Origin: Bdellovibrio sp. CG22_combo_CG10-13_8_21_14_all_39_27 | Lineage (GTDB): Bacteria; Bdellovibrionota; Bacteriovoracia; Bacteriovoracales; Bacteriovoracaceae | Length of the DNA: 64,000 nucleotides | Assembly (NCBI GenBank): GCA_002786715.1 | Contig: PCTW01000084.1 | Coordinates: 293,663 to 357,662, forward strand | Direction: 5' to 3' | Part shown: positions 1 through 64,000 of the stretch, piece after piece | How positions within the stretch are numbered: position 1 is the first letter of the stretch | Layout: each line of letters starts with the position of its first letter | Program-made: the position numbers and the translations under genes | The notes under the pieces: model-generated | Databases searched by the model: none | Told to the model about the DNA's origin: nothing | What the model saw: the letters and a program-made list of their open reading frames with translations, nothing else

Positions 1-46
1 TTAATAATCTTTGAACTCGTCACAACTCATAATATCATAGATCAAT

Positions 47-919
47 ATGTTTGAATTTAAAGATATTAAAAAGACTTTTAAAGTAGATTTTTGGGATCCC
101 ACCTTTACCGTTCTTAATTCACTCTCATTTAAAGTTGAAGAGGGAACCATGTGCGGATTTTTGGGAGTAAATGGAGCTGGAAAAACGACTAGTTTAAAAA
201 TCTTACTTGGCTTCATTAAACCAGACGCTGGAATAGTTGAGTTTTCAAGTAAGTTAGGATTGAGTAAGAGTGAAATCTTTTCACGAATTGGTTTTATGCC
301 AGAGCGCCCCTATTTCTATCCAGATTTAACTGGCAGAGAATTCCTGAAGTATATGGGAAGCTTGTCTAAACTAAATTCAAGATTGTGCAATGAAAATATT
401 TCGAGATGGACCAAAGAACTTAGTATTGATTTTGCACTCAATCGAAAAATAAAAACCTACTCAAAAGGAATGCTTCAGCGACTCGGATTTGCTGTAACAT
501 TACTCCATGATCCACAATTAATAATTCTTGATGAACCCATGTCTGGTCTTGATCCCGTAGGACGGAAGGAATTTAAAGATATTTTTAAAAAACTGAATCA
601 GCAAGGAAAGACTGTTTTTTTCAGTAGTCATATTGTTAACGACATTGAAGAAATTTGTGATCATGCCGTTGTTATAGACAAGGGCGATCTTTTTTATTCT
701 GGAAAGCTAAATGATTTACTTGAAAAAAACGCAACTGATCAATATGAAATTTGCTACTTTGATAAAAAAACGGAAAAAAATAATATGGAGATATTAACAG
801 GTTATAATCAAGCTGTAAGTTTCGTTGAAGCTTTTCTAAAAAATGACAATAGTTTAACAAGCTTTGTTCGTAAAACAATGAGCTTAGAAGAAATCATTTA
901 TAAGGTTCGCAATGATTAG
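47..919 (+). CDS. ABC transporter ATP-binding protein (PilH-like, ABC-2 type)
   Basis: A 290-residue cytoplasmic ATPase that would power the membrane protein encoded next. Walker A (GVNGAGKTT, about residues 42-50), the ABC signature (YSKGMLQRLG), Walker B (LIILDEP) and the H-loop (FSSHI) are all present in order, so the domain looks catalytically intact. The C-terminal ~70 residues are the variable tail of ABC-2 exporters. It overlaps the permease start by 8 bases and is followed by pilD and pilMNOPQ. In Myxococcus xanthus the ABC pair pilH-pilI sits in the same position and is needed for pilus assembly; the same role here is inferred from synteny. The ATPase family is certain, the pilus role probable. 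Confidence 0.85.
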   Translation: MFEFKDIKKTFKVDFWDPTFTVLNSLSFKVEEGTMCGFLGVNGAGKTTSLKILLGFIKPDAGIVEFSSKLGLSKSEIFSRIGFMPERPYFYPDLTGREFLKYMGSLSKLNSRLCNENISRWTKELSIDFALNRKIKTYSKGMLQRLGFAVTLLHDPQLIILDEPMSGLDPVGRKEFKDIFKKLNQQGKTVFFSSHIVNDIEEICDHAVVIDKGDLFYSGKLNDLLEKNATDQYEICYFDKKTEKNNMEILTGYNQAVSFVEAFLKNDNSLTSFVRKTMSLEEIIYKVRND

Positions 920-1682
920 AGATACTTTAACTATCGCTAAGTTTACTCTCATTCAAATCAACAAGAGTAAAATTCTAGTAAATGTCATTTTCTTGTCTGT
1001 GGCAATTGCACTCGTTTCTTACGTTCTTTCTGAATTTACTCATGGGGTACCCAGTAAAATATCGCTAGATATTGGCTTTGGCCTTGCTTCTTTGTCTTCG
1101 GTTGGAATTGCGATTTTTTTAGGTGTTCAATTATTGAGCCAGGAAATGGATAGCCGAACTATTTATATGATTATAAGTCGACCGGTGAGTAGAGTTTCTT
1201 TCTATTTAGGAAAAATGCTTGGGATGTCGACGTTTCTGCTTTTAAATACAATTTTGGTCTCGATGGTAGCTTTAAGCGTTTATTTGAAATTAAACGGACC
1301 TTGGACTAATCTTTTCATCGTAACGATTCTCTCAATTGCTCTTGAGGCAATTTTGACTTTATTTGTCGTCGTTTCTTTGGCCCTGATCGTTAATAACGTT
1401 ATCTCAGTTGTAACAACAATCGCTCTCTATGTAGTGGGTCATGGCATTGAAGATGCTAAAAATATTACTTATGTTGTCAGTCGGCCTTGGCTTGAAAATT
1501 TGCTGCGTATTTATTCGAAAGTAATGCCGAATTTTTCTCAGATAAATTTAAAACGCTACCTACTTTATAGTTTAGATTTGTATCCAAACTCTTGGGGTTG
1601 GTCTCTAGTGTACGCTCTTTTCTATATATTGTTCTTAGCGACAATTTCGATTCTCGTTTTAAGAAATAAGAATTTGGATTAG
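912..1682 (+). CDS. ABC-2 type transporter permease (PilI-like)
   Basis: A 256-residue integral membrane protein with about six hydrophobic segments, built like ABC-2 permeases of the NosY/GldF kind. The stretch SQEMDSRTIYMIISRPVSR after the second membrane segment is typical of these permeases (a regulated-expression or coupling loop before the core helices). It overlaps the ATPase gene by 8 bases and abuts pilD: its TAG stop is directly followed by the next ATG. This implies one translationally coupled operon. The substrate is unknown. The context suggests it serves type IV pilus assembly, as PilI does in Myxococcus. Confidence 0.8.
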   Translation: MIRDTLTIAKFTLIQINKSKILVNVIFLSVAIALVSYVLSEFTHGVPSKISLDIGFGLASLSSVGIAIFLGVQLLSQEMDSRTIYMIISRPVSRVSFYLGKMLGMSTFLLLNTILVSMVALSVYLKLNGPWTNLFIVTILSIALEAILTLFVVVSLALIVNNVISVVTTIALYVVGHGIEDAKNITYVVSRPWLENLLRIYSKVMPNFSQINLKRYLLYSLDLYPNSWGWSLVYALFYILFLATISILVLRNKNLD

Positions 1683-2459
1683 ATGGAAATTTATTTGTAT
1701 TCCTTCATTTTCTTTCTAGGAACTCTCTTTGGGAGTTTCTTCAATGTGGTTATTTACAGGTTGCCTTTGGGAATGAGCGTTGTAAAACCTCGTTCAAGCT
1801 GTACAGTTTGTGGACGGACTATTCCCTGGTACGAAAACATTCCACTCATTTCTTATCTCATCCTGAGAGGAAAATGCTCTCATTGTGGAGCTAAATTTTC
1901 AATTCGTTATTTTTTGATTGAATTCATGGTGGGGATTGTATTTGTCCTTATTAGCTTGAACGTTCATCCTTTCTTAGAACCATTGAAGTGGATAATGTTA
2001 GCAACCATCGCAAGCATCTTTATTTGTCACTTTTTTATCGATCTTGAACACCACTTGTTGCTGGATTCATTAAACGTAGTTCTATTGATAGCAGCCCTTA
2101 TTAATATCTATATAAGTGGGGACTATAGCTATCGCTTACTAGGTGGGGCCATTGGCTTTTTTGGGCCATTCCTCATTTCTTTGGCCTTTCTCAAATTAAG
2201 AGGCAAGGTCGGCTTGGGTGGTGGAGACGTAAAGTTATTTGGGGTACTAGGTTTAATTCTTGGCCCGTTCGGTATCTTAATGAATCTTTTTTTAAGTTCA
2301 TTTGTAGGCTCTATTCTCACGTTAATACTCATGATGACAAAAGGCATAGATAAGAAAAATCCATTTGCTTTTGGTCCTTACATTTTATTGGTAGCCAGTT
2401 TTCAAATTTTTGCTCCAGAACTTTTTGCGAAGATCAGTCACTTTATATTTCCTGACTAA
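1683..2459 (+). CDS. pilD: Type IV prepilin peptidase / N-methyltransferase
   Basis: A bifunctional inner-membrane aspartic protease that cleaves the short leader of type IV prepilins and methylates the new N-terminus. The N-terminal domain carries the zinc tetracysteine motif (Cys40, Cys43, Cys65, Cys68) that marks the methylating, long form of the family. The two catalytic Asp sites are an Asp near residue 120 (FIDLEHH) and the GGGD motif near residues 177-180. Eight or so membrane helices are evident. Its length (258) is normal. It lies directly before pilMNOPQ. A second, short prepilin peptidase in the Tad locus (50070-50582) lacks the cysteines. Confidence 0.93.
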   Translation: MEIYLYSFIFFLGTLFGSFFNVVIYRLPLGMSVVKPRSSCTVCGRTIPWYENIPLISYLILRGKCSHCGAKFSIRYFLIEFMVGIVFVLISLNVHPFLEPLKWIMLATIASIFICHFFIDLEHHLLLDSLNVVLLIAALINIYISGDYSYRLLGGAIGFFGPFLISLAFLKLRGKVGLGGGDVKLFGVLGLILGPFGILMNLFLSSFVGSILTLILMMTKGIDKKNPFAFGPYILLVASFQIFAPELFAKISHFIFPD

Positions 2460-2480
2460 ATTAGTTTTCATTGCTGATTG

Positions 2481-2510
2481 TTGCTATAAGTTATTAAATC
2501 GCGGTATAAT
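2481..2510 (+). promoter_or_regulatory. Candidate sigma-70 promoter upstream of pilM
   Basis: The intergenic gap between pilD and pilM holds TTGCTA (2481-2486), an 18-base spacer and a perfect TATAAT (2505-2510), about 30 bases before the pilM GTG. It could give pilMNOPQ a supply of transcript independent of the upstream ABC-pilD genes. It is a sequence match only. Confidence 0.45.
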
Positions 2511-2540
2511 GTTGATTAAATTGTCGTATTTAGGTGATAA

Positions 2541-3650
2541 GTGGATAGCAAAGAGTTAACAAAAGTTTTAAAGAACGGCGCTGAAAATATAATCGACGTT
2601 CTAAATCTCAGTAAAAAGCCAATGATTGGTTTGGACATAGGTTTAAGTTCTGTCAAAGTGGCTCAACTTAACTTCGATGGAAAAGAGTATTCATTACAAA
2701 GATACGCATCAGTCCCCCTTCCAGAGGGTGCAATCATTGAAGATGAAATTCAAAAGCCAGAAGAAATAATTGAAGCAGTTCGTGAGTGCTTTAAAAAAGC
2801 AGGCATATCATCGAATTGGGTTAGTTTGGGATTGGCGGGGCCAAATACTGTCGCCAGAAAATTAACTATGGCTGGCGGTTCAAAGGAAGAGATTGAAGAT
2901 CAAGTGATGTGGGAAGCTGAACAGTACCTCCCTTTTAATATTGAAGAATCAAATATAGCCTTTCACATTGTTGGAGAAAACGAAGGTGGAGGTGTCGATC
3001 TTATTATTGCTGCTGCCAAAAAAGATACAGTAAACAATTATAAAACTCTTGCTGAATCTGCAGACCTTAAAGTTAAAATCGTTGAATTGGGAGCGATAAG
3101 CATTGTCAACGTTTTTGAACTTTTGAAGAAAGACGAAATTGAGGATCCAAGCGAATCATGGATGATTCTTGATCTTGGTGCTCAGAAAACAGAATTTATT
3201 ATCTATAAAAACCTTATGCCTATTTTCTTTAAAGAAATAAATGTGGGCGGGGTTATGATCACTGAGGAAATTCAAAGACAGCTTGGCGTTAACTATTACG
3301 AAGCTGAAGATCTAAAAATAACGGGAGATGAGAATGGAAATCTTCCTGAAGAAATTCTCCAAATTGTCGACGATGTCGTTGAGACTTTCTTTAGAGAAAT
3401 TAAGAAGACCGTTGATTTTTATGTGAGTTCTACTTCAGATGAGTCTTTGGTTGGATGTGTTGTAACAGGTGGGGGATCATTGATTCCTGGCATTTTAGAA
3501 GGACTTGAGTCCCTACTGGGTGTGAAAGTTTCCGTTTTAAATCCATTCGATAAAATTTCCGTAAATAAATCGAATGTTAAAGAAAATGATTTAGATAGCT
3601 TAACTTATACTGGTGTTCAGGTTATTGGATTAGCAATGAGGAAGCGATAA
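2541..3650 (+). CDS. pilM: Type IV pilus assembly ATPase-fold protein PilM
   Basis: A cytoplasmic actin-like (FtsA-fold) protein that binds the N-terminus of PilN and links the inner-membrane alignment complex to the motor. The phosphate-binding segment GLDIGLSSVKVAQL is near residue 30. A second ATP-fold motif (ILDLGAQKTEF) is near residue 210, and the C-terminal VVTGGGSLIPG loop is also present. At 369 residues it is the usual family length. The start is GTG at 2541, preceded by a TAGGTGA ribosome site; no ATG alternative fits. It is the first gene of the contiguous pilMNOPQ block. Confidence 0.93.
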   Translation: MDSKELTKVLKNGAENIIDVLNLSKKPMIGLDIGLSSVKVAQLNFDGKEYSLQRYASVPLPEGAIIEDEIQKPEEIIEAVRECFKKAGISSNWVSLGLAGPNTVARKLTMAGGSKEEIEDQVMWEAEQYLPFNIEESNIAFHIVGENEGGGVDLIIAAAKKDTVNNYKTLAESADLKVKIVELGAISIVNVFELLKKDEIEDPSESWMILDLGAQKTEFIIYKNLMPIFFKEINVGGVMITEEIQRQLGVNYYEAEDLKITGDENGNLPEEILQIVDDVVETFFREIKKTVDFYVSSTSDESLVGCVVTGGGSLIPGILEGLESLLGVKVSVLNPFDKISVNKSNVKENDLDSLTYTGVQVIGLAMRKR

Positions 3651-3651
3651 A

Positions 3652-4266
3652 TTGATAGAAACTAACTTACTAGCACAGAAAAAGAGCTTTCAATCAACAA
3701 CGGTGATGGGCATTGATTTAGCAAAAATCAATGTCAAGATGATTATACTTGCATTGATTATTCTTTATGTACCAGAGAGTTTTTTGGCGGACTATTTCAG
3801 TGAGCAAAAAGCTGAAGTACAAACTCAAATTGATAGTCTGACTTTGGAAATTAAAAAGATTTCAGATGAACTCGAGGGAACTGATAACCTGAGAGGAAAG
3901 TTAGATGCCTTCAACCGCAAGGTTCAAGAGCTTCAAAAAAAATCAGAGCAGGTTGATAAGATTGTGAAAGAGCGAACTAATCCATCAAAGCTATTAGAGC
4001 AATTGGCAAAAAATACTCCGGAAGATTTGTGGCTGAATGAACTTAGAATTTCTGAAAATAAAGAGATATTAATTTTAGGCTCATCGGAAACATATAAGAG
4101 TATTGGTGACTTTATGGCGCTATCAAATGATTCACCATTTTTTGGAAAATCATTGATTCTGTCAGATTCTAAAACAACGACTGAAAATAATGGTGGCAAA
4201 GAATATCGTAAAGAAGACTTTGAGATAAAAGGTACAATAAGCGTTTTTGATCCCTGGATGCAATAG
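3652..4266 (+). CDS. pilN: Type IV pilus inner-membrane alignment protein PilN
   Basis: A bitopic inner-membrane protein. It has a short cytoplasmic N-terminus beginning IETNLL (the segment that docks on PilM), one transmembrane helix at about residues 28-47, a periplasmic coiled coil (about 55-105) and a small ferredoxin-like domain. It starts with TTG one base after the pilM stop, so translation is probably coupled. It pairs with PilO in the periplasm. Length and order are canonical. Confidence 0.9.
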   Translation: MIETNLLAQKKSFQSTTVMGIDLAKINVKMIILALIILYVPESFLADYFSEQKAEVQTQIDSLTLEIKKISDELEGTDNLRGKLDAFNRKVQELQKKSEQVDKIVKERTNPSKLLEQLAKNTPEDLWLNELRISENKEILILGSSETYKSIGDFMALSNDSPFFGKSLILSDSKTTTENNGGKEYRKEDFEIKGTISVFDPWMQ

Positions 4267-4931
4267 TGGCGAAGTTATTAGCAAATTTACATATATTCAT
4301 CATCCTGTATGCGGGTTGGAACATGTATTTGATGTATGAGACCTTCACGGAAGAGTTTGAACAAATTTCGATGCAGGTGCCTGGTCTCGAAGGAAAACTG
4401 GCAAACAAAAAGAAAGAAAAGAGAGAGCTGAAGAACTATTACAAAGATATTGATGAAGCGAAACAGCGTATTGAGCTGGTTGCTTCAGAAGTTGAAAAGA
4501 TTCAAAAGAAATTTCCAAGTGAAATTTCCGATACAGAAAACTTGGCCCTCATTAAGAATTCTGCTGAATCGATAAATATTAAGAATATTTTTCTTAATCC
4601 GGGCGTAGAGGAAAATAAGGGTTTTTACTTTATCAAAAAATATGAGTTCAAAGGCATGGGAACTTATCTTCAATTTCTTGTGTTCTTTGACAAGATTTCT
4701 CAATCAGACAGACTTTTGAACGTCAGAAATGTTAACTTAAAAAGAAGCGAAATAAAACAGCGCGGACGTTATGAAGTCATTGAATGTAATGCTACACTTG
4801 AAGCCTATCGTTATAACCCGGAATATAAGGAAGATAGAGAAGTACCCGCTGATGCTGTTGCTGTTCCGGAAGTTGCCCCAGTTAAAAAGCCTCGTGGAAA
4901 AAGGGCTAAAAAAGGAGAAAGTGAAGAGTGA
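4266..4931 (+). CDS. pilO: Type IV pilus inner-membrane alignment protein PilO
   Basis: The periplasmic partner of PilN: an N-terminal membrane helix (about residues 5-22), a coiled coil (about 25-80) and a ferredoxin-like C-terminal domain that contacts PilP. The GTG start overlaps the pilN stop by one base. The C-terminus has a lysine/arginine-rich low-complexity tail (PVKKPRGKRAKKGESEE) beyond the usual PilO fold; this looks like a lineage-specific extension of unknown role. Confidence 0.9.
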   Translation: MAKLLANLHIFIILYAGWNMYLMYETFTEEFEQISMQVPGLEGKLANKKKEKRELKNYYKDIDEAKQRIELVASEVEKIQKKFPSEISDTENLALIKNSAESINIKNIFLNPGVEENKGFYFIKKYEFKGMGTYLQFLVFFDKISQSDRLLNVRNVNLKRSEIKQRGRYEVIECNATLEAYRYNPEYKEDREVPADAVAVPEVAPVKKPRGKRAKKGESEE

Positions 4932-5437
4932 TGAAAAGATTCTTTATCTTGATACTACTAGTTTCATTTCCTTTTATGAGTTTAACGGCTCAAAGTAAAG
5001 ATACACTTAATGTTCCTACTCTTTTTAAAAACGAGCAAACTTCAATTAAAAATCCTTTAGAATTGGGTGATCCATTTAAAAGAAAGAAAATCCGCTCAAG
5101 ACAAGATTCAAGACAGAGTCTTCAATTGGGAAAAGATGGGGTTTATACCAATTTACCACAGATTGATGGCAACCCAGTTGAGGCCATCAGGGTTACAGGC
5201 ATTATGCTTGGCAAAGAGAGAAGGGCCATTGCTCGATTGAGTAACAATGGTGCTTTATCTTCAGAGAGCTATGTTTTAAAAGAAGGGATGAAGTTGGGTG
5301 AGAACGAAGCTGAAATAAAAGCGATCCTTCCTGGGGGAATTGTCTTGGTAGAGAAAATTAGAAACGTTTATGACCAAGATGAATATATTGAAACGGTTGT
5401 CCCGATTACAAATGTTGGCGATGATGAACCAAAATAA
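4928..5437 (+). CDS. pilP: Type IV pilus lipoprotein-family protein PilP
   Basis: A periplasmic connector between PilN/PilO and the PilQ secretin. An ATGA overlap joins it to pilO. The N-terminus is a cleavable signal sequence (FFILILLVSFPFMSLTAQS). No lipobox cysteine is visible, so unlike many PilP proteins it may not be lipidated. The conserved HR-domain appears as IRVTGIMLGKERRAIARL followed by a glycine-rich beta region (KLGENEAEIKAILPGGIVL). The next gene is the secretin, as in other pil operons. Confidence 0.87.
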   Translation: MMKRFFILILLVSFPFMSLTAQSKDTLNVPTLFKNEQTSIKNPLELGDPFKRKKIRSRQDSRQSLQLGKDGVYTNLPQIDGNPVEAIRVTGIMLGKERRAIARLSNNGALSSESYVLKEGMKLGENEAEIKAILPGGIVLVEKIRNVYDQDEYIETVVPITNVGDDEPK

Positions 5438-5522
5438 TCAAGTAAGCAAAAAAATATAATTTTTTTGCAATTCAGTGATATCATTAAATTATAGTGTGGC
5501 TTTAAACTTATGGATGAGTGCC

Positions 5523-7367
5523 ATGAAAATAGGAAATTTTCTTACATGCCTTGGGCTAGTTTTTCTTTTATCTACTTACGCAAGTCGAGGATTTGCTAGC
5601 GAGTTAAAAGCAATCAACTTTAAACAAAGCGGAGAACTCAGTGTTCTCGAAATGGTCTTTGATGATGACAAAGTCGTTGCTGAAAAAACGAATGTTCAAC
5701 AAGATAAACAAATCGTTATTGATCTGAAAGATACAAAATCAGTTGAAAGAGTTATGCGAGCCTTTGATACTTCTGAATTCTCAGGAAGTGTTGTATTTGT
5801 ATCAGCTTATCCAAAGCCTGGTTCAGAAAAAGATATCAGAGTTGCAATACAATTAAGAGATAACGTTCGCTCTATTCTTAAAAAGGAAGGGAACAGAACT
5901 CTTTTAGAAGTTGAAAATCGTTTTGGTGTATTCAGTCAAGCTACAGTCTCTGGAGTTGATAATTTAGACCAACCAAAGCCTGCAGAAGAAAGTGATTCTA
6001 ATGTTTCAAACTTACTTATACCAAAGTCAGACTCGGTTGAAGATATTCTTGATAATTTAACGATGTCGGGACGTAAAAAGTATATTGGAAAACGGGTAAC
6101 TCTCAATGTTCGAGATGTGACGGTAGAAGATTTGCTTAAGATGATTGCTGAGACCTCAGGTTTTAACATAATTTTAACTAAAGATGTAAAGCAACTACCA
6201 GCGATGACTCTCAACCTTGTTAATGTTCCTTGGGATCAGGCTTTGGATACAATTCTCTCTCTCAATAAGCTCGTCGGTAGAAAGAATGGAATTATTTTAA
6301 TGGTTCAGACCTATGAATCGGCCAAGAAAGAGCAACAAGAAATGGCGGATGCCAAGAATATGAACTTAAAACAGGAGCCTTTGGTAACCAAAGTTTTTCT
6401 GGTCTCATACGCAAGTACAAAAGAACTTTCAAAAATTCTAGAAGAGTATCTCACTAAAGAAAGAGGAAAAATTTCTGAAGATTCTCGAACAAACTCTCTT
6501 ATTGTAAAAGACACACCGGATGTAATAGAAAAAGTCAGAAAGATAATTGAAACACTTGATACTCAAACGCCTCAAGTGCTCATTGAATCAAAAATCATTG
6601 AAGTCAACGAAACCTATGCTAAAGAAATTGGTTTAAAAGAGGGCTTGAACTTCGGATACGATCCTGTCGGCGAGGTTGGTGTCGCTGCTGCATCTACGGT
6701 GGGAGCTGATGTAACTCCTGGTACTGATGGAGGTCCAGGTTTTCAATTTAGTTCTGCTCCAACGAACACTCCTGGAAACGTAAGAAATTTGTTTGGCTTA
6801 ACCGTGAGCCGCTTCAGTCGACTCGTTAATTTAAATTTCTCGCTTCAATTAATGGAAACAGAATCAAAAGGGAAGGTCTTATCTAGTCCAAAAGTAATTA
6901 CTCAAAACAAAAAGAAAGCAAAGCTACAGGCCAGTAAGACGGATAGCTTTAGAAAAGTTGAAGGTTCTGGAACTGATCAAACAATTACTTTCCAAGAAGT
7001 TGAAGCTACATTAAATCTAGAAGTAACACCTCAAATTACCAACGAAGGTTCCATTGTCTTAGATATCTCAATTAAGAAAGAAGATTTTGGTGAAAGACCT
7101 TCTCCTGATGCACCTCCAAAGAAGACTATGAGTGGAGTTGAAACAAACGTGCTAGTTGATAATGGGTCTACCATTGTTCTTGGTGGCTTGTATGAATACA
7201 CTAAGAGAGAGCAGATCTCAGGTGTTCCTTTCTTAAAAGACATACCTCTTATTGGTTGGCTCTTCAGGACTCCTTATGCACCTGAGACCACTAAGCGAGA
7301 AATTATCATTTTCCTCACTCCTCGAATTATTAATCAAGAAGAGTCTGGAATCTCGGATCAGGTTTGA
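5523..7367 (+). CDS. pilQ: Type IV pilus secretin PilQ
   Basis: The outer-membrane secretin through which the pilus passes. Order of parts: signal peptide (about residues 1-24 from this start), AMIN domain (about 25-130), STN/N0 domain (about 195-270), a NolW/N1 domain (about 290-370) and the secretin beta-barrel core ending in the conserved VPFLKDIPLIGWLFR motif. An in-frame ATG exists at 5475, but the ATG at 5523 gives a clean signal peptide and is preferred. A Gly/Ala/Thr-rich insertion (about 6670-6780) precedes the barrel gate region. The stop overlaps the next ATG (TGATG). Confidence 0.93.
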   Translation: MKIGNFLTCLGLVFLLSTYASRGFASELKAINFKQSGELSVLEMVFDDDKVVAEKTNVQQDKQIVIDLKDTKSVERVMRAFDTSEFSGSVVFVSAYPKPGSEKDIRVAIQLRDNVRSILKKEGNRTLLEVENRFGVFSQATVSGVDNLDQPKPAEESDSNVSNLLIPKSDSVEDILDNLTMSGRKKYIGKRVTLNVRDVTVEDLLKMIAETSGFNIILTKDVKQLPAMTLNLVNVPWDQALDTILSLNKLVGRKNGIILMVQTYESAKKEQQEMADAKNMNLKQEPLVTKVFLVSYASTKELSKILEEYLTKERGKISEDSRTNSLIVKDTPDVIEKVRKIIETLDTQTPQVLIESKIIEVNETYAKEIGLKEGLNFGYDPVGEVGVAAASTVGADVTPGTDGGPGFQFSSAPTNTPGNVRNLFGLTVSRFSRLVNLNFSLQLMETESKGKVLSSPKVITQNKKKAKLQASKTDSFRKVEGSGTDQTITFQEVEATLNLEVTPQITNEGSIVLDISIKKEDFGERPSPDAPPKKTMSGVETNVLVDNGSTIVLGGLYEYTKREQISGVPFLKDIPLIGWLFRTPYAPETTKREIIIFLTPRIINQEESGISDQV

Positions 7368-8326
7368 TGAATGATTTTGAAAAATACCAAAGTCTTATAG
7401 AAAAATACGAAGATCAATTAAATAAAGATCCTCGCTCACGAGTTTTCGCGCCACTGTCTGAAATTTACAGAAAGATGGGATCTATTGATCGTGCTTTGAA
7501 TATTTTGAAAGATGGAATTCGTTATAATCCAGATTACGTTTTAGGTTTTCTAGGTTTGGCTGCCTGCTACAGAGATCTCAACCAGCACCAGCTTAATTAT
7601 GTAATGTTGAAGCCATTGCTTCATTCGAATCGCGATAATATTAGATTGCTGAAATACTTTGCAGAAAGTTGTGAAAAAACCAACAATCTGGATGAAGCTC
7701 TAGAAACTTATAAATTTATTCTCTTTCTCAATTCTAAAGACATTGAAGTTGCAGAAAAGGTTAAGAAGCTTGAAGAAACTCCTGCATTAAACAATACAAT
7801 TAAGCCGCAGTCTGCAGAGTTTCAAGAGGAAGTCATAACACCAGACGAAACCGGCCCTTCGATAGATGATTGGATTTTGCTAGATATTGGGGAGTCTCAG
7901 AAAACAACTGTAGAGCTTAAGAAAAATAGAGTTATTCCTGAAGCAAAAGAAAATATTAAAAAAAGTCCTCAAGTAGAGCAGGTGACACCTGTTATCACTC
8001 ACACACTTGTTGATCTCTATTTAAATCAAGGCCATCTTGAGAAAGCCCAAGAGATTCTGAGTAAAATACTGCTATTAAATCCTAACGATGAAAAAACTCT
8101 TACAAAAAAACAAGAGGTCGATACTCTCTTGGCCTCTACGAGTGATGTTTCCAAAAAGAAACCTAATGAAATTTTAGAAATGAGCGAAGATCAAGCTCGT
8201 GAAAATATGCTTGATATTATTGATAAAAAATTCTCAGGCCCGGGCCCATCTTTGCTAGAAGAGAGATTGTGGAAATTTCACAAAGGCCTCTCTTTGAGAG
8301 CTAAGAATAGCGACGAAAGCCTTTAA
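7367..8326 (+). CDS. Tetratricopeptide-repeat protein downstream of pilQ
   Basis: A 319-residue soluble protein without a signal peptide. It has three or four TPR units at about residues 20-130 (AEIYRKMG/ALNILKDGI style repeats), a charged linker at about 140-210 and a further TPR near 215-265 (LVDLYLNQGHLEKAQEIL). The ATG at 7367 shares its A with the pilQ TGA stop, so it is translationally coupled to the pilus operon. It may act as a cytoplasmic scaffold for the pilus machine. It is not a Tgl/PilF-type pilotin, since it has no lipoprotein signal. The specific function is not recognised. Confidence 0.75.
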   Translation: MNDFEKYQSLIEKYEDQLNKDPRSRVFAPLSEIYRKMGSIDRALNILKDGIRYNPDYVLGFLGLAACYRDLNQHQLNYVMLKPLLHSNRDNIRLLKYFAESCEKTNNLDEALETYKFILFLNSKDIEVAEKVKKLEETPALNNTIKPQSAEFQEEVITPDETGPSIDDWILLDIGESQKTTVELKKNRVIPEAKENIKKSPQVEQVTPVITHTLVDLYLNQGHLEKAQEILSKILLLNPNDEKTLTKKQEVDTLLASTSDVSKKKPNEILEMSEDQARENMLDIIDKKFSGPGPSLLEERLWKFHKGLSLRAKNSDESL

Positions 8327-8396
8327 ATCTTAGAGACTTTACTTCTAATATCGAAATTGATACCCCTATCAACTCAAAGACATTTCGGAGTTTTTT

Positions 8397-8858
8397 GTGC
8401 ATCAAGTAAGTATTATCCTTGGACCTAATCTTAATATGCTTGGTAAGCGAGAATCTCAATATTATGGTGATCTAACTCTAGATCAAATCAAGAAGCTTAC
8501 CGAAAGTAAGATTCAAAATTTACCAGTGAAAATTCAGTGGTTTCAGTCTAATTCAGAATCAGAAATAGTTGAAAAAATACAAGCTTGTTCCAAGAGTAGT
8601 GATTCCGGAATTGTGATAAATCCTGGCGCTTATACGCATACAAGTGTTGCCATTCATGATGCCTTAAAAACATTTAAGGGACCTATTGTTGAAGTGCATT
8701 TGTCAAATGTCACATCGCGTGAATCATTTCGTAGTCCTCGATTGACTTCGCAAGCCGCGTCAATAATAATCGAGGGGCTTGGAAAATTGGCTTTTTATAT
8801 CGGAATAATATCACTTTTAGAGAGGATAGAAGATGGAATATCAAACTCAAGATCTTAA
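8397..8858 (+). CDS. aroQ: 3-dehydroquinate dehydratase, type II
   Basis: Catalyses trans-dehydration of 3-dehydroquinate to 3-dehydroshikimate in the shikimate pathway. Family signatures are present: LGPNLNMLGKRE at the N-terminus, YYGDLTLDQI (with the reactive Tyr), the NPGAYTHTSVAIHDAL loop and EVHLSNVTSRESFR. The length is 153 residues, normal for the dodecameric type II enzyme. The GTG start at 8397 follows a CGGAG site. It overlaps efp by 26 bases; the aroQ-efp-accB-accC order is common in bacteria. Confidence 0.94.
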   Translation: MHQVSIILGPNLNMLGKRESQYYGDLTLDQIKKLTESKIQNLPVKIQWFQSNSESEIVEKIQACSKSSDSGIVINPGAYTHTSVAIHDALKTFKGPIVEVHLSNVTSRESFRSPRLTSQAASIIIEGLGKLAFYIGIISLLERIEDGISNSRS

Positions 8859-9402
8859 GAAAGGCGTAAAAATTGAAATCGAAGGGAAACCTTATATTAT
8901 TTTGAAATCAGATTTCACTAACCCAGGAAAAGGTTCAGCTTTCGTAACTGCGAGAATTAAAAACCTTGAAACTGGTCAAGTTATTGAGAGAACTTTTAAA
9001 TCAGGCGTTGGCACAGGTGTCACTGTTCCAGATCTTGAAGAAAAAGAAGTGGAATATATGTATTCAGATCTTGAAGGGTTCAACTTTATGGACCAAGCAA
9101 CATTTGAAACAATTCACTTAACGACTGATCAAGTTGGTGATGCTGTAAACTTTATGCAAGAAGGTATTAAGTTAAAAGTTCTCTATTTTAACAGCAAGCC
9201 AATCACTGTAGATGTTCCTAACTTTGTTGAGTTAAAAGTTGTTGAAACAGATCCTGGTTTAAAAGGTGACACTGCTACGGGCGGAATGAAGAAAGCTAAA
9301 ATGGAAACTGGTCTTGAGATCAAAGTTCCACTGTTCATTAAAGAAGGCGAAGTTTTAAGAATTGATACTCGTACTTCTGAATATATGGAAAGAGTGAAAT
9401 AA
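8833..9402 (+). CDS. efp: Elongation factor P
   Basis: Relieves ribosome stalling at consecutive prolines. The 189-residue protein has the KOW-like N-terminal domain with the modification loop NPGKGSAF (Lys in the position that EpmA-type enzymes modify) and two OB domains. The C-terminal sequence (KVPLFIKEGEVLRIDTRTSEYMERVK) ends as in classical EF-P. Its start lies inside the end of aroQ with AGAGGATAGAAG just before it, so efp is translated from the same transcript. Confidence 0.96.
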   Translation: MEYQTQDLKKGVKIEIEGKPYIILKSDFTNPGKGSAFVTARIKNLETGQVIERTFKSGVGTGVTVPDLEEKEVEYMYSDLEGFNFMDQATFETIHLTTDQVGDAVNFMQEGIKLKVLYFNSKPITVDVPNFVELKVVETDPGLKGDTATGGMKKAKMETGLEIKVPLFIKEGEVLRIDTRTSEYMERVK

Positions 9403-9415
9403 CAAAGGTTTATTC

Positions 9416-9850
9416 ATGGATTTAAATACTTTAAAAGAATTTATCGAAATTGCTAAAAAATCAGGTGTCGCAGAGCTTGAATATGAGTCTCAAGGCACTA
9501 AGCTTGCTGTAAAGCTTGTTGGCGCGACTGTCATAAGTCACGCACCTGCAATGACCATTCCCTCTGCAAATCCATCAGCAGCTCAGGCCGTCGATTCGAA
9601 TAAAACAAAAGGCTTGATTGAAGTAACTTCTCCTTTTGTAGGGACGTTTTATAGATCTGCCTCTCCAACATCTGAAGCTTATGCGAAGGTCGGAGATAGA
9701 GTTTCTGCAGGTAAAGTTATGTGCATTGTTGAAGCAATGAAAATCATGAACGAAATTGAATCTGATGTTTCAGGGGAAGTTGTAGAGGTTTGTGTAGAAA
9801 ATGAGACGTATGTCGAGTTTGGACAAGTTCTCTTTAGACTAAAGCCATAA
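9416..9850 (+). CDS. accB: Biotin carboxyl carrier protein of acetyl-CoA carboxylase
   Basis: Carries the biotin that shuttles CO2 between biotin carboxylase and carboxyltransferase in fatty acid synthesis. The N-terminal helix region (LKEFIEIAKKSGVAELEYE) and an Ala/Pro-rich linker lead to the biotinyl domain. That domain contains the EAMKIMNEI motif, with the biotinylated Lys, near residue 109. At 144 residues it is slightly short but complete. It lies 9 bases before the broken accC. Confidence 0.95.
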   Translation: MDLNTLKEFIEIAKKSGVAELEYESQGTKLAVKLVGATVISHAPAMTIPSANPSAAQAVDSNKTKGLIEVTSPFVGTFYRSASPTSEAYAKVGDRVSAGKVMCIVEAMKIMNEIESDVSGEVVEVCVENETYVEFGQVLFRLKP

Positions 9851-9859
9851 GAATTACCT

Positions 9860-11200
9860 ATGTTTAAAAAAATATTAATAGCAAATCGTGGGGAAATCGC
9901 AGTTCGTATCCAACGAACTTGCAGAGAGTTGGGAATTGAAACTGTTGCAGTTCATAGTTCTGCCGATGAGAATTCCCTCCATGTGAAATTCGCAGACGAG
10001 TCCGTTTGCATAGGCCCGGCAAAATCAACATTAAGCTATTTGAATATTCCTGCAGTTCTCTCCGCAGCAGAAATAACTGGAGCAGAGGCGATTCATCCAG
10101 GTTTTGGTTTTCTTTCTGAAAATGAAGAATTCGCGCAAATGTGTAAGAAGTGGGATATTGAATTTATCGGACCCAATATCGAAGCAATTCGAAAAATGGG
10201 CGACAAGATTGAATCAAAAGAAATTGCTGAAAAAGCTGGATTACCAATTTTAAAAACAATCTAGGTTAATGAGCTCAGCAAAGATCAAATTATTTCAGAA
10301 GTAAAAAAGCTAGGACTTCCCGTTCTCATCAAAGCCTCTGCAGGTGGCGGTGGGCGTGGAATGAAAAAGATAGAAGAGATTGACGAACTCATTCCTTCAA
10401 TTGAAAGACTCAAGCAAGAAGCAAAGGCTGGTTTTGGAGATGATACTTTATTCATCGAAAAATTTATTACAAATCCAAGACACGTAGAGGTTCAAATTTT
10501 GGCAGACCGCCATGGGAACGTTCTTCATTTGGGAGAACGGGATTGCACAGTCCAAAGACGTTTTCAAAAGGTTGTCGAAGAAAGTCCATGTCCTGTAATG
10601 GATGATGAAATTCGTCAAAAACTTTGCCAGTCTGCTGTCGATATTGCCAAACATGTTAACTACGATAGTGCAGGCACTGTTGAATTCCTTTATGATCAAG
10701 ACGAAAAGAAATTTTATTTCATGGAAATGAATACTCGTATCCAGGTTGAACACCCAGTAACCGAGCAAAGAACTGGGGTCGATTTAATTGCTGAAATGAT
10801 TAAATCTGCTGCTGGCCTACCACTTTCATTCACACAAAAAGATATAAAATTTGTCGGGCATTCAATCGAATGTCGTCTAAATGCTGAAGATCCCGAGACT
10901 TCAATGCCGAGCCCTGGGCAAATACAATACTATTATCGTCCGGCAGGTATTGGCGTTCGAGTAGATGATTTTATTTATTCTGGCTACTCAGTACCACCTT
11001 TTTACGATTCGATGTTGGCCAAAATCATTGTATCTGCACCAACGAGAGAAGTATGTATCGAGAGAATGTTAAGAGCTTTGTCTGAAACTGTAATAGAGGG
11101 AATAAAGACCAATATTTCACTTCATAAGCGCATTTTGAGCCATCCCGACTTTAAGGGCAATAATTACTCTACGAGCTTCATTACTCAAAAATTAAAGTAA
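9860..11200 (+). pseudogene. accC: Biotin carboxylase accC interrupted by an in-frame TAG
   Basis: The sequence encodes a full-length biotin carboxylase (446 codons) except that codon 135 is TAG (10262-10264). The frame is unchanged on both sides. The N-terminal part (residues 1-134, [17 protein letters not shown]...) is the biotin carboxylase N-domain. The C-terminal part carries the ATP-grasp Gly-rich loop (KASAGGGGRGMKK), HVEVQILAD, FMEMNTRIQVEHPVTE and the C-domain. The first in-frame ATG after the stop (10361) lies at the end of the Gly-rich loop, so re-initiation there would not restore an enzyme. AccC is normally essential. TAG is the ordinary stop for several neighbouring genes, so general recoding is unlikely. 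A sequencing error, a real nonsense mutation with a second copy elsewhere, or local readthrough remain possible. Confidence 0.85.
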
Positions 11201-11250
11201 AATAAGAGTGCTAACCATTTGTTTTTAAATGACTTAATGGGAGATCTCTT

Positions 11251-12456
11251 TTGCAGGTTCTTTTTCAAAAATTTGAAGAATTTCATCATTGCTTTCAATT
11301 GAAACGATTTCAGCAATTGAAAATTTTAGAACAAGAAATACTTCAGCTCTTTCCTGAGAATAATTTTTTAGAGCACGATTCAATCATTCTAAAAAAAATC
11401 GAAACATTAGGGTCTGGTTCTGTCAAAATCGATTTTGAAATATGGAAACATCAAATTCAAGTAGGGGCGATAAAAAGTTCGAAGAAAATATTTCATCAAA
11501 TTTGTAAAAAGATTATTCAAAACAAGAATCAAGAATACCTAGCATTAATTCTTAATGAAGCTGAAAAGTATTATAGGCCAGAAGAATACTTAGCATATGA
11601 AATTGAATTAAATCTGTCTTATGGTAGTTACACAAAGCTAAATTCATTGGGAAGTTTATTAAAATTAACAGTGGAGTCTGTAGAAAAAATAAATGCCAAT
11701 ATCGCTTTTTGGGCATCAGTAGAAAACAATATATTAAAAAATTATATACGAATGATGAATGAGAGTTGGTCTTCTGATCAGTGGTTCTATAAACAAGTCT
11801 TGAAATTCTTATTTGAGCGTCTCCTTAGATGTGGAAAAAATAGTGAGCTGATAAATTTCCTTGAACCTATTAAAGTCAAGCATCAAAGTGAGCATCATAA
11901 CTTTGATAATGATCAAGACTTCTCTGATGAAGAAAGAATTATAAATCAAATCAATTTCTTAATAAAAATTAATAATCTGAGCAAAGCTCTGGAGCTAGTA
12001 AATAAAATTGAAGATAGTAGTAAACGAAGAAATCTTAAAATTAAAATTGAAAAAATTATCTCTGAAACTAACAATAAAACAAATTCAAGCAAGCAAATTA
12101 CAAATCGGCCCGTCGCATATGAGAATAAAGAGCTCTCTTTGAGTTTGCAAAAGCTAGAGAAAGTCATTCTTGTTAATCATGAAAAAGATGAACTTGTAAC
12201 TTATATAAATTTTTGTGTTTATTCGGAATTCTATAGCGAAGCATTGGATAAAATAAAAACTCTCGAGAAAAAGCTTGAGAACGAAGAAGACAAAATTGAT
12301 TTGAAGCTTTTAAAAGCACAAGTGCAAATAAGAGCAAAACTCTACACTGATGCGTTACTTGAGTTGAATGAACTCTTATCAGAATACCCTCTAAAAAACG
12401 AAGAGATCACATTATCAGATCGTTTGATTAAAAAAATAATGTTGGAAAAAGATTAA
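11251..12456 (+). CDS. Uncharacterised helical-repeat protein upstream of tamB
   Basis: A 401-residue, very lysine/glutamate-rich protein, predicted almost entirely alpha-helical, without a signal peptide or membrane helices. Weak TPR-like pairs are visible near the C-terminus (YSEALDKIKTLEKKLE and YTDALLELNELLSEYP). The start is TTG at 11251 after GGGAGAT; no better ATG is available. It overlaps tamB by one base (its TAA ends with the A of the next ATG), so it is probably co-translated with the TamB/TamA pair and may be an accessory factor. No specific function is recognised. Confidence 0.65.
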   Translation: MQVLFQKFEEFHHCFQLKRFQQLKILEQEILQLFPENNFLEHDSIILKKIETLGSGSVKIDFEIWKHQIQVGAIKSSKKIFHQICKKIIQNKNQEYLALILNEAEKYYRPEEYLAYEIELNLSYGSYTKLNSLGSLLKLTVESVEKINANIAFWASVENNILKNYIRMMNESWSSDQWFYKQVLKFLFERLLRCGKNSELINFLEPIKVKHQSEHHNFDNDQDFSDEERIINQINFLIKINNLSKALELVNKIEDSSKRRNLKIKIEKIISETNNKTNSSKQITNRPVAYENKELSLSLQKLEKVILVNHEKDELVTYINFCVYSEFYSEALDKIKTLEKKLENEEDKIDLKLLKAQVQIRAKLYTDALLELNELLSEYPLKNEEITLSDRLIKKIMLEKD

Positions 12457-15400
12457 TGATAGGAAAAAAGAATCAAATTTTGATTATCTTTTTTGCATTT
12501 TTTACAATGCTGACTATCGCAACTGTTCAGGTATTAGAATCTTCTTGGGTAGCAGGTAAATTAAAGAAAATAATTAAAAATGAAATTGGAAATGATATTT
12601 CCGTTGATTTTCATAATATTGAATTTGGCTATTTTCCTCCCAAAATATCGGTACGTCAGTTCTCGATTGCTACGAGAGTGAATGAGCAAATTGAAGGTCA
12701 ATTTGACTCGCTATCTCTTGAGTATAGTCCGATAGATATAATCGTTGGCCGTCCTGTTATTTCTAATCTTGAACTATCCTCTGGACGAGTCAATCTTTCA
12801 AATCAAAAACAAAGAGAAAATGCAGATGGAGATATCAAGTTAAAAGAGATTTTCTTAGATTACAAAAACCTTTTTGAGAAGCTCCCTATTTATATCAAAC
12901 GTATTACCTTTAAAAATGCAATTATTGAAACGGAAAAAGGGGAAATTCTTCTTGAGTCATTAAACTCAGTGCTTTTACCTACATCGATATATCTCAAGGC
13001 AGATGTCGGAGGCGATCTATCAAAAATCATTTGGAACAGGAATGTTTTTGATTATGTGTCACTGGACATCCACTTAACTGAAAAAGAATTAACAATTAGA
13101 AAATTAGAAGTTTTGAAAGAGATGGAAAAATTCTCAGCAGAAGGAACAGTTTCAGACATTAATAATTTAAAAAGCTTTAGCGGGAAAGTGAATGTCTCCA
13201 GTGGAACTGATGAGATATTACAAATTGTGAAAGAACTAACGGGTGACAATGTTCCAGAAATCACGGGGTATGCAAATGGACGAATTTCTGTTGTTTCCGG
13301 CGAGATTAAAACTGCAGAATTTGACATTTTTGATTTTGAAGCAAAATTTGCTAGAGCAAATGAAGTAAGTGTATCAGTTGAATTGATAGATAAAGTCTTG
13401 AAGGTAACTAAACTTGAAGCGGAAACTCCGCTTGGAGGCACAGTTCGTCTTTTAAACACTCCGAACGTGTACATTGCAGAATCACCATTCACTTCTGATG
13501 CTATTGAACTGCAATTGAACAAAGTTCACTCAAATGATTTTCTCTATATTGCTAAGAAAGATCTTGAAGTCCTTAAAACCCGCTCAAGTGGTATTTTTTC
13601 TCTTCAATTTAACAAGCAAGATATTCATGTGAAGAACAAAGGATCGGGCACTGGTGAATTTTTGAAACTCTTATCAAAGGATAAGGTCGACACCATATTT
13701 GATCTTAAAGAATATCAAGTAAACTTGGCGGATGCACTTATTGATAGACGCAATGGGCATGTCAATTTAAATGTTGATTTTAATTGGAATCAAGGAAATG
13801 TAAAAGCAAATGGAACGATTAAGGGAAAAGAAATTTCATTTGTAGCGTCAACACAGGAATTAGATTTTGAAGACTTCGGTCACATTGGAACAGTAGATTT
13901 AAAAGGATCCAGTAATTTAAATATTAATGTCATTGGTCATGATGAGGAAGTGAAATTAATTTTTTCCGGAAAATCGAAAAATTTTACAGTCATCGATTAT
14001 TTTCTTGGAGATATTGAATACGAATCTATCCTCGATTTAAAAGCTAAACAGCTCATCATTAAAGATATTTCGGGCGAGGCTTTTCAGACAAAGTTTGAAG
14101 GGAGTGCAAAGTTTCAACTGGGCCCTAAGGCAAGTATTGATTTAGATATTCGTAAGATTGTAGGCAATCGTATTGGTGTTGAGAAAATCTATCAGCCTCT
14201 CATCAAGGATATGAAACTTATTGAAGATTTAAATTTTATTTATGATGGTTCTATAACTCTTCAGAAAAGAGCAGGAAAAGATGTAATAGTTCAAAGCAGT
14301 TTGAAAATAAATAACTTAGCTTTGTACGGTGAAGTTTTTGAAGATGGGAATATCGATCTCATTTATAAAGAAAAAGTCCTAAACATAGAGAGATTCAATG
14401 CAAAAAAGGGAAGACACCCCATCATCGGAAGTGGTTCATACAATACGGCTTCAGGCTTTTTTGAAGTGGATCTTGGTGGTTCGCAATTACCGTTAGTTTC
14501 GTTTACTAATTATTCGCTTTTGAATTTTGGAATGAAATGCAATATGAGTTTTGAGTTCTATATAAGCGGGAATTCCGAAGATAATAACTTGAGATTTCAA
14601 ACGAGACTTAGTGATTGTTTAAGCGGGTCATATAAACTTCGCGATTCATTATTTACTCTATATCGTTCTAATGCAGGCTTTGTAGGGTCTGGAAAGTTTC
14701 TTGGAGATGATGTCCAATTGAGCATGACAACGGAAGGTAAAATTTCAAATGTACCCAAAGGGGAAGCTTCGTTAGTTTTTAACATTGATAATTTAAAAGA
14801 CGAATTTGCTGCAATTAGTGAGCACAATTCCTTAAAGACTGATCTCTCTGGAAAACTAAAAGGACGTCTGAAGGTTCAATTTAACGGACAGTCTTGGGAT
14901 GAATTTAATTTAGAATATACAAATACAGAAATGAATCTAAAAAATCGAACTCAAGAATACTATCTATCTCAAAAAGACCAAGTCATTAAAGTTGAAAAGG
15001 GTGCTATTCAGAAAATGCTTATTGAAATAAAAGGTACTGATTCAGATATAAGCCTAATGGGTAAGGGTAATTTCAAGGAGAACTTTACTCTTGGAACAAA
15101 AGGAACAATTGATGCCAATTTATTGGAGCTTTTGTCTTCTGATATCGAAGTATCGAGTGGCATGATTGATTTCGAGGGGAGAATAGAGAAAAGTGGTTTA
15201 GGTTTTAATAGTTTTTATAATGCCCAGGGGAACAATTTTGCACTTAAACATAAAAGATTGCCAATTCCATTCACCGAAATTGGATTAGAAATGAGTTTGC
15301 AAAACAATCTTTTGCTTATTGACAAAGTTACAACAAAAGTAGGGAAAGGGACTTTGAGTGGCAGCGGGAAAGTTCTTATGAAATTTCCGTTTCCAGAAAT

Positions 15401-16460
15401 TAATCTGGATGTTCAGGCAAGAAATGTGAATATCCCAATTCACACTAAATCCTTTGCTTTAGCAAACTCTGAGTTAAGCTTAACTGGAAAGAAGCCACCC
15501 TATTTACTGAGAGGAAGTGTCGATATTTTCTATGCTTCGATTGAAGATGAGCTCTCTGAAATTCCAGTTCTTAAATCAATTGAGACAGACTACAATAGTC
15601 TCATTCCTCGTGGTGCCTCAGGGTTAAAGTATGACTATATAGATTTAGACTTAAGAGTCCAGGTGCCAGATGGAATAAGAGTTAAAAATTCATTGATGGA
15701 TATTCGGATGCAGGGTTCGTCGAATATTAGGGGGGGGATTTCAAAGCCCAATTACGATTTGAGAATGAATATCATGCCAAATTCGTCACGCGTTCTTTTG
15801 AAGAATCACGAATTTGTAATCTCCAAGGGGAGCTTATTGGCCACGGATGATACCTTTAATAAAAAAATAGAGTTAGATCTTGAAGCTAGTTCTAGGGTTC
15901 AGGGTTATGACTTAAGGCTTTTGGTTACTGGCGAAATTGGTCGATTGAGAATTGATTTAAGCTCAAGCCCGGCCCTTTCTCAGGAAGATATCGTTTCGTT
16001 ATTAACATTGGGAGTGACCTCTGACGTATCAAAAGGATTAAAAGATAAGGATCGCACTTCGATAACCACTATTGGAGTGGGATCACTATTGTTTGATCAA
16101 TTGAAAATTAATCAAAACTTGAACTCTTCCATGGGTTTAAAGCTAAGCTTACAGCCAGAGTTTAAAAAGCAGGATGATAATCTTTTTGAATCGAGAAGTG
16201 ATGTTAAGGGTGGAAATTCAGCCGGATACAAGAGTACAACGAAATTAAAAGTACAGAAGCAGATTACTCCTAAAATGGATGTGTCTTTATCGAGCAGCCT
16301 CGGAGATACTACAGATCAGTCTCAAGAGATGAATGTGAATTATGAACTCAATAAAAAACTCTCTCTTGAAGGTGTTTACGAAATTAAATCAGATGAACAA
16401 AATGAAAATCAGGGACAAGAATCTCTGGGGGCGGATATAAAATACAAATGGTCTTTCTAG
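12456..16460 (+). CDS. tamB: TamB-family (AsmA-like) translocation and assembly module protein
   Basis: A 1334-residue inner-membrane-anchored protein with one N-terminal membrane helix (about residues 7-27). A very long periplasmic beta-rich region follows, of the repeating-beta-groove type that bridges to the outer membrane and moves phospholipids or helps barrel assembly. The C-terminal DUF490/TamB domain is recognisable: VRVPDG-like strand repeats, SNIRGGISKPNYDLRMN, then LVTGEIGRLRIDLSSSPALS and QEDIVSLLTLG. The gene overlaps the downstream BamA/TamA-type barrel gene by 13 bases; TamB next to its TamA partner is the classical arrangement. Confidence 0.88.
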   Translation: MIGKKNQILIIFFAFFTMLTIATVQVLESSWVAGKLKKIIKNEIGNDISVDFHNIEFGYFPPKISVRQFSIATRVNEQIEGQFDSLSLEYSPIDIIVGRPVISNLELSSGRVNLSNQKQRENADGDIKLKEIFLDYKNLFEKLPIYIKRITFKNAIIETEKGEILLESLNSVLLPTSIYLKADVGGDLSKIIWNRNVFDYVSLDIHLTEKELTIRKLEVLKEMEKFSAEGTVSDINNLKSFSGKVNVSSGTDEILQIVKELTGDNVPEITGYANGRISVVSGEIKTAEFDIFDFEAKFARANEVSVSVELIDKVLKVTKLEAETPLGGTVRLLNTPNVYIAESPFTSDAIELQLNKVHSNDFLYIAKKDLEVLKTRSSGIFSLQFNKQDIHVKNKGSGTGEFLKLLSKDKVDTIFDLKEYQVNLADALIDRRNGHVNLNVDFNWNQGNVKANGTIKGKEISFVASTQELDFEDFGHIGTVDLKGSSNLNINVIGHDEEVKLIFSGKSKNFTVIDYFLGDIEYESILDLKAKQLIIKDISGEAFQTKFEGSAKFQLGPKASIDLDIRKIVGNRIGVEKIYQPLIKDMKLIEDLNFIYDGSITLQKRAGKDVIVQSSLKINNLALYGEVFEDGNIDLIYKEKVLNIERFNAKKGRHPIIGSGSYNTASGFFEVDLGGSQLPLVSFTNYSLLNFGMKCNMSFEFYISGNSEDNNLRFQTRLSDCLSGSYKLRDSLFTLYRSNAGFVGSGKFLGDDVQLSMTTEGKISNVPKGEASLVFNIDNLKDEFAAISEHNSLKTDLSGKLKGRLKVQFNGQSWDEFNLEYTNTEMNLKNRTQEYYLSQKDQVIKVEKGAIQKMLIEIKGTDSDISLMGKGNFKENFTLGTKGTIDANLLELLSSDIEVSSGMIDFEGRIEKSGLGFNSFYNAQGNNFALKHKRLPIPFTEIGLEMSLQNNLLLIDKVTTKVGKGTLSGSGKVLMKFPFPEINLDVQARNVNIPIHTKSFALANSELSLTGKKPPYLLRGSVDIFYASIEDELSEIPVLKSIETDYNSLIPRGASGLKYDYIDLDLRVQVPDGIRVKNSLMDIRMQGSSNIRGGISKPNYDLRMNIMPNSSRVLLKNHEFVISKGSLLATDDTFNKKIELDLEASSRVQGYDLRLLVTGEIGRLRIDLSSSPALSQEDIVSLLTLGVTSDVSKGLKDKDRTSITTIGVGSLLFDQLKINQNLNSSMGLKLSLQPEFKKQDDNLFESRSDVKGGNSAGYKSTTKLKVQKQITPKMDVSLSSSLGDTTDQSQEMNVNYELNKKLSLEGVYEIKSDEQNENQGQESLGADIKYKWSF

Positions 16461-19261
16461 CGAGAACTCTATTCTTCCTTCTTATGATTGTTCCTGCTGC
16501 GAACGCAGAGTTTTTCTGTCGTGGTGAAATCTCATGTGATTCACTATTGGAAATTCAATCACTTATTAAAGTTGGAGCTGGAAAACCAGATATCATTGAA
16601 AAGATTCGCGCTATTGCTTTGAGACAAAATGCTCAAACAGTAGACTATGACTTATCCTCAAATGAACCTGAAGAATGGAGTTTGATCTTAATTGATCGTC
16701 CAATCGTCGCAGAGATAAAAATAGAGGGCGTTTCTGAAGAGGAAGCCGATACTGCAAGTTCGCTATTAAGTCTTCGACAGGGTGATGATTTTGGTCCACG
16801 TGATCTAAAGGATGCCGAAAGGAAATTGCGTGAATTTTATAGAGATCAGTCCAATACAGACATTAATTTGGAAGTTTTTTCAAGTCCTCCAGACAAAGAC
16901 AATGAGTCAATCATTACCTTTAAGATTTCTGGCATTACAAAACTCAAAGTTGCAAAGGTTGCAATTGAAGGGGAGTTGGGAGAATTCAAATATATTGGTG
17001 AAAAAATACTGAGATTAAAAGGGCAGAACTTTAATCGCAATAATCTGCAAATTCTCACTGAACAAATTGAGCTCGACTTATCTGAATTAGGTTATGCCGG
17101 TTCAAATGTTGATTGGAAAATGAATCAAATTTCTAAAGAAGAAGTAGAGCTGAAATTTTCTGTTACTATTGGTAGGTTTTACGCTTTTCATTTCGAAGGA
17201 GCAAAGGAAGTTAGTAGGAACGAACTTTTAACGGGGCTGAAAATCTTTATAAAAGATGGTTCTGAGGTTACTGAGAAATCAATTCAAAAGAAGATTGAAG
17301 ATTCTTACCTTTCAAAAGGATATTACTATTCTGACATAAGAGTTAGCTTGAGAAATGGAATAGAGAGTAAAAAAAATAACTCATATGTCTTTGTTAACAT
17401 TAAAGAAGGTGAGCGAATTAGGTTAAATAGCGTTGAGTTTAATGGGAATTTTGTTATTTCTCAGGAACAGATTATAAATCTCTTTAAAGAAAACTCTTCT
17501 GACTTAATTAAAAATGATTTTTATGATCTTGATTTTCTCTCTAAGTTTTCAGGAACACTGAAAAAGAAATATCGCTCTCTTGGGTTTTTGTTAGCAGATG
17601 TTAGCGAGCCTCAGGTTAAAATTGAAAAAAATAAAGCTGACGTCACTTTCAATATTATAGAGAGACAGCAAACAGTCATTGAGGATGTGCAGATTGTAGG
17701 CCTTGCCTCAGAGATGGAACAGTTGGCTCTTTCTAAATTCAAACTAAAAAAATCTACCTTTTTTGATGTAACAATTTATGAATCTGAAGTGAAGTCAATT
17801 TTAGAGTTCATAAAAGAGCAAGGTTATTATTTTGCGGCCGTTAAGAATGTCAATTTGGCAACGACTCTGAAGTATAATAAAGATCTTTCAAGAGTAAAAA
17901 TTATCATCGATGTCAATCCTGGTTATCGCGTAAAGTTCGGCAAGGTTGTCCTCGCTGGACTCTATCAAACTCGCGATGAAGTTATTTTACGCGAATTAGA
18001 TATTTCAAATGGAGAACTAATTACACCTGATAAAATTGAAAACCTTCGTCAAAGACTTGAAAGTTTAAACCTTTTTTCAGTTGTAAAAATTAATCTTATT
18101 AATCTTTCTCCTGAAAACGATCAAGACTCGTTTGCAGATCTTCTTCTCACCTTTAATGAAAAAGATTTCGGATATGGAGAATTTGCTCCTGGCTACAGAA
18201 CAGATCTGGGAATGAAGCTATCTCTGTCAATTTCCTACGGGAATTTATGGGGACTCAATCATGGAATTGGTGTCAAGTTTCAGATTAACCGAAGAATTGA
18301 TTTTAGTTACTTGGACTCTCGTCGCCGTAGTGAAGAGAAAAGGCTTGTCGAGTATACTATCGAGTCTACGTATAAATGGCCCTTCTTGTTTAACTTCATG
18401 GACCTCTTTATCGACACAAGTTTTCAAAGGAAGAGATTTTACGCATTTGATGCTGATATTGGAAAAATTGCTCCTCGTCTTCATAAACAATTAAATGATG
18501 AGCTTTCAATTGGTCTTCAGTATCAATTCGAAACAGTTAGCCCTTTTGATGCTACGGAAATTAAAGATAGAGATTCTTTTAGAATTGGTAGTATTACTCC
18601 TTCAATTCTTTATGATTTTAGAGATAAAAAGGTGAGACCAACAAAGGGGGCTTCTTTTTCCATGTCTTTTGAAAAAGCATCTCCTGGCCTTGGGGCGCAG
18701 AACTCAAAAGATTTGAAAATTGATTTTTATAAAGTGGTAAGTCGCAATAAGGCATACGTTTCTTTTGGTGATTTTACTTTCGCCTTTTATGCAGCCGCTG
18801 GCGTTGAGCAAAATCAGTCAAAAGAAGTTAAAGATGGCATTTTCAACCTCGACGGTACTCCTCAGACTGTAGGTTATATTCCAAGTATCAAAGTCTTCAG
18901 GCTGGATGCCGTAGACACCATCAGGGGCTTCGGAGAGAGTGAGATAAATCGTCTTAAATCTGGGACAAATATTAATGAAGTGCGGGTTCAAGACAGGGCC
19001 TATTTTAGTGTATTCAAATTTGAGCCGCGTTATAGCCTCAGTGATGTTACAGTTCTGGGAATTTTCTTTGACGCTGGGCGTGTTTCGGTGGACACTTTTC
19101 AACCTCTTGATTTAAGGACATCGAGCGGTATAAGTTTCAAATACGTTACTCCGGTAGGTACGTTAGATTTTGATTACGGTATAAAACTTCATCGCGAAAC
19201 ACTTTCAAATGGTGGACAAGAATCCTTCGGACGCTTTCATCTATCAATTGGGGTCTTCTAG
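16448..19261 (+). CDS. Outer-membrane BamA/TamA-family barrel protein with POTRA domains
   Basis: A 937-residue Omp85 protein. The signal peptide (about residues 1-20, LLMIVPAANA) is followed by five or so POTRA-type units (for example IKIEGVSEEEA, VAIEGELGEFKY, VEFNGNFVISQEQI, KVVLAGLYQTRDEV). The C-terminal 16-strand barrel carries the signature TIRGFGESEI (the VRGF/IRGF lid-lock motif) and ends in the aromatic residue needed for insertion. It starts inside the 3' end of tamB. Because of that linkage it is more likely the TamA partner than the essential BamA, although the high POTRA number resembles BamA. Confidence 0.88.
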   Translation: MVFLARTLFFLLMIVPAANAEFFCRGEISCDSLLEIQSLIKVGAGKPDIIEKIRAIALRQNAQTVDYDLSSNEPEEWSLILIDRPIVAEIKIEGVSEEEADTASSLLSLRQGDDFGPRDLKDAERKLREFYRDQSNTDINLEVFSSPPDKDNESIITFKISGITKLKVAKVAIEGELGEFKYIGEKILRLKGQNFNRNNLQILTEQIELDLSELGYAGSNVDWKMNQISKEEVELKFSVTIGRFYAFHFEGAKEVSRNELLTGLKIFIKDGSEVTEKSIQKKIEDSYLSKGYYYSDIRVSLRNGIESKKNNSYVFVNIKEGERIRLNSVEFNGNFVISQEQIINLFKENSSDLIKNDFYDLDFLSKFSGTLKKKYRSLGFLLADVSEPQVKIEKNKADVTFNIIERQQTVIEDVQIVGLASEMEQLALSKFKLKKSTFFDVTIYESEVKSILEFIKEQGYYFAAVKNVNLATTLKYNKDLSRVKIIIDVNPGYRVKFGKVVLAGLYQTRDEVILRELDISNGELITPDKIENLRQRLESLNLFSVVKINLINLSPENDQDSFADLLLTFNEKDFGYGEFAPGYRTDLGMKLSLSISYGNLWGLNHGIGVKFQINRRIDFSYLDSRRRSEEKRLVEYTIESTYKWPFLFNFMDLFIDTSFQRKRFYAFDADIGKIAPRLHKQLNDELSIGLQYQFETVSPFDATEIKDRDSFRIGSITPSILYDFRDKKVRPTKGASFSMSFEKASPGLGAQNSKDLKIDFYKVVSRNKAYVSFGDFTFAFYAAAGVEQNQSKEVKDGIFNLDGTPQTVGYIPSIKVFRLDAVDTIRGFGESEINRLKSGTNINEVRVQDRAYFSVFKFEPRYSLSDVTVLGIFFDAGRVSVDTFQPLDLRTSSGISFKYVTPVGTLDFDYGIKLHRETLSNGGQESFGRFHLSIGVF

Positions 19262-19264
19262 GTC

Positions 19265-19293
19265 TTGACGGAATTGCATGGCCCCTATATAAG
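19265..19293 (+). promoter_or_regulatory. Sigma-70 promoter for rplM-rpsI
   Basis: TTGACG (19265-19270), a 17-base spacer and TATAAG (19288-19293) form a near-consensus promoter just after the barrel gene's stop and about 50 bases before rplM. It fits the need for strong, separate expression of the two ribosomal proteins. Confidence 0.7.
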
Positions 19294-19344
19294 TTTCAGA
19301 CTTGAATCGTTAAAGTTGTAAACATTTTTAGTTGGAAGGACGTT

Positions 19345-19788
19345 ATGTACACCCAAAAGTCTTTTGTTCAAAAACCTGCAGAGGCTCAAAAAAATTGGTA
19401 TTTGGTCGATGCAAAAGACATGATTGTTGGCCGTTTAGCATCAGAGATTGCTAAAGTTTTAAGAGGTAAAGCGAAGCCGCAATTTACCCCTTATGCAGAC
19501 GCTGGCGATTTTGTTGTTGTTATCAATGCTGAGAAAGTAAAATTTACTGGTAACAAGCTCGAAGATAAAAAATATTACTGGCACTCGAATTTTGTTGGCG
19601 GACTTAAAAATCGTTCTGCAAAAGAGCAATTAGAAAGAAGACCTGATCTTGTTCTTTTTGAAGCCGTTAAAGGTATGCTTCCAAAAAATACTCTTGGAAG
19701 AGATCAGATTACAAAATTGAAGATCTTTGCTGGTGAAAAGCACGATCATGAGGCTCAAAAGCCACAACCATTAACTTTTAAGATCTAA
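19345..19788 (+). CDS. rplM: 50S ribosomal protein L13
   Basis: A large-subunit protein at the 23S rRNA 5' domain. Recognised by the N-terminal WYLVDAKDMIVGRLASEIA motif, the KYYWHSNFVGG segment and the MLPKNTLGRDQ signature. The 147-residue length is standard. The ribosome site is GGAAGGAC. It is followed after 23 bases by rpsI, the universal partner in this two-gene operon. Confidence 0.97.
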   Translation: MYTQKSFVQKPAEAQKNWYLVDAKDMIVGRLASEIAKVLRGKAKPQFTPYADAGDFVVVINAEKVKFTGNKLEDKKYYWHSNFVGGLKNRSAKEQLERRPDLVLFEAVKGMLPKNTLGRDQITKLKIFAGEKHDHEAQKPQPLTFKI

Positions 19789-19811
19789 TTTTTAAAAAGG
19801 AAGATTGATTT

Positions 19812-20216
19812 ATGGCCGCTAAAGGTAAGAGTTACGATGTTCACGCTATTGGAAGAAGAAAGTCTTCTGTTGCTCGCGTTTACGTATCTCAAGGTAAAGG
19901 AACTGTTTCAATTAATACTCGTGAATTTAAGGATTATTTTCCGAAAGGAACTAATCGTTATATGGTAAGCCAACCATTGAGCTTATTAAAAATCACGGAT
20001 AAATATGACATCAAGGTTAATGTTCAAGGTGGCGGTACTACAGGTCAAGCTGGTGCAATTCGTCTTGGTATCGCGAGAGCGCTAGTTAAACTTGATCCAA
20101 CGATTCGTGGTGAATTGAAGAAAGCTGGTTTCTTAACCCGCGATCCACGTAAAGTTGAAAGAAAGAAAGCTGGTCTTATGGGTGCCCGTAGAAGATTCCA
20201 GTTCTCTAAGCGTTAA
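19812..20216 (+). CDS. rpsI: 30S ribosomal protein S9
   Basis: A small-subunit head protein whose C-terminal tail reaches the P-site tRNA. The [14 protein letters not shown] start, the [19 protein letters not shown] core and the terminal RRRFQFSKR tail (final Lys-Arg) are canonical. The length is 134 residues. It ends the rplM-rpsI operon just before a strong terminator. Confidence 0.97.
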
Positions 20217-20245
20217 TTTTCTTTATACATTGTTTAAACATAGAG

Positions 20246-20274
20246 AAGGGGTCCATTGGACCCCTTTTTTTTTT
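20246..20274 (+). terminator. Rho-independent terminator of rplM-rpsI
   Basis: A perfect 7-bp stem, GGGGTCC (20248-20254) with GGACCCC (20258-20264), a 3-base loop and a run of ten T residues. Confidence 0.93.
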
Positions 20275-20298
20275 GGGAAAAGCCAGTAGTCTCCATTC

Positions 20299-22911
20299 AT
20301 GAAGAAAGATAAGTTTCTCGTCCTCAATAGTGTGAAAACTCACAACCTCAAGAATTTAAATCTTAAAATTCCTTTGAGAAAATTGGTCTTTGTAAAGGGG
20401 CCTTCGGGCTCAGGCAAATCATCGCTGGTCTTTCACACCATTTTTTCAGAATCAAAGCGTCGCTTTATAAATTCCCTGCCAACTGATATGAAGTTTTTTT
20501 GGGACATCCCTATCAAGGCTGATGTCGAAAGTATTTCACCGGTACTACCAGTTTGGGGTCTAATGCAGTTGAATCCAATTGTGGGGAGTCGTCCTAATGT
20601 TGGTGATTTACTGAGTCTAAGCGAACAACTACAAAGACTTTATCTATATAATGCTCGTGAGTTTTGTCCTAAACACCACGAATTATTGCTAAACCCATTT
20701 GAAGTTAACCTTTCATCAGTTTTCAATTTAGCAAAAGGAAATCTTCATTTTTTTATCGAGAAGGAAAATTACCAAAATTTTTCGGATGTTCTTCCATCAA
20801 GAGTTTATCATGAAGGTAAAATTCAATCTTTCCTTGAAGAGGCTCCACTGTGGGAGTTAGCTCGCTATAAAAAAAGCTCATTTGATAAAGCCTTTAAAGA
20901 AATTTCTCAGACATTGAAATCTCTAGCACATCTAAAGTCTTTGACGGCCATCGACAGTGAGGATCAAAAAAGAAAAATTCAAGTAGATGCTGGAAAATCA
21001 AAAAAATGTCCGAAGTGTGACTATAGTGGAGTTGATCATTGGGGTCCTGAGATTTTTAGCGCACTCAACGCCCATGGTGCCTGTCCCACTTGCAAAGGCC
21101 ATGGGTATACTCTGAATCTTTCCAAGGAAAAACTAGTAAGAGATCCAAGACTTTCACTTAAAGATGGGGCTTTTCATTTACTAAATTCTGCACATTTCTC
21201 ATCTTTTCAAAAAGTCTTTATTAAAGAGGCTCAAAGACTCAAATTCGATATAAGCAAAAAATTCGAAGATATTGAATCTAAGGAATTATGGAACTTTATG
21301 CTCAAGGGCAACAACAAGTTTGAAGGAGCAGAGGAGCTCTTCTCATATTTAGAGCCCTATCGCTATAAAAGATCGACTCGTATTTTTATTCGAAGCTATC
21401 AAGAAGAAGTTCTTTGTTTGAATTGTTCAGGAAGTCGATTGCATTCTCGATCAAAGGCACTTGGAATTTTTAAAAGAGATAGTAAGTTTCTTTCTTTTTC
21501 TGAAGTTTTAACAATGAACTTAAGTGAGATAGAGAAATCGATCAAAGACATAGTTCTCCCGAAAGAATTTAAACTATTACAGAAAAATATTTTAAATCTT
21601 TTGAAATGGACCAAGCAGATGGGGCTCGGTCATTTGGAAGTTCACCGCAAGGCAAAGTCGTTATCAACTAGTGAGTACCAAAGAATTCTTCTCGTTAAGT
21701 ATCTTTCATTTGAGGGTAGTGATTCACTTATTGTTTTAGATGAACCTTCAATAGGTTTGAGTGCAAAGGAACAGAATGTCTTAATCGATGGATTGAAAGC
21801 TTTAGTTGAACAGGGAAATTCATTGATTGTTGTTGATCACTCTGAGCATATGCAGTCTTCAGCAGATTATATAATAGAAATGGGTCCAGGTGCAGGTGTT
21901 CTTGGTGGCGAAGTTCTTTATCAAGGACCATTGAAGAAACAGAAGAGAACAAAGAGGAAGGTCTTAAAACAAGATACTCCTTCTTTTGGAGAGATCGCTG
22001 CCAAAAAAATCGAGATTTTTCCGGATCAATATAGAGATATATCTTTAAAGACAGAGAGAATACATCTTGTTACTGGAGATTCCGGAACTGGCAAAAGTTT
22101 ATTGTTTTTAAGAAATATTGCAAATACTTTGAAATTTGAATTAGAAGGAAGCTTAGAGTTTGATAATCGCCCTCTGAAAAATTTTAAAATCCCAAAGCAC
22201 TTAAAGCGCTGTTACATTTTTGATACAGTCATTTCTAGATATTCTTCACGTTCTACCGTTGGTTCCTATTTAGAACTTGCCCCTTATCTAAGAAAATATC
22301 TATCAAATCTTCCTCAATCAAAAATGTTAAATTTAAAAGATGGTCACTTCTCTTCTAATTCTGAGCTAGGGCAATGCTCACGATGTGAAGGTTCGGGAAC
22401 AGTTTCATTTGATATGCAATTTATGGAAGATATGCAATTAACTTGTGATGATTGTCAGGGGAAAAAACTTAAATCGTTTCTTGCAGAAATTTCAGATGGT
22501 CATTATAAAGTTTGGCAATATTACAAACTATCTGTTCAAGAAGTTTTCGAAATCATTCCTACCACACCAAAAGCAAAGCGCATCGTAGATTTTTTGGAAA
22601 AATTCAATTTATCCCATTTGGCTTTAGAGAGGCCGCTATCAAGCCTTTCAGGTGGAGAAGTTTTGAGAGTTAAGTTGATTTCGCAATTAATGAAAGGAGT
22701 ATTTGAAAATTCAATTCTCTTTTTTGAAAATATCTCATTTGGTCTATCTTCAATTGAACTTAACATCATTATTGATTTTATCTTGGAGCTTAAACAGCTT
22801 GGCAATACGATCGTCATTATAGATAACGACCCTTTGTTTGAACCCGTGGCAGACTCTCAGCATATTTTTACAAGAAATCAAGACCTTACAGTGTCATATT
22901 TCATCAAATAA
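20299..22911 (+). CDS. Divergent UvrA-family ABC ATPase with one degenerate composite site
   Basis: An 870-residue protein with the overall plan of excinuclease subunit UvrA but strongly diverged. NBD-I has an intact Walker A (GPSGSGKSS, residues 34-42), an altered signature (LSTSEYQR near 455 instead of LSGGE) and an intact Walker B (LIVLDEPS). NBD-II has an intact Walker A (GDSGTGKS near 593) and signature (LSGGE near 784), but its Walker B reads LFFENIS and its H-loop reads IIDNDP. Both zinc modules remain (CPKC...CPTC near 235-270; CSRC...CDDC near 690-720), and the UvrB-binding region is poorly conserved. It is therefore not expected to be the genome's main UvrA. It stands alone after the rpsI terminator. 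Confidence 0.82.
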   Translation: MKKDKFLVLNSVKTHNLKNLNLKIPLRKLVFVKGPSGSGKSSLVFHTIFSESKRRFINSLPTDMKFFWDIPIKADVESISPVLPVWGLMQLNPIVGSRPNVGDLLSLSEQLQRLYLYNAREFCPKHHELLLNPFEVNLSSVFNLAKGNLHFFIEKENYQNFSDVLPSRVYHEGKIQSFLEEAPLWELARYKKSSFDKAFKEISQTLKSLAHLKSLTAIDSEDQKRKIQVDAGKSKKCPKCDYSGVDHWGPEIFSALNAHGACPTCKGHGYTLNLSKEKLVRDPRLSLKDGAFHLLNSAHFSSFQKVFIKEAQRLKFDISKKFEDIESKELWNFMLKGNNKFEGAEELFSYLEPYRYKRSTRIFIRSYQEEVLCLNCSGSRLHSRSKALGIFKRDSKFLSFSEVLTMNLSEIEKSIKDIVLPKEFKLLQKNILNLLKWTKQMGLGHLEVHRKAKSLSTSEYQRILLVKYLSFEGSDSLIVLDEPSIGLSAKEQNVLIDGLKALVEQGNSLIVVDHSEHMQSSADYIIEMGPGAGVLGGEVLYQGPLKKQKRTKRKVLKQDTPSFGEIAAKKIEIFPDQYRDISLKTERIHLVTGDSGTGKSLLFLRNIANTLKFELEGSLEFDNRPLKNFKIPKHLKRCYIFDTVISRYSSRSTVGSYLELAPYLRKYLSNLPQSKMLNLKDGHFSSNSELGQCSRCEGSGTVSFDMQFMEDMQLTCDDCQGKKLKSFLAEISDGHYKVWQYYKLSVQEVFEIIPTTPKAKRIVDFLEKFNLSHLALERPLSSLSGGEVLRVKLISQLMKGVFENSILFFENISFGLSSIELNIIIDFILELKQLGNTIVIIDNDPLFEPVADSQHIFTRNQDLTVSYFIK

Positions 22912-22952
22912 ACTTGACTAAAAAACTACAGTTTTGAGCATTACCGTCCGAT

Positions 22953-23669
22953 ATGGAGGTAATGCTTGGACTAAAAAACTCTATATCGGCCCTCCTTCTT
23001 TGCTTATTCCTAATGAGTAAGGCTCAAGCAAGCATCATCCTTCCTCTTTCATTTGAAGACCAATTGAGAACCTCTGATGCCGTAGTACAAGGCGTGGTTC
23101 AAGGTCAAAACTTCAAGAGATTGGCCAATGGGGAAGTGACAACAGAAGTGGTCCTCAGGCTTTCGCAAACGGTTGGAATGGAATCTGAAATTATCGTCAA
23201 TCCATCACAATTTAAAGTTTTAGTACCTGGCGGTACATGGGGCGGAATCGTCCATCGTGTTGATGGTACCCCTGATTTTAAAAATGGCGAAGAAGTCGTG
23301 CTTTTCGTGAGCAGATTTAACTATGGAATAAAACTCTCTTCAATGGCCCTGTCTAAATATCAAGTGGTAAGAAAGAAGGATGACATTAGCTTGAAGTCTT
23401 ATCTTTACCCAGAAAATCCAAATATCGGCCATATTAAATTTTCGGAATTCAAGACGCTTGTCTCGACAGTTATGAATGGTGAACTCAAGCCAATTAGTAA
23501 TGAAAAAACTGTATGGAAAAGACCTCAGCAAGATGAGTTCATTGATGAAGAAAATACGGGCAGAGCTCCTGCCAGTATTTCACCTGCTAGTCACATTGAA
23601 ATGAGTTGGCTAATGATAATATTTGCTTTGCTGGGTAGTGGGTCATGGTACTTAGCAAAAAGAGATTAA
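22953..23669 (+). CDS. Secreted/anchored protein of unknown function, partner of the metalloprotease
   Basis: A 238-residue protein with a signal peptide (about residues 1-26, ending MSKAQA), a beta-rich middle region (about 30-170) and a C-terminal hydrophobic helix followed by a short basic tail (about 216-238, ending WYLAKRD). The last part resembles a C-terminal membrane anchor or sorting tail. The start at 22953 or the ATG at 22962 are both possible; GGAGG lies too close to the second. It overlaps the metalloprotease gene by 25 bases, so the two products are probably made together. No family is recognised. Confidence 0.65.
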   Translation: MEVMLGLKNSISALLLCLFLMSKAQASIILPLSFEDQLRTSDAVVQGVVQGQNFKRLANGEVTTEVVLRLSQTVGMESEIIVNPSQFKVLVPGGTWGGIVHRVDGTPDFKNGEEVVLFVSRFNYGIKLSSMALSKYQVVRKKDDISLKSYLYPENPNIGHIKFSEFKTLVSTVMNGELKPISNEKTVWKRPQQDEFIDEENTGRAPASISPASHIEMSWLMIIFALLGSGSWYLAKRD

Positions 23670-25372
23670 AACTACTCATTCTATTCTTGCTCTATTCAAC
23701 ACAAGCTTTTAGCTTCACTTATGATTATGTATCCAGTGGAAGTAAAGTAAAATGGAATTCAGCAATTCAGTCTTTGGTTTATCATCCATCAAATTCGCAA
23801 GGGATAAGTTCATCATCTTTTGCATCTATCTTAGAAAACTCTCTTCTTCAATGGAATTCTGTTACCCCTGTATCTTTAAGCAAATCAGAGGGAAATGGAA
23901 CACTCGCCAATGGACAAAATGACGTATATTTTTCAAATGGAAGTGAGCTCGCAGGTGGAGCTGGTGTTCTTGCTGTTACACAAGTTGCTTACAAAGAATC
24001 AACTGGTGAAATAATTGAAGCGGACATCGCAATCACCGACGATTATCTTCATTACCCCATTTCGACATCTGCCTTTGGGCAAAATTATTTAGGCGATATT
24101 CTCACCCACGAAGTGGGACATTTTCTAGGTTTAGGTCACTCTGAGGTCGAGAGCTCATCAATGGTTTTCGAGCTTGGTGGAGGACAAAATACTATTAGCA
24201 ATGATGATATTTTAGCTGTTAAGAACCTATACACGAGCAGTCCTTCAACTAGAATCACGGGGAAAGTCGTTGCGAAAGAATATCTACCAGTATTTGGAAC
24301 ACAGGTTGAATTTATTTCTAAGTCCACAGGTAAAGTCCTCGCTGGAGTAATTTCTGATGCTAGCGGAAATTTTTCAATTGAAGGGATAGATGAAGATATT
24401 TTCGTCTCACTGACTCCTACAAAAAATTCGGCATCTCTCTCCTCAGCATATAAATATGTAAGATCAGATTTTTGTAACTCATCGACAAAGTATGTGAAAT
24501 CTTTTGTTCAAGGTTGCCAAAAAAGTAACGAGGGATTTCCTCTGAAAATTAGACCTAGTGCTCTTTCAAATCGAGATTTAGGCAATCTCTCAATACGTTG
24601 TAATAGCGGAGTTCCAGTAGATTACATGATTGGAAAAGGTGGAACATTTGATTACGATTTTCTTTTAAATGGAAATGTCGTGAGAAATGGATTTATCGGA
24701 TTTTTTTCCTCTAGTGAATTAGACAATGCTGGTGGCGATACCATCCAAATTGACTTGACCTCTTTCACTGTTCCAAACTCTACGACTTATCTGAAATTGA
24801 ATCTTTCATCGCAAGAATTTTACTCACCGAGTGTTTTTACCGTCAAAATTACAGATGGATTAAACAATATTACAAATTATACATATCAGGTTTCAAGTGA
24901 TGGAAAAGTAACTAGTGACAGAAGTATTACTTTGCTACTGTCATATACAAACAATCTCAAAAATAATTTTAAAATTGAAATTACGCCGAGCTCACTTGAT
25001 CAATTTATCAGCGATCACAGTAGTTATAAGAAAAGCCAAATTATGCCAGGTATAACCACGCTCGGGGAGAGCTCAACGCAATATCTTTTAACCAGTGATA
25101 TCGTTAATGTGGCAGGTTCGAGTATTTTGACTGAAATCTTGCCAAAGTATAGTGATGAGAGCTTATGTTTAGATGGCAAGGTTCCATTTCAAGCAGCTTC
25201 CTTGGTTAATACCTCTTCCAAGTCTTCAAAAACGACTAAGAGTGATGATCCTAAAATGATGGCCTGTGGTTCAATTAATACTCAAGAACCCCCTTATAAT
25301 GGGCCAACTGCTATGTTCGTTGGACTAATTCTTTGTCTATTGATCATTCCGCGAAAGAAGTTGATCTCTTAA
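23645..25372 (+). CDS. Secreted matrixin-like zinc metalloprotease with C-terminal membrane tail
   Basis: A 575-residue exported protein. The signal peptide spans about residues 1-24. A metzincin catalytic domain follows (about 25-200) with the zinc motif HEVGHFLGLGH (His155, Glu156, His159, His165) and a downstream Met-turn (SSMVFELGG). The next region is a carboxypeptidase-regulatory/Ig-like segment (about 205-260, ITGKVVAKEYLPVFGTQV) and then beta-rich domains. The C-terminus has a Cys-Gly (ACGS near 538), a proline/glycine stretch, a hydrophobic helix (MFVGLILCLLII) and a basic RKK end, a layout like known sorting tails. A secreted protease would suit a predatory bacterium; this role is an inference. 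Confidence 0.83.
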   Translation: MVLSKKRLKLLILFLLYSTQAFSFTYDYVSSGSKVKWNSAIQSLVYHPSNSQGISSSSFASILENSLLQWNSVTPVSLSKSEGNGTLANGQNDVYFSNGSELAGGAGVLAVTQVAYKESTGEIIEADIAITDDYLHYPISTSAFGQNYLGDILTHEVGHFLGLGHSEVESSSMVFELGGGQNTISNDDILAVKNLYTSSPSTRITGKVVAKEYLPVFGTQVEFISKSTGKVLAGVISDASGNFSIEGIDEDIFVSLTPTKNSASLSSAYKYVRSDFCNSSTKYVKSFVQGCQKSNEGFPLKIRPSALSNRDLGNLSIRCNSGVPVDYMIGKGGTFDYDFLLNGNVVRNGFIGFFSSSELDNAGGDTIQIDLTSFTVPNSTTYLKLNLSSQEFYSPSVFTVKITDGLNNITNYTYQVSSDGKVTSDRSITLLLSYTNNLKNNFKIEITPSSLDQFISDHSSYKKSQIMPGITTLGESSTQYLLTSDIVNVAGSSILTEILPKYSDESLCLDGKVPFQAASLVNTSSKSSKTTKSDDPKMMACGSINTQEPPYNGPTAMFVGLILCLLIIPRKKLIS

Positions 25373-25438
25373 TCAATTATTCCTTCAATTATTGTGCATT
25401 TCAAATATCATAGAACCATGAGAAACCTCGGGGGTTCA

Positions 25439-25921
25439 ATGAGATTAATCAAGCTCTTAACATTTCTGACTTTTTTGGTCGGGATTTTTCCAGTTCACGG
25501 TCAAAGCATCTTTGAGGAAAGAATAAGAAAAATTCCTGCTCATAAGAGATCAGTGTTTTTTGAAGATGGCATTTTTCATAATGGAGCAACTGGAAGTCAT
25601 TCAAAATTGAACTCAATTCGCCAGCATTTTTCTAAAAAGCTGGGTTATGAAAGAATAGTTTTTGATTTTTCTGGAAACAACCTTCCAAAGATTTATATGA
25701 ATCTTAATAAAAATGAATCAAAGCTTTATATTGATTTGTTTAAAACAGTTATGAGCAACAAACTTGGATCATTTGGGAATAGTCAGATGGTAAAAGGCAT
25801 TAATGTCTTTCCATTCAAGGATGAAACCCTGTCTCTTGAACTCGAATTTAAAAAGAAAGTTTCAATTGATGTCTTTACACTCGAAAATCCCAATCGCCTC
25901 GTGATTGATGTAAAGCCATAA
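25439..25921 (+). CDS. Secreted AMIN-like domain protein upstream of lon
   Basis: A 160-residue exported protein: signal peptide (about residues 1-22, ending PVHGQS), then a beta-rich domain. Its C-terminal strand pattern (VSIDVFTLENPNRLVIDVKP) matches the end of AMIN domains, which bind peptidoglycan or localise envelope complexes. An in-frame ATG at 25418 and an earlier start at 25394 exist, but the ATG at 25439 gives the clean signal peptide. It is separated from lon by 12 bases and is likely co-transcribed with it. Confidence 0.65.
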   Translation: MRLIKLLTFLTFLVGIFPVHGQSIFEERIRKIPAHKRSVFFEDGIFHNGATGSHSKLNSIRQHFSKKLGYERIVFDFSGNNLPKIYMNLNKNESKLYIDLFKTVMSNKLGSFGNSQMVKGINVFPFKDETLSLELEFKKKVSIDVFTLENPNRLVIDVKP

Positions 25922-25933
25922 GCGGAGAAAAAT

Positions 25934-28408
25934 ATGTCAGACCATGACTCAGAATACACAGTTCAATTAAAGCCAGCGGTGGAGGAAATAAAAAACTTTC
26001 CACAAAATGTAGTGATTATTCCCATTATGAATTCGCCAATCTTTCCGGGAATGATTGCACCAATTATTTTAACAGAAGAAAAATTTACGCAAGAGCTGGA
26101 TGATCATCTTCTTAGGTCAGGCTACGTTGCCCTCAATCTAGTGAAGTCCGATCTCAAAGATGAGCAAGGTAAGTTCGTTCCTGAGGAAGATCTTGATTTA
26201 GAAAATAGAGAAATTCGTCCGAAAGATATTTATCGTGTTGGTGTTCTTTGCAAGGTTGTGAAGAAACTTAAGCTTCCGGATGGCTCAGTAAATATTCTTG
26301 TACATGGAGTTAAGCGCTATCGTGCATCTCAATTTGTTCAAGAGTTTCCGCTCATTGTTGGTAAGGTCGACGTTTTTGAAGATATTTTAGAAAGTGATGA
26401 AGAATTAGATGCCTATACTCGCTCAGTTATTAATCAAGTTAAGAAACTAAGCGAGATCAATCCTTACTTTAATGAAGAAATGAAGTTAGCGATTCTCAAT
26501 TCTCCTTCGCCTGGTGCACTTGCCGACTTAGTCGCTTTTGCCATTTCTCTCGATATACCCGAGGCTCAAGACTTTCTTGAAACACTTGTTGTTAAGAAAC
26601 GTTTTGCCAAGCTGCTCGTTTATCTTAAAAGAGAAAAAGATGTTGCCGATATTCAAAAGAAAATCTCTGATGAAGTAAATGATAAGGTTAACAAGTATCA
26701 ACGTGAATACTTCTTACGTGAGCAATTAAAAGTAATTCGTTCTGAGCTTGGAATGGATGAAGATGAAAAATCAAGAGATCTAAGAAAGATCACAGAAAAA
26801 ATTGAAAGTCTTGGAATGTCAGAAGTTGCTCTCAAGGCTGCAAAAGATGAACTCGAAAGATTAGAAGTTATCCCTGATAGTAGTCCAGAGTATAACGTTT
26901 CACGCACTTATTTGAATTGGCTCATTGATCTTCCTTGGGCGGTATCTACTGAAGATAAGATCGAAATGTCTCAATCTCGAAAAATACTTGATAAAGATCA
27001 TTTCGGCTTAGAGAAGCCAAAAGAAAGAATCTTGGAATTCTTGGCAGTGAGAAAACTAAAGCCAGAATATGACGGTACCATTTTATGTCTTGCCGGTCCT
27101 CCTGGTGTGGGAAAAACTTCTCTTGGTCACTCAATCGCGAAGGCTTTAGGACGAAACTTTTATCGCTTTAGTCTCGGTGGAATGAGAGATGAGGCTGAAA
27201 TCAAAGGACATCGCCGTACTTATGTAGGAGCAATGCCAGGAAGAATTATTCAAGCTCTTAAGCGAGTTGCTGTTAACAATCCAGTCATCATGCTTGATGA
27301 GATCGATAAGCTTGGAAATTCTTATCAAGGCGATCCAGCTTCAGCGCTTTTAGAAGTACTCGATCCAGAACAAAATAAAACTTTTATCGATAATTATTTG
27401 GATATTCCATTTGATTTATCAAAAGTGCTCTTCATTGCTACTGCCAATTATATTGGTAATATTCCAGAGCCATTGCTTGATAGAATGGAAGTCATTGAAC
27501 TTAGTGGTTACACCATTGAAGAGAAAGTATCCATCGCTAGGACGTGGGTTATTCCAAAGCAATTAAAAAAGCATGGATTGAAGAGCACAGACTTGTCATT
27601 ATCAAATACAATAATTAAAAAAATTATTTCTGATTATGCGCGTGAGCCAGGTGTGCGTATTATGGAACAATGTGTGGCCAAGATTTGCCGAAGCGCTGCC
27701 CTTGAGAAAGTTTCTAAAAAGAAGAAAACAAAATACACTCCTACGATGGCTTCGTTGGAATCTATTTTGGGAAGTCCACGTTATCAAACTGAATTGGCCC
27801 AAAAGCAACAGCGTCCAGGTATTGTCACAGGCTTAGCTTGGACCGCTTACGGCGGCGATATTCTCTTTATTGAGACATTACCTATCGCTGGAAAGGGTGG
27901 CTTTAAGCTCACTGGTCAGCTTGGTAATGTGATGAATGAATCAGCTAACATTGCTTACAGCTATGTTAAGAGCATTCTTCAAGACGAGAAAGTAACAAAG
28001 AAAACTGTTAGCAAAGTAAAAACAGTTGTGAAAAAAGAAGGTGAGGAAAATGATGATTACTTAGGTACTCATGAAATCCACCTTCATCTTCCAGCTGGTG
28101 CTACTCCGAAAGATGGTCCTAGTGCAGGTATCACAATGGCATTAGCTTTATACAGCTTGGCCAATGATAAAAAGATTAGGCCAGATCTTGCTATGACAGG
28201 TGAGCTTTCTTTAACAGGTCGAGTTTTGCCCGTCGGTGGAATTAAAGAAAAAGTACTAGCAGCTAAGCGCGCTGGTATTAAGCAAATAATTCTTCCTAAA
28301 GAAAATGAAAAAGACTTGAAGGAAGTTCCTGAAAGACACAGAAAGGGGATGAGATTTTTCCCCGTTGCTCATTTTGATGAAGTTTTAAAGATTGCTTTTA
28401 AGAAATAA
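25934..28408 (+). CDS. lon: ATP-dependent Lon protease (first copy)
   Basis: An 824-residue cytoplasmic AAA+ protease. Order: N-terminal substrate-binding LON domain (about 20-220), coiled coil, AAA+ module with Walker A (GPPGVGKTS) and the MLDEIDK Walker B, then the protease domain with the catalytic dyad Ser730 (KDGPSAG) and Lys773 (GGIKEKVLAA). A lysine/glutamate-rich insert (about residues 690-710) interrupts the start of the protease domain. This insert is absent from the second Lon of the window (62012-64000), so the two are diverged paralogues. It is preceded by a GCGGAG ribosome site and followed by a strong terminator. Confidence 0.96.
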   Translation: MSDHDSEYTVQLKPAVEEIKNFPQNVVIIPIMNSPIFPGMIAPIILTEEKFTQELDDHLLRSGYVALNLVKSDLKDEQGKFVPEEDLDLENREIRPKDIYRVGVLCKVVKKLKLPDGSVNILVHGVKRYRASQFVQEFPLIVGKVDVFEDILESDEELDAYTRSVINQVKKLSEINPYFNEEMKLAILNSPSPGALADLVAFAISLDIPEAQDFLETLVVKKRFAKLLVYLKREKDVADIQKKISDEVNDKVNKYQREYFLREQLKVIRSELGMDEDEKSRDLRKITEKIESLGMSEVALKAAKDELERLEVIPDSSPEYNVSRTYLNWLIDLPWAVSTEDKIEMSQSRKILDKDHFGLEKPKERILEFLAVRKLKPEYDGTILCLAGPPGVGKTSLGHSIAKALGRNFYRFSLGGMRDEAEIKGHRRTYVGAMPGRIIQALKRVAVNNPVIMLDEIDKLGNSYQGDPASALLEVLDPEQNKTFIDNYLDIPFDLSKVLFIATANYIGNIPEPLLDRMEVIELSGYTIEEKVSIARTWVIPKQLKKHGLKSTDLSLSNTIIKKIISDYAREPGVRIMEQCVAKICRSAALEKVSKKKKTKYTPTMASLESILGSPRYQTELAQKQQRPGIVTGLAWTAYGGDILFIETLPIAGKGGFKLTGQLGNVMNESANIAYSYVKSILQDEKVTKKTVSKVKTVVKKEGEENDDYLGTHEIHLHLPAGATPKDGPSAGITMALALYSLANDKKIRPDLAMTGELSLTGRVLPVGGIKEKVLAAKRAGIKQIILPKENEKDLKEVPERHRKGMRFFPVAHFDEVLKIAFKK

Positions 28409-28437
28409 AAAAAGCCCGCATAAGCGGGCTTTTTTTT
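28409..28437. terminator. Bidirectional terminator between lon and rpoZ
   Basis: Stem AGCCCGC (28413-28419)/GCGGGCT (28424-28430), a 4-base loop, A-run on the left and T-run on the right. It can end the lon transcript on the plus strand and the rpoZ transcript on the minus strand. Confidence 0.92.
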
Positions 28438-28454
28438 ACACAATTTTTTTAAAA

Positions 28455-28667
28455 TTAGAATTCGTCAGAGTCGTATTCAGTTCTTGGAGCGTGCTTAACT
28501 TTTCCAGCAGCAATTTCTCTAAGAGCAGTTACAACATCTTTATTTTTACTTCTTACAAGTTCGTCAGCTCCATTGCGAAGTTGCTTAACTCTTTTTGCAG
28601 TTAAGTGAACGAGTTCATAACGGTTTTCAACTTTTTCAAGACAATCTTCGATAGTGATACGTGCCAT
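28455..28667 (-). CDS. rpoZ: RNA polymerase omega subunit
   Basis: A small (70-residue) RNA polymerase subunit that chaperones beta-prime. Family motifs: [20 protein letters not shown], then RVKQLRNGA and [15 protein letters not shown]. The start chosen (MARIT) is preceded by AGGAG; an upstream in-frame ATG at 28703 would add 12 unconserved hydrophobic residues. It stands alone, not with gmk or spoT. Confidence 0.95.
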
Positions 28668-28835
28668 CGATGCTCCTAAGATAAAAAAATACAAGAACAC
28701 CATTTATATTCGATGACTTAAGGCTTGTCAAAAGATCTTAAATGAACAGAGCAAAGCAAAATCTTTCAATATTTTTAATGAGTTACCACATCAATAAAGG
28801 AGCAAAGTCTTGATAGAGAGCTGTGCGGAGGTTTT

Positions 28836-29066
28836 ATGCAAGTTGCTATAGTATCCGAGGTTGAAATTAACAAGGGGCGTCTATGTCTGTCTTTCAACGG
28901 CTATTTTCTGGATTATAAAGTAAATATCATTTTTATCGAAGGAAAGAGTATTTCCCTCAATAAGGGAGATGTCGTTATAATCAAAGGTATAGTAAAGAGA
29001 ATTTGTGGAAAAGCTCTTTTTATAGAGCCACAAAATATTAAAATTCTTTTTGAGGAAATAAATTGA
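28836..29066 (+). CDS. Small OB-like protein of unknown function
   Basis: A 76-residue beta-strand-rich protein with a strong GCGGAGG ribosome site. The alternation of hydrophobic strands with GDVVIIKGIVKRICGKALFI resembles an OB-fold nucleic-acid-binding protein, but no family is recognised. The stop codon overlaps the TTG start of the next gene (TTGA), so both are read from one transcript. The 168-base gap upstream, shared with the divergent rpoZ, should hold both promoters; I see no clear consensus in it. Confidence 0.55.
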   Translation: MQVAIVSEVEINKGRLCLSFNGYFLDYKVNIIFIEGKSISLNKGDVVIIKGIVKRICGKALFIEPQNIKILFEEIN

Positions 29067-29320
29067 AAGAGACAAAGGAATTTCAAGAGCTGGTACTCGG
29101 TGAACGAAAATCATTGCACGATATCAGCAATCAGTTGGTTGTCGCTCAAGGTATGGCCAGTTTCGTCTTAAAGGCAATTAAGAAAAAAGGTGATGAGGGA
29201 GCAGAGTTTACTAAGGAAATTGAACGGCTTGAAAAGGTCCTCGCTTCAGTTGGCAAAATTACATCAATTGTTCAAGAAAGAAGAGAGTTTCTTCATTCAA
29301 TGAGTGAAGATAAAAAATAA
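29063..29320 (+). CDS. Small helical protein resembling a stand-alone histidine phosphotransfer (DHp-like) domain
   Basis: An 85-residue, all-helical protein. Its first helix contains SLHDISNQLVVAQGM, which has the spacing of an H-box from histidine kinase dimerisation domains or ChpT/Spo0B-like phosphotransferases (His-Asp-x-x-Asn/Ser). A second amphipathic helix follows (FTKEIERLEKVLASVGKI). There is no ATP-binding domain. It starts with TTG overlapping the previous stop, so it is coupled to the OB-like protein. A phosphotransfer role is inferred from the motif alone. Confidence 0.55.
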   Translation: MKETKEFQELVLGERKSLHDISNQLVVAQGMASFVLKAIKKKGDEGAEFTKEIERLEKVLASVGKITSIVQERREFLHSMSEDKK

Positions 29321-29321
29321 A

Positions 29322-29714
29322 TTAGTTTATCTTTACCTTAACGACATCACCAACCATAAAATTTTGAACTTCTAGTCTCGGTTGATCCACTCCATTTTTC
29401 AATTCATGAAAAATCGCGATAGATGATTTTTGATCAGCATGGATAATTTTTAATTCACCCACTTTGACTTTATGTTGATATCGTCTTTTTGTATCGTAAG
29501 GATCGAGAACTGAAAGTGAGCGATAGACATCCATGACTGTACCATCTTTGACTCCAGACTCCTCTCCGACATTGACGTAATAATTTTTAATCATGACCTG
29601 TTGTTGATTGGTCATGGGTATTTCATGAAAAATACTATAGATTTGAAAATCGTTGGCACTCACTGATACACTCATCAAAAGTGCAATCAGGAAAAGCATC
29701 TTATTGCAGGTCAT
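29322..29714 (-). CDS. Secreted protein resembling the FlgT C-terminal domain
   Basis: A 130-residue exported protein with a signal peptide (about residues 1-20, ending VSVSA) and a beta-rich domain. The run VGEESGVKDGTVMDVYR, with later VGELKIIHADQKSSIA and FMVGDVVKV, matches the SH3-like pattern of FlgT C-terminal domains and related outer-membrane-associated proteins. A flagellar or envelope role is possible but unproven. It is convergent with the phosphotransfer-like gene (one base apart). Confidence 0.6.
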   Translation of the reverse strand: MTCNKMLFLIALLMSVSVSANDFQIYSIFHEIPMTNQQQVMIKNYYVNVGEESGVKDGTVMDVYRSLSVLDPYDTKRRYQHKVKVGELKIIHADQKSSIAIFHELKNGVDQPRLEVQNFMVGDVVKVKIN

Positions 29715-29790
29715 AAGCTTTCCTTGTTTGCTGAAACTGAGCTATTTGCTCATTAACATTTTCGGCAAAAAGGAAGGAGGAGTTTAGGCC

Positions 29791-29822
29791 TCCCTAGGCG
29801 AGAGGCAAAAAATGCCTAGGGA
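29791..29822. other. Strong hairpin downstream of the peptide-binding protein gene
   Basis: A 9-bp perfect inverted repeat, TCCCTAGGC (29791-29799) and GCCTAGGGA (29814-29822), with a 14-base loop. Another GGAGG/CCTCC repeat lies next to it (about 29774-29795). There is no classic T-run at the 3' foot on the minus strand, so it may be a weak terminator or an mRNA-stabilising hairpin at the end of the alaS-lipoprotein transcript. Confidence 0.5.
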
Positions 29823-31559
29823 TTATTGAGCATCTAACTTTAAATATTTAATATTATTGTAGATCACATCAGAATGACGATAGTTATTCAGTCTTTTCTG
29901 GAACAAAATATAGTTTCGTGCGTAGTAGAGCATTACCCAAGGCATATCTTCATTAATGATATTTTCCATCTTACCCATAAGGTTCCACTTTTCCTCACCC
30001 TCTGGAATCGTTCTTATTTTTTCGTAGAGGTTGTTGAAAACTTCATTTGAGTAATAAGTAGCATTTGGACCAGGAGGGTGATTCTTGGAGATGAGGAGTT
30101 GAAGAACATTTTCGGCATCTGGATAATCGAGTGCCCATCCATCTTGCCAAAATTGTAGCTTACCAAAACGTGCCTTTTCCAAAAAAGCAGGAAATGTGTT
30201 GAGAACAATTTTTACGTTGATGCCAATTCTCTCCAATTCTCTCTTAACGAATTCTGCTTGCTGGCGGTGAGTAGAACTGGTTCCTCTAACGTCAAAAGTA
30301 AGCTCAGGAATTCCTTTCCCATCAGGAAAGCCAGCTTTGGATAAATACTCCTTGGCAATCTTGAGATCAAACTTATAGGGAAGAGTTGCACTCGGGTTGT
30401 AACCAGGAATTCCCGGTGGATAAATGGAATTGGCCTTCTGACCAATACTATTTGTAAACGTATCAATATAAGAATCAGTATTAATAGCGTGGGCAATGGC
30501 CAGGCGAAGATTTTTGTTTTTGCCAAGCAAAGGATCTTTCATGTTAAATGAAAGCCACCAATAAGTAAGAGTGGGGAAAATCTGTAATTGAATTCCCTCT
30601 TTCTTTAACTGGCTTGTCAAATTACCAGTTGGATCGATCGCTGATTCAAAGTTATCCTTTGGAATGGAGAGAACATCAACTTTCTTGGCCATGAAGTTGA
30701 GCCAGCGAGTTTGAGACTCTTTTATGATTTGAAATTGAATGGCATCTATAAAAGGAATCTGCTTACCAGCATCCTTAAGAAGGTTCATACTGTTGGCCAT
30801 TCTGTCACCCTCTTCTGGGTAGAGCGTTTTTCTAAAGTACGGATTGCGCACTAATTTTACACCAGAGAGAGGATTGTACTTGTCCATTTGATAAGGACCA
30901 GTACCGATCATGCGATCATTCAAAAGATTTTTATATGTTTCAATTGCCTCCATTGGCATTGGAGAAGTAAAGCTCATGGTGAGAGCAAAAAGCATCTGAG
31001 GAAAAGGTTCAACCAGGTCAATAACCAGTGTCTGATCATCAGTTGCCTTGAGTCCTTCAATGTTCATTGATTTGAATTTCTCAAAATCAGTTTCAACCTC
31101 ATCGCGGAATTTATTGATACCCACAATCTTTCCGTCAAAGAGCCACCAACCATTGCTATTGGTGCCTTTAAAGGCAAGCCGCTTAATTTGATTTATAAAA
31201 TCTTGAGCAGTCACAAATCTCTCTTTGCCATTGAAGCAAGGATCATCGTGATAACGAACTCCCTTTTTAATTTTGATGGTATAACGTTTACCGTTGTTTT
31301 CAACAATCGGCATTTCTTGAGCTAAAAGAGGAATGATTGTATAGGGACGCTTTAAGTAATGATACTCATAAAGCTGTTCGTAACTTTGATAGATCACACT
31401 GGCGGAGATCGTGTCGTAAGCATTGGCCGGATCAAGAGTTGAAACCTCTCCAGACAAGGCCATGTTTAAAACATTGCCATTGCTATCACTTTCTCTTTTA
31501 CATGAAACAAGAAAGAAAAGTGAAAAAATCAAAAAAATACATTTAAAAGAATTCTTCAT
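29823..31559 (-). CDS. Peptide/nickel-type ABC transporter substrate-binding lipoprotein (family 5)
   Basis: A 578-residue lipoprotein: signal peptide with lipobox FLVSC (acylated Cys20), then a type 5 solute-binding fold. Recognisable parts are the LDPANAYDTISASVIYQSYE start, the IKKGVRYHDDP strand and the C-terminal PDAENVLQLL region with dipeptide/oligopeptide-binding features. Its ATG directly follows the alaS stop (TAAATG), with no good ribosome site of its own, so it depends on translational coupling with alaS. No permease or ATPase gene lies beside it. The substrate is probably peptides. Confidence 0.88.
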   Translation of the reverse strand: MKNSFKCIFLIFSLFFLVSCKRESDSNGNVLNMALSGEVSTLDPANAYDTISASVIYQSYEQLYEYHYLKRPYTIIPLLAQEMPIVENNGKRYTIKIKKGVRYHDDPCFNGKERFVTAQDFINQIKRLAFKGTNSNGWWLFDGKIVGINKFRDEVETDFEKFKSMNIEGLKATDDQTLVIDLVEPFPQMLFALTMSFTSPMPMEAIETYKNLLNDRMIGTGPYQMDKYNPLSGVKLVRNPYFRKTLYPEEGDRMANSMNLLKDAGKQIPFIDAIQFQIIKESQTRWLNFMAKKVDVLSIPKDNFESAIDPTGNLTSQLKKEGIQLQIFPTLTYWWLSFNMKDPLLGKNKNLRLAIAHAINTDSYIDTFTNSIGQKANSIYPPGIPGYNPSATLPYKFDLKIAKEYLSKAGFPDGKGIPELTFDVRGTSSTHRQQAEFVKRELERIGINVKIVLNTFPAFLEKARFGKLQFWQDGWALDYPDAENVLQLLISKNHPPGPNATYYSNEVFNNLYEKIRTIPEGEEKWNLMGKMENIINEDMPWVMLYYARNYILFQKRLNNYRHSDVIYNNIKYLKLDAQ

Positions 31560-34148
31560 TTATTTTGCCAATTGTTTAATTTCTTCTAGGAAGAGTTTTA
31601 ATTTATTTGAGTCTGCAGATCCTTGCGCCATATCGGGTTTGCCACCGCCACGACCACCACTCTTTTCGAGAGCTGCTTTTAAAATTTGATTTGCATTGAA
31701 GTCTGTCGTCTTAGTCGTTCTCACCAAAGCATTGAACTTGTCACCTTTGATTGAATAGAGAACGACAAGGCCTTTCTCAAACTTGCCAACAAAGGCATCA
31801 GATAACTTTTTAAGATCAGCATTCTCTGGAACTTCTGCGAGCTTGAAAGTTGTCTTGTTTCCAATTTCAGTTACATCTTCAAACAATGACTGGCCTCGAA
31901 TTCCTTCAATTTGTTCCATTAATTGAGTTTTATCTTTATTGAGTTTCTTAATTTCTTCATAAAGATCGCGAACTTTTTCCGGAACCCTCTCATCTTTTGA
32001 ACTTACTTGAGCTTCAATCTCTTTTAAGTACTCTGAACGATCCATGAGTCTTTTTAAAGCGGTGGAAGAAGTTGTGGCTTCAATTCTGCGAACTCCAGAA
32101 CTTAAAGCTCCTTCGCTGAGAACACAGAAAAGTCCAATTTCGGCAGTATTTGAAACGTGGGTTCCTCCGCAAAGTTCCGTTGAGAATTCTCCCATCTTGA
32201 GAACGCGAACCTTATCTCCATATTTTTCTCCAAACAAGGCCATTGCACCGATCGACATGGCTTGATTCATATCCATGACATTGGCTTCGACTTTGAGAGA
32301 TGAAGTGATGGCATTGTTGACCATGTCTTCAATGGCTCTAATTTCTTCTTTTGTTAATTGTTGATGATGAGTGAAGTCGAAACGAAGTCTCTCACTATCA
32401 ACTTGGGAGCCCGCTTGCTTAACATGATCGCCAAGTGTTTTGATGAGGGCCGCTTGGAGCAAGTGCGTGGCGGAGTGATTTCTGGCCGTTAATTGGCGAG
32501 TCTTACTTGAGACTTCAATTTTATAAGATTTTCCTATTTCGAGGGCGTCACAATCATTTGAGATATGGACGTGAAGTCCATCCACTGGTTTTTGAGTGTC
32601 GCTAATATGAGCAATCACTTTATCATTTTCTAAAATAACTCCAACGTCTCCAGCTTGACCGCCAGATTCCCCATAGAAAGGAGTTTTATCAAAAATGAGG
32701 CCCTTGGTATCGCCGAAGTCTAGGACGTCGAGGAGCTTAGCTGAATCAGTGAGTGAAGAGTAGCCAATAAAATTGGTGGCTCCAAATTTTTCTTTTACGG
32801 CATTAAATTGTGAGTTATCAACATTCGATCCGGCCTTCCAACTTTTGCGAGAGTCAGACTTTCTTTTTTCCATCGCTTTGTTGAAACCATCGTGGTCGAG
32901 TTTTAAGTTGCGTTCTTGCAAAATGATTTCGGTTAAGTCTGTTGGGAAACCGTAAGTGTCATAAAGCTTGAAAGCAGCTTCACCTTCGAGGATTCCATTA
33001 TGGCAATGCTTAGAAATAGCTTCATCTAAAAACTTAAGACCCATCTCAAGCGTTTCACGAAATTTATTTTCTTCAAGTTCTAAAAACTTAATTGCGAGTG
33101 AGGCATTTTGGACGTTTTGATTATATTCCTTTCCTAGTACTTCAAAAACAGTTGGTACTAATTGCGCAAAGGTTCCGTTTGGAGCTTCTAATATTTTTAA
33201 ATGGCGAACAGCGCGACGTATGATTCTTCTGAGAACATAGCCGCGTCCTTCATTGGAAGGTATCGCACCATCAGTTATCAACATTGTTGATGAACGAATA
33301 TGATCAGCAATAACTCTAAAGCTGTTGGTATAATCTTTGTCAGCATATTTTTTGCCAGTCAATTTTTCTAACTTTTGAATGATCGGCATAAAAAGATCGG
33401 TGTCGTAGTTCCAGTATTTACCTTGAAGAACAGCCGCTAGTCTTTCTAGACCCATTCCCGTATCGATAGAAGGATTAGGTAATGAGAATTGACCCTCTTT
33501 GGTCTTTTCAAATTGCATGAAAACGAGATTCCAAATTTCGACATAACGATGATCATCATCAAGAATGTCTTGATCTGGACCAGGAGTGAAACCTGGCTTG
33601 ATGTGTGATTCACCGTGATCATAATAGATTTCGCTGCAAGGGCCACAAGGACCAAATTCACCCATCTCCCAAAAATTATCTTTATCGCCTTTGCGATAGA
33701 TATGATCTGCAGGGACTCCAATATCTTTGTTCCAAATGTTGTAGGCTTGATCATCACTTAAGTGAACTGTGACAAAAAGTCTTTCAGCGGGAATTTTGTA
33801 CTCTTTGGTTAAAAGATCCCACGCAAATTGAATGGCTTCTTTTTTAAAATAATCGCCAAAGGAGAAATTGCCGAGCATTTCAAAAAAAGTGTGATGGCGA
33901 GCAGTAAAGCCAACGTTTTCAAGATCGTTATGCTTTCCACCGGCGCGAACACATTTTTGAATGGTCGTTGCTCTTTTATTTTTTGGCTGGGCCTTGCCTG
34001 TGAAATATTCTTTAAACTGATTCATCCCTGCATTGGCAAAAAGGAGAGTGTCGTCATTGTGGGGAATAAGCGACGAGGACAATTCTTTTAAATGTCCTTG
34101 TTTTTCAAAGAATGAAGTAAAACGTTCTCTAATCTCATGACTGTTCAT
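31560..34148 (-). CDS. alaS: Alanyl-tRNA synthetase
   Basis: Charges tRNA-Ala. Class II core motifs (FANAGMNQFK, GRGYVLRRIIRRAVRH), the editing domain with the zinc set (NHSATHLLQAAL and ELCGGTHV) and the C-terminal glycine-rich GGRGGGKPDMAQGS motif are all present. The protein is 862 residues from the chosen ATG, which is preceded by AGGGTG. A TTG at 34166 in frame would add six residues and is less likely. Downstream coupling to the lipoprotein gene is unusual. RecX lies 73 bases upstream. Confidence 0.96.
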   Translation of the reverse strand: MNSHEIRERFTSFFEKQGHLKELSSSLIPHNDDTLLFANAGMNQFKEYFTGKAQPKNKRATTIQKCVRAGGKHNDLENVGFTARHHTFFEMLGNFSFGDYFKKEAIQFAWDLLTKEYKIPAERLFVTVHLSDDQAYNIWNKDIGVPADHIYRKGDKDNFWEMGEFGPCGPCSEIYYDHGESHIKPGFTPGPDQDILDDDHRYVEIWNLVFMQFEKTKEGQFSLPNPSIDTGMGLERLAAVLQGKYWNYDTDLFMPIIQKLEKLTGKKYADKDYTNSFRVIADHIRSSTMLITDGAIPSNEGRGYVLRRIIRRAVRHLKILEAPNGTFAQLVPTVFEVLGKEYNQNVQNASLAIKFLELEENKFRETLEMGLKFLDEAISKHCHNGILEGEAAFKLYDTYGFPTDLTEIILQERNLKLDHDGFNKAMEKRKSDSRKSWKAGSNVDNSQFNAVKEKFGATNFIGYSSLTDSAKLLDVLDFGDTKGLIFDKTPFYGESGGQAGDVGVILENDKVIAHISDTQKPVDGLHVHISNDCDALEIGKSYKIEVSSKTRQLTARNHSATHLLQAALIKTLGDHVKQAGSQVDSERLRFDFTHHQQLTKEEIRAIEDMVNNAITSSLKVEANVMDMNQAMSIGAMALFGEKYGDKVRVLKMGEFSTELCGGTHVSNTAEIGLFCVLSEGALSSGVRRIEATTSSTALKRLMDRSEYLKEIEAQVSSKDERVPEKVRDLYEEIKKLNKDKTQLMEQIEGIRGQSLFEDVTEIGNKTTFKLAEVPENADLKKLSDAFVGKFEKGLVVLYSIKGDKFNALVRTTKTTDFNANQILKAALEKSGGRGGGKPDMAQGSADSNKLKLFLEEIKQLAK

Positions 34149-34221
34149 AATTGCACCCTGTGTCAAGTGTGAAGACTTAGCTCAACATTTCTATCATAAA
34201 AATTAGTTCTTTTGGAGTGAA

Positions 34222-34698
34222 TTAGCTGTCGAGTTCTCGAACTCTGGCGATGCTTTTGCGAATTTCGTCGATTTGAAAGCCTTTGGCGAAAAGGCGAGAG
34301 GTGACCTTGGTATCAATTTCATAATCTGAGATTTCTTTGTGAGAAAGAGAGCGAAAGATTTTTCTTACATTTGAGTCAATCGCCTCGTTTGAATCAATCC
34401 CTTCGCGTTCAAAGATGCTTTGGATTTCACTCTGTTCAACGTTGATGCCATTAGTCCTAAGCTTTTCCAAAATTTTACGGGGAGAATAGTTTCTATTCCC
34501 GTAACTTCGAACAGCTACTCTGAGATACTCTTCCTCATTGATGTAATTCTTTTCTTGAAGGAGATCGAGAACGTTGTTGATATCTTCCTTTTCAAACTCA
34601 TGTCGTAGGAGCTTGGTCATAAGCTCTTTTCGGCTATGATCTCTTCTTGAGAGATAATCAACGGCTTTTGTGTAACAGCGTGAAGATTCAATGCTCAT
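34222..34698 (-). CDS. recX: Recombination regulator RecX
   Basis: Inhibits RecA filament growth. The 158-residue protein has three helical repeats typical of RecX, for example SRRDHSRKELMTKLLRHEF near the N-terminus and YSPRKILEKLRTNGI in the second repeat. It follows recA in the same direction, but a strong terminator lies in the gap, as in E. coli. Its expression would then come from limited readthrough or a weak own promoter. Confidence 0.9.
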   Translation of the reverse strand: MSIESSRCYTKAVDYLSRRDHSRKELMTKLLRHEFEKEDINNVLDLLQEKNYINEEEYLRVAVRSYGNRNYSPRKILEKLRTNGINVEQSEIQSIFEREGIDSNEAIDSNVRKIFRSLSHKEISDYEIDTKVTSRLFAKGFQIDEIRKSIARVRELDS

Positions 34699-34710
34699 TC
34701 TAATCTTTTG

Positions 34711-34739
34711 TTAAAAAAAAGGGGCAGACCAGCTGCCCC
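34711..34739 (-). terminator. Rho-independent terminator between recA and recX
   Basis: On the minus strand: GGGGCAG, a 5-base loop, CTGCCCC, then eight T residues. It sits 10 bases after recA and 13 bases before recX. Confidence 0.92.
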
Positions 34740-34749
34740 GATAAAATAA

Positions 34750-35871
34750 TTACTGAAGGTTCTTTTTACTCTTGCGAGGAGACTTACCTGGTGTTGAGTC
34801 GTCCTCTTCGAGAATTTCTCCTGTTGCTTCATCAACCTCAACATCGCTACCCGCAATGAGGTTATGGCTAATGAGAACTTTAGTTTTGATCTCTTCTGCT
34901 AGGCTTGGGTTTTCTGTTAAAAATTGCTTAGAGTTTTCGCGACCCTGGCCAATTTTGTTACCGTTATATGAGAACCAAGCTCCGGCCTTCTCAACAATTC
35001 CACCTTCGACAGCTTGATCGAGAAGATCACCCATTTTGCTGATTCCTTGTCCAAACATGATGTCGAATTCGATTGTTTTAAATGGAGGTGCCACTTTATT
35101 CTTAACGATATTTACTTTCGTTCTATTGCCGATAACTTTATCGCCATCTTTGATTGCGCCAATACGACGAATATCCATTCTTACAGAGGCATAAAACTTA
35201 AGAGCGTTACCACCTGTTGTCGTTTCAGGATTACCGAACATCACACCAATCTTCATACGAAGTTGGTTAATGAAAACAACAGTTGTATTTGAACGAGAAA
35301 TAGACCCCGTCAGTTTTCTCAAAGCTTGAGACATAAGTCTGGCTTGAAGACCCATGTGTGAGTCACCCATGTCGCCCTCGATTTCTGCGCGCGGAGTAAG
35401 GGCCGCAACTGAGTCAACTATCACGAGGTCTACAGCACCTGAGCGCACGAGCATGTCGGCGATCTCGAGAGCTTGTTCACCGCAGTCTGGTTGAGAAATA
35501 AGAGTATTAGGAATATCAACGCCTAGATTTTGAGCGTAAGTGGTATCGAGTGCATGTTCGGCATCGATAAAGGCAACAGTGCCACCAGCTTTTTGGCATT
35601 CAGAAGCGATGTGAAGAGTTAGAGTTGTTTTACCAGAAGATTCAGGCCCGTAGATTTCAATGATTCTACCTTTTGGAATACCACCGATACCAAGTCCAAG
35701 ATCAATACCTAGACATCCTGTCGAAATCGAAGGAATTTTCTCAAGGCGAGAACTATCATCTAACTTCATGATGGCGCCTTTTCCGAATTGCTTTTCAATG
35801 CTGGAAAGTGCGAGATCCAAAGCTTTTTTCTTGTTCTCACTGCTTGCTGGTGTGTGATTAACTAAACTCAT
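34750..35871 (-). CDS. recA: Recombinase RecA
   Basis: DNA strand-exchange and SOS co-protease. Motifs: Walker [11 protein letters not shown] (about residues 75-84), Walker [12 protein letters not shown]1 [16 protein letters not shown]2 [21 protein letters not shown]. The length is 373 residues. The C-terminal tail is mixed: an acidic stretch (EILEEDDS) followed by a strongly basic end (RKSKKNLQ), unlike the fully acidic tail of E. coli RecA. The AGGAG ribosome site is clear. A ~190-base leader separates it from the proposed promoter. Confidence 0.97.
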
Positions 35872-35920
35872 TGCGAACTCCTCTCTTAATGAATAAACCC
35901 ATAAGGTGTGTGTAAAATTA

Positions 35921-35942
35921 GCCTAGCATTTTAGTTCTAGGC
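35921..35942. promoter_or_regulatory. Perfect inverted repeat in the recA leader
   Basis: GCCTAG (35921-35926) and CTAGGC (35937-35942) separated by 10 bases, about 50-70 bases upstream of the recA start. It could be an operator half-site pair or an RNA hairpin. It does not match the TTAC-N3-GTAA LexA box reported for Bdellovibrio. Confidence 0.35.
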
Positions 35943-36060
35943 GGTCATTGATTTAGAGTTACAAAATGAGTTGGGAATCACTTGTTAATAAATGTCGATT
36001 AAGACTTACATTACCTTGTGATGCGCAAATAGATTTTGAACTCAAAATCAGTACATTTTG

Positions 36061-36088
36061 ATTATTGCGCAAGTTTTGCGTAAGTCAA
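36061..36088 (-). promoter_or_regulatory. Candidate recA promoter overlapped by TTRCGCAA repeats
   Basis: On the minus strand: TTGACT (36083-36088), a 16-base spacer and AATAAT (36061-36066). The spacer is filled by two copies of the octamer TTRCGCAA (36076-36083 and 36065-36072) exactly 11 bases apart, one helical turn. A third related copy (TTGCGCAT) lies at 36021-36028. This is a plausible SOS-repressor operator. The -35 box overlaps the stop codon of pgpA. Confidence 0.45.
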
Positions 36089-36573
36089 GCTAAAAAATGG
36101 TGGACACCGAGATAGGTTAATCCGGCGAAGACTCCGCTTATTATATCATCAATAATTGTTCCGGCACCATGTTTAACTTTTTTATCAAAATATGACGCGG
36201 GCCAAATTTTGACAATATCGAAGAATCTAAAAAAAGCGAAGATTAGTAAGTAGTCGAGCCAGGTGTAACCAGCAATGAAAAGCCAGGTAACAGCGATACC
36301 TAAAACTTCATCAATGACTATCCAGCCAGGATCGTGGAGTTGATACTTTTTCTGGACGTGATCGGCAATGAAGCAACTTAGTACAGTGGCAACAGTGATG
36401 AAGGGGATGAAAAGAAAAAAGGGTGGGGAAAGCAAACCTAAAAGGTAGAGAAAAGGCATTGCTGCCAATGTTCCAAAGGTTCCAGGTGCCCACTTTATGA
36501 AGCCAACTCCAAAAAAAGAGCAAAACAAAACAGAAGGGTCTTTAATGTGCGGTGCATTTTCAACATTACTCAT
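36085..36573 (-). CDS. pgpA: Phosphatidylglycerophosphatase A
   Basis: An inner-membrane enzyme that dephosphorylates phosphatidylglycerophosphate to phosphatidylglycerol. The 162-residue protein has the family's GxGFIKWAPGTFGTLAAMP motif, DPGWIVIDEVLG (catalytic acidic region) and a C-terminal segment HGAGTIIDDIISGVFAGL. About four membrane helices are visible. It lies upstream of recA on the same strand and diverges from the RelA/SpoT-like gene. Confidence 0.93.
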   Translation of the reverse strand: MSNVENAPHIKDPSVLFCSFFGVGFIKWAPGTFGTLAAMPFLYLLGLLSPPFFLFIPFITVATVLSCFIADHVQKKYQLHDPGWIVIDEVLGIAVTWLFIAGYTWLDYLLIFAFFRFFDIVKIWPASYFDKKVKHGAGTIIDDIISGVFAGLTYLGVHHFLA

Positions 36574-36610
36574 AGCCAGCTATAATCCTACATTCTTCAG
36601 AGATGTGTAA

Positions 36611-37846
36611 ATGAACAGACCGCAATATTTAACAAATTATTTATTCGAATGGGAACTCCTTGAAGTTGTTCTCAATGGTAAATCTGCGCTCGATTCCAAG
36701 TTTTTTATTGGACCCATTTCTTCGATGGAAGAGGTTGAAAGTTTTTTGAAGGGCTATGGCATTGATCCTGTTGATCCAATTGCGAAGGCTGAATTGTTTG
36801 GAAATTTTCAAGAAGCCATTCAATTTATAAAGAAATATTTTCTGAAAGAGGGAAATCCAGATGGCTTAGATCTCTCTGTTCCCAATGGAATCTACATGAT
36901 CACGGACATTCGAGATCTTTTTCTCATGGCCACAGGTCACCACAAGGGTTCAACTCCAGAAGAAACATTATGGGCCGAAGTTATTTTAAAAGTGATGCAT
37001 ACCATTTTGCACGCGGATAAAGATCTTCGAAGCAATTACTTCCCAATTATTCAAACACAAATTTTTGATCAGTTTTATAAATACGTTTTTAGAGATGAGG
37101 AAAATAATCTCAATTTAGGAGTTCGTGGTGAGTTCTCTATTCCCCTTCTAGATTTTGAAACTAAGTCGAAGAAAACGCGCGAAAGTGTGATTATTAAATT
37201 GCTTCACAAAGCTGAAAATGTCGCGGAAGAAGTTTTTGATCGAATTGGCGTTCGAATCATTACTAAAAATAAGTTTGATATTTTGAGAGTGTTAAAGTTT
37301 TTAATTGAGCGCCATATTGTTATTCCCCACAACAATAAACCTAGTCGATCGATGAATACCATCTTCGATGTGAATAAATTTAAAGAGAAGCATAATGCTT
37401 TGATTAAAACGGCCTTAAGAAGTAATTTGAGTGAAGAGAAATTTTTAGATGCCGTTGAAACAGAGATCAATGAGTGCTCTATGAATAATGGAGCTGATAG
37501 AAATAATTTTACCTCTAATAAGTATCAATCGGTTCAATTCACTTGCCGACAGCTCATAAAATATAAAAATCCTTTTTTGCAAGAATTTAGAGAGTTGAGA
37601 AAATTGGCAAAAGAGGTTGAAGCTCCAAATGAGTTGTCACAGAAAATTCTTGGAATGGATGTGGCCCTTATTTCTAGAGATATTCGATTCTTTTATCCCT
37701 ACGAAATTCAAATTCTCGACATACAATCACACAAAACGAATACAGAAGGCGAAGCCAGCCACTTAGAGTATAAAAAATCACAAGTTCAAGCAGCTATGAG
37801 AAGAGTTTTTGGTAGTCTGATCAAATTTAAGAATATTCAAATTTAA
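36611..37846 (+). CDS. RelA/SpoT-like nucleotidyltransferase-fold protein
   Basis: A 411-residue cytoplasmic protein. Several blocks match the (p)ppGpp synthetase domain in the right order: a basic KSKKTRESVIIKLLHK segment (185-200), FDRIGVRIIT (209-218), NKYQSVQF (303-310; the family's NGYQSIHT with His replaced by Gln), YEIQILD (364-370; EVQIRT in Rel) and GEASHLEYKKSQ (380-391; GxAAHWxYK). A ~60-residue insertion separates the second and third blocks. The N-terminal 180 residues are helical, without the HD hydrolase motif and without TGS or ACT domains. Similar proteins occur in other Bdellovibrionota and Myxococcota as an uncharacterised family, as far as I recall. Whether it makes any nucleotide is unknown. 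Confidence 0.75.
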   Translation: MNRPQYLTNYLFEWELLEVVLNGKSALDSKFFIGPISSMEEVESFLKGYGIDPVDPIAKAELFGNFQEAIQFIKKYFLKEGNPDGLDLSVPNGIYMITDIRDLFLMATGHHKGSTPEETLWAEVILKVMHTILHADKDLRSNYFPIIQTQIFDQFYKYVFRDEENNLNLGVRGEFSIPLLDFETKSKKTRESVIIKLLHKAENVAEEVFDRIGVRIITKNKFDILRVLKFLIERHIVIPHNNKPSRSMNTIFDVNKFKEKHNALIKTALRSNLSEEKFLDAVETEINECSMNNGADRNNFTSNKYQSVQFTCRQLIKYKNPFLQEFRELRKLAKEVEAPNELSQKILGMDVALISRDIRFFYPYEIQILDIQSHKTNTEGEASHLEYKKSQVQAAMRRVFGSLIKFKNIQI

Positions 37847-38721
37847 TTATATTTTTCAATAAAATGCAGAATTCGTTCATTGATGGTTTCTGGAAAATCC
37901 ACTTGAGGAACATGGCTTCCGTCTTTAACAATATAAAGCTCTGACTTTTCGAGATGATCGTGAAGAATTTTTTGTAGATAATTTGGAATGACTTGATCGT
38001 GATCTCCCCCGATGATGAGTGCAGGAGTTTTAATATTTTCTAAATGAGAAAGTATATTGTGTCGTTTCATTTCATCAAAAAGTTGGAAAAAAATCTCAGG
38101 TTGGAGTTCACTAATTTTTTTGACATAAATATCAATAAAATCTTTAGGAGCAGTCTTGGTATTAAAACCACCACGGAAAAGAAGTTCTTTTAAAATTGGA
38201 TTTTGCGGTGTGGCCTTCCAAATTTTTGCGAAAAACTCAGGAAAAGATTTAGCTCCAAATTTCAGATATGGCTCTACAATTTCCACATAATTTGAATCGA
38301 ACATGATGTCCTGTGGTGGTAGAACAGTTCCTGATATCAACACCATCTCTTCGATTAATTCGGGGTAGGATTTGGCAATCTCGAGTGTGACATTGACTCC
38401 CATGCTATGACCAAGCATGATAGCGGAATCGATTTTTAAGTGCTCCATTAGTTGGCGAATATCATCGGCCATACCTGCAAAGTGACAATCCGAAATATTG
38501 TCGCTTGAGCTTGAATCAAAATGGAAGCGATAGTCGTGAAGAATTATGTGATATCCGAGGTCATTGAAAAAAGGAATTTGGTATTTCCAATGCGCATTTG
38601 AACAAACCAGTCCGTAATTAAAGACGATAACTGGGCCGGTTAAATCAGAATCTGGACTAAAGTTCGTTTGGTAAGCAATATTGAAATGATCTTTTGTGGT
38701 AAAAAAACCCTTAGTTTTCAC
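37843..38721 (-). CDS. Alpha/beta-hydrolase fold protein
   Basis: A 292-residue soluble hydrolase. Nucleophile elbow GHSMGV (Ser about 104), acid GGDHDQ near 235 and catalytic His in DGSHVPQVD near 265 complete the triad. The oxyanion segment VFNYGLVCSNAHW is near 35-47. The substrate cannot be told from the sequence; esterase, lipase or haloperoxidase-like are options. The GTG start overlaps the FHA gene's end by 11 bases; its own end overlaps the convergent RelA/SpoT-like gene by 4 bases. Confidence 0.85.
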   Translation of the reverse strand: MKTKGFFTTKDHFNIAYQTNFSPDSDLTGPVIVFNYGLVCSNAHWKYQIPFFNDLGYHIILHDYRFHFDSSSSDNISDCHFAGMADDIRQLMEHLKIDSAIMLGHSMGVNVTLEIAKSYPELIEEMVLISGTVLPPQDIMFDSNYVEIVEPYLKFGAKSFPEFFAKIWKATPQNPILKELLFRGGFNTKTAPKDFIDIYVKKISELQPEIFFQLFDEMKRHNILSHLENIKTPALIIGGDHDQVIPNYLQKILHDHLEKSELYIVKDGSHVPQVDFPETINERILHFIEKYN

Positions 38722-39145
38722 GACTCATCCTCTCTTCTATTTCGATGAGCTCTGACTCAATTTTTTCAAGTAAATGATCTGATTCTGAGTCTTCTGTGAT
38801 CAGCTTTTTGTAAAGGACTTCCTTCGGTGTAAAAAGATTAGGAATCTGACTCTTTTCAAGTTGCTCAACAGAAAATAAATTGCGTCCAATTCTAATCTGA
38901 TCTCCAACTTTAATTTGACGAAGACCTTTTGTTCTTTTTCCATTCAAATGAAAAGTTACCGAATCACTTTTTGCAAAAAAACCTTTTTCATCTTCAAAAA
39001 TAAAAAGATGAATAGGGTGGAGTTCGTCATCATTGATTACGATATGACTCTTAGGGGAGCGACCAATTGAAATTGAATCTTGAAGAAAGCTGAAATGACT
39101 TCCTTGCATAAGATCGATGGTTTCAATAAGTTTTAATTTTATCAT
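38711..39145 (-). CDS. FHA-domain protein
   Basis: A 144-residue protein whose N-terminal ~95 residues form a forkhead-associated domain: GRSPKSHIVINDDELHPIHL contains the conserved Gly-Arg and Ser-x-x-His phosphothreonine-binding pattern, followed by LNGKRTKGLRQIKVGDQIRIG. A helical, charged C-terminus (about 110-144) follows. It probably recognises a phosphorylated partner. It is in an operon with the hydrolase. Confidence 0.85.
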   Translation of the reverse strand: MIKLKLIETIDLMQGSHFSFLQDSISIGRSPKSHIVINDDELHPIHLFIFEDEKGFFAKSDSVTFHLNGKRTKGLRQIKVGDQIRIGRNLFSVEQLEKSQIPNLFTPKEVLYKKLITEDSESDHLLEKIESELIEIEERMSREN

Positions 39146-39183
39146 GTGCTTATTTTAAACGGGTAAGGTAAAAAGAACAATCC

Positions 39184-41319
39184 TTAGATAGTTAATCGCA
39201 CAATGGGATCGTTACTATATTGCTGTACGGATTGTTGGACAAACTGTTGATTTGTTTCAAAAAGTTGAGTTGCATCTTCGCGGGCCATTTCGAGAAAACT
39301 AGAATGCTCGACAATATTAGCGATTCTTCTCTGATTTCCAACGCCTGACTGTTCTCTTCCTAAAAGATCTCCTTCGCCACGAATTTCGAGATCAGATTCA
39401 GCAATTTTAAATCCATCAGTTGTTTCTTCGATAATTTTCAGCCTTTCAAGGGAATCTTGCGAAATCTTCTTGTCGACAACCATGAAAAAGAAACCTGGTC
39501 GGTCACCTCTCCCTACCCGGCCGCGAAGCTGATGGAGAGAGCTCAGACCAAAGCGTTCTGGATTCAGCACCGCCATGACGGAGGCATTGGGAATATTAAT
39601 ACCGACTTCAACAACTGAGGTCGCAATTAAAATTTGGATTTCCTTGTTTGAAAAACGCTTAACAATTTCGCTTTTCTCATCTGATTTCATTTTGCCATGA
39701 AGGCCAGCAAGTTGAAGATCTGGGAAGTATTGGGCAAATCTTTCGAGTGAATGATTAAGATTGGTCATGTCCATCGCTTCGGATTCTTCGATCGCAGGCA
39801 CGACAATAAAGGCTTGTTCTCCCATTTCAATTCTGGTTTTTAAAAAGCTTAAAAATTGTTGAAAAGTTTCTCCCGTTACAATGCGCGATTTGATTCCTTT
39901 TCTTTGTGCGGGCATTGATTTGATTATGGAGAGATCCAAATCTCCATAAAAAGAAAGGGAAAGGGAACGAGGAATAGGAGTTGCCGTCATAATCAGGCAA
40001 TGCTCAGTTTTGGATTTAGCTGTGAGTTTGAGCCTTTGCTCAACTCCAAACTTGTGTTGTTCGTCAATTACTGTCATGCCCAGGTTTTTAAATTTTACAT
40101 CATCAACAATGAGGGCATGAGTTCCGATAGCAACAGAGATTTCACCGGATTTCAGTCGCTCCAAAAATTCATTTCGCTTTTTGCCTTTTAGTTGTCCGGT
40201 GATGAGGTGACATTTAATGCCAAGAGGTTCAAGGATTTGGAAAAAGGATTCCATGTGCTGTTGGGCCAGAGATTCAGTTGGACACATGTAGGCAAACTGA
40301 TAACCATTTCTTGCTAATAAGAAAGCAATGGCGATCGCGACTGCTGTTTTTCCAGAACCTACATCTCCCTGAACCAATCTCATCATTGAGTAGGCTTTAT
40401 CGAGATCAATAGAAATCTCTTGAATGACTTTCTTTTGGTCATCGGTGAGTTCAAAGGGAAAAAGTTTAAAGCACTTCTCAATTTGCTCTTGAGATATCTT
40501 TATTGGTTTAATTTTTTTATTTCTAATAATTGATCGACGTACGAGAAGTTTGATTTGCTCAATAAAAAATTCAAAATAAATCAGAGTATCTCTTGCTCTT
40601 ATTTTTTCTTCTGGAGTGGCATCAACCATGGCATGTAAAATTTGAAGAGATTTTTTATATCCAAGAAGATTTCTCTTTTCGAGAAGATTTGCTGGTACCA
40701 ATTCTGGAATTTGATCCCAATACTGTTCTGGGATTAGTGAAATCACTTGGCGAATTTGTTCAGGCTTCACTTTATTGAGAGTGGGGTATATCGGCTTGAG
40801 TGATTCAGACCTCTTTTTTAAGATATGAATTTCTTCTTCTGTGGGATCAGTTGAAATGATTTCAGGATTTACAATTTGCTTCCGGCCATTAAACAGACCG
40901 ACTTCACCATAGAAAAGAATGACATTAGCTTCGGCAAGCCTTGTAAGCTGAGAAGGGTAAAGATTGAAAAATTGGAGGTCGAGTGTATTTTGATCTTGGT
41001 TAAACTGATCGAGCACTCGAATGGTTGCATTGCTGAGATTGCCTTTCTTAAAACCTCGATTGGGCTTTTTGTCCACGTGATAGATTTTTCCAATTCCAAT
41101 AAATTTTGCACCGGGTGAAGCATAAGCGAATGAGTTTAAGCGTGGAACAACTTCGAAACGATAAGGAAATATCCATAAAAGATCTTCAATCTTCTTGATT
41201 CCAGCATTTGCAAGTTGAGACAAGAAACGCGGAGGCTTCCTTCCGAAAAGTTTGCTTAATTCAGTAGAGGCTTCTTTTTTAGATGAAGTTGATTGATTCA
41301 ATTTCGTACTCTTTGTCAC
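39184..41319 (-). CDS. recG: ATP-dependent DNA helicase RecG
   Basis: Branch-migration helicase that remodels stalled forks. It has an N-terminal wedge OB domain (about 60-190), then SF2 motifs: Walker A QGDVGSGKTAVA, DEQH box (VIDEQHKFGVEQR), motif III TATPIPRSL and motif VI QLRGRVGRGD, plus the RecG C-terminal signature DLEIRGEGDLLGREQSG. At 711 residues it is normal. The GTG start at 41319 lies inside greA (41-base overlap). A TTG at 41301 is an alternative. The catalytic assignment is firm. Confidence 0.96.
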   Translation of the reverse strand: MTKSTKLNQSTSSKKEASTELSKLFGRKPPRFLSQLANAGIKKIEDLLWIFPYRFEVVPRLNSFAYASPGAKFIGIGKIYHVDKKPNRGFKKGNLSNATIRVLDQFNQDQNTLDLQFFNLYPSQLTRLAEANVILFYGEVGLFNGRKQIVNPEIISTDPTEEEIHILKKRSESLKPIYPTLNKVKPEQIRQVISLIPEQYWDQIPELVPANLLEKRNLLGYKKSLQILHAMVDATPEEKIRARDTLIYFEFFIEQIKLLVRRSIIRNKKIKPIKISQEQIEKCFKLFPFELTDDQKKVIQEISIDLDKAYSMMRLVQGDVGSGKTAVAIAIAFLLARNGYQFAYMCPTESLAQQHMESFFQILEPLGIKCHLITGQLKGKKRNEFLERLKSGEISVAIGTHALIVDDVKFKNLGMTVIDEQHKFGVEQRLKLTAKSKTEHCLIMTATPIPRSLSLSFYGDLDLSIIKSMPAQRKGIKSRIVTGETFQQFLSFLKTRIEMGEQAFIVVPAIEESEAMDMTNLNHSLERFAQYFPDLQLAGLHGKMKSDEKSEIVKRFSNKEIQILIATSVVEVGINIPNASVMAVLNPERFGLSSLHQLRGRVGRGDRPGFFFMVVDKKISQDSLERLKIIEETTDGFKIAESDLEIRGEGDLLGREQSGVGNQRRIANIVEHSSFLEMAREDATQLFETNQQFVQQSVQQYSNDPIVRLTI

Positions 41320-41755
41320 CTCTTGGGGCTTTTACAATGACGATGTCGCCAACTTCGCGACCAATCAAAGCTTTACCAAGTGGACTTGTATAAGAAATTT
41401 TTTTATTTTTCGTATCAGATTCTTCTTCGCCGACAATTTGATATTTCACAGACTCATCTGTTTCCTGATCAATGAGAACAACGGTTGCGCCAAAAACAAT
41501 TTTGCTACTTTTGGTCTTTGAGACATCGACAATCTTTGACTTGGCTATGACTGATTGAAGTTGGGCTATTCTTCCCTCGACGTGACCTTGTTTTTCTTTG
41601 GCCGCATGATATTCAGCATTTTCTTTGAGATCACCTAATTCTCTAGCTTCGGCTATGCTAATTCTCAAAGCTTCTCTCTCAACTTTAATAAGATGTTCAA
41701 GCTCAGCTTGAATTTTTTCATAACCACTTTGGGTAATTGGTGAATCATTAGACAT
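41279..41755 (-). CDS. greA: Transcription elongation factor GreA
   Basis: Stimulates RNA cleavage by backtracked RNA polymerase. N-terminal coiled coil (about residues 1-78: GYEKIQAELEHLI, EARELGDLKENAEYHAAK with the acidic tip) and C-terminal FKBP-like domain (ISYTSPLGKALIGREVGD). The length is 158 residues. It overlaps recG by 41 bases; the zinc-ribbon gene ends 9 bases upstream. Confidence 0.96.
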   Translation of the reverse strand: MSNDSPITQSGYEKIQAELEHLIKVEREALRISIAEARELGDLKENAEYHAAKEKQGHVEGRIAQLQSVIAKSKIVDVSKTKSSKIVFGATVVLIDQETDESVKYQIVGEEESDTKNKKISYTSPLGKALIGREVGDIVIVKAPRGDKEYEIESINFI

Positions 41756-41763
41756 GGGGACCT

Positions 41764-42051
41764 CTATTTTTTAAAAAGGGCATCAGCTGCGCTTAATATA
41801 TTGTTTTTTTCTTCGTGAACATCTGAGTTTGTGGTTAGCTTAAAAAATTCACAAAAATTATTTTTTTCTTTATCGACAATTCTTTGAGCAACAGGCTCTT
41901 TGCATTCATTGTAGGACTTGGGTTCATAAAAAAAACACATTTTACAACAGTGGATATTAGAGAAGCATTTCGGACACTCTTCTTGTCGCGAAACTTTACT
42001 CGACGTTGTTAGATCTAAAGTGGTTTGACACTTATAACAACGAATATCCAT
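41764..42051 (-). CDS. Small cysteine-rich zinc-ribbon-like protein
   Basis: A 95-residue protein with CYKC near the start, CPKC, then CCKMC and two further Cys, consistent with one or two zinc sites. The segment CKMCFFYEPKSYNEC resembles a short family of zinc-binding proteins of unknown function. The ATG at 42051 shares its A with the TGA of the upstream gene (TGATG). It ends 9 bases before greA, so it is probably co-transcribed with greA-recG. Confidence 0.65.
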   Translation of the reverse strand: MDIRCYKCQTTLDLTTSSKVSRQEECPKCFSNIHCCKMCFFYEPKSYNECKEPVAQRIVDKEKNNFCEFFKLTTNSDVHEEKNNILSAADALFKK

Positions 42052-42548
42052 CAAAACCCCCAGCTCTTATTGAGTAAAACACCCTGATTATTTTGATTAT
42101 TAGTATCTGATTTAAAGAGATAAATCTTGGGAAAATTGCGTTTGTTGTATTCTTCTACGGCAGAAAGCAGATTTTTTTCGTTGCTGGCCTCAAGGGTTCT
42201 GGCCACGAGAAAGTTGATGGCGATTAGCGTTATTCCTCCTACGAGTAAGGTTTGTCTGTTGTTTGAAGCGTCGTTGGTGAGGAGTCCTGCGATCGTAAGG
42301 CCTGTTCCAACTGTTCCCAAAAGAGCATTTTGCCATCTCATTTTCAATTGATCTTGGTAAGTGGTCAAAAATTTAGAAGCTTCCGCATCTTTAGCAAGAT
42401 AGGGACGAAGCCCTTCACCCTTTTGAGTCGAACTCGAATCAATCAAAACTGATTGACCGCCAATTTCTGCAACGCGACTACAAATTTCAGCAGCATGACT
42501 AATGCTGGTGGCACAAAGGCAAAAAAGAAGTAAAATTTTTGAAAACAT
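42051..42548 (-). CDS. Exported protein of unknown function
   Basis: A 165-residue protein with a signal peptide (about residues 1-19, ending SISHA) and an internal pair of hydrophobic helices (about 77-118, GTVGTGLTIAGLL and TLLVGGITLIAINFLV). That suggests an inner-membrane protein with a periplasmic N-terminal part. No motif is recognised. It heads the operon with the zinc-ribbon gene, greA and recG and is divergent from the UbiB-family gene. Confidence 0.55.
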   Translation of the reverse strand: MFSKILLLFCLCATSISHAAEICSRVAEIGGQSVLIDSSSTQKGEGLRPYLAKDAEASKFLTTYQDQLKMRWQNALLGTVGTGLTIAGLLTNDASNNRQTLLVGGITLIAINFLVARTLEASNEKNLLSAVEEYNKRNFPKIYLFKSDTNNQNNQGVLLNKSWGF

Positions 42549-42608
42549 ATCGGAAGACTATAACAGAAATGGTTTTCTTTAACCAGTTAACGCGGAGCTA
42601 GTTTTAGC

Positions 42609-44321
42609 ATGGATGTTATACGGGCAGGCCTTGGAATCACTCGAACTATAAGAAACGTCAATCGATTGAAAGAAATCGTGCTGATTTTTGCGAAACATGG
42701 GCTCGATGAGTTTATTACTTTTGGGGTCACCAGCAAAATTCCTAATTTCGTTCTTCCGAAGTCTAAAAAAGCGATCAAAGATGAACTTAGCGAGAGACCT
42801 GAACGCGACTGGGGTGAAATCCTAGGACTGAGACTGCGCCAAAGCTTTGAAGAATTGGGACCGGCGTTTATCAAGTTTGGACAACTTTTATCAACTCGTG
42901 ATGATGTTTTTGATTCTGCTTTTACTGATCAAATGAAAATTTTGCGCGACAAAGTAAAGCCTATCCCATTTGAAGAAATGAGAGCAGAGGTTGAACGTCG
43001 ACTTGGTAATAAAATTGAAGATGTTTTTGAAAGCATTGATCCCATGCCTATTGGTACCGCTTCGATTGGAATTGTTTTCAAAGGCGTTCTGAAAAATGGC
43101 GACAAGGTCGTTCTAAAAGTGAGACGACCTGGTATCGAAAGAGTTATTGATACTGATTTTTCAATTTTATCTTATATTTTTATCCAAGGTGAAAAGGTTT
43201 CGGAAGAGTTGAGGTCATTGGGAATTTCTCGAGTCTTAAGAGATTTTTCTATCAGTATTCAAAATGAATTAAATTTTAATATTGAAGCCTTAAACTCAAA
43301 GCGATTGGCCAAGGTATTATCTCAATATGATGACAGCGATATCTTTCACTTACCCAAAATTTATGACGAGTTTAGTTCAGAAGATTTACTTGTTATGGAA
43401 CTCATGGATGGAGTACCTTTTTCCGATAATGCCGGAATCTCAAGTCGCTTGTCTGAACTTGAACCGAAGTTCCAAGAAGCTCTTAAGATTTTATTAAAAG
43501 GTTTTTTAAGAGATGGGATTTTTCATGCTGACCTCCACGGAGGAAATTTCTTTTTGTTGCCAAATAATCAAATTGGTCTGATTGATTTTGGGCTTTTGGG
43601 TTCATTAACTCCAAAGTCTCGCAAAAATTTAATGGCACTGCTTTTTGCTCTCATTAATTTTGATTTTGAAAAAGTTGTCTACGAATTTTTGGATGTTGCC
43701 GAGTATGAAAAGATTCCAGATATTGAAATGCTTATAAATGATGTCCGCGATTCTCTTAGTCCTTTTGTAGGCCTTACTCTTCAACAAATTAGTTTTAGCG
43801 CTTTATTGAAGTCAACCATGATGACTTTAAAAGATCACTCTCTCTTTTTACCAAGAGAATGGTTTATCGTCTTTAGAGCCTTGATAACTCTAGAAGGCGT
43901 GGGCAAGTCAATTGGTGTCGATACAGATATTTTAACTTTGGTTGAGGGGGATCTCAAAAAAATTATTCAACAAAGTATCAGTAAAGAAGAAGTGATTGAA
44001 GAATCTCTTTGGGCATTAAAAGATGTGGTTTCAGCATCTCGTTCTATTCCTCGCCATTTAAAGTGGTACATGCGAGAACTTTCCAAAAATGGCTATGCCG
44101 TTGAACTCAAGCATAATAATCTTGAAGGACTTTCAAATTCAATTAAGAGCGGTCTTGTTTTTATTGGTTACTCAGTGATGGCCTGTACATTCACTTTTAC
44201 AGGTGTTCGTTTTGTCAGTGAAAGCGTTGGATCGTTAGCGGATATCCCAAAGATTTCTTGGCTTTTCTGGTTTATGGCCATGGCTGCCTTTTTTAAGGCC
44301 ATGCGTTCACAAAGAAATTAA
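42609..44321 (+). CDS. ABC1/UbiB-family atypical kinase
   Basis: A 570-residue protein with the UbiB signature KxGQ motif (FIKFGQLLSTRDDVF), the A-rich nucleotide loop replaced by PIGTASIGIVFKG, the invariant Lys (VVLKVRRPG), the catalytic loop HADLHGGN and the DFG motif (LIDFGLLG). Two C-terminal hydrophobic helices (about 518-565) anchor it to the membrane as in UbiB/AarF. Family members support ubiquinone or other isoprenoid-lipid biosynthesis; the exact role here is inferred. UbiB is the usual name, but no ubi genes lie nearby. Confidence 0.88.
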   Translation: MDVIRAGLGITRTIRNVNRLKEIVLIFAKHGLDEFITFGVTSKIPNFVLPKSKKAIKDELSERPERDWGEILGLRLRQSFEELGPAFIKFGQLLSTRDDVFDSAFTDQMKILRDKVKPIPFEEMRAEVERRLGNKIEDVFESIDPMPIGTASIGIVFKGVLKNGDKVVLKVRRPGIERVIDTDFSILSYIFIQGEKVSEELRSLGISRVLRDFSISIQNELNFNIEALNSKRLAKVLSQYDDSDIFHLPKIYDEFSSEDLLVMELMDGVPFSDNAGISSRLSELEPKFQEALKILLKGFLRDGIFHADLHGGNFFLLPNNQIGLIDFGLLGSLTPKSRKNLMALLFALINFDFEKVVYEFLDVAEYEKIPDIEMLINDVRDSLSPFVGLTLQQISFSALLKSTMMTLKDHSLFLPREWFIVFRALITLEGVGKSIGVDTDILTLVEGDLKKIIQQSISKEEVIEESLWALKDVVSASRSIPRHLKWYMRELSKNGYAVELKHNNLEGLSNSIKSGLVFIGYSVMACTFTFTGVRFVSESVGSLADIPKISWLFWFMAMAAFFKAMRSQRN

Positions 44322-45313
44322 ACGCTATCAATTCCAGACACAAAGAGGGGAGGGACTAGCCCATTAAACTCTTCAATTTTGCCTGGCCCCCATATGCCTT
44401 TGAGAAATTCATTTTGATTGATGTTAAAAAACTGATTATCAAAAGCAATTTCAATTGTCTTATTTTGAATGGACAATACTTTTATTTTTCCACCTGATAT
44501 TTCTTCGATCATTTTTTTAAAATGGTCAGTAGGATGAATGCGCACGAGTGCCGCATAAAGAACCTCATCATTTTCGACGTTCTCATTAACAAATCCATTC
44601 CAAATGATTTTTGAATAATTTTTAAATGAATCCACTGAGGCTGGAGGATGAAATTCGTAGAGTATATTCTGAAGGTCGAGCCCTTTTTCTCCAAAGGCAA
44701 AGCAATCCTTGTTTTTGAATATCTTTATAGAAGGATGAGTCCAAATGTTTTTCCAATCTTCCTCGGTTCGATGAATGGTCACTATCTGTTGATGATAATG
44801 TTGATAACTTTGAATAATAAGTTTTTTGTCATCAACAGAGAGTTTATAGTCGTCTTCTAACTTAGTTTGAGAGGTCGGCTTAATTTGTTGAATTATTCCA
44901 CATTCATAGAAGTGAAATTTCTCATACGTTGAATCAAGCCCACTCCACAAGAGGGAGAGTGCGTATTGATTATCAATGAGTCTTTGCAGGTCATTAAAAA
45001 AGAATCCAAAAATTCCTTTCCCTTGATACTGAGGTGAAACACAAATTCCACCCCACATTAATATGGGATACTTTTTATCTTTATATATTAAATCTCGAGG
45101 AAGGCATCCAATGTGAGCGATCACTTTGTCGTTGTCAGTTAGAATAAAAAGATTTCGATAATTTTTTTGATTAAAGAGCAGAGAAAAATCGTTCTTAAAT
45201 TTATATTTTGGATCTTGATAACCAAAACAACCTTCTATTAAAGAGAGAGTTTCTTCAACTAAGTCTTGTCTTTCTTGAAGTGAGCTAATCTTGTATTGGT
45301 TTTCTTCATTCAT
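44318..45313 (-). CDS. GNAT-family N-acetyltransferase
   Basis: A 331-residue protein whose N-terminal ~150 residues carry the acetyl-CoA-binding GNAT core (MWGGICVSPQYQGKGIFGFFF, with the Q/RxxGxG/A-type loop). A C-terminal ~170-residue domain of unknown kind follows, with beta strands and no clear motif. The substrate is unknown. Its end overlaps the convergent UbiB-family gene by 4 bases. Confidence 0.75.
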   Translation of the reverse strand: MNEENQYKISSLQERQDLVEETLSLIEGCFGYQDPKYKFKNDFSLLFNQKNYRNLFILTDNDKVIAHIGCLPRDLIYKDKKYPILMWGGICVSPQYQGKGIFGFFFNDLQRLIDNQYALSLLWSGLDSTYEKFHFYECGIIQQIKPTSQTKLEDDYKLSVDDKKLIIQSYQHYHQQIVTIHRTEEDWKNIWTHPSIKIFKNKDCFAFGEKGLDLQNILYEFHPPASVDSFKNYSKIIWNGFVNENVENDEVLYAALVRIHPTDHFKKMIEEISGGKIKVLSIQNKTIEIAFDNQFFNINQNEFLKGIWGPGKIEEFNGLVPPLFVSGIDSV

Positions 45314-45572
45314 ATCCTTTTATTTTACTTTGCTCTGGGATGAAAGACTAAGTTTCTTTAAACCTGAACGATTCACTCGGAATCATAAGTCTTTAAAATG
45401 ACAACAGTGAGAAGATTGTCAGAGGTAGATCTTGCCGATGAAAGAGATTCTTTAGCTTTTTTTTACGCCCTTTAAGAAATAGTTCGATGAGTAACTTGAA
45501 GGAATAGTGGCCACATCACTATTCTCTGGTGTGCAGGATGCCCATCAGTACCCGTAATCAAGGAGGATTCAA
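45314..45572 (+). promoter_or_regulatory. Flagellin leader region
   Basis: A 259-base gap before the first flagellin. It holds GCCGATGA (45434-45441), which matches the flagellar sigma-28 -10 element, but no TAAA -35 at the proper distance. A small inverted repeat ATAGTG/CACTAT lies at about 45505-45523, and a strong AAGGAGG ribosome site just before the ATG. I cannot name the promoter with certainty. Confidence 0.35.
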
Positions 45573-46421
45573 ATGGGACTTCGTATTAACACAAACGTGG
45601 CTTCACTCAATGCCCAAAGGAATTTGAGGGGAACCCGTCTCGCGATGAATCAATCGCTGGAAAAACTTTCATCAGGACAACGTATCAACAGAGCAGGTGA
45701 CGATGCCGCCGGTTTGGCCATCTCAGAAAACCTGAAAGCTCAAGTGAGAGGCTTGAAGCAAGCTGAAAGAAACGCCGAGGACGGTATTTCATTGGTTCAG
45801 ATTGCAGAAGGTGCACTCGCAGAAGTTTCAAACATCTTAATTCGTTTACGAGAACTATCAGTGCAAGCAGCTTCTGATACTATCGGGCCGACAGAACGTA
45901 AGTTCTTGAACGTCGAATTCGAACAGCTGACTTCGGAAGTAGATCGTATTGCGAACTCAACCGAATTCAACAGAGTACCACTCTTAAATGGTACTGGTGC
46001 GGTATTCGATATCCAAATTGGTACACGCAATGATCCTATAAGTGACCGACTGACATTTGATGCCTCAAGCGCCGACGTTAACGTTGCAGCTTTAGGTCTC
46101 AACTTGGCCTCAGTTGCTGACAAGATCTCTGCACAAAACTCACTTTCAGCTATCGATCAGGCGATTATCTCTGTATCTGGTATTAGAGCGGACTTTGGTG
46201 CTCTCCAAAACAGACTTCAATCAACTGTGAATAACATTGCTGTGAGTGTTGAAAACTTATCTGCTGCTAATTCACGAGTGCGTGACACGGACGTTGCTTC
46301 TGAAACTGCTGAATTGACAAGAAATAACATTCTGATGACCGCTGGTACATCAGTGTTAGCTCAAGCCAACTCTGCAACAAAGAATGCATTGACCTTGATC
46401 CAAGCTGCATCACAAATGTAA
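45573..46421 (+). CDS. fliC: Flagellin (first of a tandem pair)
   Basis: Structural subunit of the flagellar filament. The N-terminal D0/D1 helix (INTNVASLNAQRNLRGTR, LEKLSSGQRINRAGDDAAG) and C-terminal D1/D0 helix (LSAANSRVRDTDVASETAEL, SVLAQANSATKNALTLIQ) are fully conserved. The variable central domain is very short (282 residues in total), as in other small flagellins. It is about 60% like the second flagellin at the ends. The C-terminal Phe/Leu-rich assembly end is replaced by QAASQM. Confidence 0.95.
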   Translation: MGLRINTNVASLNAQRNLRGTRLAMNQSLEKLSSGQRINRAGDDAAGLAISENLKAQVRGLKQAERNAEDGISLVQIAEGALAEVSNILIRLRELSVQAASDTIGPTERKFLNVEFEQLTSEVDRIANSTEFNRVPLLNGTGAVFDIQIGTRNDPISDRLTFDASSADVNVAALGLNLASVADKISAQNSLSAIDQAIISVSGIRADFGALQNRLQSTVNNIAVSVENLSAANSRVRDTDVASETAELTRNNILMTAGTSVLAQANSATKNALTLIQAASQM

Positions 46422-46439
46422 TAGTGAATTAATAGGAGA

Positions 46440-46478
46440 ATGATTATGACAACGAATACAAAAGCTACAACTGGATAA
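46440..46478 (+). CDS. Possible 10-12-codon minicistron after the first flagellin
   Basis: The gap between the flagellins begins with AGGAG followed by ATGATTATG and a short frame ending in TAA (encoded peptide MIMTTNTKATTG, or from the second ATG MTTNTKATTG). The ribosome site has proper spacing to the second ATG. No homology can be claimed for such a short peptide. Confidence 0.3.
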   Translation: MIMTTNTKATTG

Positions 46479-46632
46479 CGACTTTAGACAACTATCTAAC
46501 CTGCAATAGTGTGTTGTCGTGAATGATTCCTAAAAAATGGGCTTAGAGGATTGTTCCGATACTAAAGAAGTGGATTTTATAAACAGGTTTAACTTGAACA
46601 GTATGTTTGAGTAACAATTACAGGAGGTAATT

Positions 46633-46653
46633 ATGATGTCGACAGGAGATTAA
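46633..46653 (+). CDS. Six-codon minicistron immediately before the second flagellin
   Basis: A strong AGGAGG (46622-46627) precedes ATGATG and a frame encoding only MMSTGD, whose TAA ends one base before the flagellin ATG. The flagellin's own AGGAG lies inside this minicistron. This looks like a translational-coupling leader rather than a functional peptide. Confidence 0.35.
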   Translation: MMSTGD

Positions 46654-46654
46654 T

Positions 46655-47491
46655 ATGGGAATGAGAATAAATACAAACGTCACGTCGCTAGCCGCGCAAA
46701 GGACGTTAGGATTAAATACAAGAAATATGAACGACAACTTGAGAAAGATGTCGTCAGGTGAGAGGATCACCCGTGCCAGCGACGATGCAGCTGGATTGGC
46801 CATCAGTGAAAACTTGAAGGCGCAGATCAGAGGAAACGGACAGGCAAAGCGAAATGCAAACGATGCCATATCCCTGATCCAAACGGCAGAAGGTGGATTG
46901 AATGAGATTTCTAACATCATCATACGACTTAGAGAACTCGGCGTCCAAGCTGCTTCAGATACAGTGGGAGATACAGAACGTGGATTTACTGACATTGAAT
47001 TCCAACAACTCAAAGAAGAAGTCGATCGAATATCGAGGTCTGCAGAGTTCAACGGAATCTCATTGCTCGATGGATCTGGCGGACTGCTTGAATTCCAAGT
47101 GGGAATCAACAATGACCCCATACTGGATCGATTGCGCTATGACGGAACCAAAGCCAATGCGACTTTGGCTTCACTCGGCCTCTCTGCAGAAGCCGTGTCT
47201 TCTAAAGAGGCAGCTCAGCTTACTCTTAAGAAACTCGACGATGCGTTGGTACAAGTTAACGGTGTTCGAGCCGAGCTTGGTGCTACACAGAACAGGCTCT
47301 CTTCAACGGTCAACAATTTGGCGATCAGTGAAGAAAACCTTAGTGCCGCCAAGTCACGGATTAGAGATGTTGATATCGCTTCTGAGACAGCTGACCTTGC
47401 CCGAAACAACATACTTGTTCAGGCAGGTACTTCAGTCCTCTCGCAAGCAAACAACTTTCCGAACGTTGCATTGAAGTTACTCGGATCATAA
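46655..47491 (+). CDS. fliC: Flagellin (second of a tandem pair)
   Basis: A 278-residue flagellin with the same conserved ends as the first (INTNVTSLAAQRTLGLN, LRKMSSGERITRASDDAAG, and LSAAKSRIRDVDIASETADL at the C-terminus), and differences throughout the middle. It is preceded by an AGGAG site within a minicistron and followed by a strong terminator. No clear terminator separates it from the first flagellin, so the pair may be co-transcribed. Multiple flagellins are usual in Bdellovibrio-like bacteria. Confidence 0.95.
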   Translation: MGMRINTNVTSLAAQRTLGLNTRNMNDNLRKMSSGERITRASDDAAGLAISENLKAQIRGNGQAKRNANDAISLIQTAEGGLNEISNIIIRLRELGVQAASDTVGDTERGFTDIEFQQLKEEVDRISRSAEFNGISLLDGSGGLLEFQVGINNDPILDRLRYDGTKANATLASLGLSAEAVSSKEAAQLTLKKLDDALVQVNGVRAELGATQNRLSSTVNNLAISEENLSAAKSRIRDVDIASETADLARNNILVQAGTSVLSQANNFPNVALKLLGS

Positions 47492-47503
47492 ATTTAAGCC
47501 CTA

Positions 47504-47541
47504 AATGCCCTAAGCTTCGAATGAAGCTAGGGCATTTTTTC
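47504..47541 (+). terminator. Terminator after the second flagellin
   Basis: AATGCCCTAAGCTTC (47504-47518) pairs with GAAGCTAGGGCATT (47523-47536) with one bulge, then a run of T residues. The stem is long and strong. Confidence 0.92.
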
Positions 47542-47564
47542 TATTTTTCGTTTATAATCTTTTC

Positions 47565-48578
47565 ATGACAGACGAATTAAACAATCCTGAAGAAGAAAAG
47601 AAAAAGAAAAGCAAAAGAAAAACAATTCTCATTTTTGGTGTTTCATCGTTTGTTGGCTCTAATCTTGCTGAATATTTGAAAAAAGATTATCGTGTTGTTG
47701 GCACCTATAATAAAAATCCCGTGCAAATTCCTGGCGTACTGACTCTTCCTTGTGACGTTTTAAGTAAGGACGAAGTTCAGCTTATTCTTTTTGCTACCAA
47801 ACCCGACATCACTATTTATGCAGTCGGATTGTCCTCAATTTATGAATGCTCAAAACAAGAAGATCGCGCAGATGCTTTAAACAGCAGTGGTCTTTATAAT
47901 GTCGCTGAATATAGCCAACGTTATAAGAGCCAAATTTGTTATATTTCCTCGAGCTTTGTCTTTAGTGGTGAAAGTAAAAAATACATCGAAATGGATATTC
48001 CTGATCCCAATACGGTCTATGGGAAAAGCCAAGCTTCTGCAGAGTTTTATGTTCAAAAGACTTCTCTTAATTATCTTATATTTAGATGCTGTAGACTTTA
48101 TGGAAGAGGAATAAATCCATTAAGACCTAGTTTTTTTGAGATCATGCAGAAAAAGCTTAAAAGTGGTCAGAATATTTCTCTCGATAGCTATGTGAATCAA
48201 GGATTTTTGGATATCTATTTTTTAGCGATGATCATTAAAATGTGCATCGACAAGGGCGTAACCAATCGACTTTTCCAAATATCTTCTCAAGATACGATGA
48301 GCTATTTTGATTTTGGTAAAATCTATGGAGAAGCATTTCAAGAATCAGTGGATCTAATTGTTAAAGGAAAGTGGCCATTTCCTATTTTGGCCAACCAAGC
48401 AACTGCTCCAAGGTCTGAGTTTTTAAACTTTAAATTAGATCTATCTAATATTGAAAGCTATCTCAATATTAAATTGCCAACGATAGAAGAATCACTGCAA
48501 ATGACGATGAAAAGATTTAAAGGTAAAGTTGATACCAAAAGAAAAGCCAATAAGGGCGATGGTATTACTTTTATCTAG
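47565..48578 (+). CDS. NAD(P)-dependent sugar-nucleotide epimerase/reductase (RmlD-like, extended SDR)
   Basis: A 337-residue protein with a Lys-rich N-terminal extension, then the Rossmann motif IFGVSSFVGSNLAEYL and the catalytic YGKSQASAE (Tyr-x-x-x-Lys). It also has YISSSFVFSGESKKYIE, the typical dTDP-4-dehydrorhamnose reductase segment. It could modify sugars for surface glycans or flagellin glycosylation, given its position beside the flagellins; that link is only positional. Confidence 0.82.
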   Translation: MTDELNNPEEEKKKKSKRKTILIFGVSSFVGSNLAEYLKKDYRVVGTYNKNPVQIPGVLTLPCDVLSKDEVQLILFATKPDITIYAVGLSSIYECSKQEDRADALNSSGLYNVAEYSQRYKSQICYISSSFVFSGESKKYIEMDIPDPNTVYGKSQASAEFYVQKTSLNYLIFRCCRLYGRGINPLRPSFFEIMQKKLKSGQNISLDSYVNQGFLDIYFLAMIIKMCIDKGVTNRLFQISSQDTMSYFDFGKIYGEAFQESVDLIVKGKWPFPILANQATAPRSEFLNFKLDLSNIESYLNIKLPTIEESLQMTMKRFKGKVDTKRKANKGDGITFI

Positions 48579-49104
48579 AAGAGTTGCTTACGAATTCTGA
48601 GACATAATGTCTTACCATTGCATTGAGATCGATCTCTTCACCCATGAAATTCCAAGTGATCTTATTGAAAGGACCGATATGAGCCTTGATCTCGTGAACG
48701 CCTTGAGATTGAGAGTGATCTTCAATGTTAAGTCGAGGTGCTACGAATTCTTTGTTGGCAGTAAGAAATCCGATTGTCAGACAATCGATTGATTTACGAG
48801 AAACAATTAGTCTTAACGAGTTTCTAAAAAGCATGAAATCATTCACAGTATTTGAGATTTTGAAAATTCTAATTTGTGAACTTGATTGAGAGTTTCCTCT
48901 AAATTCATTGAATTTTGTGACGTAAACTTCGAACAAATCTCTTACTTGATTCATGAGTTGAATCGAAGCCTCATCTAAATATGAACGTGGGTTTAAGTGC
49001 TCAGAAAAGTTAATGACACCTGACTCTTCCATATTGAGCTCTTCTAAAGCGAGCTGCTCAATCCATTTGGTATTCGAAATTTGGTTTTGGTTTAAATTCA
49101 TCAT
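48571..49104 (-). CDS. Uncharacterised cytoplasmic protein
   Basis: About 177 residues from the ATG at 49104; in-frame starts at 49140 (TTG) and 49122 also exist, and no clear ribosome site decides. The protein is mixed alpha/beta with no signal peptide and no membrane helix. It has an acidic segment (LALEELNMEESGVINFSEHL) and a C-terminal part with MGEEIDLNAMVRHYV. No family is recognised. It lies just downstream of the 6S RNA gene on the same strand and overlaps the convergent epimerase by 8 bases. Confidence 0.55.
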   Translation of the reverse strand: MMNLNQNQISNTKWIEQLALEELNMEESGVINFSEHLNPRSYLDEASIQLMNQVRDLFEVYVTKFNEFRGNSQSSSQIRIFKISNTVNDFMLFRNSLRLIVSRKSIDCLTIGFLTANKEFVAPRLNIEDHSQSQGVHEIKAHIGPFNKITWNFMGEEIDLNAMVRHYVSEFVSNSSR

Positions 49105-49150
49105 AGTAAAACTATGAAGCATCGGGAGAGAGTGTGTCAATAAAAGGCTA

Positions 49151-49342
49151 AAAAAAGGGTCTGAGTCGGCGTCTTTAGGATTCGGCCCATCGTTAGACAG
49201 GTGGTAGCGATATTTAGTTACTTTAGGCTTCTCACTCGACTGAAAACCTTTCGGTCCTCGCCATGAGCTTGCACACCATAACCAGGGATCACTTCCTAAA
49301 TATGACTTGTAGGGCGAAACTTATTTGCCAACCACAAGACCC
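49151..49342 (-). ncRNA. ssrS: 6S RNA (SsrS), regulator of RNA polymerase
   Basis: About 190 nt, markedly more GC-rich than its surroundings. The RNA ends pair in a rod: GGGUCU near the 5' end with AGACCC near the 3' end, then GUUGGC with GCCGAC, then UUCGCCC with GGGCCGAA. An unpaired central bubble follows. The terminal arm closes with CUCA/UGAG, CGA/UCG and GGACC-GAAA-GGUU. The segment GAGAAGCCUAAAG matches the highly conserved GAGAAGCCUUAAA of E. coli 6S RNA on the 3' side of the bubble. A seven-T run follows. 6S RNA binds the RNA polymerase active site as a mimic of an open promoter. Ends are approximate. Confidence 0.82.
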
Positions 49343-49348
49343 CAAGCC

Positions 49349-49377
49349 AGTATACACGAATCAAAATCCCTTCCCAA
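49349..49377 (-). promoter_or_regulatory. Promoter of the 6S RNA
   Basis: On the minus strand, TTGGGA (49372-49377), a 17-base spacer and TATACT (49349-49354). The expected start, about 7 bases on, is at the GGGG that begins the rod structure. Confidence 0.7.
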
Positions 49378-49431
49378 GATGAATCTCTAAATGACTGTTT
49401 TTTCTAGCTTGACAATTGCTGGCTAAAAAGA

Positions 49432-49460
49432 TTGTGCAGATTGTCATAATGGTGTATAAT
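49432..49460 (+). promoter_or_regulatory. Candidate promoter of the flp pilin gene
   Basis: TTGTGC (49432-49437), a 17-base spacer and perfect TATAAT (49455-49460), divergent from the 6S RNA promoter. The untranslated leader to the flp ATG would be about 110 bases. Confidence 0.5.
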
Positions 49461-49577
49461 ATTAGTAAGGTATTGTATTTAGGACGTTTCGTAAATTTCT
49501 TCACTCTTAAAGTTAAAGGGAGTGAGAAAAGAGCCGAAGAGTCATTGGATGTTGAATACCGTGGAGAGAGGTTTTCT

Positions 49578-49760
49578 ATGAAAACGTTTTTAAAGTTCCT
49601 GAAGGACGAAGAAGGGCAAACGTCGACAGAATATATTCTGTTGGTTGCCGTGGTAGCGCTTATTGTTTTTAAATTCAAAGGCGTTGCTGAAGAGAAGCTT
49701 ACTAAAATCACCAATGGTGTGTTTGAGAAAGCTGAAGGCTTCGTTGACGGAATTCAGTAA
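49578..49760 (+). CDS. flp: Flp/Fap-type pilin of the Tad system
   Basis: The 60-residue major pilin precursor. A short basic leader (MKTFLKFLKDEEG) is followed by the class III cleavage motif G|QTSTEY (Glu at +5) and a hydrophobic helix IILLVAVVALIVFKFKG-like. The start at 49578 has GGAGAGAGG upstream. An upstream in-frame start (49416) would add a non-pilin N-terminus and is rejected. A terminator follows the gene. Confidence 0.9.
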   Translation: MKTFLKFLKDEEGQTSTEYILLVAVVALIVFKFKGVAEEKLTKITNGVFEKAEGFVDGIQ

Positions 49761-49792
49761 AGCTTAAAAGGCTTTCGAAATTTAAATTTTTA

Positions 49793-49831
49793 CAAGGGGA
49801 AGATGCAAATCTGCCCCTTGATCCTTTTTTT
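49793..49831 (+). terminator. Terminator between flp and the rest of the Tad locus
   Basis: CAAGGGG(A)AGAT, loop GCAA, ATCT(G)CCCCTTG, then a 7-T run. It would let the major pilin be expressed far above the assembly genes. Confidence 0.88.
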
Positions 49832-49851
49832 ATTTCAGTTAATCTAGATTC

Positions 49852-50073
49852 ATGAAACCCAATGCTAAAAACCAATCTGGTCAAGCGCTAATAGAGTACT
49901 TGTTGATCTTCGGATTCATGGCCTTAATGGCCATTTCAATGGTTAAGGCGCTTGGGAGAAGCATTGGTATTGGCTTTCAAGGAATGGCCTATGCTTTAAG
50001 CAAAGAATTAAGCACAGGTGTCTGTAGCTCGAAGTGCTTTAACCCTATATATGAAAATAATAAATTACAATGA
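49852..50073 (+). CDS. Class III prepilin-like (Flp-related) protein
   Basis: A 73-residue precursor: leader MKPNAKNQSG, cleavage motif G|QALIEYLLI and a hydrophobic helix, then a short C-terminal part with two Cys (CSSKC) that could form a disulfide. Probably a minor pilin. It overlaps the prepilin peptidase gene by 4 bases (ATGA). Confidence 0.75.
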   Translation: MKPNAKNQSGQALIEYLLIFGFMALMAISMVKALGRSIGIGFQGMAYALSKELSTGVCSSKCFNPIYENNKLQ

Positions 50074-50582
50074 TGCTGGTTTCAGTCTACATCTTCCTTC
50101 TTTTAGAAATCTTGGTCGTTTCCTACTTTGATATTAAAACAAGAAAAATTTCTAATAACTGGTCGATCTTTAACGTCGTCATTTTTATACTTCTACTCTT
50201 CTTTTTTTCTGATATCTATGATTTGAGTTGGGGTACTTTCTTCTATTCAATTTGTTTTTTCTTTGTCGGATTTTTACTTTTTACAATCAAGATAATGGGA
50301 GGAGGAGATGCTAAACTTTTAGCTTCCCTTTATTTGTTGATCCCTCCAAAGCTTCAAGAAGAATCTTTTATCGCACTGATTTACTCGACTCTTTTGATCG
50401 GAGGAGGTTTGCTATTGTATAAGCTTTGGATTCAGCGATCAGCCTTTAAACTTGCGTTTATTACTCAGGATTTCAGAAGAATAAAAGATCTATTAGGAAA
50501 GAAATTTCCATTTTCACCGGTAGTTTTGTTAGCATGGTTAGTATGGGGAATAAGCCACTATTTCAAACTCAATTTTCTTTGA
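50070..50582 (+). CDS. cpaA: Tad prepilin peptidase (CpaA/TadV)
   Basis: A 170-residue membrane peptidase of the short A24 type, without the tetracysteine methylase domain. The two catalytic Asp sites are in SYFDIKTRKISN (Asp near residue 20) and IMGGGDAKLLAS (Asp near residue 79). About six membrane helices. It should process the five prepilins of this locus. It is separate from pilD at 1683-2459. Confidence 0.9.
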   Translation: MMLVSVYIFLLLEILVVSYFDIKTRKISNNWSIFNVVIFILLLFFFSDIYDLSWGTFFYSICFFFVGFLLFTIKIMGGGDAKLLASLYLLIPPKLQEESFIALIYSTLLIGGGLLLYKLWIQRSAFKLAFITQDFRRIKDLLGKKFPFSPVVLLAWLVWGISHYFKLNFL

Positions 50583-50857
50583 ACAATAAAGGTCAGTCGA
50601 CTGTAGAGTATCTTTTGCTACTCGTGGTAGTAACGGCCCTTGCATTTAGCATTTACAACAGTGCGCGATTTAAAAACTTCCTAGGACCAGATTCCGAATT
50701 TTTTGCCATCGTAAAAAACAAAATAGAATTTTCTTATCGTCATGGTTACGACTCTCAACAAGATGAAACGGGCGACATTGCAGGTCACTATACTTTTGTT
50801 AAAAATGGGGGAGAGTCTCGATTTTTCACGACGACAAAGGAAAGCTATGGAGATTAA
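50534..50857 (+). CDS. Class III prepilin-like minor pilin
   Basis: A 107-residue precursor with the motif KG|QSTVEYLLLLVVVTALAF after a ~20-residue leader, then a polar C-terminal domain (about 45-107). It overlaps the peptidase gene by 49 bases, so the start is uncertain: ATG at 50534 or 50543. The next pilin gene overlaps its end by 11 bases. No closer family is recognised. Confidence 0.7.
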   Translation: MVSMGNKPLFQTQFSLNNKGQSTVEYLLLLVVVTALAFSIYNSARFKNFLGPDSEFFAIVKNKIEFSYRHGYDSQQDETGDIAGHYTFVKNGGESRFFTTTKESYGD

Positions 50858-51389
50858 CAAACTCAATTTTAGTGAAAGTGAAAATGGTCAATCGACGATT
50901 GAATTTTTAATTAGCTTTGTTTTTGTTTTAGGTTTTCTTTTTCTTTTTTTAAGACTCTCAATTGTCTATACCAATGGATATCTTATGCATTATGCAACCT
51001 TCAGTGCCTCTAGGGCTTATATGGTTGCAGATAATGGGGACAAAAATGCAGAGGGTTCTGATGGCTTGGCCTTTACAAAGGCGAAAGCAGTTTTTGACAA
51101 AATCGTCAACACAACACAGATCTTTGGACAGACGATTCAGTTAAAGGAAAATTCAATGGATTCTGAGAATATGAATTCTCTACTCGTTGGAGTCTTCGCT
51201 GATTTAAATGAATACTTTATGGTTCCAGGTGTAACCAATTCAAGAAAGGATCTCAATCTCAAATCAGAATCTTTTCTTGGGCGTGAGCCCACAAGAGGTG
51301 AATGCATTCAAAGCGTTTGTGAAGTTATAAAGGGGATAACCTCTGTTTCATGTTCAGCGATGGTAACCTTGGATGATAATGGCTGCTAG
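50847..51389 (+). CDS. TadE-like pseudopilin
   Basis: A 180-residue protein with the motif NG|QSTIEFLISFVFVLGF, one transmembrane helix and a periplasmic region (about 45-180). The C-terminal end has four Cys (CIQSVC, SCS, GC), likely disulfide-linked. The start at 50847 is supported by the pilin motif and by AAGGAAAG upstream; a longer in-frame start (50742) is not. It overlaps its neighbours at both ends. Confidence 0.75.
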   Translation: MEINKLNFSESENGQSTIEFLISFVFVLGFLFLFLRLSIVYTNGYLMHYATFSASRAYMVADNGDKNAEGSDGLAFTKAKAVFDKIVNTTQIFGQTIQLKENSMDSENMNSLLVGVFADLNEYFMVPGVTNSRKDLNLKSESFLGREPTRGECIQSVCEVIKGITSVSCSAMVTLDDNGC

Positions 51390-51879
51390 AAAAAAACAAA
51401 ATGAATTCAAAAATGAGAAGGGACAAGCTCTTTTTGAGCTGATTGTATTTCTACCCTTAATGATTTTTATGCTCACAATTATTTATACTGTGGGAAACTC
51501 AATCAACGCCTCTATTAATCAAGTGAAGGCGACTCGTCGTTATTTTTACTATCTGGCCAAAGGCAATTCACGTTTGCCTGATAAGCTCGATTTATCTGAA
51601 TATTTTCAAACAGGAATGGCAAGCGTCTCAATGTCTTCAGTTGCTTGGAGAGAATCAGAAGAAAACAAACTTTCCTATGCTGCTTGCTATAAGATTAATA
51701 CTCTTTTCGGTACTGATTCTGATGATGATTGTAAAAAGCCGCAGATAGAAGATCAAAAAACTCAATTTATTAGAATTTTCACTGCCTACGGAATTTGTGG
51801 CGAAGATTATATGCGCAACGACCAAATCGCAGCCTACGAGAGAAATGCCTTACAGCCAGTTAATTGCGGAGTAAAATAG
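51373..51879 (+). CDS. tadE: TadE-family pseudopilin
   Basis: A 168-residue protein with KG|QALFELIVFLPLMIFMLT, the standard TadE start, then a periplasmic domain with four Cys. A start at 51373 or at the second ATG (51379) is possible. It follows the previous pseudopilin with a 17-base overlap. Together the two resemble the TadE/TadF pair, although no separate TadG-sized protein is present. Confidence 0.78.
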   Translation: MIMAARKKQNEFKNEKGQALFELIVFLPLMIFMLTIIYTVGNSINASINQVKATRRYFYYLAKGNSRLPDKLDLSEYFQTGMASVSMSSVAWRESEENKLSYAACYKINTLFGTDSDDDCKKPQIEDQKTQFIRIFTAYGICGEDYMRNDQIAAYERNALQPVNCGVK

Positions 51880-51975
51880 TTTACCTTGCTAATAAGGACT
51901 TTCTTTCCTCTGCTCGTTTTCTATTATTTCCAAATGTTACAATTTTAATAGGTCATCAAAAGGTGAGGATTTTTC

Positions 51976-52809
51976 ATGAACACAAGGGCTTTTACACTTG
52001 CATTAATTATTGCAGCACTTGCGATGTTTATGGTCTATACATATGTGGAAGATCAAAAAAGTTCAATCATCAAAACCTACGGAACTCCTGTTTCAGTTGT
52101 CGTTGCCAAAAAAGATATACAAGAACTTGAACTCATTGATGAATCGAAGATTGCCATCATTACTGTTCCAAAAACTTTTGCTCAGCCAGGAAGTTTTAAC
52201 GAGATTAAAGACTTGGAAAATACTGTGGCTTCAGTTCCTATTATCAAAGGCGAACAGATTACAAAAACAAGAGTGACTTTTCCAGGAGCTAAAACAGGAC
52301 TCGCGCGACAGGTGTCAGTTGGGAAAAGAGCTTTTGCTCTACAGGTAACTGAGAAAGAAGCAGTTTCGCGATTGTTAAAACCTGGTGACCGCGTGGATAT
52401 TATTGCTGGTTTTGATATTTCTTCCGGGATTAAGTACATGCAGAAAACTAAAACTGTTCTTCAGGATGTTTTGGTACTTTCAACAGGTACAAGTATGACG
52501 AACTCAATTCCTATTTCGGGAGTTGAAACCCCAAAAGTTATTCGTGTTATGAATTTAAATACGTATCAGCCTTACAACACGATTACGCTAGAGCTTGATC
52601 CTTATCAAGTTCAAAAAATGGTCTATATTACAACTTTTACTGCTTATCCTTATTATCTTTCTTTGAGAAATAATAATGACAAGAAGATGATACCGATTAG
52701 ATCAACAGATGTTTACGACGTTTTAGGTGAAGAAGATCGTGCAGAAGCAAAACAATTTTTCTCCGAAAAATACAAGAACTCATCTCTTGGTGGCCGAGGA
52801 GGCAAGTAA
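51976..52809 (+). CDS. cpaB: Tad pilus assembly protein CpaB/RcpC
   Basis: A 277-residue protein with an N-terminal membrane helix (about residues 5-22), a SAF-like domain (about 35-100, VVAKKDIQELELIDESKIA) and the CpaB core (ARQVSVGKRAFALQVTEKEAVSRLLKPGDRVDIIAGFD). It probably lines the periplasmic path to the secretin and may bind peptidoglycan. It precedes the secretin, as in other Tad loci. Confidence 0.9.
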   Translation: MNTRAFTLALIIAALAMFMVYTYVEDQKSSIIKTYGTPVSVVVAKKDIQELELIDESKIAIITVPKTFAQPGSFNEIKDLENTVASVPIIKGEQITKTRVTFPGAKTGLARQVSVGKRAFALQVTEKEAVSRLLKPGDRVDIIAGFDISSGIKYMQKTKTVLQDVLVLSTGTSMTNSIPISGVETPKVIRVMNLNTYQPYNTITLELDPYQVQKMVYITTFTAYPYYLSLRNNNDKKMIPIRSTDVYDVLGEEDRAEAKQFFSEKYKNSSLGGRGGK

Positions 52810-52814
52810 CTCAA

Positions 52815-54329
52815 ATGTTTAAAGCAAGCTGCTTGATTTTATTTTTCATGATTCAAAATTTGTCTTGGGCCCAAGACACTGCTGATGACACTCAAAAACA
52901 AATTGAAGTCGTAGTTGGTTTAGATAAAATAGAAAAACTTGAATTTGCACCAAATACTCAAAATGGTGGAGTTCAAGTTGGTAATGATCAAATAGTTCAA
53001 CTCACTCTTATTCCTGCCAAGCGAGAAATTACTTTTAGAGGTTTAAAGGCCGGTAAAACATCGGTCATTCTTCGAGATAGTCTTGGGGACGTAAAGGCCA
53101 ATTTTTTAGTCAACGTAACAATGAATGATCAATCAAAGGTCATTAAGGAGCTTCGAGAGCTTCTAGGTGATGTCGAAGGATTGGAAATTGGACTCAAAGG
53201 AGAGTCCGTCTACGTTGGAGGCTATATTGTTGTGCCCTCTGATATTGGTAAAGTCAGCGTGGTGCTAGATAAGTATCCAGATGTGATGAGATTAATGGAG
53301 CTCTCTCCTCATACTCAGCGTTTGATCGCCACTAAAATGCAAGATGAAATTCAAAAGACTGGTCTAAGAGATGTCACAGTAAGAGTTGTGAATAATCTTT
53401 TTTGGCTAGAAGGCGTCGTGGATGCCGCAGGAAAACGAGATCGTGCCTACAATATTGCTGCTGCTTATATTCCAGATCGCATTGAGAGTTTGGCCAGAAG
53501 AACTCAGAGTGTTCAGAAGAATGAAAGAGATATCATTCAAAATTTCATTCAGGTGAATGAACAAGCAAAACCAACTCCTGTTCCTAAAATGGTTAAAATC
53601 ACAGCTCAGTTTGTCGAACTCAGTAAAGACTATAATAAAATTTTTGGCTTCAAATGGACTCCCTTTATTACTGAAGGTCAGGGAGCTATCTCCTTTGGTA
53701 AAACAGGTTCTGGAACAGTTTCAACCAACAGTGGAAATGGCGCTAGCCAAGCCGGAAGCTCATTCTCAGGAACGATTTCAAATCTTTTTCCAAAACTCTC
53801 TTCAGCGAAAGCTGCTGGCTATGCGAGAATTTTGCAGTCCGGGATTTTAATAATCAAAGAAGGTGTTGCAGGCAATATTAATAAAAAAGAAGAGAAGCCT
53901 TTTGCCATCGGTAGTAATGAGTTTACCAAATCAGAAAAGGCAACGGCTGGTTTTGATCTCACGGTAACGCCAACTGTTTTGCAAGAAGAGAAAGTGGATC
54001 TCAATGTAAGCTTGAGTGTTTCAACTGTGGTCGGTGATCCACCGACAACTCTTTCAAATATTGTGAAGACTCAACTTGTGGTTAAGTCAAAAGACTCTGC
54101 TGTCGTTGGCGGTATCGTGGTAAGTAAAAACTCAACCGATTACGATCGAAACCCACCAGGTGGGAAAGAAGAGTCAGACGGTGCATCTGCCTTATTCTCA
54201 TTTGTGAGGTCAAAATCTTATACCAACACAAGAAGTCAATTTGTGGTTTTTATAACTCCTGAAATTATTGACTCTGCCTCGAGTGGGGCCAATGAAATTA
54301 AGCGAAAGTTTAGACGGAGAGGTCGATAA
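52815..54329 (+). CDS. cpaC: Tad secretin CpaC/RcpA
   Basis: A 504-residue outer-membrane secretin. Signal peptide (about residues 1-19), N-terminal pilus-formation domain (about 25-105, with LTLIPAKREITFRGLKAGKTSVIL), a BON-like segment (about 110-235) and the secretin core from about 250, including VAGNINKKEEKPFAIG and VVGGIVVSKNS. It ends in a basic tail (KRKFRRRGR). The stop shares its A with the ATG of the fusion gene. It is distinct from PilQ. Confidence 0.92.
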   Translation: MFKASCLILFFMIQNLSWAQDTADDTQKQIEVVVGLDKIEKLEFAPNTQNGGVQVGNDQIVQLTLIPAKREITFRGLKAGKTSVILRDSLGDVKANFLVNVTMNDQSKVIKELRELLGDVEGLEIGLKGESVYVGGYIVVPSDIGKVSVVLDKYPDVMRLMELSPHTQRLIATKMQDEIQKTGLRDVTVRVVNNLFWLEGVVDAAGKRDRAYNIAAAYIPDRIESLARRTQSVQKNERDIIQNFIQVNEQAKPTPVPKMVKITAQFVELSKDYNKIFGFKWTPFITEGQGAISFGKTGSGTVSTNSGNGASQAGSSFSGTISNLFPKLSSAKAAGYARILQSGILIIKEGVAGNINKKEEKPFAIGSNEFTKSEKATAGFDLTVTPTVLQEEKVDLNVSLSVSTVVGDPPTTLSNIVKTQLVVKSKDSAVVGGIVVSKNSTDYDRNPPGGKEESDGASALFSFVRSKSYTNTRSQFVVFITPEIIDSASSGANEIKRKFRRRGR

Positions 54330-56530
54330 TGGCCGGTTATATTATTACGGTCATTGGTGGCAAGGGAGGCGTTGGTAAGTCGCAAGTCGCGGCCAATCTC
54401 GCTTTTGCTTATGCTCAAGAAACGAGAACAAAAGTTCTTCTGATGGATTTTGATCAAAAGGCCTCCGGAGATCAAGACTTTATTACTGGTATAAAACCTA
54501 AAAAAACAATTAAAGAGTTGTCTGAGTTTACAGGGGCAATTGATCCTCGATCACTTCTGCCTTTTATTGCAGATCATCCGCAGAATGTTTCCTATATCGG
54601 ACTTCCAAGCGATGTTTCTGCTACTCAACAGATTAATTCAGAAGCTCTTGGGAAGGTTTTAAAAGCAATCACCAATATTTATCCATTAACAATTATTGAT
54701 GGAGGATCTGAACTTAGTGGTCTTGCTTTAAAAGCTTTAGAATATTCGACTTCTATATTTTTAACTGTGACACCGGATATTTTGGCACTTAATCAGACGA
54801 AGAGAATGTTCTCTGAGCTTGTGACCATGCTTTTTCCGAAGGATATGATTCTCATTATTTTGAATCAATATCAAAAAGGTCATCCCGTTTCTCCTGAAGT
54901 TGTGGGTTCGACAGTTGGTAAACCCGTCTTTTCAGTAATTCCCAAAGATGATCAATCTTGTGTTTCCGCTTTAAACCAAAAAAAACCAGTGATGGTGATT
55001 GCGAAGACCAGCCCTTTTGCTCAAGGTGTGATTGAGTGCGCTCGTAAAGTAGTTCAAAAAAACGTACTTAAGACACTTGCTCGTCTCAATAAACCTACAG
55101 ATATCGGCAAGCCGAAAGCCTCTGGCGATAGCGATGGAATGAGCAAAGGCGAATTTGATGCTTGGACTGATCTCAAATCACGCATTCACCGGGCCCTAGT
55201 CGATGAAATGGATTTAAAAAAGAGTGCTGACTCAAAAGATCCTAAAGCACAGATCATTTTAAAGGAACAAACTAAAAAAATGGTGGTTGATCTTTTAAAT
55301 AAAGAAGACACCAAGGGCATATTAAATTCTCGTGAAGACATGAACCAAATCGTAAAAGAAATCTTAGACGAAGCTTTGGGTCTTGGTCCTCTGGAAGATT
55401 TATTGGCCGATAAATCATGTGCTGAAATCATGGTGATTGGGCCTAAGAAAATTTATTATGAGCACAACGGAAAGATCAAAAAATCGACTGTTAGTTTTAC
55501 TAATGATCGCCAAGTTTTAAATGTAATCGAAAGAATTGTGGCACCAATCGGTCGTCGTATTGATGAAAAGACGCCTTATGTGGATGCACGACTTCAAGAT
55601 GGCTCGCGTGTGCATGCCATTATCCCTCCATGTGCTTTGGATGGTTGTACGATAACCATACGAAAATTTCCAGATAAGCGTTTGGGTTGGAAAGATCTTG
55701 TTAATTACGGATCAATGACTCAAAACATGGCAGACTTTTTGCGAATTGCCGTTGAAGCGCATCGAAATATAATTATTAGTGGTGGTACTGGCTCTGGTAA
55801 AACCACATTGATTAATACTCTTGGGGGATTCATTCCTTCTAATGAACGTATTATTACTTGTGAAGATTCGGCTGAACTCAATCTTCCGCAAGATCACGTA
55901 GTTCGCTTGGAAACAAGACCTCCCACTTTAGAGGGTGATGGAGCTATTGATATTCGCTGTCTGGTTAAGCAGACTTTGAGAATGAGACCTGATCGAATTG
56001 TGGTAGGGGAATGTCGTGGTGGAGAAACGCTCGATATGCTTCAGGCAATGGGAACAGGCCACGAAGGTTCAATGACGACCATTCACTCGAACAATCCTCG
56101 TGAATGCATTGGCCGTATAGAAACTCTGGTTCAATATGCGGGAGCAGGTTTAACTTCAAAAGCTATTCGAGAAATGATTGCCAGTGCGGTTCACATGATC
56201 ATTCAGCAATCGCGTATTGATGATGGTTCAAGAAAAGTTACTTATGTAACTGAAGTGGGCGGAATGCAGGGGGATGTTGTCATCCTTCAAGATATTTTTG
56301 TTTATGCCCAAAAGGGATTTGATAAGACGGGGAAAATCGTTGGTGAGTTTCAAGCCACTGGCTTTATTCCCAAGTTTGTCGAAATTTTAGAAAAGAAAGG
56401 TTACAAAATTCCTCGCGGTCTCTTTAGTAATACGACTCAAGGAAAAGGGCCGGCAGACCAAGCTCCTGCGGCACCTGCTTCAAAGCCTGGAAATAATCAA
56501 CCTCCTGATCCTAAGAAGAAAACAGGATAA
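54329..56530 (+). CDS. Fused CpaE/TadZ - CpaF/TadA ATPase of the Tad system
   Basis: A single 733-residue protein. Residues 1-250 are a MinD/ParA-like ATPase (GGKGGVGKSQVAANLA, deviant Walker A, residues 10-23) like CpaE/TadZ, but without its usual receiver domain. After a linker (about 255-330), residues about 340-700 are a complete CpaF/TadA secretion ATPase: GGTGSGKTT (about 485-493), the Asp box region CEDSAELNL, MRPDRIVVGECRGGE and GHEGSMTTIHSN. A proline-rich tail ends the protein. TadZ places the motor at the pole; fusing it to TadA would make that link obligatory. This fusion is rare as far as I know. Confidence 0.92.
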   Translation: MAGYIITVIGGKGGVGKSQVAANLAFAYAQETRTKVLLMDFDQKASGDQDFITGIKPKKTIKELSEFTGAIDPRSLLPFIADHPQNVSYIGLPSDVSATQQINSEALGKVLKAITNIYPLTIIDGGSELSGLALKALEYSTSIFLTVTPDILALNQTKRMFSELVTMLFPKDMILIILNQYQKGHPVSPEVVGSTVGKPVFSVIPKDDQSCVSALNQKKPVMVIAKTSPFAQGVIECARKVVQKNVLKTLARLNKPTDIGKPKASGDSDGMSKGEFDAWTDLKSRIHRALVDEMDLKKSADSKDPKAQIILKEQTKKMVVDLLNKEDTKGILNSREDMNQIVKEILDEALGLGPLEDLLADKSCAEIMVIGPKKIYYEHNGKIKKSTVSFTNDRQVLNVIERIVAPIGRRIDEKTPYVDARLQDGSRVHAIIPPCALDGCTITIRKFPDKRLGWKDLVNYGSMTQNMADFLRIAVEAHRNIIISGGTGSGKTTLINTLGGFIPSNERIITCEDSAELNLPQDHVVRLETRPPTLEGDGAIDIRCLVKQTLRMRPDRIVVGECRGGETLDMLQAMGTGHEGSMTTIHSNNPRECIGRIETLVQYAGAGLTSKAIREMIASAVHMIIQQSRIDDGSRKVTYVTEVGGMQGDVVILQDIFVYAQKGFDKTGKIVGEFQATGFIPKFVEILEKKGYKIPRGLFSNTTQGKGPADQAPAAPASKPGNNQPPDPKKKTG

Positions 56531-56532
56531 TT

Positions 56533-57423
56533 ATGGGCTTTTTTATCGAACTCATTGGATACAATGGAATGATTGCAGTGATTGGAATCTCTGTCTTCAT
56601 GTTCGCTTTTAAGTATAGTCGCGGTATTTTTGATTGGATTGAAAAGCAAACAATCGGGACTCGCGTTTATATTATGGAAAAATTGGAATTGCTTTTCATT
56701 AATATTCCCCCTGAGAAAGTTACTAATATGCTTTTGGGATTGGCCTTCGGGTTGGGGACTGTTCTGTTTATTCTCTTTGCATTAACGGGCTTTTGGATCG
56801 TCGCTTTTATCTTTTTTGTCATTGGGGTCTTTGTCGGCTTCAAAATCCCCAAACCCGTCATAGATTTTATGGTCGAGAAGAGAATTAAAAAATATCAAGG
56901 CCAGATGGTTGATGGACTTACCCTCTTATCAAATGGTATTCGCGCCGGTTTATCTGTCCCTCAAGCCTTGGGGATGATTGTTCGAGAAATGCCAGCTCCT
57001 ATTTCTGAAGAATTCAATATGATTCTACAGCAGAACAGAATTGGTCTTACTCTGGAGGAATGCTTTGAAAATTTGGCGAAAAGAGTTCCTACAGAAGATA
57101 ATGATATGTTTGTCGCGAGTATGAATATCCTTCGTGAAACAGGTGGTAACTTAGCTGAGACTTTCGACACGATTGTTTTTGTTATTCGCGAAAGAATTCG
57201 ATTGCAGCAAAAAATTGATACTTATACAGCTCAAGGCATGTTTCAGGGAGCTACTATTTTTAGTATGCCTTTTGCCATTGGTGCTATTTACGCAGCATCT
57301 GATCCAGAAGCGGTAAAACCTCTGTTTACGACACCTTTGGGTTTGATTATGACAATTGTAGCCTTAGGGCTGGATTTGGCCGGCGGATTTGTCATCTTAA
57401 AAATAGTAAAAATAAGGATTTAG
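56533..57423 (+). CDS. tadB: Tad inner-membrane platform protein TadB
   Basis: A 296-residue polytopic protein of the GspF superfamily. It has N-terminal helices (about 10-27, 70-110), the cytoplasmic T2SF domain (about 125-250, with GGNLAETFDTIVFVIRERIR) and C-terminal helices. It starts 3 bases after the ATPase gene. The usual next gene, tadC, is missing here; the locus stops, and an RHS gene follows. TadC may be elsewhere or TadB may act alone. Confidence 0.9.
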   Translation: MGFFIELIGYNGMIAVIGISVFMFAFKYSRGIFDWIEKQTIGTRVYIMEKLELLFINIPPEKVTNMLLGLAFGLGTVLFILFALTGFWIVAFIFFVIGVFVGFKIPKPVIDFMVEKRIKKYQGQMVDGLTLLSNGIRAGLSVPQALGMIVREMPAPISEEFNMILQQNRIGLTLEECFENLAKRVPTEDNDMFVASMNILRETGGNLAETFDTIVFVIRERIRLQQKIDTYTAQGMFQGATIFSMPFAIGAIYAASDPEAVKPLFTTPLGLIMTIVALGLDLAGGFVILKIVKIRI

Positions 57424-57516
57424 AAATGTCATTAGAGCTAAAGTCATTTTCTCTTTTGACCGAAAAGACAGTTAGAGTTGTAGGTTTTTAGAAACTTTTA
57501 GACAAGGATAAAGACA

Positions 57517-59148
57517 ATGAAAAGGTTGGGATTAATTTTACTCATGTTCGCCTTCTCTCAGGCATTTGCAGGAGTGAACTTCAAGAATGGTAACTTCTAT
57601 ATTAACTATACCGACATTGTCGTATCTGGCGGTGGTGGTACCGAAGACCTATCGATTGTTAGAACATACAATTCGACTGCAACTGATAAGGGGTGGTTTG
57701 GTTTTGGATGGGGTTCAGATTATGAAACCTATGTAGCCACACAACCTGATGGTTCAGTTATTATTTTCGAAAATGGTGTTGGTTCTAAAACGCGCTTTAC
57801 TCCAAAGGAAAGTGTCGATACAGATTCAGCAGCTAAGAAAATTGTTGAAGCAATGAGAAAAAGATCTGAGTTGGATGCAAAGACAACTGCTGGTTTAATT
57901 GAAAGACTTAAGGGTGATGCTGATTTGAGAGCGGCATATGCCAAGAAGTTTAATGTTGAAACAAAAGTAGCAGAAGGAACAGTTCTTTATTCGAATGAAA
58001 AAGGAATGCAAAAACTTTTTGTTCTTAAAAGTGGTTTCAAGAGATCTTATAGTGATGGCAAAGAAGAGTACTTTAATGCTTCTGGTAAATTAGAAAAAGT
58101 TGTTCATAAAAATAATTACTCAGTTTCATTTAACTATAAGGATGGGAATCTTAAGTCTGTAAAAGACTCACAAGCAAAGCAATTGTTTTTTGAGTGGTAT
58201 CCAGATGGAAAGGTAAAAGAGATCTTCTCTGACGCTAAAGGTGGAAAAGCTACTTATAAATTCAAAGGTGATGATCTTACTGAATCAGTAGACGTCGGCG
58301 GAAATAAGTATGTTTACGGATATGCACCTAATCACAATATGACATCAGTTTCATATTCTGATGGCAGTAAAATGTCGATTGATTACCATAAGAATACTTC
58401 TTGGGTTTCAAAGATTGTGTCACGCAATGGTGAAGCTACTAAGTATGCTTACGATTCAAATCCAAAGAACCCTGATCAACACTATTGGACAGATGTTACA
58501 AAAGATGGATCTGAAGGTAAACCAGTAACAAATCGTTACGAATATGAAATGAAAACTCGTCCAGATGGTTCAGAGTACACATACAGAGTAAAGACTGTTG
58601 TTAACAATATTTCAACAGAGACTATATACTCAGAATGTTGTTCACTTCCATTAAAGATTGTTCGTGGAAATCATGTAACTGAGTTCACCTACAATTCAAA
58701 AGGCTTATTGACTAAGAAGCACTCAAGCAAAGGTGACTTTGTTGAATTGAGCTACGATGACAAAATTAACAAGATCACTAGAGTTTACAATAACGAAGGT
58801 GTCACTAATTTTGAGTATGATGACAAAGGGAACCTTGTTAAAGCATCAAACGATAAAGGTAAGAAAGTTCTTTTGATCTATGATCGCATGGGACGCATTA
58901 CTACTATGGTCGATAATGATGCTGCGACAAAGGGTAATAGAACTTTGGCCTTCAAATACAATGCTCAAGGTAAGCCAGTTGAAATAACAATGAAGAACGT
59001 TGGTACAATTAACGTCGCTTATGACAACTTTGGTGAAATCCAAAAAGTAGAATCAAAAGCTGGTCATAAAATGGCCCTTCAGGTAACTCAGGCTTTCCAA
59101 TCATTGCTATCGATTGTGAAACCAGCCGGAGTAAACTTGAACTTGTAA
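57517..59148 (+). CDS. Secreted RHS/YD-repeat protein
   Basis: A 543-residue protein with a signal peptide (about residues 1-18, ending QAFA). The DUF6531-like start of RHS proteins follows (VNFKNGNFYINYTDIVV, RTYNSTATDKGWFGFGWGSD). A long series of YD-type repeats comes after it (for example VEYSYDDKINKITRVYNNEG-like units near 410-440 and YDRMGRITTMVD). It has no polymorphic toxin domain and no PAAR or VgrG partner, so it may be a structural surface protein rather than a toxin. A weak AAGCCTA/TAGGCTT hairpin (59178-59210) lies after it. The link with the Tad locus is positional only. Confidence 0.8.
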   Translation: MKRLGLILLMFAFSQAFAGVNFKNGNFYINYTDIVVSGGGGTEDLSIVRTYNSTATDKGWFGFGWGSDYETYVATQPDGSVIIFENGVGSKTRFTPKESVDTDSAAKKIVEAMRKRSELDAKTTAGLIERLKGDADLRAAYAKKFNVETKVAEGTVLYSNEKGMQKLFVLKSGFKRSYSDGKEEYFNASGKLEKVVHKNNYSVSFNYKDGNLKSVKDSQAKQLFFEWYPDGKVKEIFSDAKGGKATYKFKGDDLTESVDVGGNKYVYGYAPNHNMTSVSYSDGSKMSIDYHKNTSWVSKIVSRNGEATKYAYDSNPKNPDQHYWTDVTKDGSEGKPVTNRYEYEMKTRPDGSEYTYRVKTVVNNISTETIYSECCSLPLKIVRGNHVTEFTYNSKGLLTKKHSSKGDFVELSYDDKINKITRVYNNEGVTNFEYDDKGNLVKASNDKGKKVLLIYDRMGRITTMVDNDAATKGNRTLAFKYNAQGKPVEITMKNVGTINVAYDNFGEIQKVESKAGHKMALQVTQAFQSLLSIVKPAGVNLNL

Positions 59149-59277
59149 AAGCGCCACTTTTTAGAGGCAGTGAAAACAAGCCTAAGTTACTGAAAGTGTA
59201 TTATAGGCTTTTGAATTTAAAATTAGGTATTGAACGAGTGTAGAATAGTTAAAAGAGACATCTGACAGGAGAGACTT

Positions 59278-59481
59278 ATGAAGAGATTGTTATTAGCATT
59301 TTTGATTTTAGGGAATTTATCAGTTCTTCACGCGGCAGAAGCGCCTGTGGGTGAGACTGTATGCGATCAAAATGATGAAAAGTGCTGTGAGCAAGTAGCT
59401 GCTGGCAAAAGACAAGTAGATGGTGTTGAAACAGTCGTTGCCCCAGATCCGTCTAAGGGCGCACCTTCTGATAATAAGTAA
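59278..59481 (+). CDS. Small secreted cysteine-containing peptide, family copy 1
   Basis: A 67-residue precursor with a signal peptide (about residues 1-19, ending SVLHA) and a mature part of about 48 residues with Cys near 29 and a Cys pair (CC near 37-38). The mature sequence (VGET...DEKCCEQVAAGKRQVDGVE...GAPSDNK) resembles that of the peptide at 60978-61166. It has a strong AGGAG ribosome site. The function is unknown. Its terminator seems to lie inside the next gene. Confidence 0.7.
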   Translation: MKRLLLAFLILGNLSVLHAAEAPVGETVCDQNDEKCCEQVAAGKRQVDGVETVVAPDPSKGAPSDNK

Positions 59482-59499
59482 CAGCTTTCAAAAGTCAGT

Positions 59500-60819
59500 A
59501 TGTCTAACCTACGAAATATTAATTATCGAAAGAGCCTGCTTCGCAGGCTTTTTCTTTTGCTAGAGCAAGAATCGAATGCCATTCAAACTGCCCTTTTTAA
59601 AGATCTGGGCAAATCTGCGGAGGAAGCCTATTTAACTGAGGTTTCGATTTGTTTAAAAGAAACTCGATATGCATTAAAGAACATCAATAAATGGACTCGT
59701 AAAAAATGGGTTTTTCCCTCTCTGCTTAACTTCCCTTCGCTGGGCTATCTTCACCCTGAGCCTCTCGGGAAAGTTCTCATCATCGGACCTTGGAATTATC
59801 CGTTTATGCTCGTCATTTGTCCTTTGATTAGTGCCATCGCTGCAGGTAACAATGTGGTGATAAAACCTTCTGAAGTTTCTAGCAATGCAGCCGCGCTTTT
59901 AGAGAATTTTGTAAAGAAATTGGCTGCCCCTGAAATAGAAATTGTCCTCGGAGGAGTGGAAACAACAACGGCCCTTTTGCAACAACCTTTTCAACATATC
60001 TTTTATACGGGCAACGGACATGTCGGTAAAATCGTCATGAAGGCTGCTGCGGAACATTTGACTCCTGTAACTCTCGAATTAGGGGGCAAGAGCCCTTGTC
60101 TCGTCATGGAGTCAGCGGATATTGATATGGCGGCTAGAAGAATTGCTTGGGGAAAAACCATCAATGCTGGCCAGACTTGTGTGGCTCCTGATTATGTCTT
60201 AATTCCAGAGAGTAAAAAAAGGCAATTTGTTGAATCTTTTAAGCTTGAAGTAGAAAAGATGTATGGCCCTGAAGCTAGTTCTGACGAATATGCCAAGATC
60301 ATCAATCTTCGGCATTATAAAAGACTGGTTCAGCTTATTGATGCCAAAGCTGTTCTGGTTGGAGGCACTTATAATGAAGATAAGCTGCATATCGCACCCA
60401 CTATAGTCGAAGCGACCAGTGAATCGCCAGTTATGGGTGATGAGATTTTTGGGCCGATTCTCCCCTTAATTACTTTCAAGGCTTTAAGTGAAGTTAAGGC
60501 CATAATAGAAAAACATCCCTATCCACTGGCCTCCTATATCTTTTCCAAGGACTCGGCTGACCACTGGTTTATGATCTCAGAAATAGCCTCTGGTGGTGTT
60601 TGTATTAACGACACTGTTGTTCATATGATCAACCAGGAAATGCCATTTGGGGGAATTCAAGCCTCAGGGATGGGTCGCTATAGAGGTAAATTTGGTTTCG
60701 ATACCTTCACTCACTATAAACCAGTGCTTAAACGCTTCTTCTTCCTTGATCTCCCTCTTAGATACCCTCCTTTTTCTGGTAAGTTAGCCTTTTTAAAGAA
60801 ATTGCTCTCCTGGTTATAA
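59500..60819 (+). CDS. Class 3-type aldehyde dehydrogenase
   Basis: A 439-residue NAD(P)-dependent enzyme that oxidises aldehydes to acids. Motifs: GNNVVIKPSEVS (cofactor), LELGGKSPCLV (catalytic Glu), NAGQTCVAPD (catalytic Cys) and PFGGIQASGMGRY. The length and the N-terminal LGKSAEEAYLTEVS segment fit the short class 3/fatty aldehyde branch. A hydrophobic C-terminus could anchor it to membranes. Substrate probably medium or long-chain aldehydes; this is inferred. Confidence 0.9.
   Translation: MSNLRNINYRKSLLRRLFLLLEQESNAIQTALFKDLGKSAEEAYLTEVSICLKETRYALKNINKWTRKKWVFPSLLNFPSLGYLHPEPLGKVLIIGPWNYPFMLVICPLISAIAAGNNVVIKPSEVSSNAAALLENFVKKLAAPEIEIVLGGVETTTALLQQPFQHIFYTGNGHVGKIVMKAAAEHLTPVTLELGGKSPCLVMESADIDMAARRIAWGKTINAGQTCVAPDYVLIPESKKRQFVESFKLEVEKMYGPEASSDEYAKIINLRHYKRLVQLIDAKAVLVGGTYNEDKLHIAPTIVEATSESPVMGDEIFGPILPLITFKALSEVKAIIEKHPYPLASYIFSKDSADHWFMISEIASGGVCINDTVVHMINQEMPFGGIQASGMGRYRGKFGFDTFTHYKPVLKRFFFLDLPLRYPPFSGKLAFLKKLLSWL
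59533..59558 (+). terminator. Terminator-like hairpin inside the start of the aldehyde dehydrogenase gene
   Basis: AGCCTGC (59533-59539), TTC loop, GCAGGCT (59543-59549), then TTTTTCTTTT. It is a good intrinsic terminator for the small peptide gene, yet lies at codons 12-20 of the following gene. Confidence 0.6.
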
Positions 60820-60916
60820 ATTTTACGAAATGTTGAAAGTTTAGACAGTGATCGAATTTGTGACGAATCCCCTTTAAGAATACAGTGCTTTACCTCCTTC
60901 TATGGCCTTTATTTCT

Positions 60917-60932
60917 TGGCACGACTTATGCA
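60917..60932 (+). promoter_or_regulatory. Near-consensus sigma-54 promoter
   Basis: TGGCACGACTTATGCA has the exact GG-N10-GC spacing and one deviation from the TGGCAC-N5-TTGCA consensus. It lies about 45 bases before the second small secreted peptide gene, giving a start near 60944 and a leader of about 33 bases. Confidence 0.7.
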
Positions 60933-60977
60933 GTAGTACTAGTAAAACGAGACTTCAATTATGAAGGGAGGAAGAGT

Positions 60978-61166
60978 ATGAAAAATTTAGTGTTTGTTAT
61001 TTTAGCGATCCTAGCAATTAACGTTACCTTTGCTGCAGAAGTAGGCGAGATGGATGCTGACGCAAAAAAATGTGTTAGATCTGCTCAAGACGGAAGAAAA
61101 GCAGACGTTGCTATCGTTGGTTCAGATGTAAAATCAGAATCAGGCGCAACTTCAACATCAAAATAA
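60978..61166 (+). CDS. Small secreted cysteine-containing peptide, family copy 2
   Basis: A 62-residue precursor: signal peptide (about residues 1-19, ending NVTFA) and a ~43-residue mature peptide with one Cys (DAKKCVRSAQDGRKADV) and a Ser/Gly-rich end (SESGATSTSK). The start at 60978 has GGGAGGAAGAG upstream; a longer in-frame start would fall upstream of the sigma-54 promoter. Its relation to the copy at 59278 is visible in the VGE, K-C-x5-A-x-G-R/K and GA-S-K positions. A terminator follows. The function is unknown. Confidence 0.72.
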   Translation: MKNLVFVILAILAINVTFAAEVGEMDADAKKCVRSAQDGRKADVAIVGSDVKSESGATSTSK

Positions 61167-61194
61167 AAAAAGCCCCTTACGGGGCTTTTTTTTT
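61165..61194. terminator. Bidirectional terminator after the second small peptide
   Basis: AGCCCC (61171-61176)/GGGGCT (61181-61186) with a 4-base loop, A-run on the left and T-run on the right. Confidence 0.9.
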
Positions 61195-61201
61195 GTCTTA
61201 A

Positions 61202-61543
61202 TTATTCGTTCGATTCGTTAAATATCTTTCTTAATAATTCTTTTTCTTCCTGGGTATAATCATCTTCTGTCGATTCGAAAGTTCTCTTTTCTTCTGAACG
61301 TGTAGATGAAAGCGAAGATTTGACCGTATCAGCCTGAGGCTTGATATTGTTCATTGCTTGGCTGGTTAAAGCTTTTGAGTCCTTAAAAATCTTTGAGCTC
61401 CAATGACTGCTAAAGCTTGCTACTTGTCTTGTATAAGGACTGACAACGTCTTCTAAATGATCGAATACTCTTTTTTTGCCCAAAGGAATGCTAAGAATGG
61501 CAAAGCTCAAAGCGAAGTAAAAGGGAAAGCGAATTAAAAACAT
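61202..61543 (-). CDS. Small membrane-anchored or exported unknown protein
   Basis: A 113-residue protein with an N-terminal hydrophobic helix (about residues 4-20) and a long polar, helical, Ser/Glu-rich remainder. The ATG follows the response-regulator stop directly (TAAATG), so translation is coupled. No family is recognised. It may be a partner of the regulator. Confidence 0.5.
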   Translation of the reverse strand: MFLIRFPFYFALSFAILSIPLGKKRVFDHLEDVVSPYTRQVASFSSHWSSKIFKDSKALTSQAMNNIKPQADTVKSSLSSTRSEEKRTFESTEDDYTQEEKELLRKIFNESNE

Positions 61544-61942
61544 TTAAACCTCGTTCTCTATCAGCTGAGCAATCTTCTCAACTGAACTTAGAAGCATTTT
61601 CTTATCAAAGGGTTTTTGGAGAAAATCAATGGCACCGTTTGAAATCGATTCAATAATGATCGACTCCATATTTAGTGAAGACATCATGATGATATAAACA
61701 TTCATTTTCTTTTCAGAGACTAATTTAGATAATTCTATTCCTGAGACATCAGGCATGACGACATCAATGAGCCAAAGATTGGCATTAACTGTGGCGGAGA
61801 GCTGAACGGCTTCTTCAGCATTGGAAGCCGTTCCAACGACATTATAACCAGCACCCTCGAGAATTTCTGTAACACTTTTGCGAGAGTATTCAGAATCATC
61901 GACAACAACAATATTAAGAACGACACTTTTTTTTCTGCTCAT
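61544..61942 (-). CDS. Stand-alone CheY-like response regulator
   Basis: A 132-residue single receiver domain. Acidic pocket VVDDSEYSRK, phospho-acceptor LIDVVMPDVSG (Asp near 59), switch Ser/Thr in MMSS and the conserved Lys in LQKPF are all present. There is no output domain, so it acts by protein-protein contact, for example on a motor. The neighbouring small protein is co-translated. Confidence 0.9.
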   Translation of the reverse strand: MSRKKSVVLNIVVVDDSEYSRKSVTEILEGAGYNVVGTASNAEEAVQLSATVNANLWLIDVVMPDVSGIELSKLVSEKKMNVYIIMMSSLNMESIIIESISNGAIDFLQKPFDKKMLLSSVEKIAQLIENEV

Positions 61943-61994
61943 TTTCTAATGATACACCGAAAAAAGTTAGATCGCACTTAGCAATTTATCCGAC

Positions 61995-62019
61995 CAGCTT
62001 AGTCCAACAAACTAAGCTG
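61995..62019. other. Hairpin overlapping the end of the second lon
   Basis: A 9-bp stem CAGCTTAGT (61995-62003)/ACTAAGCTG (62011-62019), 7-base loop. It includes the lon stop codon. No T-run follows, so termination is uncertain. Confidence 0.45.
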
Positions 62020-64000
62020 CGATCGGATGAGTGTTGCCTTTTCCCTTGCCTGTATTTCTTTTTGTAGTCTTGGCCCAAGCTTTCTTTTTCTCAACCCAGC
62101 CAACAAGAGCAACATCAAGAACTTCATCGAGGGTTTTAACCGGAACGAAGTTAATTTTGTCGCGATACTCTTGAGTAATTTCGACCAAGTCTTTTTCATT
62201 CTTTGCTGGAAGAATCACAGTCTTGATGTTCATTCTCATTGCAGCAAGAGCTTTTTCTTTGATACCGCCAATTGGAAGAACTTTACCAGTTAAGGTGATT
62301 TCACCTGTCATGGCCACATCCTTGCTAATAGGAGTATCAGTAAGAAGAGAAATGATTGTTGTTGCCAATGTTATACCTGCGCTTGGTCCATCTTTTGGAA
62401 TGGCTCCGGCTGGTAGGTGAATATGAATTTCATTTTCATCAAAAACATTTTCATCGATTCCAAAATCAGCGGCACGTGATCGAATATACCCGATCGCAGT
62501 TTGAGCTGATTCTCGCATGACTTCACCAAGTTGACCGGTAAGAGTTAATCCCCTTCCTTTCATCTTTGTAGATTCAATATAAAGAATCTCTCCACCGTGA
62601 GCAGTCCAGGCAAGACCGGTTGATACACCGACTTCATCAGACTCTTTTTCATCTTCTTTGGTGTAAACTGGGGGACCTAAAAGTTCAAAAACATTATCTG
62701 GTAGGATATGTGTCTTTTGAGCTTCGCCTTTGGCAATCTTCATGGCCACTTTTCGACAAAGAGCTCCCACTTTACGCTCAAGGTTTCGAAGTCCTGCTTC
62801 CGAAGTGAAATACTTAATAATGGTTCTAACAGCATCGTCATTAAATTCGACATGCTCATCAGTAATCCCATTCTCATGCATTTGCTTTGGAATAAGATAT
62901 TTCTTGGTAATTGAAAGCTTTTCTTCTTGGGTATAACCAGAAAGATTGAGAATTTCCATTCTATCTCTCAAAGGCCCAGGAATATCTTCAAGTACGTTGG
63001 AAGTCGCGATAAACATAACGTTTGAAAGATCAAATGGAGCATTTAAATAATGATCTCTAAAAGCGTGGTTTTGTTCCGGATCAAGCACTTCAAGAAGAGC
63101 TGCCGATGGATCACCTTTGAAATCACTCCCCATTTTATCAACTTCGTCGAGTAGGATAACAGGGTTGTTTGTTTTTGCTTGCTTCAAGGCTTGGATAAAT
63201 CGACCTGGCATAGATCCAACATAGGTTCTTCTATGACCGCGAATTTCAGCCTCGTCTTTAACACCGCCAAGAGAAATTCGTACAAACTCTCTTCCCGTTG
63301 CTTTAGCAATTGATTTACCAAGTGATGTTTTACCAACACCAGGAGGTCCAGAGAAACAAAGAATTGGCCCTTTCATATCCTTGCCTTTTAATGTTCGAAC
63401 GGCGAGATATTCGAGAATTCTTTCTTTTACTTTTAGTAAATCGAAATGATCTTCATTTAAAATTTTAAAAGCTTCATCAAGATCAATTTTCTCATCTGAA
63501 GAAGCTGACCAAGGAAGATCTGTAAGCCATTCAAGATATGATCTAATGATACTTGATTCAGAAGAATCAGGATGCATTTTCTCTAATCGAGTAAGTTGCT
63601 TAACAGCTTCTTTCTCAACTTCATCTGGCATTTTACATTTTTTGATCTTGTCTCTGAAGTCGGCAATCTCATCGTCGCCTTCTGGGCTTTGACCTTCGTC
63701 ACCAAGTTCTGATTTAATCGCTTTGATTTGTTCTCTTAAGAAATATTCTTTCTGCGTCTTGGACATTTCGTCTTTCGCCGCAATTCTGATCTTGGCTTGC
63801 ATCGCCAAAATTTCAAGTTCTCTTGTTAAGATGTCATTGATCTTGTGAAGTCTCTCAACGGGATCGAGAGTTTCAAGAATCATCTGGCCTTCAGTCACAG
63901 GAAGGTTAAGATTTGAAGAAACAAGATCGGCTAAACGACCTGAGTCTTGAATATCTTCTATAACTGTTAAGATATCTGGTGAAAGAACTTTTCCAAGGCT
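62012..64000 (-). CDS. lon: ATP-dependent Lon protease (second copy, 5' end outside the window)
   Basis: The frame is open to the window edge, so only the C-terminal 662 or so residues are seen. They include the end of the N-domain, the coiled coil ([19 protein letters not shown]), Walker [21 protein letters not shown] and the protease dyad in [11 protein letters not shown] and [11 protein letters not shown]. The C-terminus has a basic tail ([17 protein letters not shown]). It lacks the Lys-rich insert of the first Lon. Two Lons with different roles (house-keeping and developmental) are known in Myxococcus; the same split here is a hypothesis. Confidence 0.95.

Follow-up and report, generated by a model that had tools for sequence, protein, structure and literature searches.

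A single gene in the 64,000-nucleotide stretch of DNA analysed here (the window) encodes a UvrA paralogue of 870 residues in which one composite ATP site keeps every catalytic element and the other has lost the residues for hydrolysis. By its sequence, the protein (20299..22911, + strand) is a one-site UvrA variant that is new and is conserved within a single bacterial family. We found no description of a one-site UvrA in open-access papers. What could such a protein do? From its sequence and by analogy with UvrA mutants, we think it probable on balance that it is a functional paralogue working with the proximal ATPase site only, and that it serves as an accessory, ATP-gated sensor of DNA distortion and not as a second UvrA for NER.

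Positions 20299-22911 form a single open frame with exact ends and no interruption. The first-pass annotation called this frame a UvrA paralogue, a call borne out by likeness to UvrA over its full length. The nearest solved proteins are UvrAs (E about 1e-88), and the fold prediction and structure comparison that the annotation had proposed give the UvrA fold from end to end. The AlphaFold model is of only moderate confidence (pLDDT 70.6, from an alignment of 13 rows); its best Foldseek matches are all UvrA (E 1e-54), and UvrA structures are also the best matches in the VIA structure comparison, with Z up to 31.4. With its two NBDs, zinc modules, insertion domain and UvrA fold, the protein belongs to the UvrA superfamily. 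It falls outside the UvrA equivalog families, scoring 384 bits against a cut-off of 729.8 for TIGR00630 (NCBIfam) and 377 bits against 1147 for PRK00349. A terminator-like hairpin followed by a T-run lies on the + strand at 20246-20266, ~32 bases 5' of the start codon. Because this hairpin sits between rpsI and the ORF, the latter probably forms its own transcription unit.

In UvrA, the proximal site is composed of ATP-binding domain I and signature II, and the distal site of ATP-binding domain II and signature I (PMC6486640; PMC7835731). The proximal elements of the window protein, all on the + strand, are canonical throughout: Walker A-I (GPSGSGKSS, 20398..20424), the Q-loop I residue Gln90 (20566..20568), Walker B-I (LIVLDEPSIGL, 21727..21759), the H-loop I residue His514 in DHSE (21838..21840) and signature II (SLSGGEVLR, 22642..22668). 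The distal elements, on the same strand, are largely broken. Signature I is degenerate (SLSTSEYQR, 21658..21684), Thr replaces Gln at the Q-loop II position (FDT versus IDQ, 22225..22227), Walker B-II (ILFFENISFGL, 22714..22746) has Glu for Asp and Asn for the catalytic Glu, and Asn replaces His at the H-loop II position (IIDND, 22825..22827); Walker A-II (GDSGTGKSL, 22075..22101) is intact here. Noncanonical residues are thus confined to one composite site, as in degenerate-site ABC proteins. The first-pass annotation listed LSTSE, LFFEN and IIDND as damaged motifs; it had read the residues correctly, as alignment to UvrA confirms, and its placing of them in one composite site matches the assignment in PMC6486640. 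The loss of the Q-loop II Gln and the short C-terminal tail are absent from it.

How widespread is this arrangement? Using a profile of 21 orthologues and counting each row better than 1e-145 as an orthologue, we detected the gene in ~98 of the 129 genomes that represent the window's family, within the order Bacteriovoracales, and in none outside this family in a draw of 291 genomes over the phylum. The next matches outside the family in that draw score about 590 bits, versus >1000 for full-length orthologues. A single-sequence search of the named genomes with the window protein gave no matches, and the profile search of the same genomes returned mainly class II UvrAs. We aligned 80 distinct orthologues and set them against three groups of controls: 20 second UvrAs of the phylum, seven canonical copies from the window's own family and a sample of 76 UvrAs, mainly of class II. 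The whole Walker A-I motif, including K40, is intact in 80/80 orthologues, as are Gln90, D481 and E482 of Walker B-I, His514 and the SGGE of signature II. At the distal site, no orthologue has an intact SGGE in signature I or the Gln of Q-loop II; the catalytic Glu position holds Asn in 73, Asp in six, Ser in one and Glu in none, the Walker B Asp is kept in seven, and the H-loop His in three. By sequence, then, the two hydrolysis-competent sites of class I UvrA are not found, the distal residues being lost in all 80. The controls retain both ATP sites, the single exception being an Asn at one signature-I glycine in one of the 20 second UvrAs. Because the split between an intact proximal and a broken distal site occurs in every orthologue and in none of the controls, it is a shared inherited trait and not a product of chance. 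The first-pass annotation held that its case would fall if no homologue carried the same pattern, a possibility that this distribution rules out.

Walker A-II is intact in 58 of the 80 orthologues and in the window protein, whose distal site may, for this reason, still bind ATP without hydrolysing it. Does distal ATP act as a glue that holds both NBDs together, as proposed for the degenerate sites of ABC exporters? The change from catalytic Glu to Asn, which also occurs in Pdr5 (PMC7756269), fits such a role, as does the intact Walker A-II itself. However, the accompanying losses of Gln, His and signature should weaken binding, and Walker A-II is eroded in 22 orthologues through about five independent changes (at least five on the tree), with the lysine itself gone in four. 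Distal ATP is therefore not essential family-wide, and we consider the glue explanation quite unlikely.

Closely related pairs give a whole-protein dN/dS of 0.02-0.06, and ATP-binding domain II by itself gives about 0.03-0.06. This purifying selection, together with conservation across the family, agrees with the earlier view that the pattern was selected and is not random decay. A decaying pseudogene could account for fast evolution along the stem of the orthologue clade and for an apparent frameshift inside the gene in two of the ~98 genomes, both of them drafts in which sequencing error or recent decay may be responsible. But the frames are open in nearly all genomes, the proximal site is intact in 80/80 orthologues, and dN/dS is low; these constraint data refute decay for the family, and we give it almost no credence. 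Frameshifts in close relatives, which the first-pass annotation named as evidence that would count against it, are confined to those two drafts.

The rest of the protein shows both loss and retention. A Pfam scan did not find the UvrB-interaction domain PF17760 in the window protein, a further departure from class I; the domain was found in the genome's own UvrA and in both intact second UvrAs scanned. For the 21 orthologues, PF17760 is not among the 25 commonest families listed, and one or two of the other orthologues could still match. The segment in place of this domain (20680..20994, + strand) has a similar length, is strongly diverged and gives a weak profile match: E 1e-8 with 11% identity to the equivalent segment of the intact second UvrAs, and a match to canonical UvrA only in the first 39 columns. 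It is also the most variable region, with a mean entropy of 2.5 bits versus 0.9-1.4 in ATP-binding domain I and 1.2-1.3 in signature II. The insertion (DNA-binding) domain, PF17755 (21115..21414, + strand; Pfam 24.8 bits), is found in 19 of 21 orthologues. Zinc module 3 with its hairpin (22375..22455, + strand) has a constant length and keeps all four Cys in 80/80, and the 12 zinc-ligand positions are kept in the orthologues, two of them with a few substitutions. The chain ends about 27 residues past H-loop II, versus about 51 in UvrA, and the tail is short in all orthologues. In sum, the protein has lost its C-terminal NBD-II tail and any recognisable sequence for docking UvrB, and has kept its zinc modules. 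Canonical UvrA of the window's family has, in 7/7 sequences, lost the zinc ligands that correspond to residues 126, 237 and 240 of the window protein, which the paralogue retains.

Where did the paralogue come from? Other families of the phylum possess a second, intact UvrA of about 930 residues (the KYK type) that forms its own group in trees; we know of no description of it. All orthologues of the window protein form one clade (support 100), which groups with this second UvrA (support 100) and apart from canonical and class II UvrAs. The clade's stem is long (1.8 changes per column), so where exactly it sits inside the joint group is uncertain, and long branches may have affected the result. 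According to these trees, the window protein is a descendant of the intact second UvrA found in other families. No intact KYK-type UvrA was seen among the extra copies read within the window's family, which group with canonical UvrA. Most simply, the residues for distal hydrolysis would have been lost once, in the ancestor of the orthologues, with Walker A-II eroding afterwards.

The gene lies in the order tamB - omp85 - rplM - rpsI - ORF - 238-aa protein - M10 peptidase - AMIN protein - lon. This order is common to nearly all of the 20 relatives read, with a few single-gene losses or contig cuts; in one of the 20, the ORF has no matching neighbours. The 238-aa protein (22953-23669) has no Pfam match and is kept beside the M10 peptidase, the AMIN-domain protein and lon across the family. 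The genome encodes three Lon-like proteases, one in the window (25934-28408) and two elsewhere (G000:C45:355770-358079 and G000:C8:19609-21924). We read the lon region in 17 genomes without the gene: most show the same neighbours with the gene cleanly absent between them, in a few the locus is cut or rearranged, and one has an unrelated insert. On the tree of neighbour genes, taken without a fixed root, presence and absence require six changes, and well-supported branches impose at least three of these. Repeated loss within the family is the likely history suggested by these sequences. About a quarter of the family lacks the gene, which is therefore dispensable.

These data also bear on whether the paralogue confers self-resistance or drug tolerance in the manner of DrrC and Ecm16. 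The idea draws on Ecm16, a class II UvrA known to act in self-resistance against a DNA intercalator (PMC10192343). Nonetheless, the tree sets the paralogue apart from class II, all 76 of the mainly class II sample keep both ATP sites, and the locus is a housekeeping one with no biosynthetic genes among the neighbours; such a role is very improbable. The first-pass annotation had proposed a functional one-site UvrA-like protein with a role perhaps in resistance or DNA surveillance. Its functional one-site protein is upheld by the site split, the constraint and the presence of a separate uvrA, but resistance sits poorly with vertical inheritance, a protein outside class II and a locus with no biosynthetic cluster nearby. 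DNA surveillance is the role that we infer from the sequence. A defence-system reading (PADLOC) was rejected, as the likeness to mad3/mad8 is only partial and mostly over the ABC regions.

A canonical uvrA elsewhere in the genome, for which the first-pass annotation advised looking, does exist: one intact copy on the same contig, ~115 kb from the ORF, with a 939-aa frame and 29% identity to the paralogue. A single uvrB lies elsewhere. Might the paralogue be a regulatory partner that forms heterodimers with canonical UvrA, or competes for its sites, and so tunes NER, using its own ATPase for no more than assembly or release? Signature II and zinc 3, among the most conserved regions, lie near the UvrA dimer interface and DNA groove (PMC6486640), and the co-occurrence of canonical uvrA and the absence of a second uvrB are also compatible with regulation. 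Yet the UvrB-docking sequence has diverged, and many genomes with a normal uvrA do without the gene. We hold such a regulatory role to be unlikely.

How, then, might a sensor of DNA distortion operate with the proximal site only? We propose that it would bind DNA as a dimer of the UvrA type, in which the distal NBD would be a scaffold. At the proximal site, ATP would be bound and hydrolysed, driving movement of signature domain II and its zinc-3 hairpin. In G. stearothermophilus UvrA with a dead distal Walker A, proximal ATPase rises >10-fold with native DNA and is low with lesion DNA (PMC6486640); by analogy, the paralogue would come off normal DNA as it cycles and stay longer on DNA that is distorted or damaged. 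The divergence of the UvrB-docking segment suggests that its partner is changed or new: it could then hand over to something other than UvrB, or to UvrB itself at a changed affinity. In E. coli UvrA, loss of the distal Walker A impairs lesion finding, and loss of distal hydrolysis gives tight DNA binding with UvrB loading intact (PMC7835731). The first of these mutants speaks against a protein that only senses lesions, unless changes elsewhere make up for the defect. The window protein resembles the hydrolysis-loss mutant, and orthologues with an eroded Walker A-II resemble the Walker A-loss mutant. A further step, which we put forward tentatively as a possibility with the odds against it, is a UvrB-independent DNA-surveillance pathway in Bacteriovoracales, in which the proximal-site-only UvrA would recognise distorted DNA and recruit another effector through its remodelled docking domain.

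Why does this family matter? What each of UvrA's two ATP sites does has long been a question, and point mutants have so far been the way to study it. Here evolution has carried out a natural experiment: about a hundred genomes encode a protein stripped of its distal site yet still under strong constraint. A purified member would reveal what the proximal site achieves alone, and also if the loss of distal-site function, of UvrB docking and of the C-tail went together because the three work together.

Among known systems, canonical class I UvrA (G. stearothermophilus 2r6f, M. tuberculosis 3zqj) shares with the paralogue two NBDs per chain, composite sites, three zinc modules, the insertion domain and the full-length fold; the paralogue differs in its dead distal site, unrecognisable UvrB-interaction domain, short C-tail and score of 384 versus 730 bits. 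The KYK-type second UvrA is its closest relative in the tree and has an insertion domain of the same length, but retains both ATP sites (one Asn in signature I, in 1/20), UvrA_inter in the two scanned and a longer C-tail. Class II UvrA (D. radiodurans UvrA2 2vf7, Ecm16 7sh1) likewise has the UvrA fold and no recognisable UvrB-binding sequence, but in the sample read both its sites are intact; it lacks the ~105-aa segment that the paralogue has at the place of the UvrB-binding domain and forms a separate clade, so the paralogue is not a class II protein. ABC exporters offer well-known cases of motifs lost selectively from a single composite site, and there the degenerate site matters for function (PMC7756269). 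The degenerate-site proteins Pdr5, TAP, CFTR and BmrCD have, like the paralogue, lost the catalytic Glu (Asn in Pdr5), the H-loop His and the partner signature in one site (PMC7756269); those are transporters, whereas the paralogue is a soluble UvrA-type protein with an independent origin.

Follow-up and report, generated by a model that had tools for sequence, protein, structure and literature searches.

Among synthetases of the RelA/SpoT fold (RSH), a guanosine signature has been described as SxH in the syn3 motif together with IR in syn4, and an adenosine signature as RYT in syn2, GxN in syn3, and YH in syn4; the syn motifs by themselves do not fix specificity in published work (PMC12226406). 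We compared a 411-residue protein encoded in the window (the whole stretch of Bdellovibrio DNA analyzed, 64,000 nucleotides) with the closest described systems. Its best fold matches in the PDB were the small alarmone synthetases RelP and RelQ, with which it shared syn1, syn2, syn5, and the catalytic Asp and Glu; however, it added a 156-residue N-terminal domain and two helical inserts, and the syn3 His and syn4 Arg were replaced. The synthetase motifs were also shared, by profile alignment, with the long Rel of the same genome (735 residues, L001), but the 411-residue protein is far shorter, no HD hydrolase domain was found in it, and its N-terminal domain is unrelated. With the toxSASs FaRel2, PhRel2, and CapRel it has in common the PF04607 fold and a possible nonnucleotide acceptor, whereas it is the product of a core gene, is not part of a toxin-antitoxin or fused unit, and has other syn3 and syn4 motifs. 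The (p)ppApp synthetases Apk1 and Apk2 likewise combine the RSH fold with altered syn motifs, but the alterations differ, and members of the 411-residue family are not secreted toxins.

The open reading frame (36611..37846, plus strand) is intact and real. An earlier note, made from the sequence alone, had called its product unannotated; this was incorrect, as the protein matched the NCBIfam models TIGR04562 (452 bits, cutoff 140) and TIGR04552 (434 bits, cutoff 125) over its full length, and both models were matched by 22/22 test members. NCBIfam gives these the name "TIGR04552 family protein," with no function on record; the RSH link and the active-site analysis are what the present work adds to that membership. 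The same note had proposed a hidden RelA/SpoT-type domain, and this was borne out by Pfam, profile alignment, and the predicted structure. The Pfam model PF04607 (RelA_SpoT) matched residues 188 to 390 with 35.8 bits (E = 1.1e-8), above its cutoff of 27; of 22 diverse members of the family, 19 matched the model at E ≤ 0.1. Only two proteins of the window's genome matched PF04607, namely, the long Rel and the 411-residue protein. Based on the sequence and the model, the C-terminal half is almost certainly a divergent RelA/SpoT-type synthetase domain. We found no RSH link for TIGR04552 in the literature; one paper was found that mentions the family (PMC9888234), and Bdellovibrio goes unmentioned in the text of an RSH survey from 2011 (PMC3153485). 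The architecture, the acceptor site, and the phylum-wide core status are new here.

The RSH motifs occur in the order ETKSKKTRESVIIKL (syn1), FDRIGVRIIT (syn2), NKYQSVQF (syn3), YEIQILD (syn4), and GEASHLEYKKSQ (syn5), so that the motif blocks read earlier from the letters do map in sequence onto those of RSH synthetases. Conservation was assessed over 80 sequences reaching down to about 29% identity. In syn1, the ATP-site motif (residues 185 to 200; 37163..37210, plus strand), which aligns with RPKHFFSIYKK of Rel, K185, K188, and K196 were present in 80/80 sequences and S192 in 77/80. The syn2 motif D210-RIGV-R215 (37238..37255, plus strand), with the Mg-binding catalytic Asp and an Arg that were both found in 80/80, aligns with DLLAFR of Rel. 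In syn4 (residues 361 to 370; 37691..37720, plus strand), aligned by hhalign to EIQIRT, the catalytic E365 and Q367 were kept in 80/80 and D370 in 79/80, and the RSH Arg was lost. The syn5 motif (residues 380 to 391; 37748..37783, plus strand) aligns with AAHWKYK and retained G380 (80/80), H384 (78/80), Y387 (79/80), K388 (77/80), and Q391 (80/80). The invariant set thus comprised K185, K188, K196, D210, G213, R215, N298, F310, R313, E365, Q367, G380, Q391, and R398, and S192, Y305, H384, Y387, and K388 were nearly invariant. Accordingly, the catalytic Asp and Glu and the ATP-site Lys and Ser of the superfamily are all present, and of the residues that the note had proposed to look for, ATP-site Lys were found as K188 and K196 and the catalytic Glu as E365.

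A global hhalign profile-profile alignment against Rel and SAS synthetase domains paired K188, S192, K196, D210, R215, Y305, E365, Q367, H384, and K388 with their Rel counterparts. The full motif mapping came from this global mode; the local mode gave only two blocks to Rel, with low probability. Eleven of the 12 RSH-consensus positions fell among the 45 positions that were at least 94% conserved (hypergeometric p of about 1e-10, a guide only, the 12 having been hand-picked from the Rel alignment). Because K188, S192, K196, D210, R215, E365, Q367, H384, and K388 are donor, metal, or catalytic positions, their conservation is most simply explained by long-term selection for catalysis, and the protein is likely to be an active pyrophosphokinase.

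Full-length phmmer and profile searches against PDB sequences gave weak matches only, and a fold comparison was therefore needed. An AlphaFold model built from 64 sequences (pLDDT 83.5, pTM 0.69) was helical to residue 156 and from there on had its strands and helices in the order typical of RSH enzymes, the RSH-type synthetase domain spanning residues 159 to 406 (37085..37828, plus strand). All 50 PDB matches listed by Foldseek were RSH synthetases, with RelP and RelQ first; the best among them was RelP (6ex0, E = 1.4e-3, probability 1.00). The predicted fold is therefore that of an RSH synthetase, the absence of which the note had named as grounds for abandoning its proposal. The E values were only about 1e-3, the TM scores to the targets were about 0.5, and the rmsd was large because of the inserts and the extra domain. 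A viral fold library gave no credible match.

Instead of the single insertion of about 60 residues described earlier, there are two helical ones, of about 46 and 44 residues. Judged by motif spacing against Rel and by the model, insertion A covers residues 250 to 297 (37358..37501, plus strand; helices 254 to 271 and 275 to 287; about 46 residues more than Rel), and insertion B covers residues 319 to 357 (37565..37681, plus strand; helices 322 to 334, 341 to 348, and 352 to 355; about 44 residues more). They flank the central strand, which comes after syn3 and before syn4. The N-terminal helical domain (residues 1 to 156; 36611..37078, plus strand) has conserved residues of its own, G23, D28, Y49-G50, P91, W121, H130, H134, D138, Q148, and Q150, and the motif H130xxxH134xxxD138...Q148xQ150 (36998..37060, plus strand) stands out among them (H130 80/80, H134 79/80, D138 78/80, Q150 79/80). 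When this domain was modeled alone (pLDDT 76.6, a moderate value at which a remote relative may be missed), its fold search against the PDB returned nothing better than E = 0.89 and no HD hydrolase fold, and Pfam found no HD hydrolase, TGS, or ACT domain of long Rel in the protein. A distinct helical N-terminal half with no hydrolase motif, as first described from the letters, agrees with the models and the fold search.

The departures from RSH enzymes lie on the acceptor side. In the syn3 acceptor loop (residues 298 to 313; 37502..37549, plus strand), N298, F310, and R313 were present in 80/80 sequences and Y305 in 75/80. Y305 pairs with the Tyr of GYQSLH of Rel in the global profile alignment, and the Tyr of RSHs at this position stacks on guanine. 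Among the 80 sequences, position 309, the site of the guanosine His, was occupied by Q (51 sequences), K (18), or H (11). In the tree, K marks a branch with Bdellovibrionaceae-like families, and H is nested inside the window's class. The replacement of the His of QSIHT by Gln reported earlier thus holds for the window protein but not as a family rule, since clades differ in having H, Q, or K there. None of the aligned members kept the syn4 Arg; its place was taken by V, M, L, T, A, I, or S, and a nearly invariant Asp came next. The window protein reads GVR in syn2, SVQ in syn3, and IL in syn4 and so fits neither the guanosine nor the adenosine signature; as a rule, the TIGR04552 family has neither SxH nor GxN. 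In published work, specificity does not follow from the syn motifs alone, and they therefore do not identify the acceptor; a changed acceptor or a changed recognition of the acceptor is plausible. Related genomes sporadically carry CapRel-like SASs (L221, L222, and L224) with canonical GYRSIH-type and EIQIR-type motifs, and the best PDB match of one of these (L222) was 7ztb/9erv. The departure of the TIGR04552 family is notable because these CapRel-like SASs keep the canonical motifs.

The family was matched across nearly the whole phylum. TIGR04562 was found in 122 of 129 genomes of the class, including 73/73 near-complete ones, nearly always in one copy. Across the phylum Bdellovibrionota, 219 of the 235 near-complete genomes had a TIGR04552 match, and some lacked the gene. 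It was found alongside an ordinary long Rel. The genome scan for relatives, which took the best 80 loci, gave records apparently all within Bdellovibrionota; those with names were Bacteriovorax, Halobacteriovorax, Bdellovibrionales, and similar records. The family may also occur in Myxococcota. A tree of 60 members required 20 changes for 21 taxonomic groups, the minimum possible, and all groups with more than one row cohered; inheritance therefore looks vertical. From these patterns, the gene looks like a single-copy, vertically inherited core gene of Bdellovibrionota. No relative of the protein was found in the plasmids or the viral contigs searched. Several small-genome lineages (f15 to f18, G288 to G300; G224/G225) appear to be without the gene; the long Rel is still present in most of the ones checked. 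Two full-length copies were seen in one metagenome-assembled genome (G076: L020 and G076:C24:1015-2184), which may be a mixed bin.

In the window, the divergent neighbor pgpA (36085..36573, minus strand; PF04608) shares a 37-bp intergenic region with the gene and adjoins it in nearly all Bacteriovoracia loci. The convergent neighbor is an alpha/beta hydrolase gene (37843..38721, minus strand; PF00561) and not a small antitoxin gene. The order recA-pgpA-[gene]-alpha/beta hydrolase-recG-greA is strongly conserved in Bacteriovoracia. The alpha/beta hydrolase gene has a few bases in common with an FHA-domain gene (37843-39145 in the window), and both are convergent to the gene in the class. In Bdellovibrionia, a lipoprotein-like gene often precedes the gene, and a PlsC-type acyltransferase gene (PF01553) follows it, often within a few bases, an arrangement (L171 to L181 and L188) suggesting an operon. 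A gene of the nucleoside phosphorylase superfamily lies between the two in two lineages (L175:7495-8247, PF01048; L187:2575-3324). The neighbors plsC and pgpA give a weak hint of a link to phospholipid synthesis. The search for an adjacent antitoxin suggested by the note revealed no small antitoxin-like partner at the loci, where the neighbors were pgpA, the alpha/beta hydrolase gene, and plsC. A toxSAS toxin-antitoxin system was rejected as a reading of this near-universal, vertical, single-copy core gene with no adjacent or fused antitoxin.

Of the three proposals made earlier, an alarmone synthetase of new architecture fits best, and both a dead sensor and a toxSAS-like toxin are disfavored, the latter by the core status of the gene and the lack of an antitoxin neighbor. 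We lean toward a catalytically competent pyrophosphokinase of the RelA/SpoT fold that would act as a second housekeeping-type RSH-like enzyme beside the bifunctional Rel. Such an enzyme would transfer the beta,gamma-pyrophosphate group from ATP onto the hydroxyl of a ribose. With the guanosine His and the syn4 Arg lost, N298, F310, and R313 invariant, and two helical inserts present, its acceptor pocket would have a new shape. The acceptor would accordingly be a different molecule or else a guanine nucleotide that is held differently, and regulation or substrate binding would fall to the N-terminal domain. The protein could instead be an ordinary (p)ppGpp synthetase in which the His and Arg changes are tolerated, with GDP or GTP as the acceptor and its own regulatory domain making it a second source of ppGpp. 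The retention of Y305, the closeness of GVR in syn2 to the guanosine-type AVR, and the His at position 309 in 11 members of a nested clade would suit this, but with Q or K at that position in 69/80 sequences, the syn4 Arg gone from the aligned members, and both residues kept by the CapRel-like SASs of related genomes, we consider it possible at best. A protein without the syn3 His and the syn4 Arg could also be a catalytically dead nucleotide-binding sensor; this is quite unlikely because the catalytic Asp and Glu and the ATP-site residues, including the Lys present in 80/80, have stayed invariant over 80 sequences of great divergence.

Modification of the tRNA 3'-CCA end or of another RNA, as by toxSASs but in the role of a housekeeping regulator, would be in keeping with the rewritten acceptor loop, with its invariant R313 and N298, and with an extra helical domain and inserts that could bind RNA. 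We consider it improbable, since the gene is a core gene with no antitoxin neighbor, the protein had no match in the defense library PADLOC, and the CapRel-like toxSAS relatives keep the GYRSIH and EIQIR motifs that the TIGR04552 family is without. Even less can be said for a (p)ppApp synthetase: the family has departed from the guanosine syn3/syn4 signature, but the adenosine signatures RYT, GxN, and YH (PMC12226406) are also absent and the known Apk proteins are secreted toxins, making this very unlikely. Compared with the pyrophosphokinase that we favor, a bolder and rather speculative proposal is that of a phylum-wide core enzyme of RSH fold whose product would be neither ppGpp nor ppApp, or would be an RNA mark, serving as a regular signal under the control of an N-terminal domain of new fold.

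In many members of Bdellovibrionota, a phylum rich in predatory bacteria, starving attack cells alternate with growing cells, and little is known about nucleotide-alarm control of this switch. A second RSH-type enzyme whose catalytic residues are intact and whose acceptor pocket has changed makes a direct candidate for such control, and it offers a testable function for the uncharacterized core family TIGR04552; if true, it would widen the range of RSH acceptor chemistries. When six lines of Bdellovibrio NC01 were evolved on one prey, a 1-nucleotide deletion in the orthologue DOE51_RS08710 rose to more than 75% in one of them (PMC9888234); in that laboratory coculture, the bacteria can therefore do without the gene.
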